Of a DNA stretch of 64,000 nucleotides, positions 1 through 64,000 are shown piece after piece; the first letter of the stretch is position 1, and each line of letters opens with the position of its first letter. The notes below the pieces were generated by a model. It did no database searches and was not told the DNA's origin. It saw only the letters and a list, made by a program, of their open reading frames with translations. Origin of the DNA: Odontesthes bonariensis (lineage: Eukaryota; Chordata; Actinopteri; Atheriniformes; Atherinopsidae). The DNA lies in NCBI RefSeq assembly GCF_027942865.1, contig NC_134526.1, positions 10,324,284 through 10,388,283 on the forward strand, read 5' to 3'. Position numbers and translations under genes: made by a program.

Positions 1-392
1 AAAAAATTAAGAATAAAAGAAAATCTTTGTTATTTGTGGGGATGATTAAAATCTGCCACATCAGTAACGCTGTTGAGACGGCGCATGCCTTTTGCATCAT
101 GTGCTCACAGCTGACCCTTCATTCCAGGCATGAGAAAGCTTGTTCCTGACAAGTCCCAAGGCAAACCTTGTGCTTGGACATAGGGTGGGTTGTAACAGAA
201 AGGTTCTCTGCTTCAGCAGTTGGATCTTACTCCTGCAATCACGTTGTACTCTGATATCTTCCACCAGTGTGAAAAGTTATAAATATTAAAAAGGATTTTG
301 GGAAAGGGGCTTTAAACATTTTAAATTTAAGTCTTCTTCTTTCTAACCATACACATCTTTGTTGCTCAGCCATATGTTTCTTCCTTTTGCAG

Positions 393-1978
393 TTGAATCC
401 TGATGTAAATGTGTTCCAGCGGAAGTTTGTGAATGAAGTACGACGATGTGAGGAGATGGATCGTAAGCTAAGTAAGTGAGCTTGGATATTTGTTTATTGT
501 CAGCAGACATATTTAGTCTTTCCTGTTACGGGAGGATCGGGTACTGCCACTTAGTCGTCCTCTGTAAGACGGTAATGCCATGTTTGTTTCATTTCCACCC
601 TTTAAATTTTTATATGAAAGTCATGGCTCACTTTGTTCACAACTTATTGTGAAATATGACACATTGTTTCCTGAAAAAAAAACAACCTCTTATTCCTCTT
701 CACAGGGTTTGTGGAAAAAGAAATTAAGAAGGCCAACATTCCACTCGTTGACACAGGAGAGAACCCTGAAGTCCCTTTTCCGAGGGACATGATCGACCTC
801 GAGGTGATTGTTTCGCCTTAAAGCCAACAGTGAAGCTCTGTCGCCTGCTTTCTTCTCCTCGCCTCCTTGATCTTCATTTCTTTTCTTTTCTTTGTTTTCT
901 CTTTTCAATTCCTGCAGGCCACATTTGAGAAGCTGGAGAATGAGCTGAAGGAAATAAACACAAACCAAGAGGCCCTAAAGAAGAACTTCCTGGAACTGAC
1001 TGAGCTCAAGCACATTTTGCGTCGCACGCAGCAATTTTTTGATGAGGTCAGCATAACTGTTCTTACAGACCTCAGAAAGCAATGGACTCTTTCGGCTCTT
1101 TGATTTTAACATTGCTGTAGGCTTAAAGAAGTTTTTTTTTTTTTTTTCTTTTAAATGCTCATATTTGCTTGTTACTGTGGTTGTAATATCCTAAATTACT
1201 ACACAGCTTCAGAAGCAAATAGCTGATTTGCTTTTATCCTTTTTAAATATATACAGATATGTGATCCTGGGGGATCAGAACTTAAATTTAGAAAGTAGAT
1301 TTACTGTGGCAGCAGGAAAGAAAAATACATTTTTAGTCTAAATTCAGACATTGCTGCTTGATTTGGTTAGTTTTTATTTTTTTTTATATACATATGTTAT
1401 ATAGTTGCTCACATGATCGTAGCATATTTACACCAGCCATTTACATTAGTCAGTGTGCTGCGATTCCACTGCTGTGTAATCCTTTACTCCAGTTTGATTC
1501 AACGCAGTGTTTCCTGCCAGAGGAACTACTCGCCTTTCCACCTTTGCCCAACATCCACTGCACTTAAATGCCTTCACAAGCAAATCTAGGTCGTTGTTCA
1601 GTGTTAAGTCATCTTTTACAAGTTGTAATCAGCCTTGATTGAGGTGAATCATTTAGCCAAATGGGTAGCTTTAACTGAAGAAAAGCACTGTTTATGTTTG
1701 AAGGTCCCACTTGCTTTTCTGTCCAAATCTCAATAATAACGTACATAAACAGAGTTTTATAGCCGGTTTCATAAATGTGTACACACAGTGAAGCGGCTGC
1801 AGCAATGATTTTGCTGACATAACATAGTTAATGATTTGTTGTGCTGTTGTTCAGATGGAGGATCCCAGCTTACTTGAGGAGTCATCTACTCTTTTGGACC
1901 CCAATGAGCCTCAAAGAGTGACTCCACTCAGATTAGGGTGAGTCTGAGCTGTAGACTTCTGTAATTTAGAAGGATTTA

Positions 1979-2009
<31 letters not shown>

Positions 2010-5000
2010 CTTTTTTTTCTTTTTTTTTAATTGTCCATCCTGTGCACTTTGACCATATGCTTCTGAAACTGGAGCATTACAAGCATCCAATCCCCTCACA
2101 CACAAGAGCTCAAGTCTGGTCAAACAGTAAAGGTTATCTGAGGCAGAAATCCACTCAGAATCTGTAGACACAATTGTAATTCCTGTTGGCTCTTAATTAT
2201 CAGATAATGTGGTTCCCTGCATGTACTTCAATGTTGCTGAACAACTATAAAGTTAGTGATATTATTTTAATTAATTTTGTTGTTCCCCTCTGTTAAAGAT
2301 TTGTAGCTGGAGTAATTGGCAGGGAACGTATCCCCACTTTTGAGAGAATGTTGTGGAGAGTTTGCAGGGGGAATGTGTTCCTGCGGCAGGCAGATATTGA
2401 AGATCCTCTTGAGGACCCAACAACAGTCAGTACTGTTCATAGACACTTCATGATTACAGTAAACCAACACGGATTGTGAGGTTGGTTAGATGTGATGGTT
2501 ATAACTGTACATCGTTTTTTACAGGGTGACCAGGTCCACAAGTCGGTCTTCATCATATTCTTCCAGGGAGACCAGCTGAAGAATAGAGTTAAGAAAATCT
2601 GTGAGGGGTAAGTGACTCGACAACATCTGAACAATGTTTAAAGTTTTCTTGACCAACAGGTCTTTGTTTATATTTCTTACAGGGTAAAGTCTAAAATCCA
2701 ATCATTTGAATTTAAGGCCTTAAAATGTCTAAAATTCTCTTTATCTCATAAAATGTCTTGAATACGATTTGAAAGGTCTTAAAATTTATTGACATGACTT
2801 TTATTGAATACAAATATATAAACTTCAGTCTCGCTTTTAAATGTTTCGATTTTTGAGGACGCTATAACAGAACTAAAGTACCTGTGCAGCCCGGTCAGAA
2901 TTTATCGAGCACAACCTGCTGTATAGTTTGCTGTTCGTGGTTGCTAGCAGCGCCGTGACTGAGGAGCGGCTAATCAGTTAACGCTTTGTTTAAGATGGAT
3001 AAATGCAAATTTGACAATTTGTGGCTTCAGAACGAACAATTTACCTCACGGTTGAAGCCGGTTGATGGAAATATTTGTGAAGCGCACGAGAAAAGTTTGA
3101 AACTTTGCACATTTGGCATCAAGGCGTTGGAGTCCCATGCCAAATCCCTAAAGCATAAAGCGGTCTTAAAATGGCAGTAGCAAACGCTCTCCATCAGCCA
3201 GTATTATTCCACATCAGGATCTGGAGCATCGAGGTCCAGCGCGCCCCGCTCTGCTACAACTCCAGTTGACCTCCGGACAGCGTTTGGGTCTACGCCCACA
3301 ATAAGAGCGGAGGTGTTCTGGACTCTTCACACAGTAGCGAAGCACCAGTCAGATACTGGCAATGAGGACATTGAGCTGTTCCAGACCATGTTCCCGGATT
3401 CCGAGATAGCGAAAAAGTTTAAGTGTGGAAAAGACGAGACCAGCGTCCATTGCGCGATTTGGATTAGCCAATTTCATCAAGAGAGACCTTATCTCCAAAG
3501 TTAAGGGCCCGTTCGTGCTGATGTTCGACGAATAAATTCATATATTTTGTTGAAACCTGCAGAGACCCTGTTCTTTACCTGTCCTCAGATTCAGAGCAAC
3601 ATTGTACCCGTGTCCAGAAACCCCCCAGGAGAGGAAAGAGATGCTGGCAGGAGTGAATGCTCGGATTGATGACCTGCAGATGGTAAATAAGCATTCAGAG
3701 AAGACACCTACATGCAGCTGACTTTTTAACACTGACGGGCAGATAAACCCTCTCAACTAGTTTGTTCTCCTTTTTTCCTGGTTTCTGCTGGGTCAGCAAG
3801 ATGTTTTTTTTTTTTTTTTAAAGAGGAAATTTCTCAAGGCATAAAAATAGTACCGTAGTCTCTCTTTACAGTTCAGATTTCAGATAAGCGTCTAATCCAG
3901 AAAACAGTTTTTAATGAATGACATGGGTTGTGTCATTTCACAGTAACTACTGTACAGAACAATGTCCTCCTTTCCACTAAAAGCACAAATGTTTTTGTGC
4001 TGTGGAGTGTCCTCCCCAGTGGCTCATTACCCACTGCAAGATAAAGTAGCCCAAGGGAATCGGTCCGTCCTTCCATTTTGCTCACGATATCCATCTTGTA
4101 TCTCTTCCTTGTAATGCCATGTGCGCCCGTGGGGAGCTTTTACCTCATGTCTCACAAAGTCTGAACTGCAGCTCATAAACATAAAATGTGGCTGTTTCTG
4201 TCCAGCATCATGTACTCAAAGCACCGACTGGTGGAACCACGAAACGATGTGCACAAGGCAAGGTGCTTGATACCTAATGCACATCTTCCCTGACATATCA
4301 GTCGATACCCTCTCAATGATATAAATGCTGTGTAATGGGGGTCTTGGTGTTTGTGGATTTAGCGTTGAGCACGTTGTTATTTGGGTATGTGAGCAGAATG
4401 ACAGAATGGCATGCGTGTGGAAGAATGAAAAGCTACTTGGACTGTAGCCAGCAATGTTTAGACATTGCCTCGACAGTGGATGAGACTGTCTGTGGGCAAA
4501 CAGCACAGAGCTTAAATTTCCTGCTATTTGCTGATCATGGGGTTAGCTTTAAATGTGAGTCATACAGCAGCATACCTGAGGATATCCTGTAATCCTTATG
4601 GGAACACCCAGCGGATTAGACGGGCTGTTACTCAAATCCCTCGCTGTTCGGTCTACTAAGTGTAAACTTTGTCTGTAAACATCAAGAAATATGTAACTAA
4701 TTGTAGACATTTTTGTTTTGCTGTTTGGATGTCAGTAGTCTGTCGGTTTCCATAGTTTCCATCTGCATTTAGAAGTGACGCGTAGAGAAATATGAATGGA
4801 AGTGGCGAAATTGCTCTTGTCTGCTCCTCAAGGTGTTGAACCAGACTGAGGATCACAGGCAGAGGGTCCTGCAGGCTGCAGCCAAAACAGTCAGAGTGTG
4901 GTTCATCAAGGTGAGGAAGATGAAGGCCATCTACCACACCCTCAACCTCTGCAACATAGATGTCACTCAGAAGTGTCTGATCGCTGAAGTGTGGTGTCCT

Positions 5001-6239
5001 GTCTCCTACTTGGATTCCATCCAATTTGCCCTCCGAAGGGGGACGGTGAGTTGCCAGTCACCAGACAGTTAATGTTCTAAAGTCTATCCAGTTCTACAAC
5101 ATCAAATTTAATCTTTTTTCTTTGTTGACTCCGTTTTTATCTATATGTTTTGCTAAACCCACGGTATAGCCGTGTTTAACAAAGTCTTTATTATGTTTAG
5201 CTAGAGTTCATGTTGTGCTGTGAGATATCAGCACTGGCATTTGATAACGCAGCTGAATGCTTATCATTTCTGTACAGCTCGCTTTCAGCTTTGTCACACG
5301 ATCCCCTTCTGGGAGAGTTCTTTGCAAAGTTTTATGCAATCTTAATGACATGTCAGAGTAGCTCCAGACTTCCTTCAGACTGAATTTCTTAACCATTTCC
5401 ACAATGGTTTCAGTTTGTGAGAGTGAACTAATGTGTTATACAATCTTGTGTTCCATGACATTGTTCTCTTCATTTTAGGAGAAAAGCGGCTCCACTGTGC
5501 CTTCCATCCTCAACAGAATGCAGACCAAACAGACCCCACCTACATTTAACAAGACAAACAAGTTCACCTCAGGCTTCCAAAACATTGTGGATGCCTATGG
5601 AATTGGTAGCTACCGTGAGATTAACCCAGGTTAGCGCATGTTGCAGCTTTCAGTACATTTGTTAAGCTTCCTGACCTCTGTCTGTCATTACCTATATCAT
5701 GCATGTGGACATTGATGTTTGAAGGGAGAATTGCTTTGTTTGAATTGTTTATCCAGCTGGCTGTGGTATTAATTACAGCCACTGAAAAGCATTCTCCTCA
5801 GCTCCTTAATCATCCATTGTCACTTTGTTGTTGGAAAATGCTTGCTGACATGTGTTCCTCCCTTTCTTTGACACACCACGGCACCCTCCCCTCGTCTGAT
5901 GCCTGCCTCCATAAAGCACCATACACTATCATCACATTCCCCTTCCTTTTTGCTGTCATGTTTGGTGACCTGGGCCATGGGACACTCATGACCTGTGCTG
6001 CTTTGTACCTTGTGTTGAGAGAGAGCAGGCTGATGGCCGAGAAGAATGATAATGAGGTATGGATCCCATCATAGCCATCTTCTTAATCCTACACTATCCT
6101 TAGTGATGATTCACACAATCCCCTGAACTACAGAGGACCTGATGCCTTTGAGAAACCCAGTAGATTTCAGTTGGCTAAGCTACACCAAACGCTTCTTAGA
6201 TGTATGCTTATCTTTTTCTCCTAAGATTGATTTTCTGTC

Positions 6240-6271
<32 letters not shown>

Positions 6272-9200
6272 TTTTTTCCTTTGGCAGATATTCACCATGA
6301 CATTTGCGGGGCGTTACATCATCCTGCTGATGGGAATCTTCTCTATGTACACTGGCATTATTTACAATGACTGCTTCTCAAAGTCCTTGAATATCTTTGG
6401 CTCTGGGTGGAGTGTCAGACCCATGTTTGGTGAAAGAGGAGGCAACTGGACGTAAGTGTCACAGACATGATGCATTGGTGAATGGTGACAAAAAATACTG
6501 AGCCGTAATTGTTTATATTGGTGCTTGACTCGTTTCAGACCTCCCCTAAACAGTAGGTGTTGTTGATGAGCAAAAGATGCAATTTGAATCGGTAAATGAA
6601 GTGATGTACAAGAGGTGCAAACAGATTGGAGTTGTTTTCCAGTTTGCTGCAGAACTTAGCATTTATTTCCAACTGTTGTAGCAATCTTTCTCTTCAAGTT
6701 CTGCTTTACTGTTGCATATACTGATTATGAAACGTCTTTTGAAAAAGACCTGCTTGCACAGTTGTGGCTCCGGCCCGTCCAACGTTGCAGATGTGGCAGC
6801 TGCAAAGTGTGCGCAAGTTTACAAAAATCAGGAGTTGCACAACCTTTGTTAGTGATGTTCCTTTTTTCTGTGCACCTCTGTGCACGAGGGCCACCGTGAA
6901 ATAAGCTTAAAGAGCGACTTTTGTGTTGTTCTGTAAATCAAGTCAGAAAACAGATCTGTGTTCTCATGCACTTCAGGTTTGAGACACTTGCTGGTAGCAC
7001 CTCTTTGCAGTTGGACCCGGCGATAGAAGGAGTATTCACTGGGCCGTACCCCGTTGGCATCGATCCGGTAAATATCTTCTGTGTGATCCGCATTATCATG
7101 ATTCTCCTAAATTCAAATAATGCTAATATTTGCTAAAGTACAAACATGATTTTGATTGTATATTGGCATTTTGTATAACTATCAAATTGTTTTTCAGATA
7201 TGGAGTATTTCGGTCAACAAGCTGACCTTCTTAAACTCCTTCAAGATGAAAATGTCTGTTATCCTTGGAGTCATCCACATGGTCTTTGGAGTAACTCTTA
7301 GTCTGTTCAACCACCTGTAAGGTTCCCATCCCCATCTACTCTGACATTTAGGGAAAAGTTTCTTTTCCACATTAGGCGTTGACATGTTCACCAAACGATT
7401 GTCTGTGGTTCCCTGCAGGTACTTCAATAAGCCTTTGAATATCTACTTGGGTTTTATCCCAGAGATTGTCTTCATGACCAGTCTATTCGGATACCTGGTC
7501 ATTCTGGTCTTCTATAAATGGGTCTCTTATGATGCACGCACCTCCAGGGATGCTCCCAGTCTCCTCATAGCCTTCATTAACATGTTCCTCTTCAACTACA
7601 GCGACCCCAGCAGCAAGCCTCTCTACAGAGGACAGGTCAGATATGTTTTCCTCTTACTGAGAACTGTCATCTTGTCTAAAATGAGCATAGCAAGCCAGTC
7701 GGCTCTTGTCCTTATTTTTTTCGTTCTCTTTTCTGACTTTGTAGATGGGCCTACAAACATTTTTGGTGATAATCGCCTTGGCGTGTGTTCCCTGTATGTT
7801 AATAGTTAAAACTCTGGTTCTGCGAAGACAGTATTTGTGGCGGAAACATTTGGTAAGACGATGCAAATGAGCATCCGCTTTCACTCTATGGACTAATATA
7901 TTGCACTGCAGTTATTAGGACAATAAGTGATTATTTATTCCCTTAATTCTATTACTTTGCTCATCCCTTATGGCAGGGTACGCAGAACTTTGGAGGAATC
8001 AGGGTGGGCAACGGTCCCAGTGAGGATGAGGCTGAAATCATCCAGCATGACCAGCTCGCACAACAAACTGAGGACGAACCTGAGGTGAAATAGACACGTT
8101 TTTGTCAGTAACATGGACATCAAACTTTACATTCAAAAGCCGAGTAACAACAAACCAGCCTATTGTTGAGGGAGCTGAACGGAAACACAGGGTATAGGAT
8201 CTTCGACATCTTTGAATAATTCAGCCACTCAGCAATGGTTAGAAACAGAATCTTGTGTTTCCACTTCTGCTGTGGCAGTACGACACATCAATTATGGATA
8301 AGTGTGGTTTGGCAAAAACCAGACATGTCCTTTATTTAAAAGCATTATTCAACTATTAGATCAGGTATTGATATGTAAATTACTTTGTTGATCTGGGTTT
8401 TTTTTTTTTTTTTTTTTTTTTCTTTTTTTTGTGAATATAAATGTAACCTTGAGGAAAAACAGACCAATTATCATGGAGCTTTCAATGCTGTTGTTTTATC
8501 CAGACCTTATTCTAAGATGAACCAGTTATCTGTTAGGAACAGATAACTGGATCCGTTTGTGTATGTGAGCAGAGGGTTGGTATTCTATCATGCTTGTTTC
8601 ATCCTGTTTCTTTATAAATGAGTAACTGATTTCTCTTGTTACTTTCTTGTCACTGACGTTTGTCTGTCCATGTTTGTGTCGTCAATAACCAAGCGTTGCC
8701 TTTTGTCACCTGCTTTCAAGGCGCAAGAGGAGGAAGAGGTAGGACAGGAGCTCATGCTGCACCTCCACCCTGCAAACTCTCCCTGCATGTGTAGCACTTC
8801 TGTTTTACAGCCCCTCCCTTTGTTGCTGCTGCTCTTAGCTGTGTCTGTGTGTGGGTATGATGGTGTTAGCGTGTGTGGCTGGTGTGTTCCAGGTGTTTCT
8901 TGTTGAAAACGGGGTGCAGGGGCTCTCCAGGCCGCGGGCGTCAGTAGGAACGGTGCTTCACTACGGTCTCGGTGATGTGCATGAAAAATCAGCAGAGCAG
9001 CTGACTCTTTGGGTTCACAGGGTCCTAAGAAGACAATGCTTCCTTTAATTTGTGGGGGTTGCTGATCCAGTGGCTAATGGCTTTCCTGTCATTTATTTGA
9101 ATGCTCATGCACACACACTGAACCGGAGTTGACCTTTGTTGGCCTCAGGACACGTTGTAGAAATGTTGTGTTTTTATAGTATGACGCTGACATGCAGTTC

Positions 9201-11343
9201 CGTTTGCCCACAGTTTAACTTTGCGGACATGGCCGTGCATCAGGCTATTCACACCATAGAGTACTGCCTGGGTTGTATTTCCAACACGGCTTCCTATCTG
9301 AGGCTTTGGGCCCTCAGTCTGGCTCATGCACGTAAGACGCACCCGCATCAACGTGTACACATTTTTAAGATAAAAGCTAAACTTGTACAGCTGATTTGTT
9401 CCCAGCAGTGAAATCAGGGTTTGCTTTCTTTGTCTCATGCACAGAGCTGTCGGAGGTGCTGTGGTCCATGGTGATGCGCATTGGCCTTTCTTCTAGAAGC
9501 TTCGGAGGCTTCTTCCTTCTCTCTATTATCTTTGGCTTTTTTGCTGTGCTCACAGTTGCCATTCTTCTCGTTATGGAAGGCCTGTCAGCCTTCCTGCATG
9601 CGCTGCGACTGCACTGGTAAGTTTACTTTTGTTTTTATGTTTAGAAAGCGTTTGTCCTAACTCGCATTCATAAGCTACCTTTCTGAAGATGTTTTTCATA
9701 TGTGAATTTATTGTTAATTAATCAGTTTCCAAGATCATTGTTGATTCATTTTGAATTAAGAAGATTTTTACCGTTGAAGTCATGATAAATGATTTAAAAT
9801 GCAAAGCTGCAGCGCCACCTGTTGGCTGCAACCTTATTTTCATCTCACTGTTAACCTTAACCTTTGGACTCTTGATTGGCTGGTTAGTTTTAAAAAGGAA
9901 ACTGAATAGTTTTATTACACTATTTTAATTTTTTTAGTGTTTAAGAGCTTCAAGAAAAGCTGACTCAACTTAAATGTGAAAAAACAGTTTGTAATGACGC
10001 ACTAAACGCACTTAAAAACCATGATACAATCCAGCGTTACTTTAAAATACCAGCTTCTTCATGCTATACAGCCAAGTTGTTCCAACCTTAAGTGGGACCA
10101 TTAGACCACTGGGAGGAGTCGGGAAGGGTGTGTACTGCAAATGAGTCTGAATTCAATGCAGAGATGTGGTTTTTAAGTTGCTTTTGTCAGACGATACTGC
10201 GGTTGTAAAATAGGGGCTTTATTAAATCATAGCAACAGTCTGGAAATGCTTTAAGTGACTGTGAATTAACACATGGTCTCATTGGGTTGAATTGCAGTCA
10301 CAATATTAATATACACATTCACCTTACTGTTGTTACACGGCAATGAAAAAAGATGGAATTTTGGATCCTGTGCAGAGTACCTCAACCAACGGAGGAGCTA
10401 TTCCATCCCCAACTGCATAATCTGTGTTTTAGTACAGTTTGTGAAGCTCTGTCTCATTTGGTTTTGGTGATGTAAAATGTTTTCATGCATTTAAAAAGTA
10501 TAATTTGATCAGAATAACACAACAATTCTGCGCTTAGTTTAGTTTTTTTCCATTTGAGTTTGTTTTGTGATGCACAGCATTTTATGTCTCTTTCACACAG
10601 TTCTTGATTCGTCTTAGTTGTCTGCTCATAATTATCTTACTTTTTTTTTTCTATACTTCCCGAAGGACACAGAAAATCATTCCACTGCTCAAAATTAACA
10701 AAAAATGTTGTTCTTAGAAGTAAAACAACAATATAAACTTCACTTGAGATTCTTGCTGTTGTTGAGATGATGGCTGGAAACCTTTAAACTGTGAGCACCC
10801 TAAGCATCAGTTGCATAAACCGCGGTTAGATAGTTTTTGTGTAATGTTGAACATTAATAGACAGAAAACGCATGTTTCTCTCAGTATTAAAAATGATATA
10901 CATTAAATTACTACACTTGCTTCACACCTGCTTCTTCTAGTTCCCAACACCATACAGGCAGCCATGTAATGACAGGTATTCATGACTCATCACTGAAAAG
11001 GTCATCCAGCCCTCTCTTAGCACTGCACCATTAAAAATAGATCCTGATTGATTTCTTGAAGCACAGAGGCTTGGGTGTCTGGTGTAAACTTGAATGAGTG
11101 CTCGTGGGTGTAGAAGGGAATGTAGTGCGAGGGCCATGAGGCTCCATTCAGCTTTACCCAGCCAGATGTATTCAGTGTGCCCGACGAGGTTGATGTCCGA
11201 AATGTCTCCTGTTGAATGGTTTTGAACTGCGTTTCCATTTCGTCCACAGGGTGGAGTTCCAGAACAAGTTTTACTCAGGTCAGGGCTTCAAGTTCCTCCC
11301 CTTTACCTTCGAAAGCATCCTGGAGGGAAGATTTGAGGATTGA
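393..11343 (+). CDS. atp6v0a1: V-type proton ATPase 116 kDa subunit a1 (5' partial, 20 exons visible)
   Basis: This is subunit a of the membrane V0 sector, which carries protons through the V-ATPase of synaptic vesicles and endolysosomes. Exons: 393-471, 706-803, 918-1046, 1855-1937, 2299-2425, 2525-2607, 3589-3682, 4833-5045, 5479-5629, 5917-6056, 6288-6451, 6977-7067, 7198-7316, 7419-7635, 7745-7852, 7977-8084, 8721-8738, 9214-9331, 9445-9616 and 11250-11343. All are bounded by AG/GT, and together they encode 801 aa plus TGA. The first visible residues are [16 protein letters not shown]; the initiating exon of about 37 aa lies upstream of the window, giving about 838 aa, as in mammals. Family signatures include [27 protein letters not shown] and [17 protein letters not shown], whose Arg is the essential proton-channel arginine. 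The latter is in the exon at 9214. NWT near the exon 12/13 junction is a possible lumenal glycosylation site. The a1 isoform call rests on near identity to the vertebrate a1 protein across all exons. No frameshift was seen. Confidence 0.97.
1982..2028. repeat. poly-T tract
   Basis: Nearly pure T run of about 47 nt, broken by two C residues, just after the exon ending at 1937. It is low-complexity intronic sequence and generates a spurious lysine-rich reading frame on the minus strand. Confidence 0.9.
2680..3570 (+). mobile_element. Degenerate hAT-like DNA transposon in an atp6v0a1 intron
   Basis: The insert begins CAGGGT at 2680 and ends ACCCTG at 3570, a 6-bp terminal inverted repeat typical of hAT ends. 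Within it, 2986-3180 encodes a peptide starting [16 protein letters not shown] and containing [12 protein letters not shown]. The stretch 3313-3504 contains [17 protein letters not shown], followed near 3520-3531 by the frame remnant MFDE. These match the N-terminal zinc-finger-like and central parts of a transposase-derived protein I know from fish genomes. Stops and frame changes separate the blocks, and the C-terminal half is missing, so the copy is dead. Flanking 8-mers (2672-2679 and 3571-3578) are similar but not identical, so a target-site duplication is only possible. Family assignment is from memory of related sequences. Confidence 0.6.
6241..6265. repeat. poly-T tract before exon at 6288
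   Basis: Run of 25 T residues ending about 22 nt before the 6288 splice acceptor. It probably forms an extended polypyrimidine tract. Confidence 0.85.
8398..8430. repeat. poly-T tract
   Basis: T run of about 33 nt with a single C, in the intron between the exon ending 8084 and the microexon at 8721. Confidence 0.85.
8522..8550. repeat. Perfect short inverted repeat (13-bp stem, 3-nt loop)
   Basis: The arm CCAGTTATCTGTT at 8522-8534 is followed by AGG and then its exact reverse complement at 8538-8550. It lies inside an atp6v0a1 intron, about 170 nt before the microexon. Confidence 0.85.
8721..8738 (+). other. atp6v0a1: 18-nt microexon of atp6v0a1 (AQEEEE)
   Basis: A six-codon exon preceded by a pyrimidine-rich stretch ending in AAG and followed by GTAGGA. 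It keeps phase 0 on both sides, so it can be skipped without a frameshift. It adds acidic residues to the variable acidic loop between the exon ending DEPE and the exon starting FNFADM. Mammalian ATP6V0A1 is known to vary by a short in-frame insert at about this place. That this exon is used, and in which tissue, is inferred. Confidence 0.75.
9812..9825 (-). promoter_or_regulatory. Candidate CTCF motif in last atp6v0a1 intron
   Basis: On the minus strand the 14-mer CCAACAGGTGGCGC matches the core CTCF consensus CCASYAGRKGGCRS at 13 of 14 positions. A motif match alone does not show binding. Confidence 0.35.
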
Positions 11344-12080
11344 AATGACTTTCTCTGTTGACATCTCGTGTTCTGTGTTGTATTGTGATATTTCTTGTAT
11401 TTTTTCATTTTTTTTCCTTTTGCATGTCATTAACTTTCCACCCCTTATCATAATAATTCTGGTTGTGACTCCCACTCATCAGGAACATACTTTAAGAAAA
11501 AATCTAAATTCAATCATTTCTCAAAATAGCCTTTATTTTCTCTTCTCTGTTGTATCTTGTCATAGATGAGTCTTTTATTTTATTTCATGTTGTATTTAGT
11601 TTATTATTATTTATGCATTTTTTTTTTCTTTATAAAACCTGCACCCCCCCCCCACCCTTCAGACTGTCGCACAACTGATAATTATAAACTATCTGACCTG
11701 TGCGAATGTCTTGGCTGACTAAGTTGACCAACATAAAAAATGACAACCGTCTTGTTCCTTGGTTCATGTGTCGCTCCACATTGTTGTAACCTTGTTGTCC
11801 TTTCATCTTGAAGCTGCCATTGTTCTTCTGCAATAGTCGACATCTTGTGCACAGATTAGCTCATCTGTTTGATTTCTAAAACACATACCCATACTTTGCA
11901 TGTTGCACACAGTTCTAAAGCTCCAAAGGGAATACAGCTTAGATTGAATCAAGATGCTGGTCATTTCTTTGGAAATTAAGACAGCCTGACTCTATCACTC
12001 TGTTATGCTCCAACATTGCCACTAATCCCTTTTGTGTTTGTTTTCCGTTAATCTAAATAAAGGAATAAGAAGGGGAATCT
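11344..12080 (+). terminator. atp6v0a1: atp6v0a1 3' UTR and poly(A) signal
   Basis: AT-rich sequence follows the TGA stop at 11341-11343. A canonical AATAAA lies at 12056-12061 with T/G-rich sequence after it, so cleavage is expected near 12075-12090. It includes a C-rich run near 11645-11653. Confidence 0.65.
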
Positions 12081-13018
12081 TTCGATGTATGTGAATGATT
12101 TTGTAACGATCCAGCACACTTGACAGCGTCTGACTTGCTTTGGTTCTGGTTCCTAGCTCATTTATGATTTGTCAGGTATTATATTCACAGTAATAAGAGC
12201 ACACAGCAGACATGTTTAACTTATCTGTCAGAAGTGGTCAACCATCATTATTATTCGTGCATCTCTTCGTCAATAAAGTGGAAAGAGCTGGCTTAAGTTG
12301 TGTTTTTTTGGTTTTTTTTCGCTCTTTTCCATTTTCTGGTGAAAAATCACTGGACTCGGTTCCACATAAAGACCCTTTCCTCAGAATTCTACCTGCCTTC
12401 AAAATCTTGTTAAAGCAAATTAAAGTGATTAGATAAAAAAGTACCTAAGCGATCAGTAGTAAAGGAGAAAATCCACTTTTCAGGTGTTTTTTCTTGTATA
12501 TTTGTATAATATATAAGGAAATAATTCATCTTTTAGGTTTGAAACTTCTGTTCAAACTTGAACTTTATAAATGTGAAGTTTTGAACAAGTTAAAATAAAC
12601 AATATTATCGTGTTAAATTTACAAAGAATTATTTGAGGAAATCCTTAAACCAAGATCAGCTGAAAACCTTTTTATTTCTTTATGGATATGAAACCAAATC
12701 TATTAAAAGGTGAAATGATGTGATTAGCAGTATGATTATAATCTAAAAGTTAACCATTTGTTTAGTAATGTAGTTGAAGTCTTTATCTCCAAAATACTTT
12801 GAGGTTTGATTAAAAAGTGCTTAATTCTCTCCTGAAATTGTCTGTAAGAAACAAAGTATTTGATGTTTTATTAACAATAATTGGGGTATTGTGGTTAAAC
12901 TTTGTAAACTCTAAGGCAACTATTAGGGTTAGATTAACATGTCATAAAGTCAGGTAAAACACTGTTGGTTTTAATGTGCATAAACTCTGTATTTCTACAT
13001 GGTGGTTGTGTAATCACC

Positions 13019-13032
13019 CCGCTTGGTGGCAC
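13019..13032 (+). promoter_or_regulatory. Candidate CTCF motif (weak)
   Basis: CCGCTTGGTGGCAC matches 12 of 14 positions of the CTCF core on the plus strand, about 1 kb after the atp6v0a1 poly(A) signal. Its orientation is opposite to the candidate sites at 44740, 52770 and 53371. Confidence 0.25.
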
Positions 13033-15235
13033 TGTTAACCAAGTGCAGTCGTATTGCTGAATGGGAAACAAAATCATATCCCCTTTCTATGCTAGAAGTG
13101 TCAATAAAAAACATCCATTTTCTTTTCTACTGAATTATTTATTTGGTTTTCCTGCCTTGCTATTGACCTTTGTGTCTGAAATGAAATACTGACCATTTGT
13201 TTTGCAAACTGTTTTGCAAAGTAATTAGCCACGAGTGCTCTGATTGAATTGGAAATCAATGTACGGTTGTGTACTTTGTGCATAATGTGCCTTTTCTTAA
13301 ACATGTCACTTTGTGTAATTGACTGAGTTTGCTCAATCAAAAGCTAATATGAGTCCCAATAGAAGGGCCCACTCATGTCTCCACCCGTTTTAAAAGGACT
13401 TGTTTGACTTTCTCACTCTTAGATGGAACATTCAGTTGTACAAAAAAATGATTTTACGAAATGCACAAGAGGTGATAGAGGTGCTCAGATCCACAGCACA
13501 GAACAATATTACTGGACATAAGTCATTGATCTAAAATGGAAAAAATAAAACAGCAAAATGTCTGATTTGATGCATTGATTGGTCAATATAGATGTACATC
13601 AATGTAATGTTATTGCTAAACATTGGGTTATTTTAGGATCAAGGTTATTCTTCATCTTTGTTAATATATTTTTTCATTTTATTTGAATTTCTTCTCAGCT
13701 AATAACTAAAATGTTGCGGAGTGTAAGCTTAAAGTAGCTGTCTTTGGAATATGCAAGTAGTTTTCTCTATTTGTTTACAACACTGAGTTTGTTTCGCTCA
13801 CTGAAAATGAACCTATGAAAGGATATTGAAAGTGGAGCATAGTTATGGTGTCGCTGCCAACACAAAGTCTGAAACAGTCCCCCTTCCTTGTGGCAACATG
13901 GGAGGCCTATCTAAAAACAATCTTGAGCCATTCTGGGATGAGGAACATCATGTTCTCTTGTCACGTGTTCTTTTGTTTTGTTTTTCAAGGACAGGCGTAC
14001 GCTTTACTACAGCCTAAGGTAATAATAGAGCTCTGTATCTATTTTTGAGTTTTTTTCTTTGAAAAGCTCATTTAATTAGATTTTTCCCAGTGTGTCATGT
14101 ATAACCAAAGGTGAAAGCGAGCTTGCATAAGAGCCCCAGAAATCTTGCTGTGTTTACACTTCCAGGGACTTTAACTCTGCTGTTTCAAAGCAAAAACCCC
14201 GATGAGAGCAGGCTTATTATTGGGCTGCTTTATCTAAGGCAAACACTGAGTGCACTTTAGCTTGGCAGAAAACTGTCTCCAGGAATGTTGTTTTTTTGTA
14301 AGGTTATAGTAGATTTTTCTTTGGGATAACAGAAATGCTTTTGCAGCTGTTCTAACCCTGCATGACTTGGTGTCTTCTTGATCTAGGTGCAGAAAAACAG
14401 GGATCCATGCTATTGTATAAGCCAATTAGAAACAGCTACACTAACATGTCGTGTCTAAAACCTGAAAAGCACAAACTATGGAATGTCTCATGAGTTTGGA
14501 TTCTTGCTGGTGTGATTCTAACATCTTGCACGTCTTGCGTGTGATGACAGACTCACGAGAAGGATTTTTTAATGGTACATTAAAGCTGTAGAATAATATT
14601 GATGTTCTCTTTTCTTCCTCCGGTTTCCATCCACACATATTTTCATGCCAGTGTTAAATTTCCAGACAGACAACACATTTCCAAACAGCTCATATAACGT
14701 GTGGAAGTACTGTCATGGAAGAAATCATGCATTACGTCCCTTTGATGCAAAATTTACAACAAACAAATCAAAGTTCCCTGACAACAAAATGAACTATATT
14801 TCCAAATAATCCAGAATCTTGCATAGTCACAGGAACGTCTCGAATTAAACAGAGACGTCCATTTTTCCCAGCTGATGTCAAGCCCAGCTGAAATGTTATT
14901 CTACGATTTATTTCAGATTTTATAGGGACACACAGACTCACACGTGTTCCTTTGTTTCATCATCTCACAGGATTATATCTAACCCCTTACCTTAGACCAG
15001 TTCTTTGACCTAAAATTTCAGGATTTAGGACGTGCCTCTCAGCCCTGAAATGTGACTAATTTACTAAATCATGTCCCGGCAACATGTCACTAAGCACTGG
15101 TGCTATGTGAAAAGTCAAAAAAGTCAACAAAATCCTTTGCTTTCATCTGGAGACCATGTGCAAGACATTTTTTTAATATACTTAACATACTTTTTATGTA
15201 TTTTAGTCTGGATTAAAGTGGTCACTGGACAGCCA

Positions 15236-15415
15236 CCATCACAGGACCAATACAGAAGTGAACAACCATACACTCACATTCACTCCAGCAAACAGTTTTC
15301 AATTACCAATTAACCTAACATGCATGTTTTTGGATGGTGAAAGTAAGCTGGAGTACTCCGAGAGAAGCCACACATGCACAGAGAGAACATGCAAACTCCA
15401 CACAGAAGGGCCCCG
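15236..15415. repeat. Interspersed repeat common in teleost genomes
   Basis: The segment contains AACCTAACATGCATGTTTTT, TGGAGTACTCCGAGAGAAGC and GAGAACATGCAAACTCCACA. This ordered set is familiar to me from repeats scattered through many fish genomes. The copy is diverged. I cannot name the family with certainty; a repeat-library search would decide. Confidence 0.65.
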
Positions 15416-15606
15416 TCTGGGTTTCGGTTTATTAAAAATAAATTAGTATACATCCATAAGAGATTCTTATACGCAACATGTCAAATCAGCCAAAAACATA
15501 TATACATGTTTTCCATATGATAGAAAGAAAAAATATCAAGTTTAATTCAACATCACAAGCAACTTTATCTGAAATATCATGGTGCATTACAAAAAACATC
15601 TCTGTT

Positions 15607-15644
15607 TTTTTAATAGAGTTCTCAGTCAAGAACTCTATTAAAAA
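15607..15644. repeat. Perfect hairpin (16-bp stem, 6-nt loop)
   Basis: The arm TTTTTAATAGAGTTCT at 15607-15622, the loop CAGTCA, and the exact reverse complement at 15629-15644. Its right arm overlaps the start of the dispersed repeat copy at 15637-15744; the second copy at 20355 lacks the left arm. Confidence 0.85.
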
Positions 15645-15744
15645 GATATCCCCCTCGTTTCTACAATTCTTGGTTATATAACTGACTGTTTTGATCTATA
15701 CAGTTAAATTTAGCCTTTCAAACTTCCTAAGAGGTGTACATTTT
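15637..15744 (+). repeat. Local dispersed repeat A, copy 1
   Basis: 108 bp that align almost gap-free to 20355-20463 with about 10 mismatches (roughly 91% identical by eye). Shared landmarks include GGTTATATAACTGA, CTATACAGTT and AACTTCCTAAGAGGT. Same orientation as copy 2, 4.7 kb apart. Confidence 0.8.
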
Positions 15745-15798
15745 CTCATTCAAGCATTCAGGGATTCAGCATTCTAGTTCTGGGCTCCCATTATTTGC

Positions 15799-15995
15799 TT
15801 ATCCGGCCAAGAGCCATTGCTGCTCACTTGGCCTTGCTTATCCAGTCTCATTCTCATAGCTTGCTAGCTTCTCGTTTCATTATTTCCTTACATTGCATTC
15901 AAATTAGCTGTACAGCCCCGCCCCACATGAACATACGTCTGACCTCATCTCTCAAAGGACTCTGGCGATTCAAAGCAGAAATCAGAAGCCACAGC
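15799..15995 (+). repeat. Local diverged repeat B, copy 1
   Basis: Ordered short matches to 19305-19930: GGCCAAGAGCC against GCCAAGAGCC, CAAATTAGCTGTACAGCC against CAAATTAGCTGTGCAGCC, then GATTCAAAGC followed by GCCACAGCA. Spacing differs, so this is an old, indel-rich duplicate or a shared repeat family. Confidence 0.45.
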
Positions 15996-18900
15996 ACCGA
16001 TGTCTGTTTTTATTCATTATTGTAACACACAAAGACACTTGATAAACATGTTTATTGTTTTAAAAATTGGATTTTTAGCAGAGGAGGACTTTTAAAGTCT
16101 GCCATCCTGTCAAGACAGATTGGCATGAGCAATTCCTTTCCTTGTCACTGCGATTTTATAACCAGGTCCTGTTCTTCAAACAGTTTTCCACGATCTGTCT
16201 GACCCCAAGCTATTGTTTCCAGGCTCTTTTTTCTCACACTGATTTGGCCGATTACATCAAGAAGCTTGAGACAACATGATAATCTGACAGTAATAATAAT
16301 GTTGAGCATACAAAAAGATTCAATACCTCAGTGAATGAAAGTTGCATAACTCAAAAACCAAAGGATGGAGAGGGAGGAGGGGAAAAAAACAAGTGTCAAT
16401 CACATAAAAAAGATGTGACAGCTGACTTTTCAACTAATTAATTGCCCCTGGCTCCAGGAAACTGAATTCCTGGAAGAATTCACGGAGGCAAGAATTTCCA
16501 CTGAAATGACACAATTTCAAGAGAACACATTTTCTCCTCTCTCCTTTTCCAAATCCTAAACTAAACTCACAGAACTTATAATACTAACAAATCTATAAAT
16601 GTGATTTCAAATTGCAAATTCGAAACAAAAAAGACCCTCTAATAATACGGGCAGGCTAGCATTGGCCTCATGGAGCTTTTAAGTGAGTTTTCCATTTAAG
16701 TTGATTTAATTTTTTACATTTTAATGAATGTTTGTGAAAGCTTTACATTTACCATATACTGGCAGAAGAGGAACATCCCCTTGACAGGGGTAACTTAAGT
16801 TTGTTATTGAGTGCACACCAAATTACGGCAGTAAACACAGAGACTGTTGTGGGTTTCAAATCAAATATCCAAAAAGATCCAGAACACAAGAATCGCTCCC
16901 TGTCAGTCTGAGACTCCCTTCAGTGCTCCAAACAACTCAAGGGACAGAGTTCACTGTGGGTACGCTGGTGAGTGTATGCGTGTGCAACAACAGTTTCAGT
17001 ACAGTACATGAGAGCAGGCAGTCATGAGCACCATGTCCTGCAAATCCAAACAACAAAACTGGCAGTATAATTGTTTCTTTCCATGAGTTTACCCACACTG
17101 AAATTGAACCTTTAGAAGATTAACTTAGCAGTGTCCCTTGTTATGGTTGGGTTTCTTCTCCAGCTTTTGAGTTGAAAAGTTCTCTTTTGAGGTGAGGAGG
17201 CCAATTGTGTGGCTTTCTGGATGCTCTGTGTGCCAGTAGTGCCCCACGCTGAGGGAGAAAAGTCACCGCAGATGGAAGGAAATAAGGCAGCAGCATCAGG
17301 TCGTGCTACTCTTTGTTGAGAATGCTTTTGTTGTTCTTCATCTGTTTCCAAGGACAGAATAAATAGCACTGCTTAACCAAAGGCATTTGCCTCCCTGACT
17401 GCGATGAATGCACCACCATGAGAAACATATTACCAGTGGTTACGAGTGTTTTGCCTGTTCTGGAAATTCTTTCTCTCCTGTTCCTCCTTTGCGTGCGCGT
17501 CCGGGACACGTGAAAGAAATGTTCTCCATTATTTGTCCCTGTCAACTTCCAGAACATAAAGAATTTCATGCAGGCTTTGATTTGTCACAGTTGGCCTTAT
17601 TGCTGGGAAATATTGAAGGAATTTGGAGCTGTGACACAGCATCAGGTGACTGTCAAGGTTTTGCCTTGTTTTTCCCCTTAAAGTCCACTTCTACCAGCTA
17701 CTGATAACCATCGGCCTGAAAAGCACACAGTCTTTGGACTTCATCTAGACTTAATGTGGATGTTAGTTTCTTACAATAGTTTGCTTTTGTAAGAGCTTTC
17801 GGTTAACACTAAAATGTGGCAGGCTGCCCAATCGCAAGTGTAAAAGTGACATGACATTTAGTGTATCTTGTGAGTCTTGTGCCTCACACTTGCTTATTAC
17901 ATTCTCTCAAAGCATCTGTATCTAATTAGCTGGAAGTGACACCAAAGCTTGTTAGGCTGACAAACGCTGCCATGTTATCCATGTATCAATGCTTTTCAGA
18001 AATATAAATGTATGTTGTGCCGTCGGGGCTGTGGCAGGAGCAAATACATTGGGTAGTGACATTAACTGAGCATTATCCAACAAAAAGAAACGTTCATTAA
18101 TTAGTCATATATCGCCTCATCAGTTCGCAATGTAAGACTCAGATTTTTGAGCAGTGAATAGTTCAAAAAGGAATGATAGTTGGAAGTTGCAGATTCTCCC
18201 CACTCATATATTTTTTTTAAATGTTTTTTTTTCATCAATGTACTCCCTACAATGGGATTCTAATCAGGAACATAAGCGTAAAGGAATTTCCCATTATGTA
18301 AGGTGTGATTGGGGGGAAAAATGGTGAGCGGAAAATGATCTAGAGTTGGTAAGATTGAGAGAGACAGAGTGAGCTAAACCACGGCAAAAAGAAGGGACAC
18401 ATGAAGACAACCAGAGCCAGAGGTCAAAGAAGAGTTCCGTTATGAGGAGCTGGCAATACCCCTTTCATCTGTTATTAGAAACATAAACAGGTCAAGCATG
18501 TAGACATCAGGGTGGCCAAAAAAAAGGATCAATTGAAATATGTTGTTGATTTCAATGTGAGCTTATGCTTCTGCAGAGCCTCAAAGAAACTGAGTGAATG
18601 AGTGAGTGTCCCTGCAGTGTTGACACCTAATCATAGTGTTTTTTTGTATTCAAGTAGATGTCCAGAAGAAGAGTGCAAAAAGTATCTCAGAACTACCACA
18701 ATTTCATCAAGAACAACATACTTTCATCACGATCTAAACAATGGCCATGTGTTTTATGGCATAATAATGTGGATTAGTGCACACTGAGATCTTGGTCCCT
18801 TATAAAATGGCAGCAAATTGGTAACTGTGACATCAGAGATTTTAAAGTCCCGTTTCAGCATTTATCAATGCTCTAACACTCATCTGTGTTCCCCAGAATT

Positions 18901-19304
18901 GTACATTTGGAGGGGTTTACCGAGAAAAGGCCTTAACATGGCTTGGGTATGACTCTACAAGTTCCTCATTTAGTGACTGGGGATCTACGAATATACTAAT
19001 CTCACCCTGCCTGCAGATGACACCGGCCTGCCCCGTGTCTGCCATGCCATGCAATGGTGGGGGTTCACACTAGATTAATTCAACATGTTAGAACAAGGCA
19101 GCGATTGTCAAAAAGAAAAAGCAAAATTGTACAAAGCTGCATTCAACTAGAAGGATGGTAATGTAGTATTCACTTTCTATCTATTAGAAATTTCTATTCG
19201 AGCATTTTCTTTTCTTGAGTTTCCCTCAGGATTTTTTTCAGCTGATTGAGAAGATATTAGTGAGAAAGCTGGCTGGAAGTGGGCTTGGATTGGTGGGTTT
19301 GCCT

Positions 19305-19930
19305 GGCCAGCCAAGAGCCAGCTGCTCATGGCTTTGCATCTCCTCACTTGCTTGGCCAGCTGAAGCTCCATATACAGAGAGACCAACCTCTGGCATGTGG
19401 GAATGAAACATTACCAGATTATTTCAAAGTTGATGGACGTACCTGGTCAAACTCACAATGTGTCCCAGGTAAACAGTTGGAACAACTCTCTAGACTTTGA
19501 AATTATTGTAAAACCCAGCTGATTTGGAGTTGGAAAATGAAGACTGCAGAATATGTCCTCTCTGGTATAGTTGATGGGACACTACAATGTCTCCAAGTAA
19601 ACTGAATCAACTTCTGTCGCAGTTTAACAGTTTTAGGTAAGACGGCTTACAGAATCTGATTTCCTTCTATAACAGCCATAGAAGTTACATGTCTACCACC
19701 TTCAAAACAAGAGCAAAATACTCTTAATAGCTACTCCTTACTTCTGCTCTCCTTCTGGTTTCATTGGTTCCTCACAGTCCATGCAAATTAGCTGTGCAGC
19801 CCTACACAGCTCATAGTCAGGATTGTTTTCTCCAATATTCTATGTAGAACATAAAGGCTGCTTGACTTTACCTTTTTGAGACTCCAAGTGATATTCTGCA
19901 GATTCAAAGCCAAATGCCACAGCATCAATG
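19305..19930 (+). repeat. Local diverged repeat B, copy 2
   Basis: Counterpart of 15799-15995, with the same landmarks in the same order but more sequence between them. It lies upstream of repeat A copy 2, whereas copy 1 of B lies downstream of A. Confidence 0.4.
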
Positions 19931-20354
19931 GCTGCTCTTGCTCATGATATGACTTGTAACATCTTATAAACACGTTAAAAAGGTGTTTTTTTTCGCAGAG
20001 GCAAACTGATTGGGGCTCATAAATGTAAGAACATAGTTTCATGGTAATATATTTCAAAATGAATGTATCCCCAAAGTTATGCTGCTATCAGAAAGGTAAA
20101 CAGAGCTTGTTTGATGTCATTTGTGATGATATATTTAGAATAATAGGAGTCCATTGATAGTCCTATGAAGCATTTAAATTTTTTTCAAAGCCATTTTAGA
20201 ATGCACCAATACATGTGTCATCATCCAACCAGATGACATATAATATTTGACTATGACGAAGAAAAGTGCTTTGCATAAACAAATCTTTGATTATCAGTCA
20301 TGAAAGCCATTTTTGCAGCAGCAGCTGTGAGTGGCACAAATATATCGGAACATT

Positions 20355-20463
20355 ATTAAAAAGATATCACCCTCTTGTCTGCAATTCCTGGTTATATAAC
20401 TGATTGTTTTGACCTATACAGTTGAATTTAGCCTTTCCAACTTCCTAAGAGGTTTACATTTTA
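20355..20463 (+). repeat. Local dispersed repeat A, copy 2
   Basis: Matches 15637-15744 at about 91% identity. Flanks beyond the match show no clear continued similarity. Confidence 0.8.
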
Positions 20464-23400
20464 AAATCCCAGCTCAGGATTTTCACAAACCTTGAGGGAT
20501 CAAAGTCTGCTGGAGGCACTGACAGATTTGTCTTAGGTTATGCAGTGGGTTGGCTTGACATGAAACCACTACTGATTGCATGCAGCAAAAACATCCTCGT
20601 TCCAAGGGTTTGTATAACGTGAAGAGAAACACTATTTGTTATCTTAACGTTATCTGTTTTTTGGACTGTTGTTTCACAGATTCAAGAGAGACTAATGGAA
20701 TTTGCAAAGTAATGTGCCTGACTGTGGTGTTTGAAGGAAATATTTGCTGCCAGATAACCTTTGAAAAACCATTAAGCAAGACCTTACTTTCAGTCCAAAA
20801 GGACTGATGAGAGTAGGTTATCTAGCATGCTTGGTGGCTTTTTGGATTGTTTGGAGCTGTAGGATCTAAGTGGTGTTTTTAACCACAAAGCCAGTATTTG
20901 CAGAGAACAAACCATTTAGGAGATAGCATGAACTGTGGCCGCATCTGTCTTGAATCATTTTCCATTAGTAAATATCAAAGTCGCATAAAGTGATCTTGAG
21001 AGTCCCTCTAAGAAACAACCACTTAATCAACCACTTCTACAACTAAATGTGTTTTTGTGTGTACTACAGAATGGAAACAATACCAGCTCCCACTGAGAAA
21101 AACAAACCCCATAAGGAAGGTAGCAGGGAAAGAGGCATGTTTGAAAAAAGGAAGGAGGCTAGTTATGAACATTTTTGGCATTCCTCAGCTCCATGCAGCA
21201 GCAGGATTTTCTTCAGGGGAAGCAGTCCATCCAGGCAAGAGCCACCGGACCAGGACCCCGCAGGAAGCCCTGCTTTCTCCTTACTGGCCACAGCGTAGCT
21301 GAACTGGCTCAGTGCCGAAGACAAGAGGAAGAACACATTAAAGCAAGAATTCAGGATATTAGCAGGCAGGGATATTGTTTAATCTGACACAAGTAAACAA
21401 ACACAGGAGTGTGCTCATGAGACTGACAGAAAGAGAAAGAAACCTTACTATTCTGGAAAGTATTACTCTGAGTTCCTCTTAACAGGATGCTGCCATTTCC
21501 TGTTCAGAGAGGCTGCTGGATATTTATGGAAGACTGGCCCAAGAGAGGGCTTTTTTCTTTATGATACTCAGTTTCTGTAAATAGACATGCTGTGATAAAA
21601 AGCAGATGCTTTGCAAGCAATTTGGTCAAAGAGGTCTGTTTTGGTTTAAGATTCTCTTTTCCACTGACAATACACACAGGTGTAGTTTCAAAGCAGGCAG
21701 ACACTCTGAAAGGTATTCGTGTTCAACGTCAGCCCCATGCAAAAGGAGAGATTGGGTTTGAAGAGGACAGGCTCACCAATCATCACTTTGGAATTACTGT
21801 ATAAGCTCCTATTTGATATATTTAACAACACTAAAAACATTATTTAAATACTTCTGTAACAACCCTTTTACATTGAGTTTTTTATTGTTTATTTTCAATG
21901 TGCCATGCATTTTATTTTTTAGCAATGTTGCTTCTAAAATCAGCACAGAAAATGCAGAAAAGTGGACAAATCTGGGTCTTTGTCCTGTTACTGAGTGCTC
22001 AGGGATGGGAGCAGATAAGGTGAAGAACAATATGGAGAATAGAGAATATAATATTGTATTTCGTTTGCATGAAACCTTATTATGGATTGTGATAATATCG
22101 GTCTTCATGAAATATTTTGTATCTTGATGAACAGTTTTGTTTATTTGTTAGCACCACTGTGTCAAACGCTCCCAGTTAATGCAAACATTAAAGACAGACT
22201 GAAAACAGATCTGATCCTGGTGGTTTTCATTGTATGACCCACTACAGATGTGTGGTGGTGTGTTTTCCTACAGAGACATCCTTGTATGTTTGGATTTTTC
22301 TTGTTTCTTCATATTTTGGGCCAAAATATTTGGGCAAAGAATGTGTAAACACCAACCAATGGGACTAAATGAGGACTAAAAAAACTTGTACCTTAGTTCA
22401 GTTGGCTATCTTCCCTCCTTATTTCTCCTCTTTATGAAGCCATCTGTGCTACAAACACTTTTGGGCTCTGTCAGGGCTTTTAACTTAAATTCTGACGATG
22501 CCACAGACTTAAGTTGATGTGTGAACATGCTTATTTGTACTTCAGAACATAACCACTGAAAAATAAATTTGCAATCATGTTTTATTTCTCATATTTTTAG
22601 TTTTAGTCTGCGACTCCTGAGTACTAAAATGGCAGTTGTGTCACAGTTTAAATGGGTGGTGTGATCTTTTTTTTTTATTATTACAGTCACTGTCAAAGCT
22701 GGCTTATTTTTCATTTATCTATTTAACCCAAAAAGCAGAGATTTTGGCACACTATTCTGAGTATCACCTGGACATGATTAAAACGTCATAATCATATTCT
22801 GTTGGAATTTGATGCGATTTTATTACTTGATTAAATTAATGGATTATTTTGATAAACTCATACAAACTGACTCTTCAACATCTGTCTCACTGAGGATGAT
22901 AGAGTCAAGGAATTTTTCACAACAGCACAGAAGATGCATTCATGTTACCTGAAGGCCTGTGCCACACAAATCAGCTCAAGTCACTTGATTTCCATTTCCA
23001 TTTCTGGATGAATTTTGGAAACTCCATCCATGTCTATTTTATGATTTTACTTGTTCTGATATATTTAAAAAAAAATAAAAAATTTAGGAGACAAAATGAT
23101 ACAGTTAAGGTACTGTGTGCACATACCTTCCAGTAGTGGAAATCATTTGTATTTTCTTTGCAATTATCTTTTAAAAAGAGAATTGGGCACACTTTGGATA
23201 TCAAAGAGGCCAAATGGACATTCTGCTTTGTTATCGCCTAACTTACAACAACCCAGAAGGTCAACAAAGCCAACATTTGTAGTCTGGAATTCATCTCAAC
23301 TAGCGGGCAAAATCATGCTGATCAAACAAAACAAACAAAAAACTGGTTGACATATACTGCACTAAACAATGATAATACTTTCCTGATGTCGACTTACTGG

Positions 23401-23494
23401 ATACAAATCAAATCAGTGATGTGAAAAGACTGAATTTCATAACTACCGCTGCGGTGAAAAAAAAATATAAATCGATAACACACAGCAGTGTTTG

Positions 23495-24888
23495 ATACAA
23501 AAAGCACATGTATTTATTTATGTTTTTGTTACATTTTGCAATGCATGCCATTCAACATTTATTCACTTGAACATGATGTCCACAAGGACAAGTGCAAACC
23601 TTCCTGAAATTCAAGAGCAGAATACAACAGTAATAAGTAAAAGTTAACATACAAAATAAGACATGAAGTAATTATGTTAAATATTCACAAACTGGTAAAA
23701 AAAAAACAAAAAAAAAACTTTTACATCAAAGTTTTAATAAGAACTCACAATATACATTTCAGTACTTTTTTGAAAAATTCTTTACAATTTCTCTGCTCCC
23801 GAAAATCTGAAGGCAAAAGTCACAAATTTATACAAATTTGGGCCATCAGTCAACGATGATATTCTATTGATTCTTAAAAAGGCAAATAAGATTAATCTTC
23901 TGCTTTCAACCCTTTACATACACGCGGGGCATGAAATCTGGAGGCAAACTTGCAGTTAAGTACAAAACATCTTGTGCAACTTGTACAAAAAAAAAAAAAA
24001 AGAAAAAGTGAACCAATTTAATCAACAAATTTATCTTTAACACACAAGTGAGGTTGACAAAGTGGCACATTATGATAGAAAATTCATGTGACAAAAACAT
24101 TGGGTGATGGAGAATAGTTCACATGTACAGAACATCCTGTGACAGCTAGATAAGCTTCTAGTTTCTTAATATAACACCAAAGTCCAATAATGAAAATAAA
24201 AAGTGCTCAAGATTGTCCTTAAAAGAATAACAATGCTACCATATCAATCTTAAACTCAGGCATTTATGTGGCTTTGAATGCTTAAGGGGTTGAGGTGATA
24301 GAACACACATAAATAAACATAGAAAATGAAACGTTAATGTCTGGCTTCAGCATAGGTGCTCCCCTCTGTTATAATTTCTCTGTTAAATAGATCCATCTTT
24401 CAAGATTCTGTGTATGTGTAAGTCAGCTGAAGCATAATTCATTTTGACGATTCTCAAGGTAGCAGGAGGCTCCCTCTCCTGTGTGTAACCCAGTCCAAAA
24501 GGCTAACTGGGTAAAAAGAAGCCAGTGCAGAGCTGAACAAGCCACAGTGTTAAGCTGGGTCCACTTCAGTTCTGTCACTTTTAAGGCAGCAGTGCAGTCG
24601 TGCAGCAAAGTCTTTGTGTGCTTTTCCACTCCCTTCAACGTCATCTCTCCCATATTTCTCCTGTGCAATTATTACAATCAGCACAGAGTAGCATTTATGA
24701 TCCAAACACACAGCCACACAAACACTTCAGCTCACAGGCATCACAGCAGTAGAGGCAGCCAAGCATACAGCAGCCATAGAGCATGGTCCTGATTCGGAAC
24801 AAGACCAAGAAGAGGCAGGCTCACTGGCGTCCAGTGTCCGCTCTGTGGAGTGTGAATTTACCGACTCTCACCACTTGTGAAACATCGG
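23495..24888 (-). terminator. stk17a-like 3' UTR and poly(A) signal
   Basis: Minus-strand sequence after the TGA at 24889-24891. A minus-strand AATAAA (TTTATT at 23513-23518 on the plus strand) gives an expected cleavage site near 23490-23500 and a 3' UTR of about 1.4 kb. It contains several A/T runs, including a poly-A stretch near 23988-24001. Confidence 0.6.
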
Positions 24889-27800
24889 TCAGCAGATCAG
24901 CTCCTGCTGTATTTCAGGTCGTGTGGGGAAAGGGGGCTCACTGAAAGAAAAGGCACTACGGCCCGCCTTCAGCTCACCTTGGACCGGGCACATGAGGTAT
25001 GACCCGATCAAGTCCAGCTCGGGGGAAGAAGCTGGGCTTTCAGGCTCCGACTCCGACTGGCTCGTTTCTGGCTCGTCCAAAGAGGAGCCCAACCTTGCAT
25101 GGAGGTGAGGGTGCGAGTGGGAATGGGAGTTCAGCCAGGGGTGATTGAGGCATTCCTCTGCGGTGGCTCTCTTCCTGTGCACACAAACACAGCAACACTG
25201 TGGATGAGTGGAAATTCCCAAAGAGTTTATATAACCAATGGATTGCTTGGATCTTCCGATTCACTCAATCCGTTCTCTCAAGTCAACCATATTCTATTTC
25301 AACACTGAATTATAAAAACCACAAAAACAGCACTTTTTATTGAGATTTCTCCCCCTTCATGTCTCATTGATAACCACAACACTCGAGAATTTTCACCTTT
25401 TCCTAGTTCTAGCACTAATCTACTGAGACTAAAAGATACTGACTGGAAATTGGGGCACTGGGTGTTTTAAACAAATTGTAGTCCATCAGAATGAGAGTAC
25501 GAGTGAAATTCATCAGAACTATTTACCTTCTTTCCTTTTTTTTTTCCAGGTAACGCTTGCATTAGTGTTTAATCTGATGTTCAGTTAAAGATACTGGACT
25601 AAATTGTTGCCTTTTTACATAGCCACCAACTTAAAAAAAAAAAAAAGGAAATGACTTCTAAGTGACGCAAATCTTATTACCACAAACACTCATCTAGATA
25701 TATGCTGATGCACTTCCGTCAGTTTTTAACCTGACTCACATCCTGGGTGTTTAAAGCATCAAAAGGTGATGCTGATTGAAACTTATCAGATTCAGCTGAA
25801 AACGAAATCTGATCATGTTCATCTTTACTGTAAACGGCCTCACCTGGGGTTTTTTAACAACAAGGACTTGATGAAATCAACAGCCAGAGAGGAAATCCCT
25901 TCAAATGTGTCCTGTGAGTAGTCTACATTGACTTGGGAGATGTTGAGGAATGTCTCCTGCTTCTCATCACCCAGAAACGGAGACTCGCCAGTCAGCATGA
26001 CGTAGGTCAGGACCCCAATGCTCCTGCACAGAATGAGGAAGAAGAAGGTCATGATGCAAGATGTCGTCTTTGATAGTTAGACAAGTATGTAGAAAGGATT
26101 ATCTTGTGGTCAAAAGTCTAGACATGACATTTTTTTTGCATATTTCGGAGGTGATGTCACAGTGCCGTGCATGTCCATTTTCCCATAGAAAAAGCACAGA
26201 CTGAATGAGTTTTCATGCGTACTGAATCAGTGGAAATAGTCTGACTAAAGTAGCACACTTACCACATGTCTGTAGCAGTGCTAATGGGTTCATAGTTCAG
26301 GATCTCTGGAGCTGCAAAAGAGACACATGGACCCAATTAGTCATGATATATATACCACTCAAGTTAAAAAGACACAGGTGGATCTGGGAGTTTAAAAGCT
26401 TAAAGCAGAACTTACCCACATATTCTGGGGTACCAAGGATCTCCCTGACCTCTGTGATGTTGTCCATGCGTCTGGACAAGCCAAAGTCAACAATACGAAT
26501 GTCTCCAAGAGGACTGGCACTGGTAAGCAAGATGTTCTGGGGCTGAAGGGACAAGCAGATTAGGCAAAGGTATGTTTTATAATGACCAATTACAATTCAA
26601 GCAGCTTGCGATCCTACGGATGTCATTAATTGTTCATGTGAATAAATCAAGACGTTTGAGGTAAGTAGCCCTGGGAGGATTAGGGGTGTAACTCGTCATT
26701 TAACGCATACGCTGCTGCTCTGAGCTCAGATCATCCACTAAGCCTATCAGGCGACACTGAAAACAGGTAAGATATATCCGTCCTCCACGTAAATGGCTGT
26801 TTAGTGTACGTAAACATTGTTGTGTACATATAACTGGGCTTGCTTATAGCCCAGGCTGGCCTCATGCCAAAGTTGGTTGGGAACAAAGAAGAAAACACGA
26901 ACAAAATAACAGGCCTGTGCCAAAAACATCTAAAAACTTCAAAGTCAGACATTTACTTTTTAACACCTCCTAAATATTAACATATGCATTAAAACAAAAA
27001 ATAAATAAATAAAAAAAACTCTTGCCAAGGCAAGGATTTGGTGTATTGGATCTGCACATGTCTGCTAGAATGAATGATCCAGTAGAAACCAGATACTGTT
27101 AATGTGTGAGAAAAGTAAAGGAATCTCAATGATGATTCCCTTTTTACCTCATGACCCATTAAAGAAAACATGATAGTTCTGCCAGGTCCCTTTACAGACT
27201 GATTCCTTATGGGAACAGGGTTGTGACACAATGAACCAGGTCTGCTTGCATAACAGCAATAATGTCTCTGGCATTGTAACCCTGAAGGGAAACTTTCCTC
27301 TATTGTCATAAACTCTCTCACTGTCCTTACTTTCAGATCCAGATGGACCACATTGTTTCGATGCAAGAAGGCCACTCCAGTCAGGATCTGCTTAGCCAGT
27401 CGTATCACATCTTTCTCTGTGAAAGCGTCATCGTTGTCGGCCACACATTGATTGAAGATTTCGCCACCGGCAGCACTGTAAGAAAAACACAGTAAGAAAA
27501 TGAGAATAACCTGAAAAAGAGGGGGAGAAAATAACCGTTTATTGATCGCCATCCAGTGGACTTTAGTTTGGCTTATTTCATTTTAACTCGTCATAATAAA
27601 TTGTGTCTTAAAAAGCACAATTATCCCCTTCCTCGCAGTTTAAATAACACATGTTCACAAAAAAAACATATAGGTTTGGAGAACCTTGGTCTTTGGCCGG
27701 AAAAGGGTGGAATGCTCTCTCCGGGTCGGGAATGAGATCCTTCCCCAAGTGGAGGAGTTCAAGTATCTCGGGGTCTTGTTCACGAGTGAGGGACGAATGG

Positions 27801-30800
27801 AGCAGGAGATTGACAGACGGATCGGTGCGGCGTCTGCAGTGATGCGGGCTCTGCACCGGTCCTTAAGCTGCTGCCCCCGCGACCCGATCCCCGGACCAGC
27901 GGAAGATAATGGATGGATGGATGGATGGATGGTTTGGAGAACAAACCCAAAGTAATTACCACTTTCTCTAAGATTAGATAACAGTTTGTCTACTCATTAG
28001 TGTTCTTGGGAACAAAGTCCGTCCACATCCACACACTGCATGCGAGTCCAGCGTGAATCAATACAATTTTAGGAACCCCGCCTGTAAATGTACCTTCCTC
28101 TTCTCATGGAATATTACAGAGATAACAATGGTTATGTGAGCTAACAGCAATTTCAGATAAGGTCTGCTATAGCCTGATTTATTGCAATTAAGCTTTCTAA
28201 AATAGGGGAAGGAAGCAGAAGGAAACATTGTCCAACTAATCAAAGCCTAGAACATTTCAAGTAGAAAGGAACCGATGTTAAACTAATACTACTAATTATA
28301 AAGACACCAGAGAATTAGAAAAGTAGGAGCAGGGCAGTGTCAGAATGGTCGGATTCCTCTCTGATCTCGCCACGGTTGTGCAGCATAGTTAAGAAAGGTG
28401 GAGACATGGTGGATTTATGTTCGATGCTACATCAGTAAGATCAATGCCTGAAGCTGACAGTTCACCCAAAAAACTACAACCATGTGTCTGGGATTTAGAA
28501 AGCACACATGGTTTTTATCCTCAGAGGAAAACTTTGTGACCGTGCCATGGGCAGAAATGTTACATAACCAGAACCTTCCAATCTCCTGTTAGACTCCTAA
28601 ACCTGCATTTTTTTAACCAACTTTAGCTGTGAAAATAGAAACCACGTTCTTTTTTTTGTTTTCAGGTATTTCTCTAAATTATTCTTCTGATCCCCTTCCC
28701 TTTGCACTCGACAGTAAATACACACCAAATACCTATTTTGCAGCATCGATTCCTGAAACCCACCTAGTTACCACCTGAGGGGTTTCAGTGCAGACACAAT
28801 CAAACATACGCAACCTAGTTTAGGTATTTTATTTTTGGTTAGGAAACCAATCCTACGAGTGTAGTTTCACAAACATTTCTGATTCTACCTTTAAACTCCA
28901 CTCTTCTGTCGACTTAACATACAAGCATTTACTGTTCGTGTCTGAACACTTAAGGGCATGAAAGGACAAAGTGCTTCAATTGCTTCATTCAGCTGTCAGC
29001 AGAGAGCCCTTGGATGATTCAAAGTATTGATAAAGATCGTTTTTGAAAAACTAATTTCCACAAAGGAATTCTTACTTCCCTGAAGTCTAAAATTTGTTGT
29101 GATCTCCATCTTTCCCAGAATGTCCTCACTTCTGTGCCTGTACTCACACATTCTGCCCTGCACCAACCCACAAGAATCAACTCACTGCTGCCCCAGTGAG
29201 CAAACTTTGTGAGGGCAGATTGAGGCTAAATCATTTTAAAAGAAGAGTCAAGAGAAAATGTGAATGTCAAATTCTGAGTAAGTAGAGGAAAAGGAAGAAA
29301 AGAGGCAAAAGCAGTAAAATAAGTCATCCTTCTTTTTTAGTTCGGCTTTTAGTCAAAGCCCTTATTTGTTAATCGCCAAGTCTGGTGTTCATTTACGTCA
29401 CCATCAGGACCCTGTCAACCAGTGCTGCCAAACCTAACCTGACTGTTGGCTGAAGGTTCTGGACAACACTTTTTGTCCAGTTCAGTTCAAGTGAGGTCTG
29501 GGTTATGTTAGAAGGAGCAAAGATTGAGGCTACCTTTAGATGGGAAATGAAACCTATAATAAAACATAGTCCTGCTATTTAGGACATAAAAGTATTCAAA
29601 AACAGGACAGTAAAAAGTCTAATCGAATTAAAACATTTTCTGTAATAGTTTTGCCTCAGTTACTCTGCTTCATGGATAATTCATAACCGACTGTTGGATA
29701 TTGTGTAAAAAAAACCCCTTTCAGAACTCAAGAGGTGATTCACTTTTTCATCAGTGTCCATCTCTCAAACCTGTCGTTATGCTGGAGGTTTCTGTGGTAA
29801 TGACGCACATGGGGCGTCACTTCTAAAGATGATGAAAATTGAACCTGTGTCATTTCTCTTACATTGACAAGGATGTGGTTGCGGCTATGAGAGGTGTGTG
29901 TACATACACGCCATTTTCTGTCAGCATGGTAGTGTGCTACTTTTGGAGCCTCGCTTGCTGCTTCCATTTAAACCCACAGGAAATGGAAAATGGTTTGCAA
30001 TTCTTGAAACTAGTGTTGAAGTCAGACACTTTGGAGGTGCAGTTTTTGCAGCTTTCAGAACACGTGTGGTGAAGTTAAAAGTCACTGACACTGAAAAAGC
30101 AAGCTAATAGGTACTAAAATATTGGTCACGTGCAGGAAGAGGAACTGTGAACCTACACCAACTGACCTCCTGCCATGTTTTCTCTGCAGGCATGCAGGGG
30201 TGAATTATGGTGCTACTTCCCCTTTCACACTCACTCAGGGGTCAAACACAGACATCTCCACAGGGAGGCTTTTGTTCTGCAGAAGAATTCCATGTCTGGG
30301 ATGGGAATGACTCGCGGGGACTAAAAAGGTGAAGGACCCCAGTCCTGGAACAGGGTAAAGGGAAGGTGGCTAAAGCATACAGTAAATGGACAGAGTCATC
30401 CCCTTCTAATGAGTTGAGTGAGGTAATTTAGATTCCAAATGACCTTTCAAAATTCTAATTAAACTATGTCATCAGAGCTGTCAAAGGACACTTGCTTGTT
30501 ATATCATTCCCTTTGAGCAGAGCCAGACAGCCGGGGTGATCTTGCTGTGTCAAAGACTGCCCACATGCCACCTTAAGTACTGGTCAGTAATATCTCAAAG
30601 TAGAATGAAAATGACTCATTTGTAGCTCAGTGTTGTCTCAGTTTTGTATTTTCTCACAGTGAGCAGTGTGAAGCTTTACCACACTGGCATTTAAAGTGAC
30701 AGCTCATGTCATCTACGATAACAAGAAATAAGATGCAGAAGCAAGAGCGAGAAGAGCAAAGAACCACAGAAAGTGAGAACTTCCATATAAGGCCGAGTTC

Positions 30801-33800
30801 ATGTAACAGTAATGCAAGGCTGTGCGTTTCACACGTGCGTATGTGTGTATTCACACAAAAACACCAAAGCTTTGCTTGTGCAAAATACAGGATATTGCAT
30901 GACATGCTTGTAAGATGTGCCATGAGGCCATCTCCAACTAAAATAAATGAAAGAGTTATTGCCCATTAAGTAAAAACTAAATGAATAGGTAATACTTAAA
31001 CTACAAGAAAAGCCCCCAGAGATTGAAAGCTTTTAGAGGAATAAAATTAACTTAGGATTTTCATCCCGGTGGGAACAGAGAGCTTAATCAGTTATTTACA
31101 TTTTTCCTGAAAAGTTTCAAACTAAATAAGTGAGGAAAGTTTAAAAAGGTCATTTAGACCACCATTACTTCTGTGCCGTCACCAGTGAAAGCCACAGCTG
31201 GCTGTGCATGAACACAGACTGATGTACCATAATCACATTTTCTGTGATGTGAAAGAGCTCTATGAGGTCTCTGTAAAGTCTACAGAGTTGACTTACCACT
31301 CTAGAACAAGGATGATTTCAGAGTTGGTTTCATAGACCTCATGCAGAGCCACCACATAGGGGTTTGCCTTGGCGGACTCCAGCACAGCAATCTCGTTCAA
31401 GATGTCCATGCGGCAGTCTTCTCCCTTCCGTCGCTTTCTCAGGAACTTGGCTGCGTACTGCTTCCCTGTTGCCATTTCGATGCACTTCTTCACCACTGCA
31501 AACTTTCCCCTAAGAAACAAAAATGGGAAGAGCCCAAATAAGTGGTTAGCCAGAAGGCAGAAAAATCACAACCACATTTTTTGTTACTATTTAATCATAG
31601 ATTATTCTGTTCCAGATCCAAGAAGCCACTGAAGTAACTCAAAGTAATTTAAACTGCTGCAAATCGAAAGGTTGTGCTCATGTCGTGGACATAATCCTGA
31701 CAATTAAACTTCAAGGAGTTAAAACTTAATTTACTATGAAATAGATTATAGGAAGGCTGCAAAACAGCTGCATGTACAATACCGAAGGCGAGGTTATGGA
31801 ACAGTACAGAGATAAGGAGGTTAAATGGCATCATTTGAAAATACAGACCGTTAGTGACTGCTGATATGCTCTGCTAAGGGAGGTGTCATTATACATTGGG
31901 TTGAGAGTTTACCCCTTCTCCTCCTTTTCCTTTAGCCTGAAAAAGGGTCTGACAGAAGGCAGATAAGCTTGACACTTTTGGAAAAAGCTGCTGAAAGTGG
32001 GCAGGGGCCTGATAAGGGTATAACCACTTTATAGGTCAAGCAAAAACAAAGAGGCGCAACAAAAGGTTGCTCGATGTCAGTGCTAAAACACGGGACTGAC
32101 AAAAGAGCATCTACTTTTTCAACCCCATCACTTCCATTCATTTCTCTACATATACACTGATGGATTAATGGGAGGTGTTAAGGGTCATCAGTGGGTGCGG
32201 GCAGGATGTCCGATGTGTGCAAAATTGCCACTCCGAGTCAACCCAGCACAATCTTTTGCCGTCCCTCCCACACTGATAATGAGGCCTTGTCCACTTCCCT
32301 TTCTTTACAGATGACAGCAGTGGGGACAAATGGAACAGTGTTGACACCTCCACCCAGACGCTTTGCCAGAGACTGATTCTCCTTTGACAGTCATACAAAA
32401 GCTGACCAGTCAGCTAAACACAGGGGCTTCGAGACTAAGACCACCCACCTGACCGTGGCTGGTGATGCCATGCAGGGGGCCACTGCTGTTTCTGTTATGT
32501 TAGAGCTTAAACAGATTGCAAAAATGGATACAGTAACCTCAACATCTATGTCCGACTATAGTCTCACTGAGCCTCACAATTCCCCACATACAGCTGAAGG
32601 CTTGGGAAAACTGAACACAGACCGTGAAAAGATGACTGAACAGGGCATAAATCTAAATGAAGAGGCCAAGTTAGAAAGGTCTAGTCAGCATGGTGCCAGT
32701 CAATTTCCCACACAGCGTTACTCCAACACCGCTGTGCTGCTGACCAAAAACAGCACAGTTCTGGCGCAAGTCTGATTCTGTTTTGGCTCCCGTCCTGGCT
32801 GCTATGAGGCCTGGTTCACTTTCTTGTGTAGTTTCCTAGTCTCACAGAATGGTAACGCATCACTGTTCAGAGTGAAAAGGCAAAATCTGTCAGACGCTTT
32901 TCATCCTTAATTAGCCAAGTTCAGATCTGTGGGCTGGGAACTACAAATGGAGAGAAAAGAAATGACCAGTGGCTACGGAAAAGAGCAACAGGAGGCCTTT
33001 TCAAAGGTTGACAACAGGTCAGAGGTTACAAGACAAGGCCATCTTCCAGCTGGCCATGTTCACACTGTGCCATCCTTTGGATGCAAAGAACCATTTGGTT
33101 GTATTTCAGATATCACTTTACATCTTTTTCTTGCCTTTTTCCTTTGACTAAAACATTTAGTTCACTCTGTTACAATAGAAAAGTTCTCAACTAAACTCAA
33201 CTCAATTATCAACTTTACCGTGAGACTAAGCTAATTCCCCTCCAGCACTTGAGTTGGTGATAATTTGATTGAGAAATTGGTTTCCTGTGGGGTCTGAGTT
33301 TTGTCTCCCTCAGCAGGACACTGACTCATGTCTGATGTGCAATGTGAAATGACAGCTCTCACAGCTCCTATTTTCCTATTACTCAGACAGACTGACACAC
33401 AACACGACTTCCTCTTCCTGCTTTAGAGTTGGCTGCAGTGTTTTTTGTCCTCTCCTCTGAAGGAGACCCCGGCTCATAATACAAAGCATGATTATGAGGA
33501 GACTTTAAAAATAAGACCAACGATTCTTATTGTTTCTTTTGACCTTGTAAGGGTTGAGCAACTATGGAAATAATAAAACTGGCACCAACTGGCTCTAATA
33601 TGGTCAACACCCTAAATACATACTATACACCTGATCTCCAGTCCTGCAACATTGCATACATTCTTTCACTTAATGCGATTATGAGGCCTGATCTCAGGAT
33701 GTTGTTGCGTTGAAGTCATGGGAAAAGGAAAGAGAAGAAGTTTTTAGAGGTTGCTGCAGCCTACACCACATGGGCAGCCGAAAGCCAACCCTGGCTGGTG

Positions 33801-34028
33801 TCACAGATGTCCCAATATGACTGAAAAGAAAAACTGGCTGCAGCCAACAGACTTTTCACATATTCTCCTTCTAAAGAATAAGCTTAAATTGGGGTTATTA
33901 ACAAAGATGCAGAATTTGCATAGGCAACAACCATCATTGAAGCCCAAGCCAAAAGGAGCTTAATTTGACATATTTTCTCTGAGAAGCCATCGAGTTGAGC
34001 AAACTAGGGAAAACCCTCTTAAATATCA

Positions 34029-34073
<45 letters not shown>

Positions 34074-35045
34074 TATATATAAAAATAACCACAATCTGCA
34101 ATTTTGGTTAAGAGATACAGGGAGAGAGATGCAGAAAGGGACTGATTGTTGATGACAAATGATATCTCTGGGGGAAAAGAAGGTATGAAATGGAACATTA
34201 TCCAGATCAGATCCTAAGTCTATACACAATATGTGTTATGATTACATTAAAACGCAAACAATGTTCCAAAAAGTTATGATGGTCACTCCGTTTTCATAGA
34301 TCTCGTTCTATCCGTTTGTCATCACAGTAAAACTATAACCCAGTCCTAATATGAATTCAAACCAAATCTGAAGTTCATCCCATGACATTTGAGGTTTTCA
34401 CTACTACAATAAAGTCTCTACAAGACCACACACGTGGGCAACAGACGATAGCATAGGTTGTAGAGTTTCATAACCCAGAAAACACTTCTTAGACAGCAGG
34501 TAACCTGAGCAATTTAAGAACCGCGTGGACAACAGCTGCGACCAGCAATATACGGGAAGGCTTAAAGTTTGAAGTTTCTGAAAGCGTTCTGCCCCTTTGT
34601 TTTTACACAACTCATCACAAACATTTCATCGCATCAAATTTCAGCGACAAACTTATTCGACAACATCCAGCCAAGTCCCCCAAAAGCGCATTACCATTGC
34701 GCATTCCAGGTGCCAAGCACTGTACTTCACGGGATGGAAAGTGGGATCGTAAATGTTCAATCAACACGCTCCCAAAACACGTGTAAAGAGTAAATCCAAT
34801 ATGATTAGCCGGTTTGCTTTGGGATTAGCTACATATTGTTGCAAAGTCCGGTCACAGAAACAGCGCAAGAACAAAATCAGCAGACGGATTGTCACAGCAA
34901 TGAATGCATGAATTCCACACAAAGTCACTCACCTGCCCAGTTCTTTGCCCACCAGCTCATAGTTGACTGTGAACGGCTCTTGCCTTATCCTGGTGTGGAT
35001 CTCTGTCACCATTCCGTTTTTGTTCATTGTTGTTGAGTTTGGCAT
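24889..35045 (-). CDS. stk17a: Serine/threonine-protein kinase 17A-like (DRAK1-type, DAP kinase family)
   Basis: Pro-apoptotic DAPK-family kinase, expected mainly in the nucleus. Coding exons in transcript order: 35045-34933, 31509-31297, 27475-27331, 26542-26416, 26311-26263, 26023-25844 and 25174-24889. Splice sites are consensus and the sum is 1113 nt (370 aa plus TGA). The start was chosen at 35045 because the frame then runs directly into [13 protein letters not shown], similar to the STK17A N-terminus. Kinase landmarks are the Gly-loop ELGRGKFAVV (35-44), Lys59 in AAKF, HLDLKPQN with catalytic Asp155, DFG (176-178) and APE (200-202). HLD in place of HRD is normal for DAP kinases. [21 protein letters not shown] and [11 protein letters not shown] favour STK17A over STK17B. 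The tail has a His-rich patch ([13 protein letters not shown]) and a Ser/Glu-rich stretch, and ends in QQELIC. Whether it is the true stk17a orthologue or a third paralogue is unresolved. Confidence 0.93.
27685..27930 (+). mobile_element. Truncated, internally deleted RTE/Rex3-like LINE with 12-bp target-site duplication
   Basis: The insert lies in the kinase intron between coding exons 2 and 3, antisense to the gene. The identical 12-mer GGTTTGGAGAAC flanks it at 27673-27684 and 27931-27942. The plus strand encodes a reverse-transcriptase-polyprotein fragment ([19 protein letters not shown], then [16 protein letters not shown]). It then jumps to the normal 3' end (CTGCTGCCCCCGCGACCCGA) and finishes in a GATG repeat tail. 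The tail type suggests the Rex3/RTE group. The region between RALHRS and the 3' end is missing. Confidence 0.8.
34029..34080. repeat. (TA)n microsatellite
   Basis: About 50 nt of alternating T/A preceded by GTGT and interrupted once by AGA. It lies in the first intron of the kinase gene. Confidence 0.95.
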
Positions 35046-38000
35046 TTAAGTCGTGTCTTGAAATTAAACAATGTTCATCCACAATAGACACAAACAATTT
35101 TCTGGTCTGCACAAGTAAAAATTAGCATAATAATAAAAAAAAAATGTCAAGGAAAATCGTGTGAAACCCACGGGTGATAGTCCAGGTTAAACGCGTCCCA
35201 AACTAAAGGACGATGCCGACAGGAGCGCAACACAGTGCGACAGACGGTTCAGTGAATGTGTTTGAGCGCTACTACACATTCCTGACAAACTCCTCGTCAG
35301 GGCCAACCCCCTGCGCTTGACGCTCAGCTGTGGAAGCCAATGAATTTGCTGAACAGAACAGCTAGAGGATGCAAGCCAGCTGGCAAGTGGTGGTAAGTGA
35401 CAGGAACTTATTGTTGCAGGTACACGAACATAGACCAACATTTCTGTTGTTATTTGTGGTTTCATGGTAATTGAGATGACAGAAGCTACGAGGAAGAGAC
35501 ACTCTTAGTTTAGACATGTGAGCACTGTTTCAGCTTAAAGAGCAGATAAATGTACAAACAAAGAAATGTATTTTCCAGGACACATTAATAAGATTTGCAG
35601 CTTCTTATTCTGACTCTTCTGTTCTTACCCCTACTCCTACGTCAAACCTATAAACTCTAAAACCTCCCTCCTCCACTCAGCGTCAGATAACACTAGTGTT
35701 CATATTGATTAAAAAGAACACACACAAACACTCTTGAACATTTCTCACATGTTTGGCATTGTTGTTGGTATGTGTTCTTTGGCTGCCTGCTCTGGGCTTG
35801 GCTGTGCTGCAGGTGAGACTTAAATTTTTCTCACACAAATCTCAGTCGTGAATTTGAAATTGCCCTGAGGATATGAGAGTTTCCCCGCAACGCTTTTGTC
35901 TTATCTCTGGGGGAGAGTTGTTTGTCTGCCCATTCAACCTGTATGTCATTATAGAAGAATTCAAAGCATCCCATCAGACAACTCATCAGTGTGCATGGCA
36001 CAGTCTGAGATGGGAAAGTCCTCTGATCTTGATGCACCATGCTCTGCAAGTTCTCTGTCATTTCTTATGTAAGAAGTAAAAAGGGAATGTCACAAGATAA
36101 CCTGAAACCAAGGCAATGGAAATTAATGAGCTTTACGGGGGATTGTGGTTTGCAGAGAGGACCAATGTGACAGTGATCTACTGTATATTGTATGGGAAAA
36201 TTTGTTACCTAAGTTCCAGGGACTTTCTGAAAATGAAACTGTAAAACTAAGAATCTCAAAGACTAAGGTCTGGGCTAACATAAAAGCAAATTGCAGGCCC
36301 ACACAGACACATTTGCAAGTCTTCTCGAGCCCCTGAGTGTCAATCCTTGACTAAATTTATGACCAATAGATGCTGGGGTTTGAATGAAGTATAACTGTAT
36401 ACTGTACACTTATGACGTATGATACCATGTGACATAGTTTTAGAAGTTCTCTCTCCTTAAAAGCCTTGTTGTAACTTGAGTTGGCCAACAAGAAGCCATA
36501 ACCGTGGTTGATATCAGTCATTGAGGGCATCAGTTAACTTGTATTTTTCATTGTCGATTAGTGTTGTCTATTTTTATATTAGATGAATTTGTGTTCAGTT
36601 GGGACCCATGAGGAAAGAACAGTAGACAAAGAAATTGTTTCTAAATGCTGCGGTTTTATGTGGCTGAGTGCAAGTTGTTGGTCACATGCCCCAAATGGCT
36701 GTTATCAAACATACAGAGCAGGATTTGTCCAATCTTATCATACCGACGTTAATTTTGTTTCTGCAAAGAGCAACTGATGTAAAGATGACCGATTGAGAGT
36801 CGACATTCCTCGGGCCTGACCAAATCATTAGTGTCCAGTGACAAGGTTACATAATCTGTTACGCCTCCTCAAATTGTTACTTTAAGTTTAAGTGTGCCCA
36901 CTCTGAAGCCTTGACCCTGCTTCTCTGCCAGGCTTCCCATTAAAGCCAAGGTCAGAGTTCAGAGGAACCACGTTAGTGAGGGAGCTCTACCTGGCTCCAG
37001 AGACCTAATGAAAACACATACCAGTGAATTAGCCTGCCAGCCTGCAGTTTAGTTAACATAAATATGAGAAGTTCAGCCGTGACCCGGGGAACACAAAAAG
37101 CTATCCAGCTTTTGGAACAAATAGGCCTTGTTATGACGGGGGTTGAAAAACACAGCTCTTGTTTTTTACATGACCTGTGCTATAAATTAACATCTGGATC
37201 TGTTCCAAAAAGTGTTCAAGATAGGGATCTGAATATTATGAAATGGGTATTTGATTACTTTAAAAAGGGGTACGTGTAGAAGGGCGTGTGATATGTGTTC
37301 CAGCCTTTGCCTTTCATTTTTTCTGTGATGCAGAAATGTCTAAACCTACTATGTCGTACTTTTCTTTGGCTGCTTTCGAGCAACAGAAACAAAATGTAAA
37401 CAGGTTATCAGCTTTTAAAAATTGAAATTGCAAATATTTGATCAAACTGTATCTATTTGTTTGTTGCGACATTCTCATTCATTGATGTTTTTTTATCTAT
37501 TAGCTGTAGACAGTCAATCCATTTTTGTTTTTTTGTTTTTTTGTCTAAACCAACTGCTGAGTGAAATATTTGGTTCTACAGTTGCTAAGTGCCCAGTTCT
37601 GATTACAAGCAAGCTACACAGACTGTGTTTTTCAGCAGTTTGGTGCTGATCACTGGGTGTACTCTGAACTGCTTTGTAAAAATGGTTTCAAATGAATCAC
37701 AAGAGGCTGTCATTCTTATGCAGGATGGATATGCAGTGGAGCTGCCTCTTTCAAAAAATGGCTGAAAACCCAGATGAGGCAGAAGGTTGAGAACTGAAGG
37801 GGAAAGGCAATCCAGTGTTGGAAAAAAACGGAACCATCGAAGTATTACAGCAAATGCACACTGCTAAGACTCCCTCAGGTAAATGTGTCAGAGACACAGA
37901 TAGTCTTTTGTCCACATTTTCAAAGATGCCAAAGAGTGCTGGTGTGCAAAGAGGGCGGTTCTGGTTATGCAACAGTTTTTTTCCTGTGACATAGATCTGT

Positions 38001-40120
38001 AAAATTATTGCTCCTATCTTTTTATGAGGACACTAGAAGGCCAATACAGTGATATGAAGATGATGAAGTGATAATATTTCAGACTTTAGGTCACTGTTTT
38101 CACCTTTGGCTTACAACAAAAAGGAAGTATGAGGTATTTATGCCATCATCTTGCAGCGGCAAAGACATCATTTTGTAAATTAAAGTCAAACACTTTAAAA
38201 ACTATAAAATGTCGGTGAGACTCCACCATTGCACCGTCATTGTTCCCCATGCTTCTGATTTTGTTTTTCCAACAAGCAATATTTCATGAGAACAAGAATC
38301 AGCCTTTCTTATCAAATGTGCCTTGTTTGTAAGGCCTTAAAGACATCTAAAAATGGCAAAATACCCAATCCATATCAAGAATGATTGCTAGCTGTCTAAA
38401 TTCTCTGTTTATGGTTCTTAGCAGTAAACTATTCTTTATGCAGAAAGAGGATCCCATCTAATGAATGGCTGCAGACTCAGCAGAGCTACTTAGTAATCTC
38501 ACCTCCATCTATAGGTGTTCCTAGTCTTCTCTGGTTGCATATATGGGGTTTCAGCACAGTTAGGTGTTGTGCAATTTGTACTCAACATGCAACTGCTGTC
38601 TTTACCTAACTTTTTCATGCCTCTACAATGTCAGACACTAATTTGCTTGAGTAGGTAGCTTGTATTTGACCACTTAAAGGGTTAGGACATCTTATAAAGA
38701 AACTTCGTTAAAGACATGATGTCATGCTTTCACTAACTCGACAAATCATTCATGCAGTAAGGTAATAACGACAAGCCTTGGTCGCGTATCGGTGTGATCT
38801 CTAATCTGTTTGCAGTGACCTCAGTGTAAAGCAGTCTGAATGGAACAGCAAAGGTCTTGCACCTCATAAAACTAAAGAGCCGCAATGCCCTGGTTGATTT
38901 AGATGCTTAACACACCACCAACATTTTTACACCTACCTTTTCCACTGCTGCTAGTCATTCTGTCACATCAACCTCTGCAGCTAATAAAAAACCAAACAAA
39001 TATCACCTAAGTGACCTGGCAGGAAAGAAGCAGTGCTTACCCAAACATTGGCACAAGAAATCATTCACCTTAGGACTGCAGGATGACGTTTGGAGTAAGA
39101 CGTTCGTGTGGTATTAAACAGGGCAAGTTCCTAATCCTTTTGGCACAGAGAAACACTCTGAAGGAGGTATAAAATAAGACATCAACATAGCTCTAGAGCT
39201 CATTACCTTGTTTGTTATCTGAGGACACTGTTAAGCAAACAGGCCTGAAGTGGAGCAGTGTGTGGCCTCTTTGGGAAACTCAACATAAAGTCTGCTACTA
39301 GACACTAAATTCCTTTTCAGGATTCTCACAGTGAATTTACAGAGCACTGTGTCTGCCTTAAAGCTAAGCTTCTGTTTGTCTCGACTGAGAAAATTATTGT
39401 TTTGAAAATCATTCTCTACAGTCGTATTTATCACTTGCCTCTCGCCAGGCCTACACACAATGTATATGTACATATACAGATCTATATGTACTAATATGTA
39501 CATATACATATATGTGCAATGTACTTTTCTCAACAAAAAACAACAGCCCTATTTGACTTCCTCGGCAGTGTATGTGATAATTTGCTTGGAGTGTGCATCA
39601 GTCTATTTCATTCAATTAACTGATATTTGAGGGGCAACACTTACTAATTCTTCTTTTTAGTTCATCTCTCTGCACCAGGAAACCAATGAGGAAAAACTGA
39701 CAACATTCAGAATAAATTCAACACAGAGGAAAGACAGAGTAGACCATTTGGGAATGTTATGGTTTCAGCTTTACACTTAAAGATTGCAGTGGAAAACCTG
39801 GGTCGGAGTTGCATAGCTCTGCCCCAAAAGATATGAAATTGGCTTCTTTTACAGATTTTTTTCCTCCTTCATTTGTGGCAACGGATTTTTTTTCTTTTTC
39901 ATTTGAACACTCTCTAGACTGTGTGGGTTGGTGCAAAACAGCAGCACAGAGATAAATGGATGAGAAAAGAGAAGATGAAAGCTTACTGAGGTAGATGCAG
40001 AAGAGGACATGTTTGCCACATCCTGCTTCCTGGCGATGTGACCTTGCAGGCTGGAGGAATTCATAGCTCTAGCTTCTCATACATCTTGTAACTTGCTTAT
40101 GAAGGCACTGATTGTGGTAA

Positions 40121-40157
40121 AGAGTTGATTTCCTTGCATGGGCAGGAAATCAACTCT
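40121..40157. repeat. Perfect inverted repeat (14-bp stem, 9-nt loop)
   Basis: AGAGTTGATTTCCT at 40121-40134 and its exact reverse complement at 40144-40157. Confidence 0.85.
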
Positions 40158-42990
40158 GCAGAGTCTAACAACACGAAGCACTGTATTCACAGTGCATTAC
40201 AGTAAATTATCTTTTTATCTTGTGTCTCAAAAAAGTTTTCAATGCAAGCTACATACTGACTTCACGTACAAGAATTTTAAATTTTAGAAAAGCATGTCTG
40301 CATTGGATGAAAAGCTAGATTTAGATGTTGCACTACTCTTAAGGCTGTTGTGGGTGTGTGGGTGTGCTGGTATTAACAGATGCAGTCAAGCATAACTGTG
40401 GACAGACACACATCCCAGACAGACCAACTTAGAAACTGAAAGGGCTTTCTCAGCTGTTGCTTCTGCCTTCATTTACCATCCCCCCTATCTGCCCCATCTT
40501 TGTCTCATTCATCTAGCAAAGGAGAGCATAAAGACTTGGATAACATCAGGAGGGATTTGAGACAGATTTTTGGAATTTCATAATAGACACCTTGATTTGG
40601 AATGGATGCCCTTTTCAGTCCAACAGGATCCTGCACCCGTGGTCATCCATCAAAAGCTAATCTGAACGAGTTGATTGCAAAAACAAATTACTGTTGTCTC
40701 AGTTGGGGCGTGATGACATGTAAAAATAAAGCTGTTAGAAATGGGCAGTTGCAGTCTGACAGCAGTAAACACGATTTCAGCCGCACAAGGCAAACACAAT
40801 GGTGGGAATTTGGCTTTTCACACCTTTTTGAATAATATGAATCGGCACAAATGTGGATAGTGATAGAAGCAGACATGCCAATGAGTAAAAGAAGATGACA
40901 GAAAGACAAAGAGGAAATGGGGAAGTAGAGAAATCCATTTGCTATCAGAATGGAACAAATGTATTAAAAGTGGCAGCTATGCGTGTGAAGTAAGAAAAGT
41001 CGTTTGTGTTACTTTTGCATGCAGAAAAAATGATATGGAAAAAGAAAGAAACAAACGCAAATTAAAAGAGAGAATAATCACATCAGCAAACCCCTACTGA
41101 AAAACATCTGAATTAGGAACAGTTCAGAAGGACTTGAGTAAACGCACACAAGATGATTGCAAGGAAATCAGTAACAATCATTTGCTGACATTTCCTTGCT
41201 GTTTGTTGTGGCAGAGTCTAGCTCAGGGAATTTCCTGATTAGTTTTTAGTGCGTTTGTTTCATGAGAAGAAATGCTCCCACATTCAGCTATTGGAGATGA
41301 GAGATAGGTGCACAATGCCTCAGTGGGATAAAAATTGTATTTTTGGTCTCTTCTTACCAGAACCTGGACCTTTGTTTAGTGTAGACACTACAGAAAAGCT
41401 AATCTAACCACTTCAGCACCACGCTGCATGACACAGCTCAATGATTCCTGTGACAGCAGGTAAACGTGGCCATATGTCACCTGAGCCATGACATGGGTCA
41501 GAGGTCAGCTTGGTAGTAATGATTATCTGGTAAAGCGTGCTGCTTCAGTTGTCCGCCTTTGTTTGGGTTGCCAAGGTGACAGTGCAACAAGTTTTTTTTG
41601 TTTAACCCTTTGCTGTTTTCATTAAGGCATTAACAATAGCGATCACTTCTGAAACACATGATTCTGACATTGCTTTGGGGTAAAAGTACCAAAATTGGAA
41701 GTTCTATGCATTTTTCAATAAGATGTAGTGATTTTAAAGTGAAAAATGCTGAACATTAAAGGAGCTGAAGTACACACAAGCATCCCACCGTTCCAACTTT
41801 TAAACAGTATCTTCTCTTAAGGCCAAAAATGTAAGGCTTGCAAAACTATGATCACAAAAATACACTCAACTAACTAAAGACTTTTATGACTTCAAATCAA
41901 ATAAGGGGTGGACTTTTTTTTCCTCCTTGCGTGTGGAAAGTGTGTGTAGGAGGAGGATTATTCTTTAAACCGTAGCCAAGACAATCTTTGAAGAGCCTCT
42001 TTGCCTTATATCCATCCCACTGGGGAGAGCTTTGTGGCTTTGGTCTGTGAGAATATAAACTTCAAATGAGGTGAAAGACGGGAAAAAAACAATTATCTTG
42101 CATGGTGAAATCGGCACATGGTAGTTCGCGTGGACTGAATATTAACGTGTTTGAGTGAGAAACCCTGATGCTTCAACAAGTATTGATTAATGCTTATCAG
42201 TTTTCACTTCACCAATCAGAGCCAGAGTATTGTGTGTGTGCGTGAGTGTTTGCTCAAGCATGTGAATGACTTGGGTTCGTGTGCCCCTTTGTTTGTATTC
42301 CTTGGTGCTTTTTTTTTTTTATCACATGTAACCAGCTGTGTTGTTGTGTTGTCCTTTAAGACTTGCATGAAGAGTGAGGTGAAGGGAGGAGGTCTGGGTC
42401 AAAGGTCAGATAATGTCCCTTTTTGCTGACCAAATGTCACACTTCATGGCCACCTTTTTATTCATATTGTGAACAACTGCATTGAAATGCGAGAATCTAC
42501 CTTTTGTTTTGTGCTTAAAGGGGTAGCTCAGCATTTTAGGATTTTTTTTTAAAAAGTGGACAGTTAAATGTGTAGATTGATGCCGCTCTTTTATCTTTGC
42601 CCTACAGCCACTTGGCAGTTAGTTTAGCCCAGTACTCGAAACAGACTCTGGCTTTGTCTGAAGGAAACAAAATAACTTCATTAACTACCTGAAAGTCTCT
42701 ACTGGCTGCCAGGCAACTGCTTGGAGCCAAAAAATAATAAGTGACTCCTTATAATATAATGCATCTGTCTGTATGACAAATGGATATAACAGTGATATCT
42801 ATCATTTGTTATTTTTCCACCAGAAAGCACTGTATTTTGCCCCAAGAGTCCAACTTTTTCTTTTACCCCCGATTGTCTGCTTCCAATTTTGTAATTACAA
42901 TCATGGTGTAATTCTATTCATACTTTTATCAGAAATTAGCCTTTCTGAACCCCCGAACAGCCAAACAAAACCACAGAAAAACCTACATAC

Positions 42991-43793
42991 ATTTAATGGT
43001 CTGCACTTATATAGTTCGTTTTAACTTTAGGTAGTTCTACAAAGCTCTTTACGATGTATTTTACATTCACCAAGAAGTCATTTTTACACTGCGGCCCTTA
43101 AATTTTCCAGACACGTCCCTGTGGGGCTACATGTGAGAACACAAACGTCTACAGTATTTATTCTGGACTTCTTGTGGAGATTAACCAGCCAGCTACTTTG
43201 TAATAACTCTGGAACATGACTGTGTAAGACTCTGTGAATACAGCAAATAATCCTCAGGAGCATTCAGCAAACAAGTGAGTGCACTCTGATTAAACTTAGT
43301 GCGTCATTCTTTTCTGCTGACCATGTTGATTTCTTCTTGCACATCGATATTTCATACACATCTAAATACTCGTGGCATTGATATGAACACAAAAACATCA
43401 TTAGAAGTTGGTATGGAGCCAATTTCAACAATCTGTAAACTGAAAGACTGGGATTTCTACTGTTTTTAGCCTTCGCATCTTGCCCATGTTCCACTCCAGA
43501 GTTTTTATTACCTGTTGCAAGGCAGCATTTCCACTGAAGAAGTAAATTGCACGTGTAAACAACAACTGAGAAAGTCTGGACCTAATTCTCTTGAAATTGT
43601 TTGATCTGAAAACAGCTTGACTAGCTCAAACACTAATGGTAGAAGAGCTGTCATGCAAGGGGCTTGCCTGCGATTGGAATGAAACTTGGGGGGTTAAAGT
43701 CTTGCTCAAGAACCCTTTAATATGTGGAAAAGCTGGGGATTAAAAAGTTAACCTTGTGATTAGTGGACAACCTGTTCTACCACCCGAGCTGAG
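42991..43793. repeat. Old interspersed fish repeat in two pieces
   Basis: The left piece, 42991-43074, includes CTGCACTTATATAG, AAAGCTCTTTACGATG and CATTCACC. The right piece, 43624-43793, includes GTCATGCAAGG, GTCTTGCTCAAG, GATTAGTGGACAACCTG and CTACCACCCGAGC. In copies of this widespread fish repeat that I remember, these blocks are close together and in this order. About 550 bp of unrelated sequence separates them here. Confidence 0.55.
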
Positions 43794-44739
43794 GATATTC
43801 CTCTCCAGAGATGTGGGCCAAAACAAAATGAAATAATGAACATATCTTGTACAAATACAACTTCCTGTGTTTTGCTAAATAATTCCCTTTTAACAACATG
43901 ACTCGCATTTTAGGAAATTTGTGTTCTCCACTCATAGAAAAGCTTCCAATAGATTAACTGATAACGAGTGTTTGGACCATATCCTCTACTATCCATAAAA
44001 AAAGATGCTTTCCATTTTGATGTATCGGCTCTGGCCCAGTGGCCCACTACTGTTTTCCTGTGTTTTCTTATTATTGACAGAAATACATTTTCCTCAGTCA
44101 CACTGCATTTTGTCTAAAGACTCTTTTTTATAGTCTGTGCTTATTTTCCTTCTTTGCCCCCGGAAGACTGTGTGTGTTTCCAGCAGTTTAACACTGAAAT
44201 ATTCCACAGTTACAACTTACAGTTCATGGTGAAATCCATATGCTTATATATCCCTTTGGACTTCTGTGTTCTGAGTTACCACTTAAGCTTTTCAGCCGAT
44301 CACATAATGAATCAGACCAGTGAGCCACAGCCAGAAATGCATGAAACATGTCTCAACATATATTTTGTCTGCAGTCTAATTTTACACAGGAAGCAATTTC
44401 TTTATTTCTTATTTATCTATTCACTTTTAACCAACTTAACTCCTGTAAACATTTGACAGTCTTGTTTTACAGCTTTGTGAAGGATGAGGTGTATGAATTG
44501 ATACAAACTGGAACGTAAAAATAATTTTCTCTTTCAGCAGTGTTTTGGAGAGAGTCCAGCTTACAGTGGTCTGCAGCTCTCTCCCCAGACTGAAACACTC
44601 TGGCAGCGATTCAGCTGCCCTCCGGGCTAATATCCATAGCCACACTAAGGGTGTGCCTCTGCTTTGATGGGACACCCGCCTCTGACAGGCCTTCGTCTAA
44701 TTCAAAAGCCTGAAACCCCACAAATAAAGACAAGGATTA

Positions 44740-44753
44740 CTGCCATCTGTTGG
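44740..44753 (-). promoter_or_regulatory. Candidate CTCF motif
   Basis: The minus-strand sequence CCAACAGATGGCAG matches 13 of 14 consensus positions. Confidence 0.35.
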
Positions 44754-47700
44754 GTTTTAACATAATCCTCCTAATCAATTCCAAAGGTTTATATGTGTTT
44801 TTTTAATCTTTCCACCTGTTTCAACCCCATCCACTTTAAACAGAAGTTGCATGTTTTTTATCACACATCCTACACATCTTTATCTTCATTCATAGCTTAC
44901 TATTTGTTATAGAAAGGGGCTCTTGTGTTAACAGATACTGAATCGCCCCTTTGTCTCTCCCCCTCCTCTATTGAGTGCTGTGTCAGTTCGAGAGGCGACC
45001 ATTGTCACAGTGGGATGGGGATATTTGGTTCTATGCTACCATTCGCCTCTCTGGCCATAACTCTGATCTCAGTGAGCGTGTTTCTCACACCCCTCACTCC
45101 AGCTGGAAGACAGGAAACAACTATGTCTGTGACCGCGGGTATCAAATTGTTGTGTCTTGTGAGTGTTGCGATGGCAATGTGCAGGGACAAGAATGCAGCA
45201 CACAGATGCTGGATCTCAAGGAATCCCCCTACTGACGCAAGGCCAAGACAGATAAATCTGCTGCCACGTCCCTGTTAAACCAGAGGCAGCACTGGAGACA
45301 GATGAGCTGTCTCGAAACTGAAAACCCTTTATCATATGTTGGTGATAAAAAAAAACTCATGACCTTGTTTTTTTGTTTTTTTTTTCCCCCAAAATGGTGT
45401 AAGCAAAAGCCCAAAAGATCTATTATCACATGTTATCACAAAAGTGAATGAGGAACATTGTGCTCTAAAGATTTTAAATATGATTGCTTGACCAAACTAT
45501 TTACAGACTTATAAGAATTGTCAGTTGTCTCATGACAAAAGCACTTTCCAGACACTTTGATTCCATTTCCTCCTTTAGAGAGTAATGTTAATGAAGAAAA
45601 CAGCATACGAAGTGTTCCCTGCTTTAAGTGATCCAAAGCACTAATCAAACCCTAAAAACACATCAGTTATGTGATCTGGGAGAATCCGCTGAACATTCAG
45701 ATGGCTAAGAATTACATGCATTCAGAGTTCACATGGATGAAGCCCATAGGTGTGTTATTAAGTTTATCTCTTGGCTTGTTTGACTCATAGATTACTTTGC
45801 GGCCAATTCAATTTAATGTTGGAGCCCCCCAGAGTTGTCCAACAATTAAGTTACTTTGTACTTCCTGTATCACATAATGCAAATCACACTGTACACCAAC
45901 AGCGGTGAAATGCTTCTTATGTATAGGTGCATCAGTAATAACATTTCTGACCGTGTATTCATCTGTCAGCTGGGGTATTTAGGTCAGAACGAGTACTTTT
46001 ACTTTCTTTCTATCGTGCATTTTGTAAGGAGTATTTTCACACTTGTGTTGGTAGTTTACCTCCTGCCTCAAAGTTAGCTGCCAAACTGCACTTGAGGAAT
46101 CTATGTAATTAATTGAATAGATAAATACAAGTAAAAAGTCGTGTTCCTACAACCTAAAAGCCCCCAAATACAAATTGGCTAATTAGGCATAAAAAGCTTT
46201 GAAAGTATCTGTGAGTTTCCTAAACCTTACAAATGCCTTGTAACATATGGGTTTTATGTAAGAACTTATAGGAAATAATATGAACTTCTCAAGTCAGTAC
46301 CAAATACCAGTGCTAACTGACAGAGCAGTTTCAGTTTACTGTAAGGGCGTGAGTGCATGAGCACCACCCATGCTTTAAGAAAATCTAATCTGGTCACAAT
46401 CCTGAACTGAGCAATAAACAAGGAGAGAATCTGAAAGTGACTTAATAACAACTTGATTAACAGAAACCAAGAAGGGCTGGGATGTTGGTCAAACTGGACC
46501 TACAGCTTTTAAGAATATCCATTTAAGGCTATAATTCCATAGCGTTCACAACATGCCGATCATGAGGATGGCCTTGTTTGTCATTCTCGGACTTCAACTT
46601 GATTTCTTAGGTTATAGAAGTCACAGAAAAAAAACCCATCTTAGATAACCAGCAGCACTTAATAAACATATAATTAGAATTCTTTCCTGCTTGTGATACA
46701 TTATATGCAGCCTCTCCAGAAGACGTTTCCCTAAACCCAAATTACTGGCAAAGACATTCTTATGTAATACTTACCAAGTAATAAACTGTCCATAAAATAT
46801 CTGCCCCAGATAAAGAAGAGTGATCGGCTCATGTTGGAGGACTTCAGCACATCTCGATGGATCGTGCAGCACAGCACATTCCCAGAAAATGAATTTTGAT
46901 CTTTGCTCTGTCATCCAATAACCAACAGACAGATTCATTTGCAATCTGCTGAAAGAAAGTATAACAAATTCACCAGCATGTCTCTTCTGTCACTGTTGAA
47001 ATGTACCGTAGCCTTTAACCCTCTCTTTTAATCACTTTTAAGCACAGCTGCTTTGAGCATGGACAGCCTCTTTAGTATAAGAGGAGGACAAGGAAAAGTC
47101 TCCCACACATTTGCAATGACACGAAACTACTGACATGACATAATTGAGAGTGATGTGTGATAAGCACGTAGTGCCATTTACAGTACACATAAGGACACTT
47201 TAGGGATTTGACTCCTGGTCTTAGGCATTTTACTGAAGGAAATGATGCTGGGAAGTGATAAGAGCCAAATGTTCATTGGAAATGTTTAGCAAATGCTTCT
47301 TTAGTGCATGAAAACAATCACTCCAATAAACTAATTTATAAAGAAAAATATATTGATTAAGAGTTAAGCCTCTCCCAGTTCCTGAGAAATACCTGATGGA
47401 ATGAGAAATTAGAAGACAAAAATATTACACGTAACCCTTTAAAAAATGTATGTTACATTAATAAACAGTATTATTTTCCACATCAAACTAATATGATGTC
47501 GTATACAATATTACTACAGCAGAAATCTGTGCATTTTAATACACTCTTTTCCTACTTTAAACATGAAATAAATGTCTTTTAGCCTTCAAAAAAGATTTAC
47601 TGTCAACACCATATTTAAACTAAAATTGAAAAAAACCATAGCAGGAAGTGGAACAGAAAAACAAGCAAAGCATATAAAAAAAGATGTTAGGCACACGATA

Positions 47701-50700
47701 AGCAGTTGGACTTGTGAGAGACATATGGGGTAAAGATGCATCTTAGATTTTCTTGACAGGTATTTCTATTTCTGTCTCATGAAACCTTTTTTCAAAAATG
47801 TCATGAGCAAACCCACTGAGGAGCCAACCAATGAAAACCCAGTGTCAGAAAAAAACAATAACAAACCAGACCAGGTATCTTAGAAATGAAGACGGACGAC
47901 ATTTCTTTCTATTCAGTTTCATGAGGAGAGTATTTGTTGAGATAATAACAAGGATTAGCCGTAAACTGTGAGAGTGTGGGACATACGGGGCCCGTGACAA
48001 GCACCTCACAAAGGGAGCTGTGGAAATATGATCCGTCAAACACGTCAATAAGAGAGCAGATGAGAAAAAGTGCTCATGGTGACAGACATTAATAGATTTG
48101 CATGCCACAGGTGTGCCAACCTTGGCTCCCGGGCAGCAAAGTTGATGCATTGATTAAACAACTGTGCTACGGGTTAGCTTGTGATAAGTTCTCAGAATTT
48201 TCTGAGTCTACAGTCATTTACAAATTGCCAAAGTTTCACTGTAGCTAACAGCAATTTACACAACTTATTGAAAAAGATGGTTTATCAACAAAATAAAATA
48301 GCACTATAAAGACAGTGATATCAACATTAGAATAAGACTTCATTATTTAAGTCTGAGGACTGTAAGTCTTAGCAGCAGAGCATGCAAATCACCCTTTGTG
48401 TGGACTGGAGAGTCAGGGGAAGTGGGTTTGGTAAACATGTGAAACACAGGAAGGAGATGCAGAACGTGAGATGCAGCGGCACGTGGGACTGTAAAATGTA
48501 AAAGTGAATGTTTACATCCTAAACGAAAAGGTATGTTAAGGTTATGTATGCTGCTGTTCTTACGTATTGTCTTTTAGGGAAGTTTCCACTTAATGACATG
48601 CTTAAAAACACAATGCTTCATGTTATGTCTAAACACCTAGCAACCTAGAACCAGTGTTTCGAGACTTATCTGTAAACAGTTAGTGTCCAGGTTACCAGGC
48701 GGAGATTGGGGTGTGCCAATGATCTCAACAGTTTCAGTAAGAGGATAAAATTCACAAGGAGACACACCAATAAGGTCACTCAAATAAAGGAAGAAAGAAA
48801 GATGGAAAGTAAAGAAAAAAGAGATTGAAGATAACTATGAGGAATATGAAAAAACAGGGCACAGAAGGTGAAAGCGAAAATATAAAACTGGCAATATCTG
48901 AGTATTAATACTAAAGTCTTCTTGTCTTTACTGTTGAAAACTAATTTTGCGCAATATCAGGTGGAAACCAGGATGCCTGAGTCACTTACCGTGCCTCAAC
49001 ATACCCTGCCTGACTTCATTTTACCGCAACACAGGTGAGGTACTGATGCATGGAGTGCTTGGCATTTACCGCCTGCTGCACCTGGGGAGACTAACAACAC
49101 ATTCCACACTGGAAGGTGTGCTGAAGGACATTTTTTAATATGGTGACTAAGTATTTATGGAGTAATATTTTGTCTTTTTTCAGGATTTGATTTATTAGAT
49201 TCAATTAATTCCACTGTTTCACTTTTGTCCTCCAGCCCATTAGGCCTCCCAGTTACACTGCAGACGTGTTCTGTCTTCAGCTTTCTAAGCCAGAGGGATG
49301 TGATCCTGCAAACCCTCACCAATCATATCCGCACAAACACTGTCATCATTTTCTTATGTATCTTATCTAACAAGCTGGATCTCGCAACGGAACAGGCCTT
49401 CGATACATAATTTAGATACATTTGTGCCCGTCGACCAAACAACATTCTCCACAACAGTGCAGCAGCAAGAAGTATGCATACACACCAAAACCTCCCACTC
49501 TGACCTCCTGCTTATCCTGTGACTAAGAAATCAAAGTTCTTGGCTAAAAACAGGTCGGGGCTAGTCTCCAGACAGACTTGTATGCCTAAAGACCCAGAGA
49601 AGAGAAGGAACAGGATGTCCCCAGTAAAACAGTGAAAGAATGTCTCAAATAGTTGATTCAAGACAGAGGGTACATTTCCCATGACACTATCCATGCCATT
49701 TCCTGGAGGACTGAGGTTTTGTACACACACAAGTCATGTGGATAGCCAAACCAGTTGGTCAGCCAGTGGCCTTAAGGGTTACAGCTTACGTAAAGCCTCA
49801 TGTCAAGCAGGCTCTATTAACCCTCAGTGATCTCATTTATCAAAAACTGTGGGAAATTATACAAGTAAAAATGATGCTGTCCTCCCATGACAGGACATGA
49901 GTGAACTGTGTCTTTACTCTGGGATGGACGTGTACTAAGTTAGTCATTCATTTGTTTCACTCTTGAGCTTAAAAGCTCCCTGAATGATGGACTTTATGGA
50001 CATTATGAGCACTTTGTATTTCTCTTTCTTAGCCTTACAACATCCATTTAGGTTAAGTTAAAAAATCTTGATAAAAAATTAAAGTTTCACCTCTTTTGCG
50101 ACTGACATTTTTGTTCTGCCTCAGCACGGTATATGTGTGTTGAGAACCATTCACAGTTTCCACACGTCGTCTCCTGTTTCAGCCATGATGATTTTACCAG
50201 GACAGAGTAAGCCACACTGTAGCTGTATTACCCTGTGAAAAACACACTGCACATTTTCTGAGGCGCTCTCTTTACCCTTATGAAGTAAAACTGCCATGAG
50301 CTCCATGGTTGAATGAACGATTTCTCAAAGCCACGTCTCTCATCAGTAGGCACTTCATAAGCAAGTATATAAAGTTATAGCTCCCTGGTTTAGATTCTAT
50401 CATCTCGGATTTAATTCTCAGTGGTGGGAATTCTTTCAATATATTACTTTAACAGTCATCCTGTGGAGCTGGATGGGTTTCACAGAATGGGAGCTTTTTG
50501 CCATGTTTACCATAAATGCTTTGAACATGAGCGAATGAGTGTTTTTCTCAACTGCAACACATGCAAGCACGTCGCTTCTCTCAAAGATTGATAGTATACT
50601 TTTTATCATTGTCATAAGCAAAGCTCAACAAAACTATATACTGAGAAGCACCACAATAAAACTTGATACACACAGTAAGTCTACTCTATGAGATGCATGT

Positions 50701-52009
50701 CTCTTTCTTTAAGGAAAATAAAGCCTGTTAAGCAGTAAAAAAAAAAAGGAACACTTCATATCAGAAGCATGCTTGAGTTGCATAGGATTCTGTTTATATT
50801 TTCTATTTGCATTATCTTACACAAATCATCTGAAATATATAACTTTTTCTTTTATCAGGAATGCTGTATGATGGTGTCATTTTGGATATGGTCAACCTAT
50901 GACAAAAAACTGTTTTTATAAAGTATTCCCTTTATAAGAGAAGCCATTTCTTCTTCCTCAGAGTAAGTCAACAAAAAAGATTACAAGAACGACTAGAATT
51001 ATCCTCTGTTCATGTCCTATCAGCTTCAAAAGCCATTAAAGACATCATTTTGTAACTTTAGTGAGGTTATTTAGTTTAACAGAAACACCCCCGGTTAAAA
51101 AAGAAAATGTCTTATCTATGTTTGTTGCCAGGTATAGCGTGACATTTCAGCTTCACCACATCTACCACAAACGTTCAGCTGTTTCACTTCTGCTCATTAC
51201 TCTCACATGGGACATCCTGTCGAGTACATCTGCTCCTGCTGCCACTCAATGTTATTATAGTACAAATCTTGTACTGTGTCTACTTCGTGCACTCGTCACA
51301 TGTGTCTGCCCTGGACTCCCAATCCTCCTCAGGCTGAGCACATGAATGGACTGACACCAGGGAGCTGTTATGCTTTTCCTTCTGAAGCATCAGAAAATAC
51401 TGCTGTCACTGTTTGCTCTGTGGTTTCAGTGCAGAATCTATTAGCAGGAGGCCAACCTGATGCATCAACTGTCTTCAAAAAGCACTTTACTTTTCTCTGA
51501 AAAATGCCAAAAAAACACAAAGCTGTACACATGGGATTTCTTTGTTTTTCCTCTAACCAGCTGTAAAGTCTTCAAAAGCCAATTTACCCCTGTGATGTGG
51601 ACCAGTTTCGCCAGTGAGGCATTTTAAAGCCTTTTCCAGTCACTGTGCACTTCCAGTAGACCTTTTGATAATTACTGGGCCACAGGGAGACTGTAGATCA
51701 CTTGTGGCAGGGAACCTCCCAAATGCCATAGCCATGGACCATAGACTACACCGTGCTGCCAGAATGGACTCAGACATCTAACTGATGCATTGAAGCCCAT
51801 CCTTTTGAGTGCTGCATGACTACGTACAGTACAGGAGGAAGACGCCAATCTTTGGACAGAATCAGAGTGAATTTTCCTCTGGCATTTACTTTTTTGCAAA
51901 AGTTCAAGCATTTCACTTCATCCATAGTTGTTCTCCAACAACTCAAAGTGCGCACATTTAATTTTTGTGGCCCTTAACATGAAAGAAAACATATTTAGGA
52001 CATGTGGAA

Positions 52010-52049
52010 TTAATGGTTTACTTTATGGATTGATAAAGTAAACCATTAA
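52010..52049. repeat. Perfect hairpin (17-bp stem, 6-nt loop)
   Basis: TTAATGGTTTACTTTAT at 52010-52026, the loop GGATTG, and the exact reverse complement at 52033-52049. Confidence 0.88.
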
Positions 52050-52769
52050 ATAGTTCAAACTCAGTAATGAATGAGGTCAGTTAGTTCAAGAGCTTGAACA
52101 ATGCTTGGCAGTTGATATTTGTGAGAAGTTCAAGGCTTGCTGTTATCTGTCCTCCAGACACTGGGACAGCAGCCAAGCTGATGCCATCTCAAGGGGAGGA
52201 ACGCAACAAAATGGCAGGAAATTCCTACTTGGTTTGCTCCCATCAGCAAAAGAAATTCTTTTTAAATCAGGCTGCTGAAGTGTTATATAAAGATGCAAAT
52301 AGTTCGGACTGACCAAAGACGCATTTATAAGAAAATACACACTGAAAGTAACAATTTACAAAAAGAAAATAATGCCGCAAAGCAACAGAGAAGAGAGAAT
52401 AGTAGATAAGAGAGAAAGATAACGTGTGCCTTTCAAACGTACTTCATATGATTCTTGTTCATATCATTAGCAAAGCTATAGATTTGCAAAATAGGTTAGT
52501 AATGTAAAAAAGTACCTCAATATCAAAAAATAAGTTTTTAAACCTTTTCTACACTCCATAATGTTAGAATAACTGATGAACAACTTGTATTTAACCTAAC
52601 CATTGATCAAAACCTTTTAGAAAGTTTCTTGATATTCATACAGTTCACAATTCATTACAGAAATGAGAAATGAATTAAATCCGGGTAGACATCTGTAACA
52701 AAGCAAAAGAAAACAAACAGTTTAAGAAGAACCAGACTGACTGACAAACTATTTCTACATGAAGCTTTG

Positions 52770-52783
52770 TTGCCACCTAGTGA
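52770..52783 (-). promoter_or_regulatory. Candidate CTCF motif
   Basis: The minus-strand sequence TCACTAGGTGGCAA matches the central CACTAGGTGGCA core, 12 of 14 positions. It is about 1 kb upstream of the hsd17b1 start. Confidence 0.35.
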
Positions 52784-53370
52784 ACACTCTTTTATATGCA
52801 CAGAGATATTACTTCTCTTAATCACATCACATATTTTCCACTTGCTGCTAAGAACATGATGGATAATTTGAAATGAAAAATGGACATGTCCATACCTTTG
52901 ATGTGGTTGGACTTTTGTAGTCTGAATGAACCAAGTTTATTCTCAGTATAAACTACGTTTGATACCTTTTTAAAGAAATTCCACACGACGTTGACTGATG
53001 ATCAGATGTAGAATTAAGTAAGCTTTTAAAAAGCTTCTTATTTTCTTAAAAAATAAGTTTTTGAGGAGGGATGGCCATTTGTGACTGCGGAAACTGTATG
53101 TGTGAAAAAAGTAAAATGTATAAATAGATTATTTTTTTTAAAAACAATTCCAAAACAACATTTGCTTTTTCAGAGCTTTAGCGGATGTAGACTTATGTAC
53201 AGTCAAAATTTCAAACTATATATGAAAAATCACTAATTTTGCAGACTTATTTTTTTCCTGTATAAACTTAAATCGGAACCAATCAATCTGAATGTAATCC
53301 ACTAAAAACAACTCTTGCTTGCAGTGTGGGTTTATATGTTGTCTGGTAGAAAGAGCGCGATGATCTTGTG

Positions 53371-53384
53371 CTGCCATCTAGTGT
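53371..53384 (-). promoter_or_regulatory. Candidate CTCF motif upstream of hsd17b1
   Basis: The minus-strand sequence ACACTAGATGGCAG matches 13 of 14 positions and sits about 450 bp before the hsd17b1 start codon. It is the best of the motif matches in the window. Confidence 0.4.
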
Positions 53385-53835
53385 TTAGTGAAAAAATTTT
53401 CCACAGTGAAGCAGTGAGGAACAACAGAAACAATGTTTCTGAACATTGTTATGATTTAAGCCATATATATATATGCAAAATATCTTGTGTTATACTTCAG
53501 AGCTGACACAGCCAACCTAATGTACACTCAGTAAATACACTTACAGAAGCAGCTATCAATAGTGTTGCTTGAGGTTTCATCAAGCCACCCATAAACAAGG
53601 AACTGTTTCCCACGTCTGAAATAAAAACAAAAAAAACTATACTAACAAGGACGTGAGAACAAAATGGAAGGACAGCAGGTGGCTGATAACAGGCAGATGT
53701 TTAGGATTAAGTGGCCTTGTTAGAGTCTGAGAAGAGTTTTCTCATGGTTCCATCTGATTGTCTGGCTCATTTTGCACTGGTTGTACTTAGCTCCAGATGC
53801 TCTCTCCTGAAGTAGGCATTTTTGAATTAAGCTCA

Positions 53836-55725
53836 ATGGACAAGAAGGTGGTGCTGATCACTGGCTGCTCCTCTGGTATTGGTCTCAGCCTTGCTGTCCG
53901 GTTAGCCTCTGACCCCGACCAAACATTCAAAGGTAACAGCATTTGACATACAGTATATCTATCTATCATGATCTGTTACACTGTTGGTTATTTATATTTT
54001 TTATATCTTGAACTGGTTCTGGATCTGTGCCATTAAGGGCTATTAAAGCCGGTGAGACACTTTATACTATGTATTGTTGTGATTCTGGATTAAACAAATG
54101 GCTTACTCTGTCAAACTTGCCATGTACAAACGTTTTGCTTGGAATCCATTCATGTTTCCTTATTTGCATTTCAGCCTGAGATCTTTGTGCAAATACTCAT
54201 TTTTCATACATGAAACTAAGTGCTGCATTCTGTTTAGTCTATGCCACAATGAGGAACCTGGCCAAGAAGGAACGTCTTCTAGAGAGTGTGAAAGGCCTGC
54301 ACAGGGATACCTTGGAAATACTCCAAATGGACGTGACTGACCAACAATCCATCTTGGATGCAAGAGACAGGGTTGTGGAAAAACGAGTGGACATTCTGGG
54401 TATACGCCTGTTGGAGTATGTTCTGGTTAAGACTGGTCTTGATAGGATAGAATTTGCATGTGTTTGATATCTTTGATATTCTCAATATTTGCAGTGTGTA
54501 ATGCTGGTGTGGGTTTGATGGCTCCACTGGAGGTGCAGTCTTTAGACTCAATGAGGCAAATTCTGGAAGTCAATCTCGTGGGAACTATCCAGACCATTAA
54601 AGCCTTCCTCTCAGAAATGAAAGCTCAGGGCCAGGGCCGCATACTGGTCACTGGCAGCACTGGAGGGCTTCATGGTGAGATGAACCAATGAGTCAGATAT
54701 CACTAACTATCAGTGTTCCAGTTTTTTTAAATTATTGTTGATTCATAAAATTCCCAATTAACCCATCTTTTTACTCTCATAGGTCTCCCTTTTAATGAGA
54801 TGTACTGTGCCAGTAAATTTGCAATCGAGGGAGCATGTGAGAGTTTGGCCGTCCTCCTGAAACACTTTAACATACAGTGAGTTTAAATATTTTCAGCATG
54901 ATTGACTGTAAATGTTTATGAGGATAAATGCCTGAACGTTTCTCTCCGCAGCGTAAGTCTCATTGAGTGTGGTCCAGTCAACACCAACTTCCTGGCTAAC
55001 CTGCAGAAGGTTGAGCTTGGAGATGCTTCGCTCAAGGAGGTCGATACCCAAACACTCAGTCTGTATGAAAAATATCTGCAACACTGCAGCTCAGTTTTCC
55101 AAAATGCTGCACAAGACACTGAAGACATTGTAAAGGTATGTAGTGTATCTACAGTTTCAAAAGTTTGTCATCAGTTTGTGCATCTTCGATACTGGCGAGT
55201 CAACACAGTGTGAATGTTTAAAGCCTGGTATTGGTCCCACCATAAATCAATAATACATTATTAGTTTTCCAATCTAATGATATATTTCAACTAAATAAAT
55301 CATTTCAACTATACTGATGGAATCAAGATCAACACAGACTGACAACAAATGACACACACAATTGTGCATGAGTAGCATTTTGACAATCTTTTGCTTTAAA
55401 AAAACACCAATATGATGCATTATTATAGATTCATTGACATGAAAAAATCCCCAAGACATGAGCAGAAATCTTTTTTGTAAAAAAGCTGAGATGCTGTGTA
55501 AAATGTTGATACGAATAGGATTAAATCATCAACTGTTCACCTTTTTTTTTCTGTGTTTTTATTCTCAAGGTATTTCTCACTGCCATCCAGTCACCCAGCC
55601 CTTCATTCAGATACTTCACCAATGGTGTCATGCCACCTCTTACCAAACTGAAGTTCACAGAACCAGATGGATCCCAATACATCAGTTCCATGAGCAAGAT
55701 GATTTTCTCAACTGAGGAACAATAA
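53836..55725 (+). CDS. hsd17b1: 17-beta-hydroxysteroid dehydrogenase 1 (estradiol 17-beta-dehydrogenase 1)
   Basis: Short-chain dehydrogenase/reductase that reduces estrone to estradiol with NADPH in the last step of estrogen synthesis, mainly in gonads. Exons: 53836-53932, 54238-54399, 54495-54674, 54783-54876, 54952-55135 and 55570-55725. They total 873 nt (290 aa plus TAA), and all splice sites are consensus. SDR landmarks are the cofactor-binding TGCSSGIG (residues 9-16), CNAG (88-91), catalytic Ser141 in VTGSTGG, and YCASK with Tyr154 and Lys158. [14 protein letters not shown] after the active site is the family steroid-side signature, and [16 protein letters not shown] is close to the human protein. 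It is shorter than human HSD17B1 (about 328 aa) at the C-terminus. All catalytic residues are present, so it should be active. No TATA box is obvious upstream. Confidence 0.95.
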
Positions 55726-57948
55726 TTGTGCACATGTTTTACTTACAACAAAACTATCACTTGAGATGTTTCACATGTGTGCAAAAGGTGGTGTCTTTAG
55801 TTTCTAATTCTAGCTGTTGGAACTTAGTTGACCCATTCAGTATTTGGAGTTGTAGTTTCACAGGGTATGTTCTATTTTTGTGTCTCATTTATCACTGGTG
55901 AAGAAATATCTGATAAGACTTCTATTTTATGTTCTGAGTGATGCTGCAGACTTTGCATTCCTCTTGTTCGCCAGTGCTCTCAGTTTGCATAACCTTTCTG
56001 GGATGGATTCCTACCACATTGATAAAGTGGAAATATTCTAAAAATGTACTTGTGTAATTTCAATTTGCTATTTTAAGCACACAGCTTTCTTTTTTGAAAG
56101 AATGGAGAAAGACTAATGTGGTTCCATCATGTTGCCTTACAAGGCATGCACATACTGTGACAAAAATACATATAAAACATGAATTTGCTGACGTGAGTAA
56201 GTTTTCTTTCATACTATGTGGTAAATATGTATTCACAGGTGTCAGATGACGTATTTCAAAGTTATATCCAGTTGTGGGGAAAAATATTTACCTCTTACAA
56301 ATCTCATAATGGCGCATTCTTAACAGCTAGTTCAGTCATAGATCATCCTTTCACCTACAAGTGGATGTCTCGCTGTACTCCTGTGCTGTGTCTACATGTT
56401 GCATATAAAACAAATAAAAAGGCAAATTTATTCGACAATGGAAACGGCATTATGGCATATGCCTTTTTTAACATTAAGATTTAACAAAGTGAGTTTACCC
56501 AGTTTGCATGTTTTAGACAAGTATTATCATATAGTACAATAGATGAAAGTTGAGTTCATGAACTATTTGAATAAAGCCTGTCAATGATTAAAAACTTTAT
56601 TGAATTGCAAGCAAGCCAAAAACACAAATTCAGTGACGTCTTTTTTCAAACAGTGACTTCAATGCACCAGTGTTGTGCAGTTAAGTGAAATTTGTGAAAG
56701 TTTTGAGATACACACAAACAAGCACAAACAAACATTGTACAAAGCACTGCATAAAGTTCAGGGATCAAAGGCTAAAGAAGAAGAGAACCAACTGGAACAG
56801 TATCCATTAACTCTGTAATACTTGGCTTAGTCTGGGGCTGTTAAACATTGGTCTCTTTTTAAATAAGACAGGTTAACCCGTCTGTACATCTTCGTGTTGC
56901 GTTTCTGACCTATCTTTGACAGGATTGACTTTGGTTCTTAAATCCTTCCCTGATCAGGTGCCCTAATTCCTCATTGAAGGTCCTAAATTGGATCCTATAC
57001 TACTCCTTTTGGCTGAGTTACCACACAGCCACGTAATAAAGCAGCACTTAGACACAAGTTAGCCGCTTACAGTCTGAAGCCTTCTGCAGATCAGTACAAT
57101 GAAAGTCAGGTAAAGGGTGTTGTAAAATATATCAAGGTTAGATTTTTAGACTTTTCTACTACATCAACATTTAAACTTTTTAAATGTTTAAGGTTTAAAC
57201 ATTTCTTGTTAATTCCTCATAGAAGAATATTGCGGTTTGGTGATAGCTTAATTTGTTCTCTGCTTTAATCATTACTTCAGTCAGTTTGATTACCTGAATT
57301 TCTCCCTAAAACCAAGTCCACATTGATCTTGTGCAGGTCATTTATTTGATTTGCTCATGGAAAATGTTTGAGATACCACAAACCAGGGTGACAAACCCTT
57401 TCAGTGATCCTGTCACAAATCACTCATATGGAAATATGAATTGTATGTAAACTTTGGCACCTCATATTTTTTTGGTTATTCATTTAAATGTATTCAGCTC
57501 TCAGGGAGTTTGGGGAAATGAGCTCAGATCAGTGTAGTCTTTACATATGTCATAAAAGTACATATAATGAATGTGCAAATATTTATTCAGCTAGATACTC
57601 TTTCTTCATCACCAAAATATGTTATAAATGTATTTACAAGAGGACAGAAACTATAAATAGTCGGCCAATTGTTGCCAGTTGTCCAAAGATTTTGAAATGT
57701 TAGTATTACAAACTCATTTTACCACTATATTGGTGTGTAAATCCGGGGACTTTTGAAACCACACTTTCGACTAATTTAGGAAAAATGACACATGAGTGTT
57801 CTGATTGGCCGGACCGATGGCATTTTTGTTACGTAAGGTACTTTCCTTATTAGGCCAGAAGAGTGGCTCCTCGCCGGTCAGTGTAAAGCCGGATTTCTTC
57901 TGTTGGTGGTGTGGAATCATCCACATATTTGGAAGCAGCTTAGTTTAA
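55726..57948. other. hsd17b1 3' region and spacer to coq10
   Basis: No coding exon recognised. Possible poly(A) signals for hsd17b1 are AATAAA at 56413-56418 and 56570-56575; nearer ones are not obvious. The right end holds the probable coq10 promoter. Confidence 0.55.
57801..57836 (+). promoter_or_regulatory. Probable coq10 promoter elements: inverted CCAAT and D-box-like palindrome
   Basis: CTGATTGGCC at 57801-57810 contains an inverted CCAAT box. TTACGTAA at 57829-57836 is a perfect palindromic PAR-bZIP/NFIL3 (D-box-like) site. Both lie 110-165 bp before the coq10 start codons, as expected for a TATA-less housekeeping promoter. Function is inferred from motif and position only. Confidence 0.4.
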
Positions 57949-57963
57949 ATGACAAAATTCACA

Positions 57964-60900
57964 ATGAACAATAAAACGACGTCTCTCCTCTTCAGGGCGC
58001 TGATGGATATGAATGAAGCCCCCTTTTCGAAGCTCGTGCGGGGAAACACCAAAAGACTACAGTTCAGGTGAGTCTAAACTTTCCACCACAGAGGCGCGAA
58101 CAGGTAGGAGCAGTCTCATGCTGGGACCAAGTCTTTTTTAGTCACACACTGTATATGGTAGATTAATCGCTATAAATTTGAATGTAAAGACTATTCTTCA
58201 GCATGTTTACCATCTAGTAATTTACTGGACGCGTTTTTTAGTGTTTCAACACTTGGCAGACTTAACAGCCATGGGACTTCTTTTATTGTTGTAATCAACT
58301 TGTCTCCATACAGATTACATGTATTACAGTCACAAACGAAAATAAACTAAATGTTTACCCAGTTATTTTAATCAAATAATAGTGTGAATCAGCTTTCTCT
58401 GAGACTATTGTTCTTAGTCCAGGTGAACTTGATGCGCACAAATTCAAACTAACATGCACATGATGGGCTAGCTGTTATTCTAAGTTTACAGACTAAGTGC
58501 TGTCACATGGCAGATGTACCAACACCAAGTAATCTTAAGATGTTACACTTCAGTATGTTTAGAAATGCATTATTTTCTCTTCTTAGAAATCTGGGTTCTT
58601 GTGGGATCTTGGCTGCAAGGAGGAGCAGCCTTCAGCTCTGCCCCGTCACCCCCGTCTGCACACCCAGCCGGAGCTTCATCAACCTGGCTGCTCCTATCAG
58701 CACCCGCAGGATAGAGTACACCGAGTGCCAGATATTAGAGTGAGTGCCACTATATGACATTTAGGAGGTCAAGAGCTACTGTAAGAAGACGATAATCCTA
58801 AGCAAGAAAAAGTTCTTGACTTAGTTTTCCTACCTCCATTAATATCACCAGGTTGTACTGAAAAGAAAACTAATAAAACTGAAAAATAATGACAGTACTT
58901 GATAAAAGTAAACGTAAACCTTAAAAAGGCAAAACATTGCGCTTAAATAATTTGATTTTAATTTGATTGGTTGTGTCTTTGTTGTCTTGTGACTGTGTGT
59001 TCAGGTTCACTCCAGAGCAGATGTACAATGTGGTGGCCGATGTGGACAAGTACCAGCATTTTGTTCCTTGGTGCAAGAGGTCAAGGATGATGAAGAGGCC
59101 AAGCGGTGACATCTGCGCGGAGCTTGTAATAGGTTTTCCTCCCATCACTGAGCGATACACTTCTGAGGTCACCCTTATTCCAAACCACCAAGTCAAAGTA
59201 AGTCGTTATTCTGTTTAATTCATGAAAGTAACCAAAACTATAGCTATATTAATCTCAAAATCACCCCGAAAACCCCCCCACTCGTCAGTTTTGATAATAG
59301 TGATGTCGATTTGTGAACATTCCTTTCGGGCGTAGGACATTTTTAAAGTGATATATTTTCAAAAGGTTTAGACAAATCTAAATGAAAGAATATGTTTAAT
59401 ATTAAGTTATTTCTGGCTTATTGTGACTTTGTATATCCTATATCTTGTCCACTGTCTTTTTTTTTGTCATAAGACTCAGTCCTTTATTCTATTCTGCAGT
59501 CTCCCAGAGCTCAGTAATTAGAAACCTCACTGTTTGAAGTTGTTACCTTTTTGCGATCAATAATAACAGACTGTGTGTTGTGAAACAGGCTGTGTGCACT
59601 GATGGATCCCTCTTCAGCCACCTTGAAACAATATGGAGGTTTGGCCCTGGTGCCAAAGACCTACCAAACTCCTGCAAAGTGGATTTCTTTGTAAGTTATT
59701 TATTTTTATTTTTTTTCACAAGATAAAATGAAATTCTGACATTTGTGACAACAAATGAGCTCTGATTTCAGTTGAATATCTTACACATAGTACTTGGGAG
59801 ATCAGAATGCCCGCTTAAGGAGAAACTAATTACAACTTTTGTGAATGGATTACCGGTTGAGAGGAAGTGTTGAGTAAAATCTCATTATGGTCTATGTTTA
59901 GTCCTGAAGAGCATGCCAGTGTCCTTTGGAGACTGAAAATATCTGTAATGGTAGAGAAGAGTGTTAAAGAGCTGCTGCAGGGAGGTTGACCTTAATGTTT
60001 GCACAGATTACTTTGGCGTCAGTCAGGGACTGGTTGGATTTCGGTTGAATATGTTAAAGGGGAACTCCGGGACATTTGAAGCGCATTTCCATTGCTAGAG
60101 GTTGTCAAATACTGATAGTAGGACACAGAGAGGTGCAAATCTGCGCTCCCTGTGTGGAGATAGCGCTGTTCGCTCAGCCTGTCATGCGAGGCTAATACGT
60201 GGTGGCTAGGGGCAAGCGCTAACCCTTCCACGTAAAACAACAACTTGCACACTGCAGAAACGTCACACCACTTTATAAACCATCCGACAATAAAGTCACA
60301 AGCCTTACCATCAAAACCATATGCATGGTTCTCACATTACTGGCATGGGGAGGTTACAAAACAACTTTATAAACAGCATGTAACTCACCGGTTAGTTGTA
60401 CACTCGCGCATGTGAAAGCCCAAAAGAGTCAATGGACGATAATCCCATTTACAAAACAATTATCTTCTCTAGAAAAACTGCGTTCAAGTATTTAAAACAT
60501 TACAACAATACATGCCCAGTAATATTGTTTTAATGTTTTAAATACTTGAACACAGTTTTTCTAGAGAAGATAATTGTTTTGTATATGGGATTATCGTCCA
60601 TCGACTCTTTTGGGCTTTCACATGCGCGAGCGTACAACTAACCGGTGAGTTACATGCTGTTTATAAAGTTGTTTTGTAACGTCCCCATGTCAGTAATGTG
60701 AGAACCATGCATATGGTTTTGATGGTAAGGCTTGTGACTTTATTGTCGGATGGTTTATAAAGTGGTGTGACGTTTCTGCAGTGTGCAAGTTGTTGTTTTA
60801 CGTGGAAGGGTTAGCGCTTGCCCCTTAGCCACCACGTATTAGCCTTGCATGACAGGCTGAGCGAACAGCGCTATCTCCACACAGGGAGCGCAGATTTGCA

Positions 60901-61224
60901 CCTCTCTGTGTCCTACTATCAGTATTTGACAACCTCTAGCAATGGAAATGCGCTTCAAATGCCCCGGAGTTCCCCTTTAAGTAAGAGATGCTGTGGATCT
61001 GATGACCTTTTGAGGTTTGCTTCTTGTGTCTTCTGTAGGTGTCATTTGAGTTCAAGTCTCTTCTGCACTCTCAGCTGGCCAGTGTGTTCTTTGATGAAGT
61101 GGTGAAGCGAATGGTCAGTGCCTTTGAGTCACGAGCAGCAACACTTTACAGGAACCGGCCGTCGGCATCATTGAGGAGGCAGTCGGTTCCTCAGACTTTT
61201 AACCAAACCCTGCGTTCCTGCTGA
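57964..61224 (+). CDS. coq10b: Coenzyme Q-binding protein COQ10 family (START domain, mitochondrial)
   Basis: COQ10 proteins bind ubiquinone in the mitochondrial inner membrane and support its use in respiration. Exons: 57964-58067, 58587-58739, 59005-59197, 59589-59690 and 61039-61224. They total 738 nt (245 aa plus TGA). An in-frame ATG at 57949 would add five residues; 57964 has the better context (A at -3). The N-terminal 60-70 residues are basic and poor in acid, as for a mitochondrial presequence. The START/polyketide-cyclase domain starts near residue 80. Landmarks are [38 protein letters not shown], and [26 protein letters not shown] near residue 40 resembles COQ10B more than COQ10A. 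The C-terminus after ATLYRNRP differs from the usual vertebrate ending, and [12 protein letters not shown] is also divergent. So this may be a third paralogue, and the b suffix is tentative. Confidence 0.88.
60054..60980. mobile_element. Long foldback MITE (near-perfect inverted repeat) in coq10 intron 4
   Basis: The left arm is 60058-60510 and the right arm 60523-60976, separated by a 12-nt spacer (CATGCCCAGTAA). Aligned by eye, the arms differ by nine substitutions and one 1-nt indel over about 454 bp, about 98% identity. Both outer ends read AGGGGAACTCCGG inward, and TTAA lies directly outside each (60054-60057 and 60977-60980), suggesting a TTAA target duplication. No transposase is encoded; reading frames in it are mirror images of each other. 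It fills about two thirds of the 1348-nt intron and ends 58 nt before the last coq10 exon. Confidence 0.9.
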
Positions 61225-61420
61225 TTTACCTAAAATCCGCACTTGTCTGAAATATGAGACTGGATCTTTCTTTTTTTTTTTCACTTTTTTTGCAATAAAT
61301 GTATTATTGTTAAGTTGACATGTACATGGAATTTAATTCATTTTTATTTATTTATAAGCTGCAAGCTAATGTATTTACGTTGTTGTACATTTGTATTTAT
61401 TTTAATGGTAAGAATAAATG
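61225..61420 (+). terminator. coq10 3' UTR and poly(A) signals
   Basis: AATAAA lies at 61294-61299, 70 nt after the stop, followed by T-rich sequence; a second is at 61413-61418. Either could be used. Confidence 0.6.
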
Positions 61421-62500
61421 TGTTGTTTGAAATGATTGTGACGACAGAAATGATTCCTTTGTAAAATCCTGGGATTATGTTCCGATAAGTAACTCCTGCT
61501 CTGTGCTGAAACATCTAACAGGGTATTCAGATTTTTCCTTCTTAATTAAAAAGCTCTTTTATTTTGCTCCCCAGCAACTCGGCAACATTCAGCACAAGCA
61601 AAGTTTTATACTCTCATGGATCTGTAATCTGTAACTGGTTACTTATTGTTGGGTTTTGCGTAAACATTCAATAAAAAAATAACAGACTTATGGGAATAGT
61701 TGCGCAAGTACAGTTCAAGTGACCTGATAGTGTATTTGGTTCTTCCCTCTAACCTAGTTAGCTGGAAAACTCCAAGGCATACTCAGTAAATGACAGTCTA
61801 TCAATGGGAAAAATGTTTAAAAGAACACGCAGTGCTGTTTATCTTTGAAAATAGCTTGTGATCATTTAAAAGTGCTGGTCGAAAGATCAGTATTGTCTGG
61901 ATTTGTTGCCATCATTGCTCCAAATCTGAGCAAAGACATGCTTTCTATCCTTCCTGAAAATTTAAATCAGACTAAGAGTAGAGCAGTCAAACGAGGAAAT
62001 GTTGGTGCAGATATCAGTACCTCATAAATTATCGTTGGTATCAAATGGCAAACGTATTTTTTCCCCAAGTTCACCAAAAGTAATTATTTGTTAATGGCTA
62101 TTTTTAAGAAAATGGATAGAACTTTTTAATGTTATCTCCGAAAATAGATTAAAAAAGAAAAAAAGAAAAGGCAGAGAAACTGAAAACATAAGCATGTAGA
62201 AGTATCCATATCAGCAGTCCATAGGTCAATGCTTAGTAGAGCGTCCTGTTGCAGCAATTGCAATCGCTTGAAATGTGTTCGGCACATCTACACACTGAGA
62301 TCAGCCATGGTGCTGATCACACATCACTAGACTTGAGATATACAAGGTTCTATTACTTCATGTTTGAACATTTGTGGGTTTTCCCAAATCAAATTTTTGG
62401 GACATCAATAAAAAGAGGGTGTGGTCTTCTAAATGCGTGTTTCCTGGTATTGTGTAAAACAATGCGCTGTTATCTCTGGTATTGCAAAATCTCATACAAG
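61421..62500. other. Spacer between coq10 and the C1q-like gene
   Basis: About 1.1 kb, AT-rich. I see no exon or recognisable repeat. The right end leads into the TATA box of the next gene. Confidence 0.6.
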
Positions 62501-62501
62501 G

Positions 62502-62507
62502 TATAAA
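62502..62507 (+). promoter_or_regulatory. TATA box of the C1q-like gene
   Basis: TATAAA lies 55 nt before the start codon at 62557. Transcription is expected to begin near 62530-62535, giving a very short 5' UTR. Confidence 0.65.
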
Positions 62508-62556
62508 TGTTGGCCACCACAGAGGTTCCTAAACAGAGAAGCAGAGAACCACAAGG

Positions 62557-63427
62557 ATGAAGAAGATTGCAGTCCTGATTCTAGCGTTCGGCTGCTGTCT
62601 TTGTGAACCTGGAATTGATGAGAATAATGCCAAAGTTTGTCAGTCCTCAGGATCAACCAGCAGTTGTAACATCTGCTCCCTCACTACTTTATCTGAGCAA
62701 ATGGGAGAACTGAGGTTTAAAGTTGCAAACATGGCAGAAAAAATTACATTTCTGGAAACCAATCAGCAAAACACTGAAAAAGAAGTCCTGGAGCTGCGGA
62801 GCCTCACTGGAGGTAACGTACTGTGGACACATTCTCTATGGAACATATTAACGGAATATAATTATTCCTTGCATAAATTCCTATTTCTGATGCGTTTGTG
62901 GTAATTTGCTGTTTTCAGGCATTCCTCGGGTGGCTTTTTCCGCAGCTCTCAGGGATTCTGGCTCTGGAGACACAGGACCTTTCACGACTGCCACTCCACT
63001 GAAGTATAAAAATATTTTCTCCAACGCTGGCAGTTGCTACAACCCCTCAACAGGTTTGTACACAAACAGAATCAAGAGAAGGAAAGAGAAATTCAACTGT
63101 GAACTCATCACATGCCATCCCCTCTCCTTTTTTTTGACAGGCATTTTCACAGCAATGGTCGATGGAATGTACTTCTTTCGCTTCTCAATGTTCAACAACC
63201 TCAGTCCCACTCCCAATTCTGTTGTGAGTCTTAGAAAGAATGGCGAACAATTAGTATCTGTCTGGGATGTGTCTGGAACTGACAGCAATGACATGGGGAG
63301 CAATGCCGTGGTCATCCCTCTGAAGGTGGGGGACAATGTGTATGTGGAGCTGTTTGCAAACAGGGTCGTCTATGACGACATGGCCCATTACAACACCTTC
63401 AGTGGTTTTCTGCTCTTCACCATGTAA
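62557..63427 (+). CDS. Secreted C1q-domain protein (complement C1q-like / cerebellin-like)
   Basis: Small extracellular protein expected to trimerise through its C1q head. Exons: 62557-62812, 62919-63053 and 63141-63427, 678 nt (225 aa plus TAA). Residues 1-17 (MKKIAVLILAFGCCLC) form a signal peptide. A Cys-containing stretch and a predicted coiled coil (about residues 50-84, from EQMGELRFKVANMAEKI) follow, with no collagen Gly-X-Y repeats. The C1q domain runs from about residue 87 (PRVAFSAAL) to the end. Typical landmarks are the start of the second half at GIFTAMVDGMYFFRFSMF, then VGDNVYVELF and the terminal HYNTFSGFLLFTM. Such genes are expanded in teleosts and often occur in clusters. The partner and role are unknown, so no symbol is given. 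The ATG was chosen because it opens the signal peptide and follows the TATA box at normal spacing. Confidence 0.9.
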
Positions 63428-63800
63428 TTCAAACAGCATGCTTCAAGGTCTGCTGGACCTGATGGTTTCACAGTAAAACATGTGTAGTTTTATTCACAAT
63501 GCTAGCTGGTAAAGCATGGGAAATGAAAATAGTTTAGTTTAGAATTATTCATACTTGTAGCAAACTAATGAAGTGGTGTGTCTTAACCTACATTTTTCCG
63601 AGCAATTCACCACATCTGTCAAAATAGAAGTACAGCTCTCCCTGAGCAGTATAGCTTAATCTACATCTTTGTTTTTAACCACTCGCAATTTTCTTATTTG
63701 GATAAAAACACAAGTGGGTCATTTTTACTGATGTTGAAAATGCAAATAATAACAATATGGTTGGAAATATTAATAAAGAAAGGTAAAAAAATTCCCAACC
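63428..63800 (+). terminator. C1q-like gene 3' UTR and poly(A) signal
   Basis: AT-rich sequence after the TAA. AATAAA at 63772-63777 is the best poly(A) signal. Confidence 0.55.
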
Positions 63801-63964
63801 ACTGAGTTTTTGTATACCTATGTTATAATTTTGACTACATACATCAGTATTTTCAGTTTAATTTAACTTTGAAAAGAGTTTAAATGACACATCTGCAATA
63901 TAAGAAAATATTAACAAAAACAAAAATTTACATTTCTTGTGAAAAAGAAAAATAGGTTTTAAAT

Positions 63965-64000
63965 CATCCATCCATCCATTTTCTATACCCGCTTAATCAG
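63965..64000 (-). mobile_element. 3' tail of a minus-strand LINE (RTE/Rex3-like), cut by window end
   Basis: Repeated CATC followed by CATTTTCTATACCCGCTTAA is the reverse complement of a LINE 3' end that finishes in a GATG tail, the same tail type as at 27685-27930. Only the tail is inside the window. Confidence 0.6.

Follow-up and report, generated by a model that had tools for sequence, protein, structure and literature searches.

A palindromic TTAA-flanked element in the last coq10 intron of Odontesthes bonariensis belongs to an abundant foldback family with breakpoints concentrated near the hairpin tip

The long inverted repeat that lies within the final coq10 intron represents a single copy of a mobile element that has the shape of a hairpin and is abundant in the genome. 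Taken alone, this insertion is ordinary. Our reading of the family, to which we assign a probability of roughly 0.73, is that it is a high-copy, non-autonomous foldback of the Kolobok type, inserted at a TTAA in the coq10 intron, whose arms are homogenised while it amplifies and whose resident palindromes are cut at the tip.

Alignment of the arms within the window (the whole 64,000-nucleotide stretch of DNA that was analysed) confirmed the palindrome with a 12-nt spacer and TTAA on both sides that the first-pass annotation had described at 60054..60980 (927 nt, no strand assigned), the TTAA at each end being counted in the element and presumed to be a target-site duplication. The left arm (60054..60510, plus strand, 457 nt) starts TTAA-AGGGGAACTCCGGG, the spacer forming the hairpin loop (60511..60522, plus strand) reads CATGCCCAGTAA, and the right arm (60523..60980, minus strand, 458 nt) is an inverted copy of the left arm with 10 differences, with AGGGGAACTCC found next inward of the TTAA on either side. 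Over 458 aligned columns these amount to 9 substitutions and 1 single-base indel, giving an identity of 97.8%; the arm length of about 454 bp given earlier does not hold. The last coq10 intron (59691..61038, plus strand, 1348 nt, donor GTAAGT, acceptor TGTAG) had been described as filled by the element, which in fact covers 927 of its 1348 nt (69%), ending, as was correctly stated, 58 nt before the last coding exon (61039..61224, plus strand, stop included). Assignment of the gene is supported by matches of its protein to Pfam Polyketide_cyc (E 8.5e-27) and to one PDB entry, 1t17 (E 5.7e-10), which we take to be a COQ10-like protein. Upstream of coq10, coding stretches of a short-chain dehydrogenase were observed at 54200-55700 of the window, with Pfam adh_short matching one 59-aa piece.

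RNA folding of the element gave -864 kcal/mol, whereas 20 shuffled sequences averaged -248 (z -76.5), which excludes a chance origin of the palindrome, and coq10 pre-mRNA should carry a hairpin of about 455 bp. Fourteen stop-to-stop ORFs of 40-105 aa overlap the element. Of the 12 ORFs lying within it, 6 were searched (most of the others repeat these from the opposite arm), and none matched Pfam above cut-off, so that the element appears to have no recognisable coding sequence. Nothing in the analysis points to a function in coq10, or to the ADAR editing, hairpin-derived small RNAs or influence on splicing first suggested, and the likeliest effect on the gene would be none. The arms have a CpG observed/expected ratio of 0.75-0.81 against 0.36 elsewhere in the window, which is consistent with a recent arrival. 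Rfam at gathering scores gave 0 matches over the whole window, and no copies of the element end (allowing up to 3 mismatches) were found in the window beyond its own two.

The copy survey covered the host genome (945 Mb, 187 contigs). A search with the arm gave at least 75 matches, from the best 40 scored of 1,970 candidates, and the 17-nt end TTAAAGGGGAACTCCGG was identified at 3,063 exact positions (1,542 and 1,521), with 0 for the reversed control pattern. The first-pass annotation had proposed such a search, the lack of other copies being taken as a sign of an artefact; the many copies found are at odds with that outcome. Forms were counted among the first 100 listed of the 3,063 exact ends, all on contig C1, which sort into 30 pairs and 40 single ends. 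The pairs comprise 20 full palindromes of 922-930 bp (modal 928) and 10 deletion derivatives, while the single ends comprise 6 full palindromes whose far end deviates from the exact 17-mer, 5 internally deleted copies, 1 copy carrying another inserted element, 3 ends without arm homology past 17-25 nt and 25 copies without a far end. The full palindrome is the commonest unit in this sample. Among 38 full palindromes, the 12-nt spacer was identical to that of coq10 in 30 and differed by one base in 7, that of the remaining copy (L072) having been read out of register.

Two other sequences were noted among these loci. One is another family, seen in L079 and L082 (about 3790-4452), which has the 17-nt end in common with the first but differs in its interior (TATTTTCAACATTAAGCC...); the L082 element is of about 665 bp on the minus strand, with an inverted end (one mismatch) 665 bp on and an interior that in part reads, by eye, as inverted. 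The other, starting TTTAAAGGGATAGTTCGC and possibly another TTAA element, was found in L086 and in L117, where it sits at the point of interruption of the arm.

The TTAA target, AGGGG ends and empty sites point to a non-autonomous element of the Kolobok/T2 type. In the available part of the Xenopus study (PMC6004289), Kolobok ends are defined as starting with two purines (RR), and T2-MITE/Kolobok elements are given a TTAA target and AGGRR ends. The coq10 element has TTAA at both ends and AGGGG within it at both ends (TTAA-AGGGG), which agrees with both descriptions, and a single TTAA was found in the empty-site paralogues of two damaged relatives, L086 and L081. The TTAA-specific mobilisation first suggested from the coq10 sequence is supported by the 3,063 end copies and by these single-TTAA paralogues, which belong to relatives and not to the coq10 locus. 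The end of Xenopus XKol A5, AGGGGAACT (entered in Table 5 of that study as AGGGGAACTATCATGA), is identical to the family end over 9 nt, or 13 with the TTAA, the ends diverging beyond (PMC6004289, as far as available). High copy number and non-autonomy are likewise shared with T2-MITE/Kolobok elements as described there; a possible difference is that the whole element here is one palindrome of about 928 bp. MITEs are usually under 600 bp according to the accessible text of PMC3573991, and the present family has the high copy number of such elements, whereas its modal length of 928 bp is above their usual size.

Non-autonomous Kolobok elements share their ends with an autonomous element whose transposase combines THAP, DDE and H2CH. 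A THAP profile search of the genome gave at least 150 matches, from the best 150 of 1,545 candidates scored. Among four THAP loci compared, L129 and L130 were found to be copies of one element starting TTAA-AGGGGAA and 98.9% alike over 4.2 kb, from TTAAAGGGGAAATGAAG on. L130 encodes a THAP ORF (E 2e-16), the THAP frame of L129 holds a stop, and both also bear an ORF of 656-670 aa (656 aa in L130), for which only sub-threshold matches (RVT_3, E 0.017; MULE, E 0.02) were obtained; a PDB search with the long ORF of L130 gave only short designed-repeat matches. Extension of one copy (L130:3387-7601, running into L133) identified a near-matching inverted end, with about 5.37 kb between the ends. 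The ends that this element has in common with the foldback family amount to TTAAAGGGGAA, 11 nt only. A Kolobok-like transposase source is probably present in the host genome, as a candidate driver of the foldback family. A further THAP-containing locus, L131, had no TTAA-AGGGG among the ends listed by the scan. L089, which has an exact end and a different interior, was considered as an autonomous copy and rejected, as its 9.9-kb stretch L109 appeared LINE-like by eye, with no transposase seen.

Comparison of the arms was performed on the same 38 full palindromes, 24 of them from C1 and 14 from the best-scoring search, a set that includes the coq10 copy and is biased in its favour; L113 and L114 were left out. 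Arm divergence was 2.3% within copies against 5.1% between copies (2.4% and 5.9% for C1 copies alone), the between-copy distance being 5.08% for like arms and 5.07% across arms. None of 10,000 shuffles was as low as the observed 2.3%, the minimum being 4.0%. For only 21 of 76 arms was the partner arm itself nearest or joint nearest, which presumably reflects the sharing of variants between copies of a subfamily. Of the 476 carrier cases of variants found in at least 6 copies, 281 had the variant in both arms, with 90.9 expected, while variants found in one sampled copy only were in one arm in 110 of 120 cases and in both in 10. The shared variants show that homogenisation of the arms took place in amplifying lineages, and the arms of resident copies appear to drift apart after insertion. 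The close likeness of the coq10 arms had been suggested to reflect either youth or gene conversion; both matter, at different levels, the shared variants marking arms made alike during amplification and the private ones being mostly one-armed.

In the coq10 copy, the uncommon base at arm mismatches (judged against 74 other arms) lies in the left arm in some cases and in the right in others, as expected if its arms have drifted since insertion. Some of these uncommon bases recur in other family copies, and 4 of the 9 substitutions are of the CG-to-TG/CA type, two per arm. Two of the ten private both-arm variants form the pattern of L095, for which 128 exact genome occurrences were found; the 100 listed places contain 22 plus/minus pairs (20 at 766 bases, one at 765 and one at 460) that are both arms of one copy. 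On these counts the L095 pattern is a subfamily marker, which would assign the making alike of arms to amplifying lineages, and private both-arm variants were consequently no longer used as evidence that resident copies undergo repair. Clustering of arm mismatches in tracts was also rejected, as their spacing is near random (median gap 18 vs 20; gaps under 10 nt 36% vs 31%). In the 38-copy alignment, patches with many multi-allelic, often transversion variants (columns about 100-140 and 320-400) adjoin stretches that have few.

Forty deletion derivatives from C1 (25 truncated and 15 internally deleted) were mapped on a scale of 928 positions with its centre at 464. An endpoint at 464-532, that is 0-68 nt past the centre, was identified in 32 of the 40 (P 3e-29 against a uniform distribution, with the interval picked after the data were seen). 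The eight exceptions are L076 and L107, which lose the centre, and L083, L090, L099, L104, L108 and L110, which break elsewhere (L108 at 448, with L104 being complex). Without L013, the break lies no more than 50 nt from the centre in 20 of 24 truncated copies, on the far side in 19 of them and on the near side in 1. Internally deleted copies were oriented with their fuller arm first, which fixes the side of the breakpoint by construction but not its closeness to the centre. The best-scoring set (40 loci minus 14 full palindromes, the full-length L045, the insertion-split L036 and L013, which was counted on C1) had 22 of 23 breakpoints inside 464-532, these copies having been chosen for one full arm and thus testing only position within the other arm. 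The median tail past the spacer was 10 nt (55 endpoints at 464-555), and with endpoints just past the centre the retained piece usually ends as a short hairpin.

For two half elements the loss could be read against an empty site. Paralogues L134 and L135 of the LINE flank of L086 have a single TTAA at the corresponding point. Compared with them, L086 has lost its far arm, its flank resumes 614 bp on, and the junction carries an inverted local copy of 19 nt. L081, compared to the empty-site paralogue L033, was found to lack the far arm and 191 bp of flank. No usable empty-site paralogue was found for the other 8 of the 10 half elements with wide flanks, L124 matching L098 in clashing orientation. 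Flanks of half elements encode reverse transcriptase/endonuclease (RVT_1, E 7e-21 in L134; Exo_endo_phos_2, E 1.9e-8 in L120). At the half-element junction of L041, a small inverted templated insert was seen by eye.

The proposed course of events is as follows. A transposase made elsewhere would recognise the AGGGG ends. In amplifying lineages the arms would repeatedly be made alike, so that a variant that spreads ends up in both, the likeliest route being correction of mismatches in the folded hairpin or arm-to-arm copying around transposition. After insertion, the two arms of a resident copy would drift apart. Resident palindromes may extrude hairpins or cruciforms and then be cut, the candidate nucleases being inferred from yeast and human palindrome work; for human palindrome translocations, diagonal cruciform cleavage, tip cleavage and Artemis/ligase IV are described in the available part of PMC4940405. 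The cut end would then open at a point between a few and some tens of nucleotides beyond the tip and be ligated to a partner that had been resected, with resection halted inside the other arm giving an internally deleted copy and resection into the flank giving a half element. Breakpoints near the tip fit such hairpin or cruciform processing, with off-centre opening of the tip followed by joining. More tentatively, at somewhat less than even odds, the germline may keep hundreds of natural openings of hairpins of about 450 bp near the tip with one side lost, while the same folding would let one arm be copied or corrected from the other and thereby keep amplifying lineages palindromic ("hundreds" being an extrapolation from 25 truncated copies per 100 exact C1 ends to 3,063 ends). 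If this is true, the short inverted tails past the tip would be the equivalent of the P-nucleotides of V(D)J joining.

The main rival to cutting is a replication switch, in which a polymerase copies one arm and continues round the tip, the nascent strand then pairs with itself after a few tens of nucleotides, and synthesis starts again downstream by template switching. It likewise predicts an endpoint just past the tip, as well as local inverted templated inserts such as the 19 nt of L086 and, by eye, that of L041, and the breakpoint data here fit either process; against it, plasmids with human palindromes break at the centre without replication (PMC4940405, in its available part), and we consider it possible but doubtful. 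That the palindrome or the half elements are artefacts of long-read hairpin handling in sequencing or assembly is extremely improbable, hard as long palindromes are to sequence. The coq10 arms differ at 10 places with changes on both arms, the palindrome ends at TTAA, and the unit of about 928 bp recurs genome-wide. Furthermore, half-element junctions enter the flank without N, no N being present in any examined locus, and the flanks of L081 and L086 are collinear with their LINE paralogue except for the missing 191 and 614 bp, a templated insert being present in one of the two. An assembly fold-back was rejected on these arm differences, genome-wide copies and collinear flanks with losses.

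Two other accounts concern the class of the element and the likeness of its arms. The TTAA target would also suit a piggyBac-type element, and a piggyBac-like transposase is encoded by two ORFs in the same genome (L132:5362-6756, minus strand; DDE_Tnp_1_7, presumably the piggyBac family, E 5.9e-46, plus a THAP match), possibly representing another TTAA system. However, piggyBac ends begin CCY, those of the coq10 element being AGGGG, and no TTAA-AGGGG end was among those listed by the L132 scan. The doubt already raised over piggyBac ends proved well placed, as the ends match the AGGRR description of T2/Kolobok (PMC6004289, available part), and a piggyBac origin is very unlikely. Selection on an RNA hairpin through compensatory change, as proposed for zebrafish Angel lncRNAs, could also keep arms alike, and the RNA hairpin of the coq10 element is indeed very stable. 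For two zebrafish lncRNAs with Angel elements, compensatory changes unique to their copies are reported and read as selection in the available text of PMC3636048. Here, both-arm variants extend across copies, of which 24 out of 38 were taken for their position on C1 regardless of transcription, the one both-arm change that was tested is the marker of a subfamily found 128 times, and a DNA-level process would account for both-arm variants without RNA function, which makes selection on RNA very improbable as the cause in this family.

Elements of comparable shape occur in other hosts. Angel elements of zebrafish are almost wholly palindromic. By their description in the accessible part of PMC3636048, they resemble the present family in high copy number and in long inverted repeats giving a stem-loop. 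The Galileo/Foldback-like elements of Drosophila have long terminal inverted repeats (TIRs) of very variable length, which in that study are suggested to draw recombination and conversion to them; unlike the family here, Galileo belongs to the P-element superfamily, with 7-bp target duplications and TIRs of up to 1.25 kb (PMC3573991, available part). Yeast Alu quasi-palindromes (PMC8053094), which include a construct with a 12-bp spacer, QP12, and human PATRR translocations (PMC4940405) are alike, in the parts of these works available, in breakage at the centre, hairpin-capped breaks and opening of hairpins before joining. Those cases are engineered or disease loci, whereas natural transposon copies with one-sided deletions are described here.

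Among the matches listed in open-licence literature, no paper was found, by title or start of abstract, on this foldback family or on near-tip breakage in a transposon family, and priority is not claimed. To our knowledge, what has been learnt of how long palindromes are processed in animal germlines comes mostly from transgenes, yeast constructs and a small number of human translocations. The value of the family lies in a single known starting sequence that is present in very many copies and has been broken many times, with the tail past the tip measurable and the flank lost measurable where an empty site exists. Concerted change of arms in this family calls for caution where compensatory changes in a hairpin transposon are taken to prove that its RNA structure is under selection, and suggests that a DNA-level cause is worth considering for the Angel-lncRNA changes as well (PMC3636048, in its available part). 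The damaged relatives of the coq10 element may document the ways in which long palindromes break.
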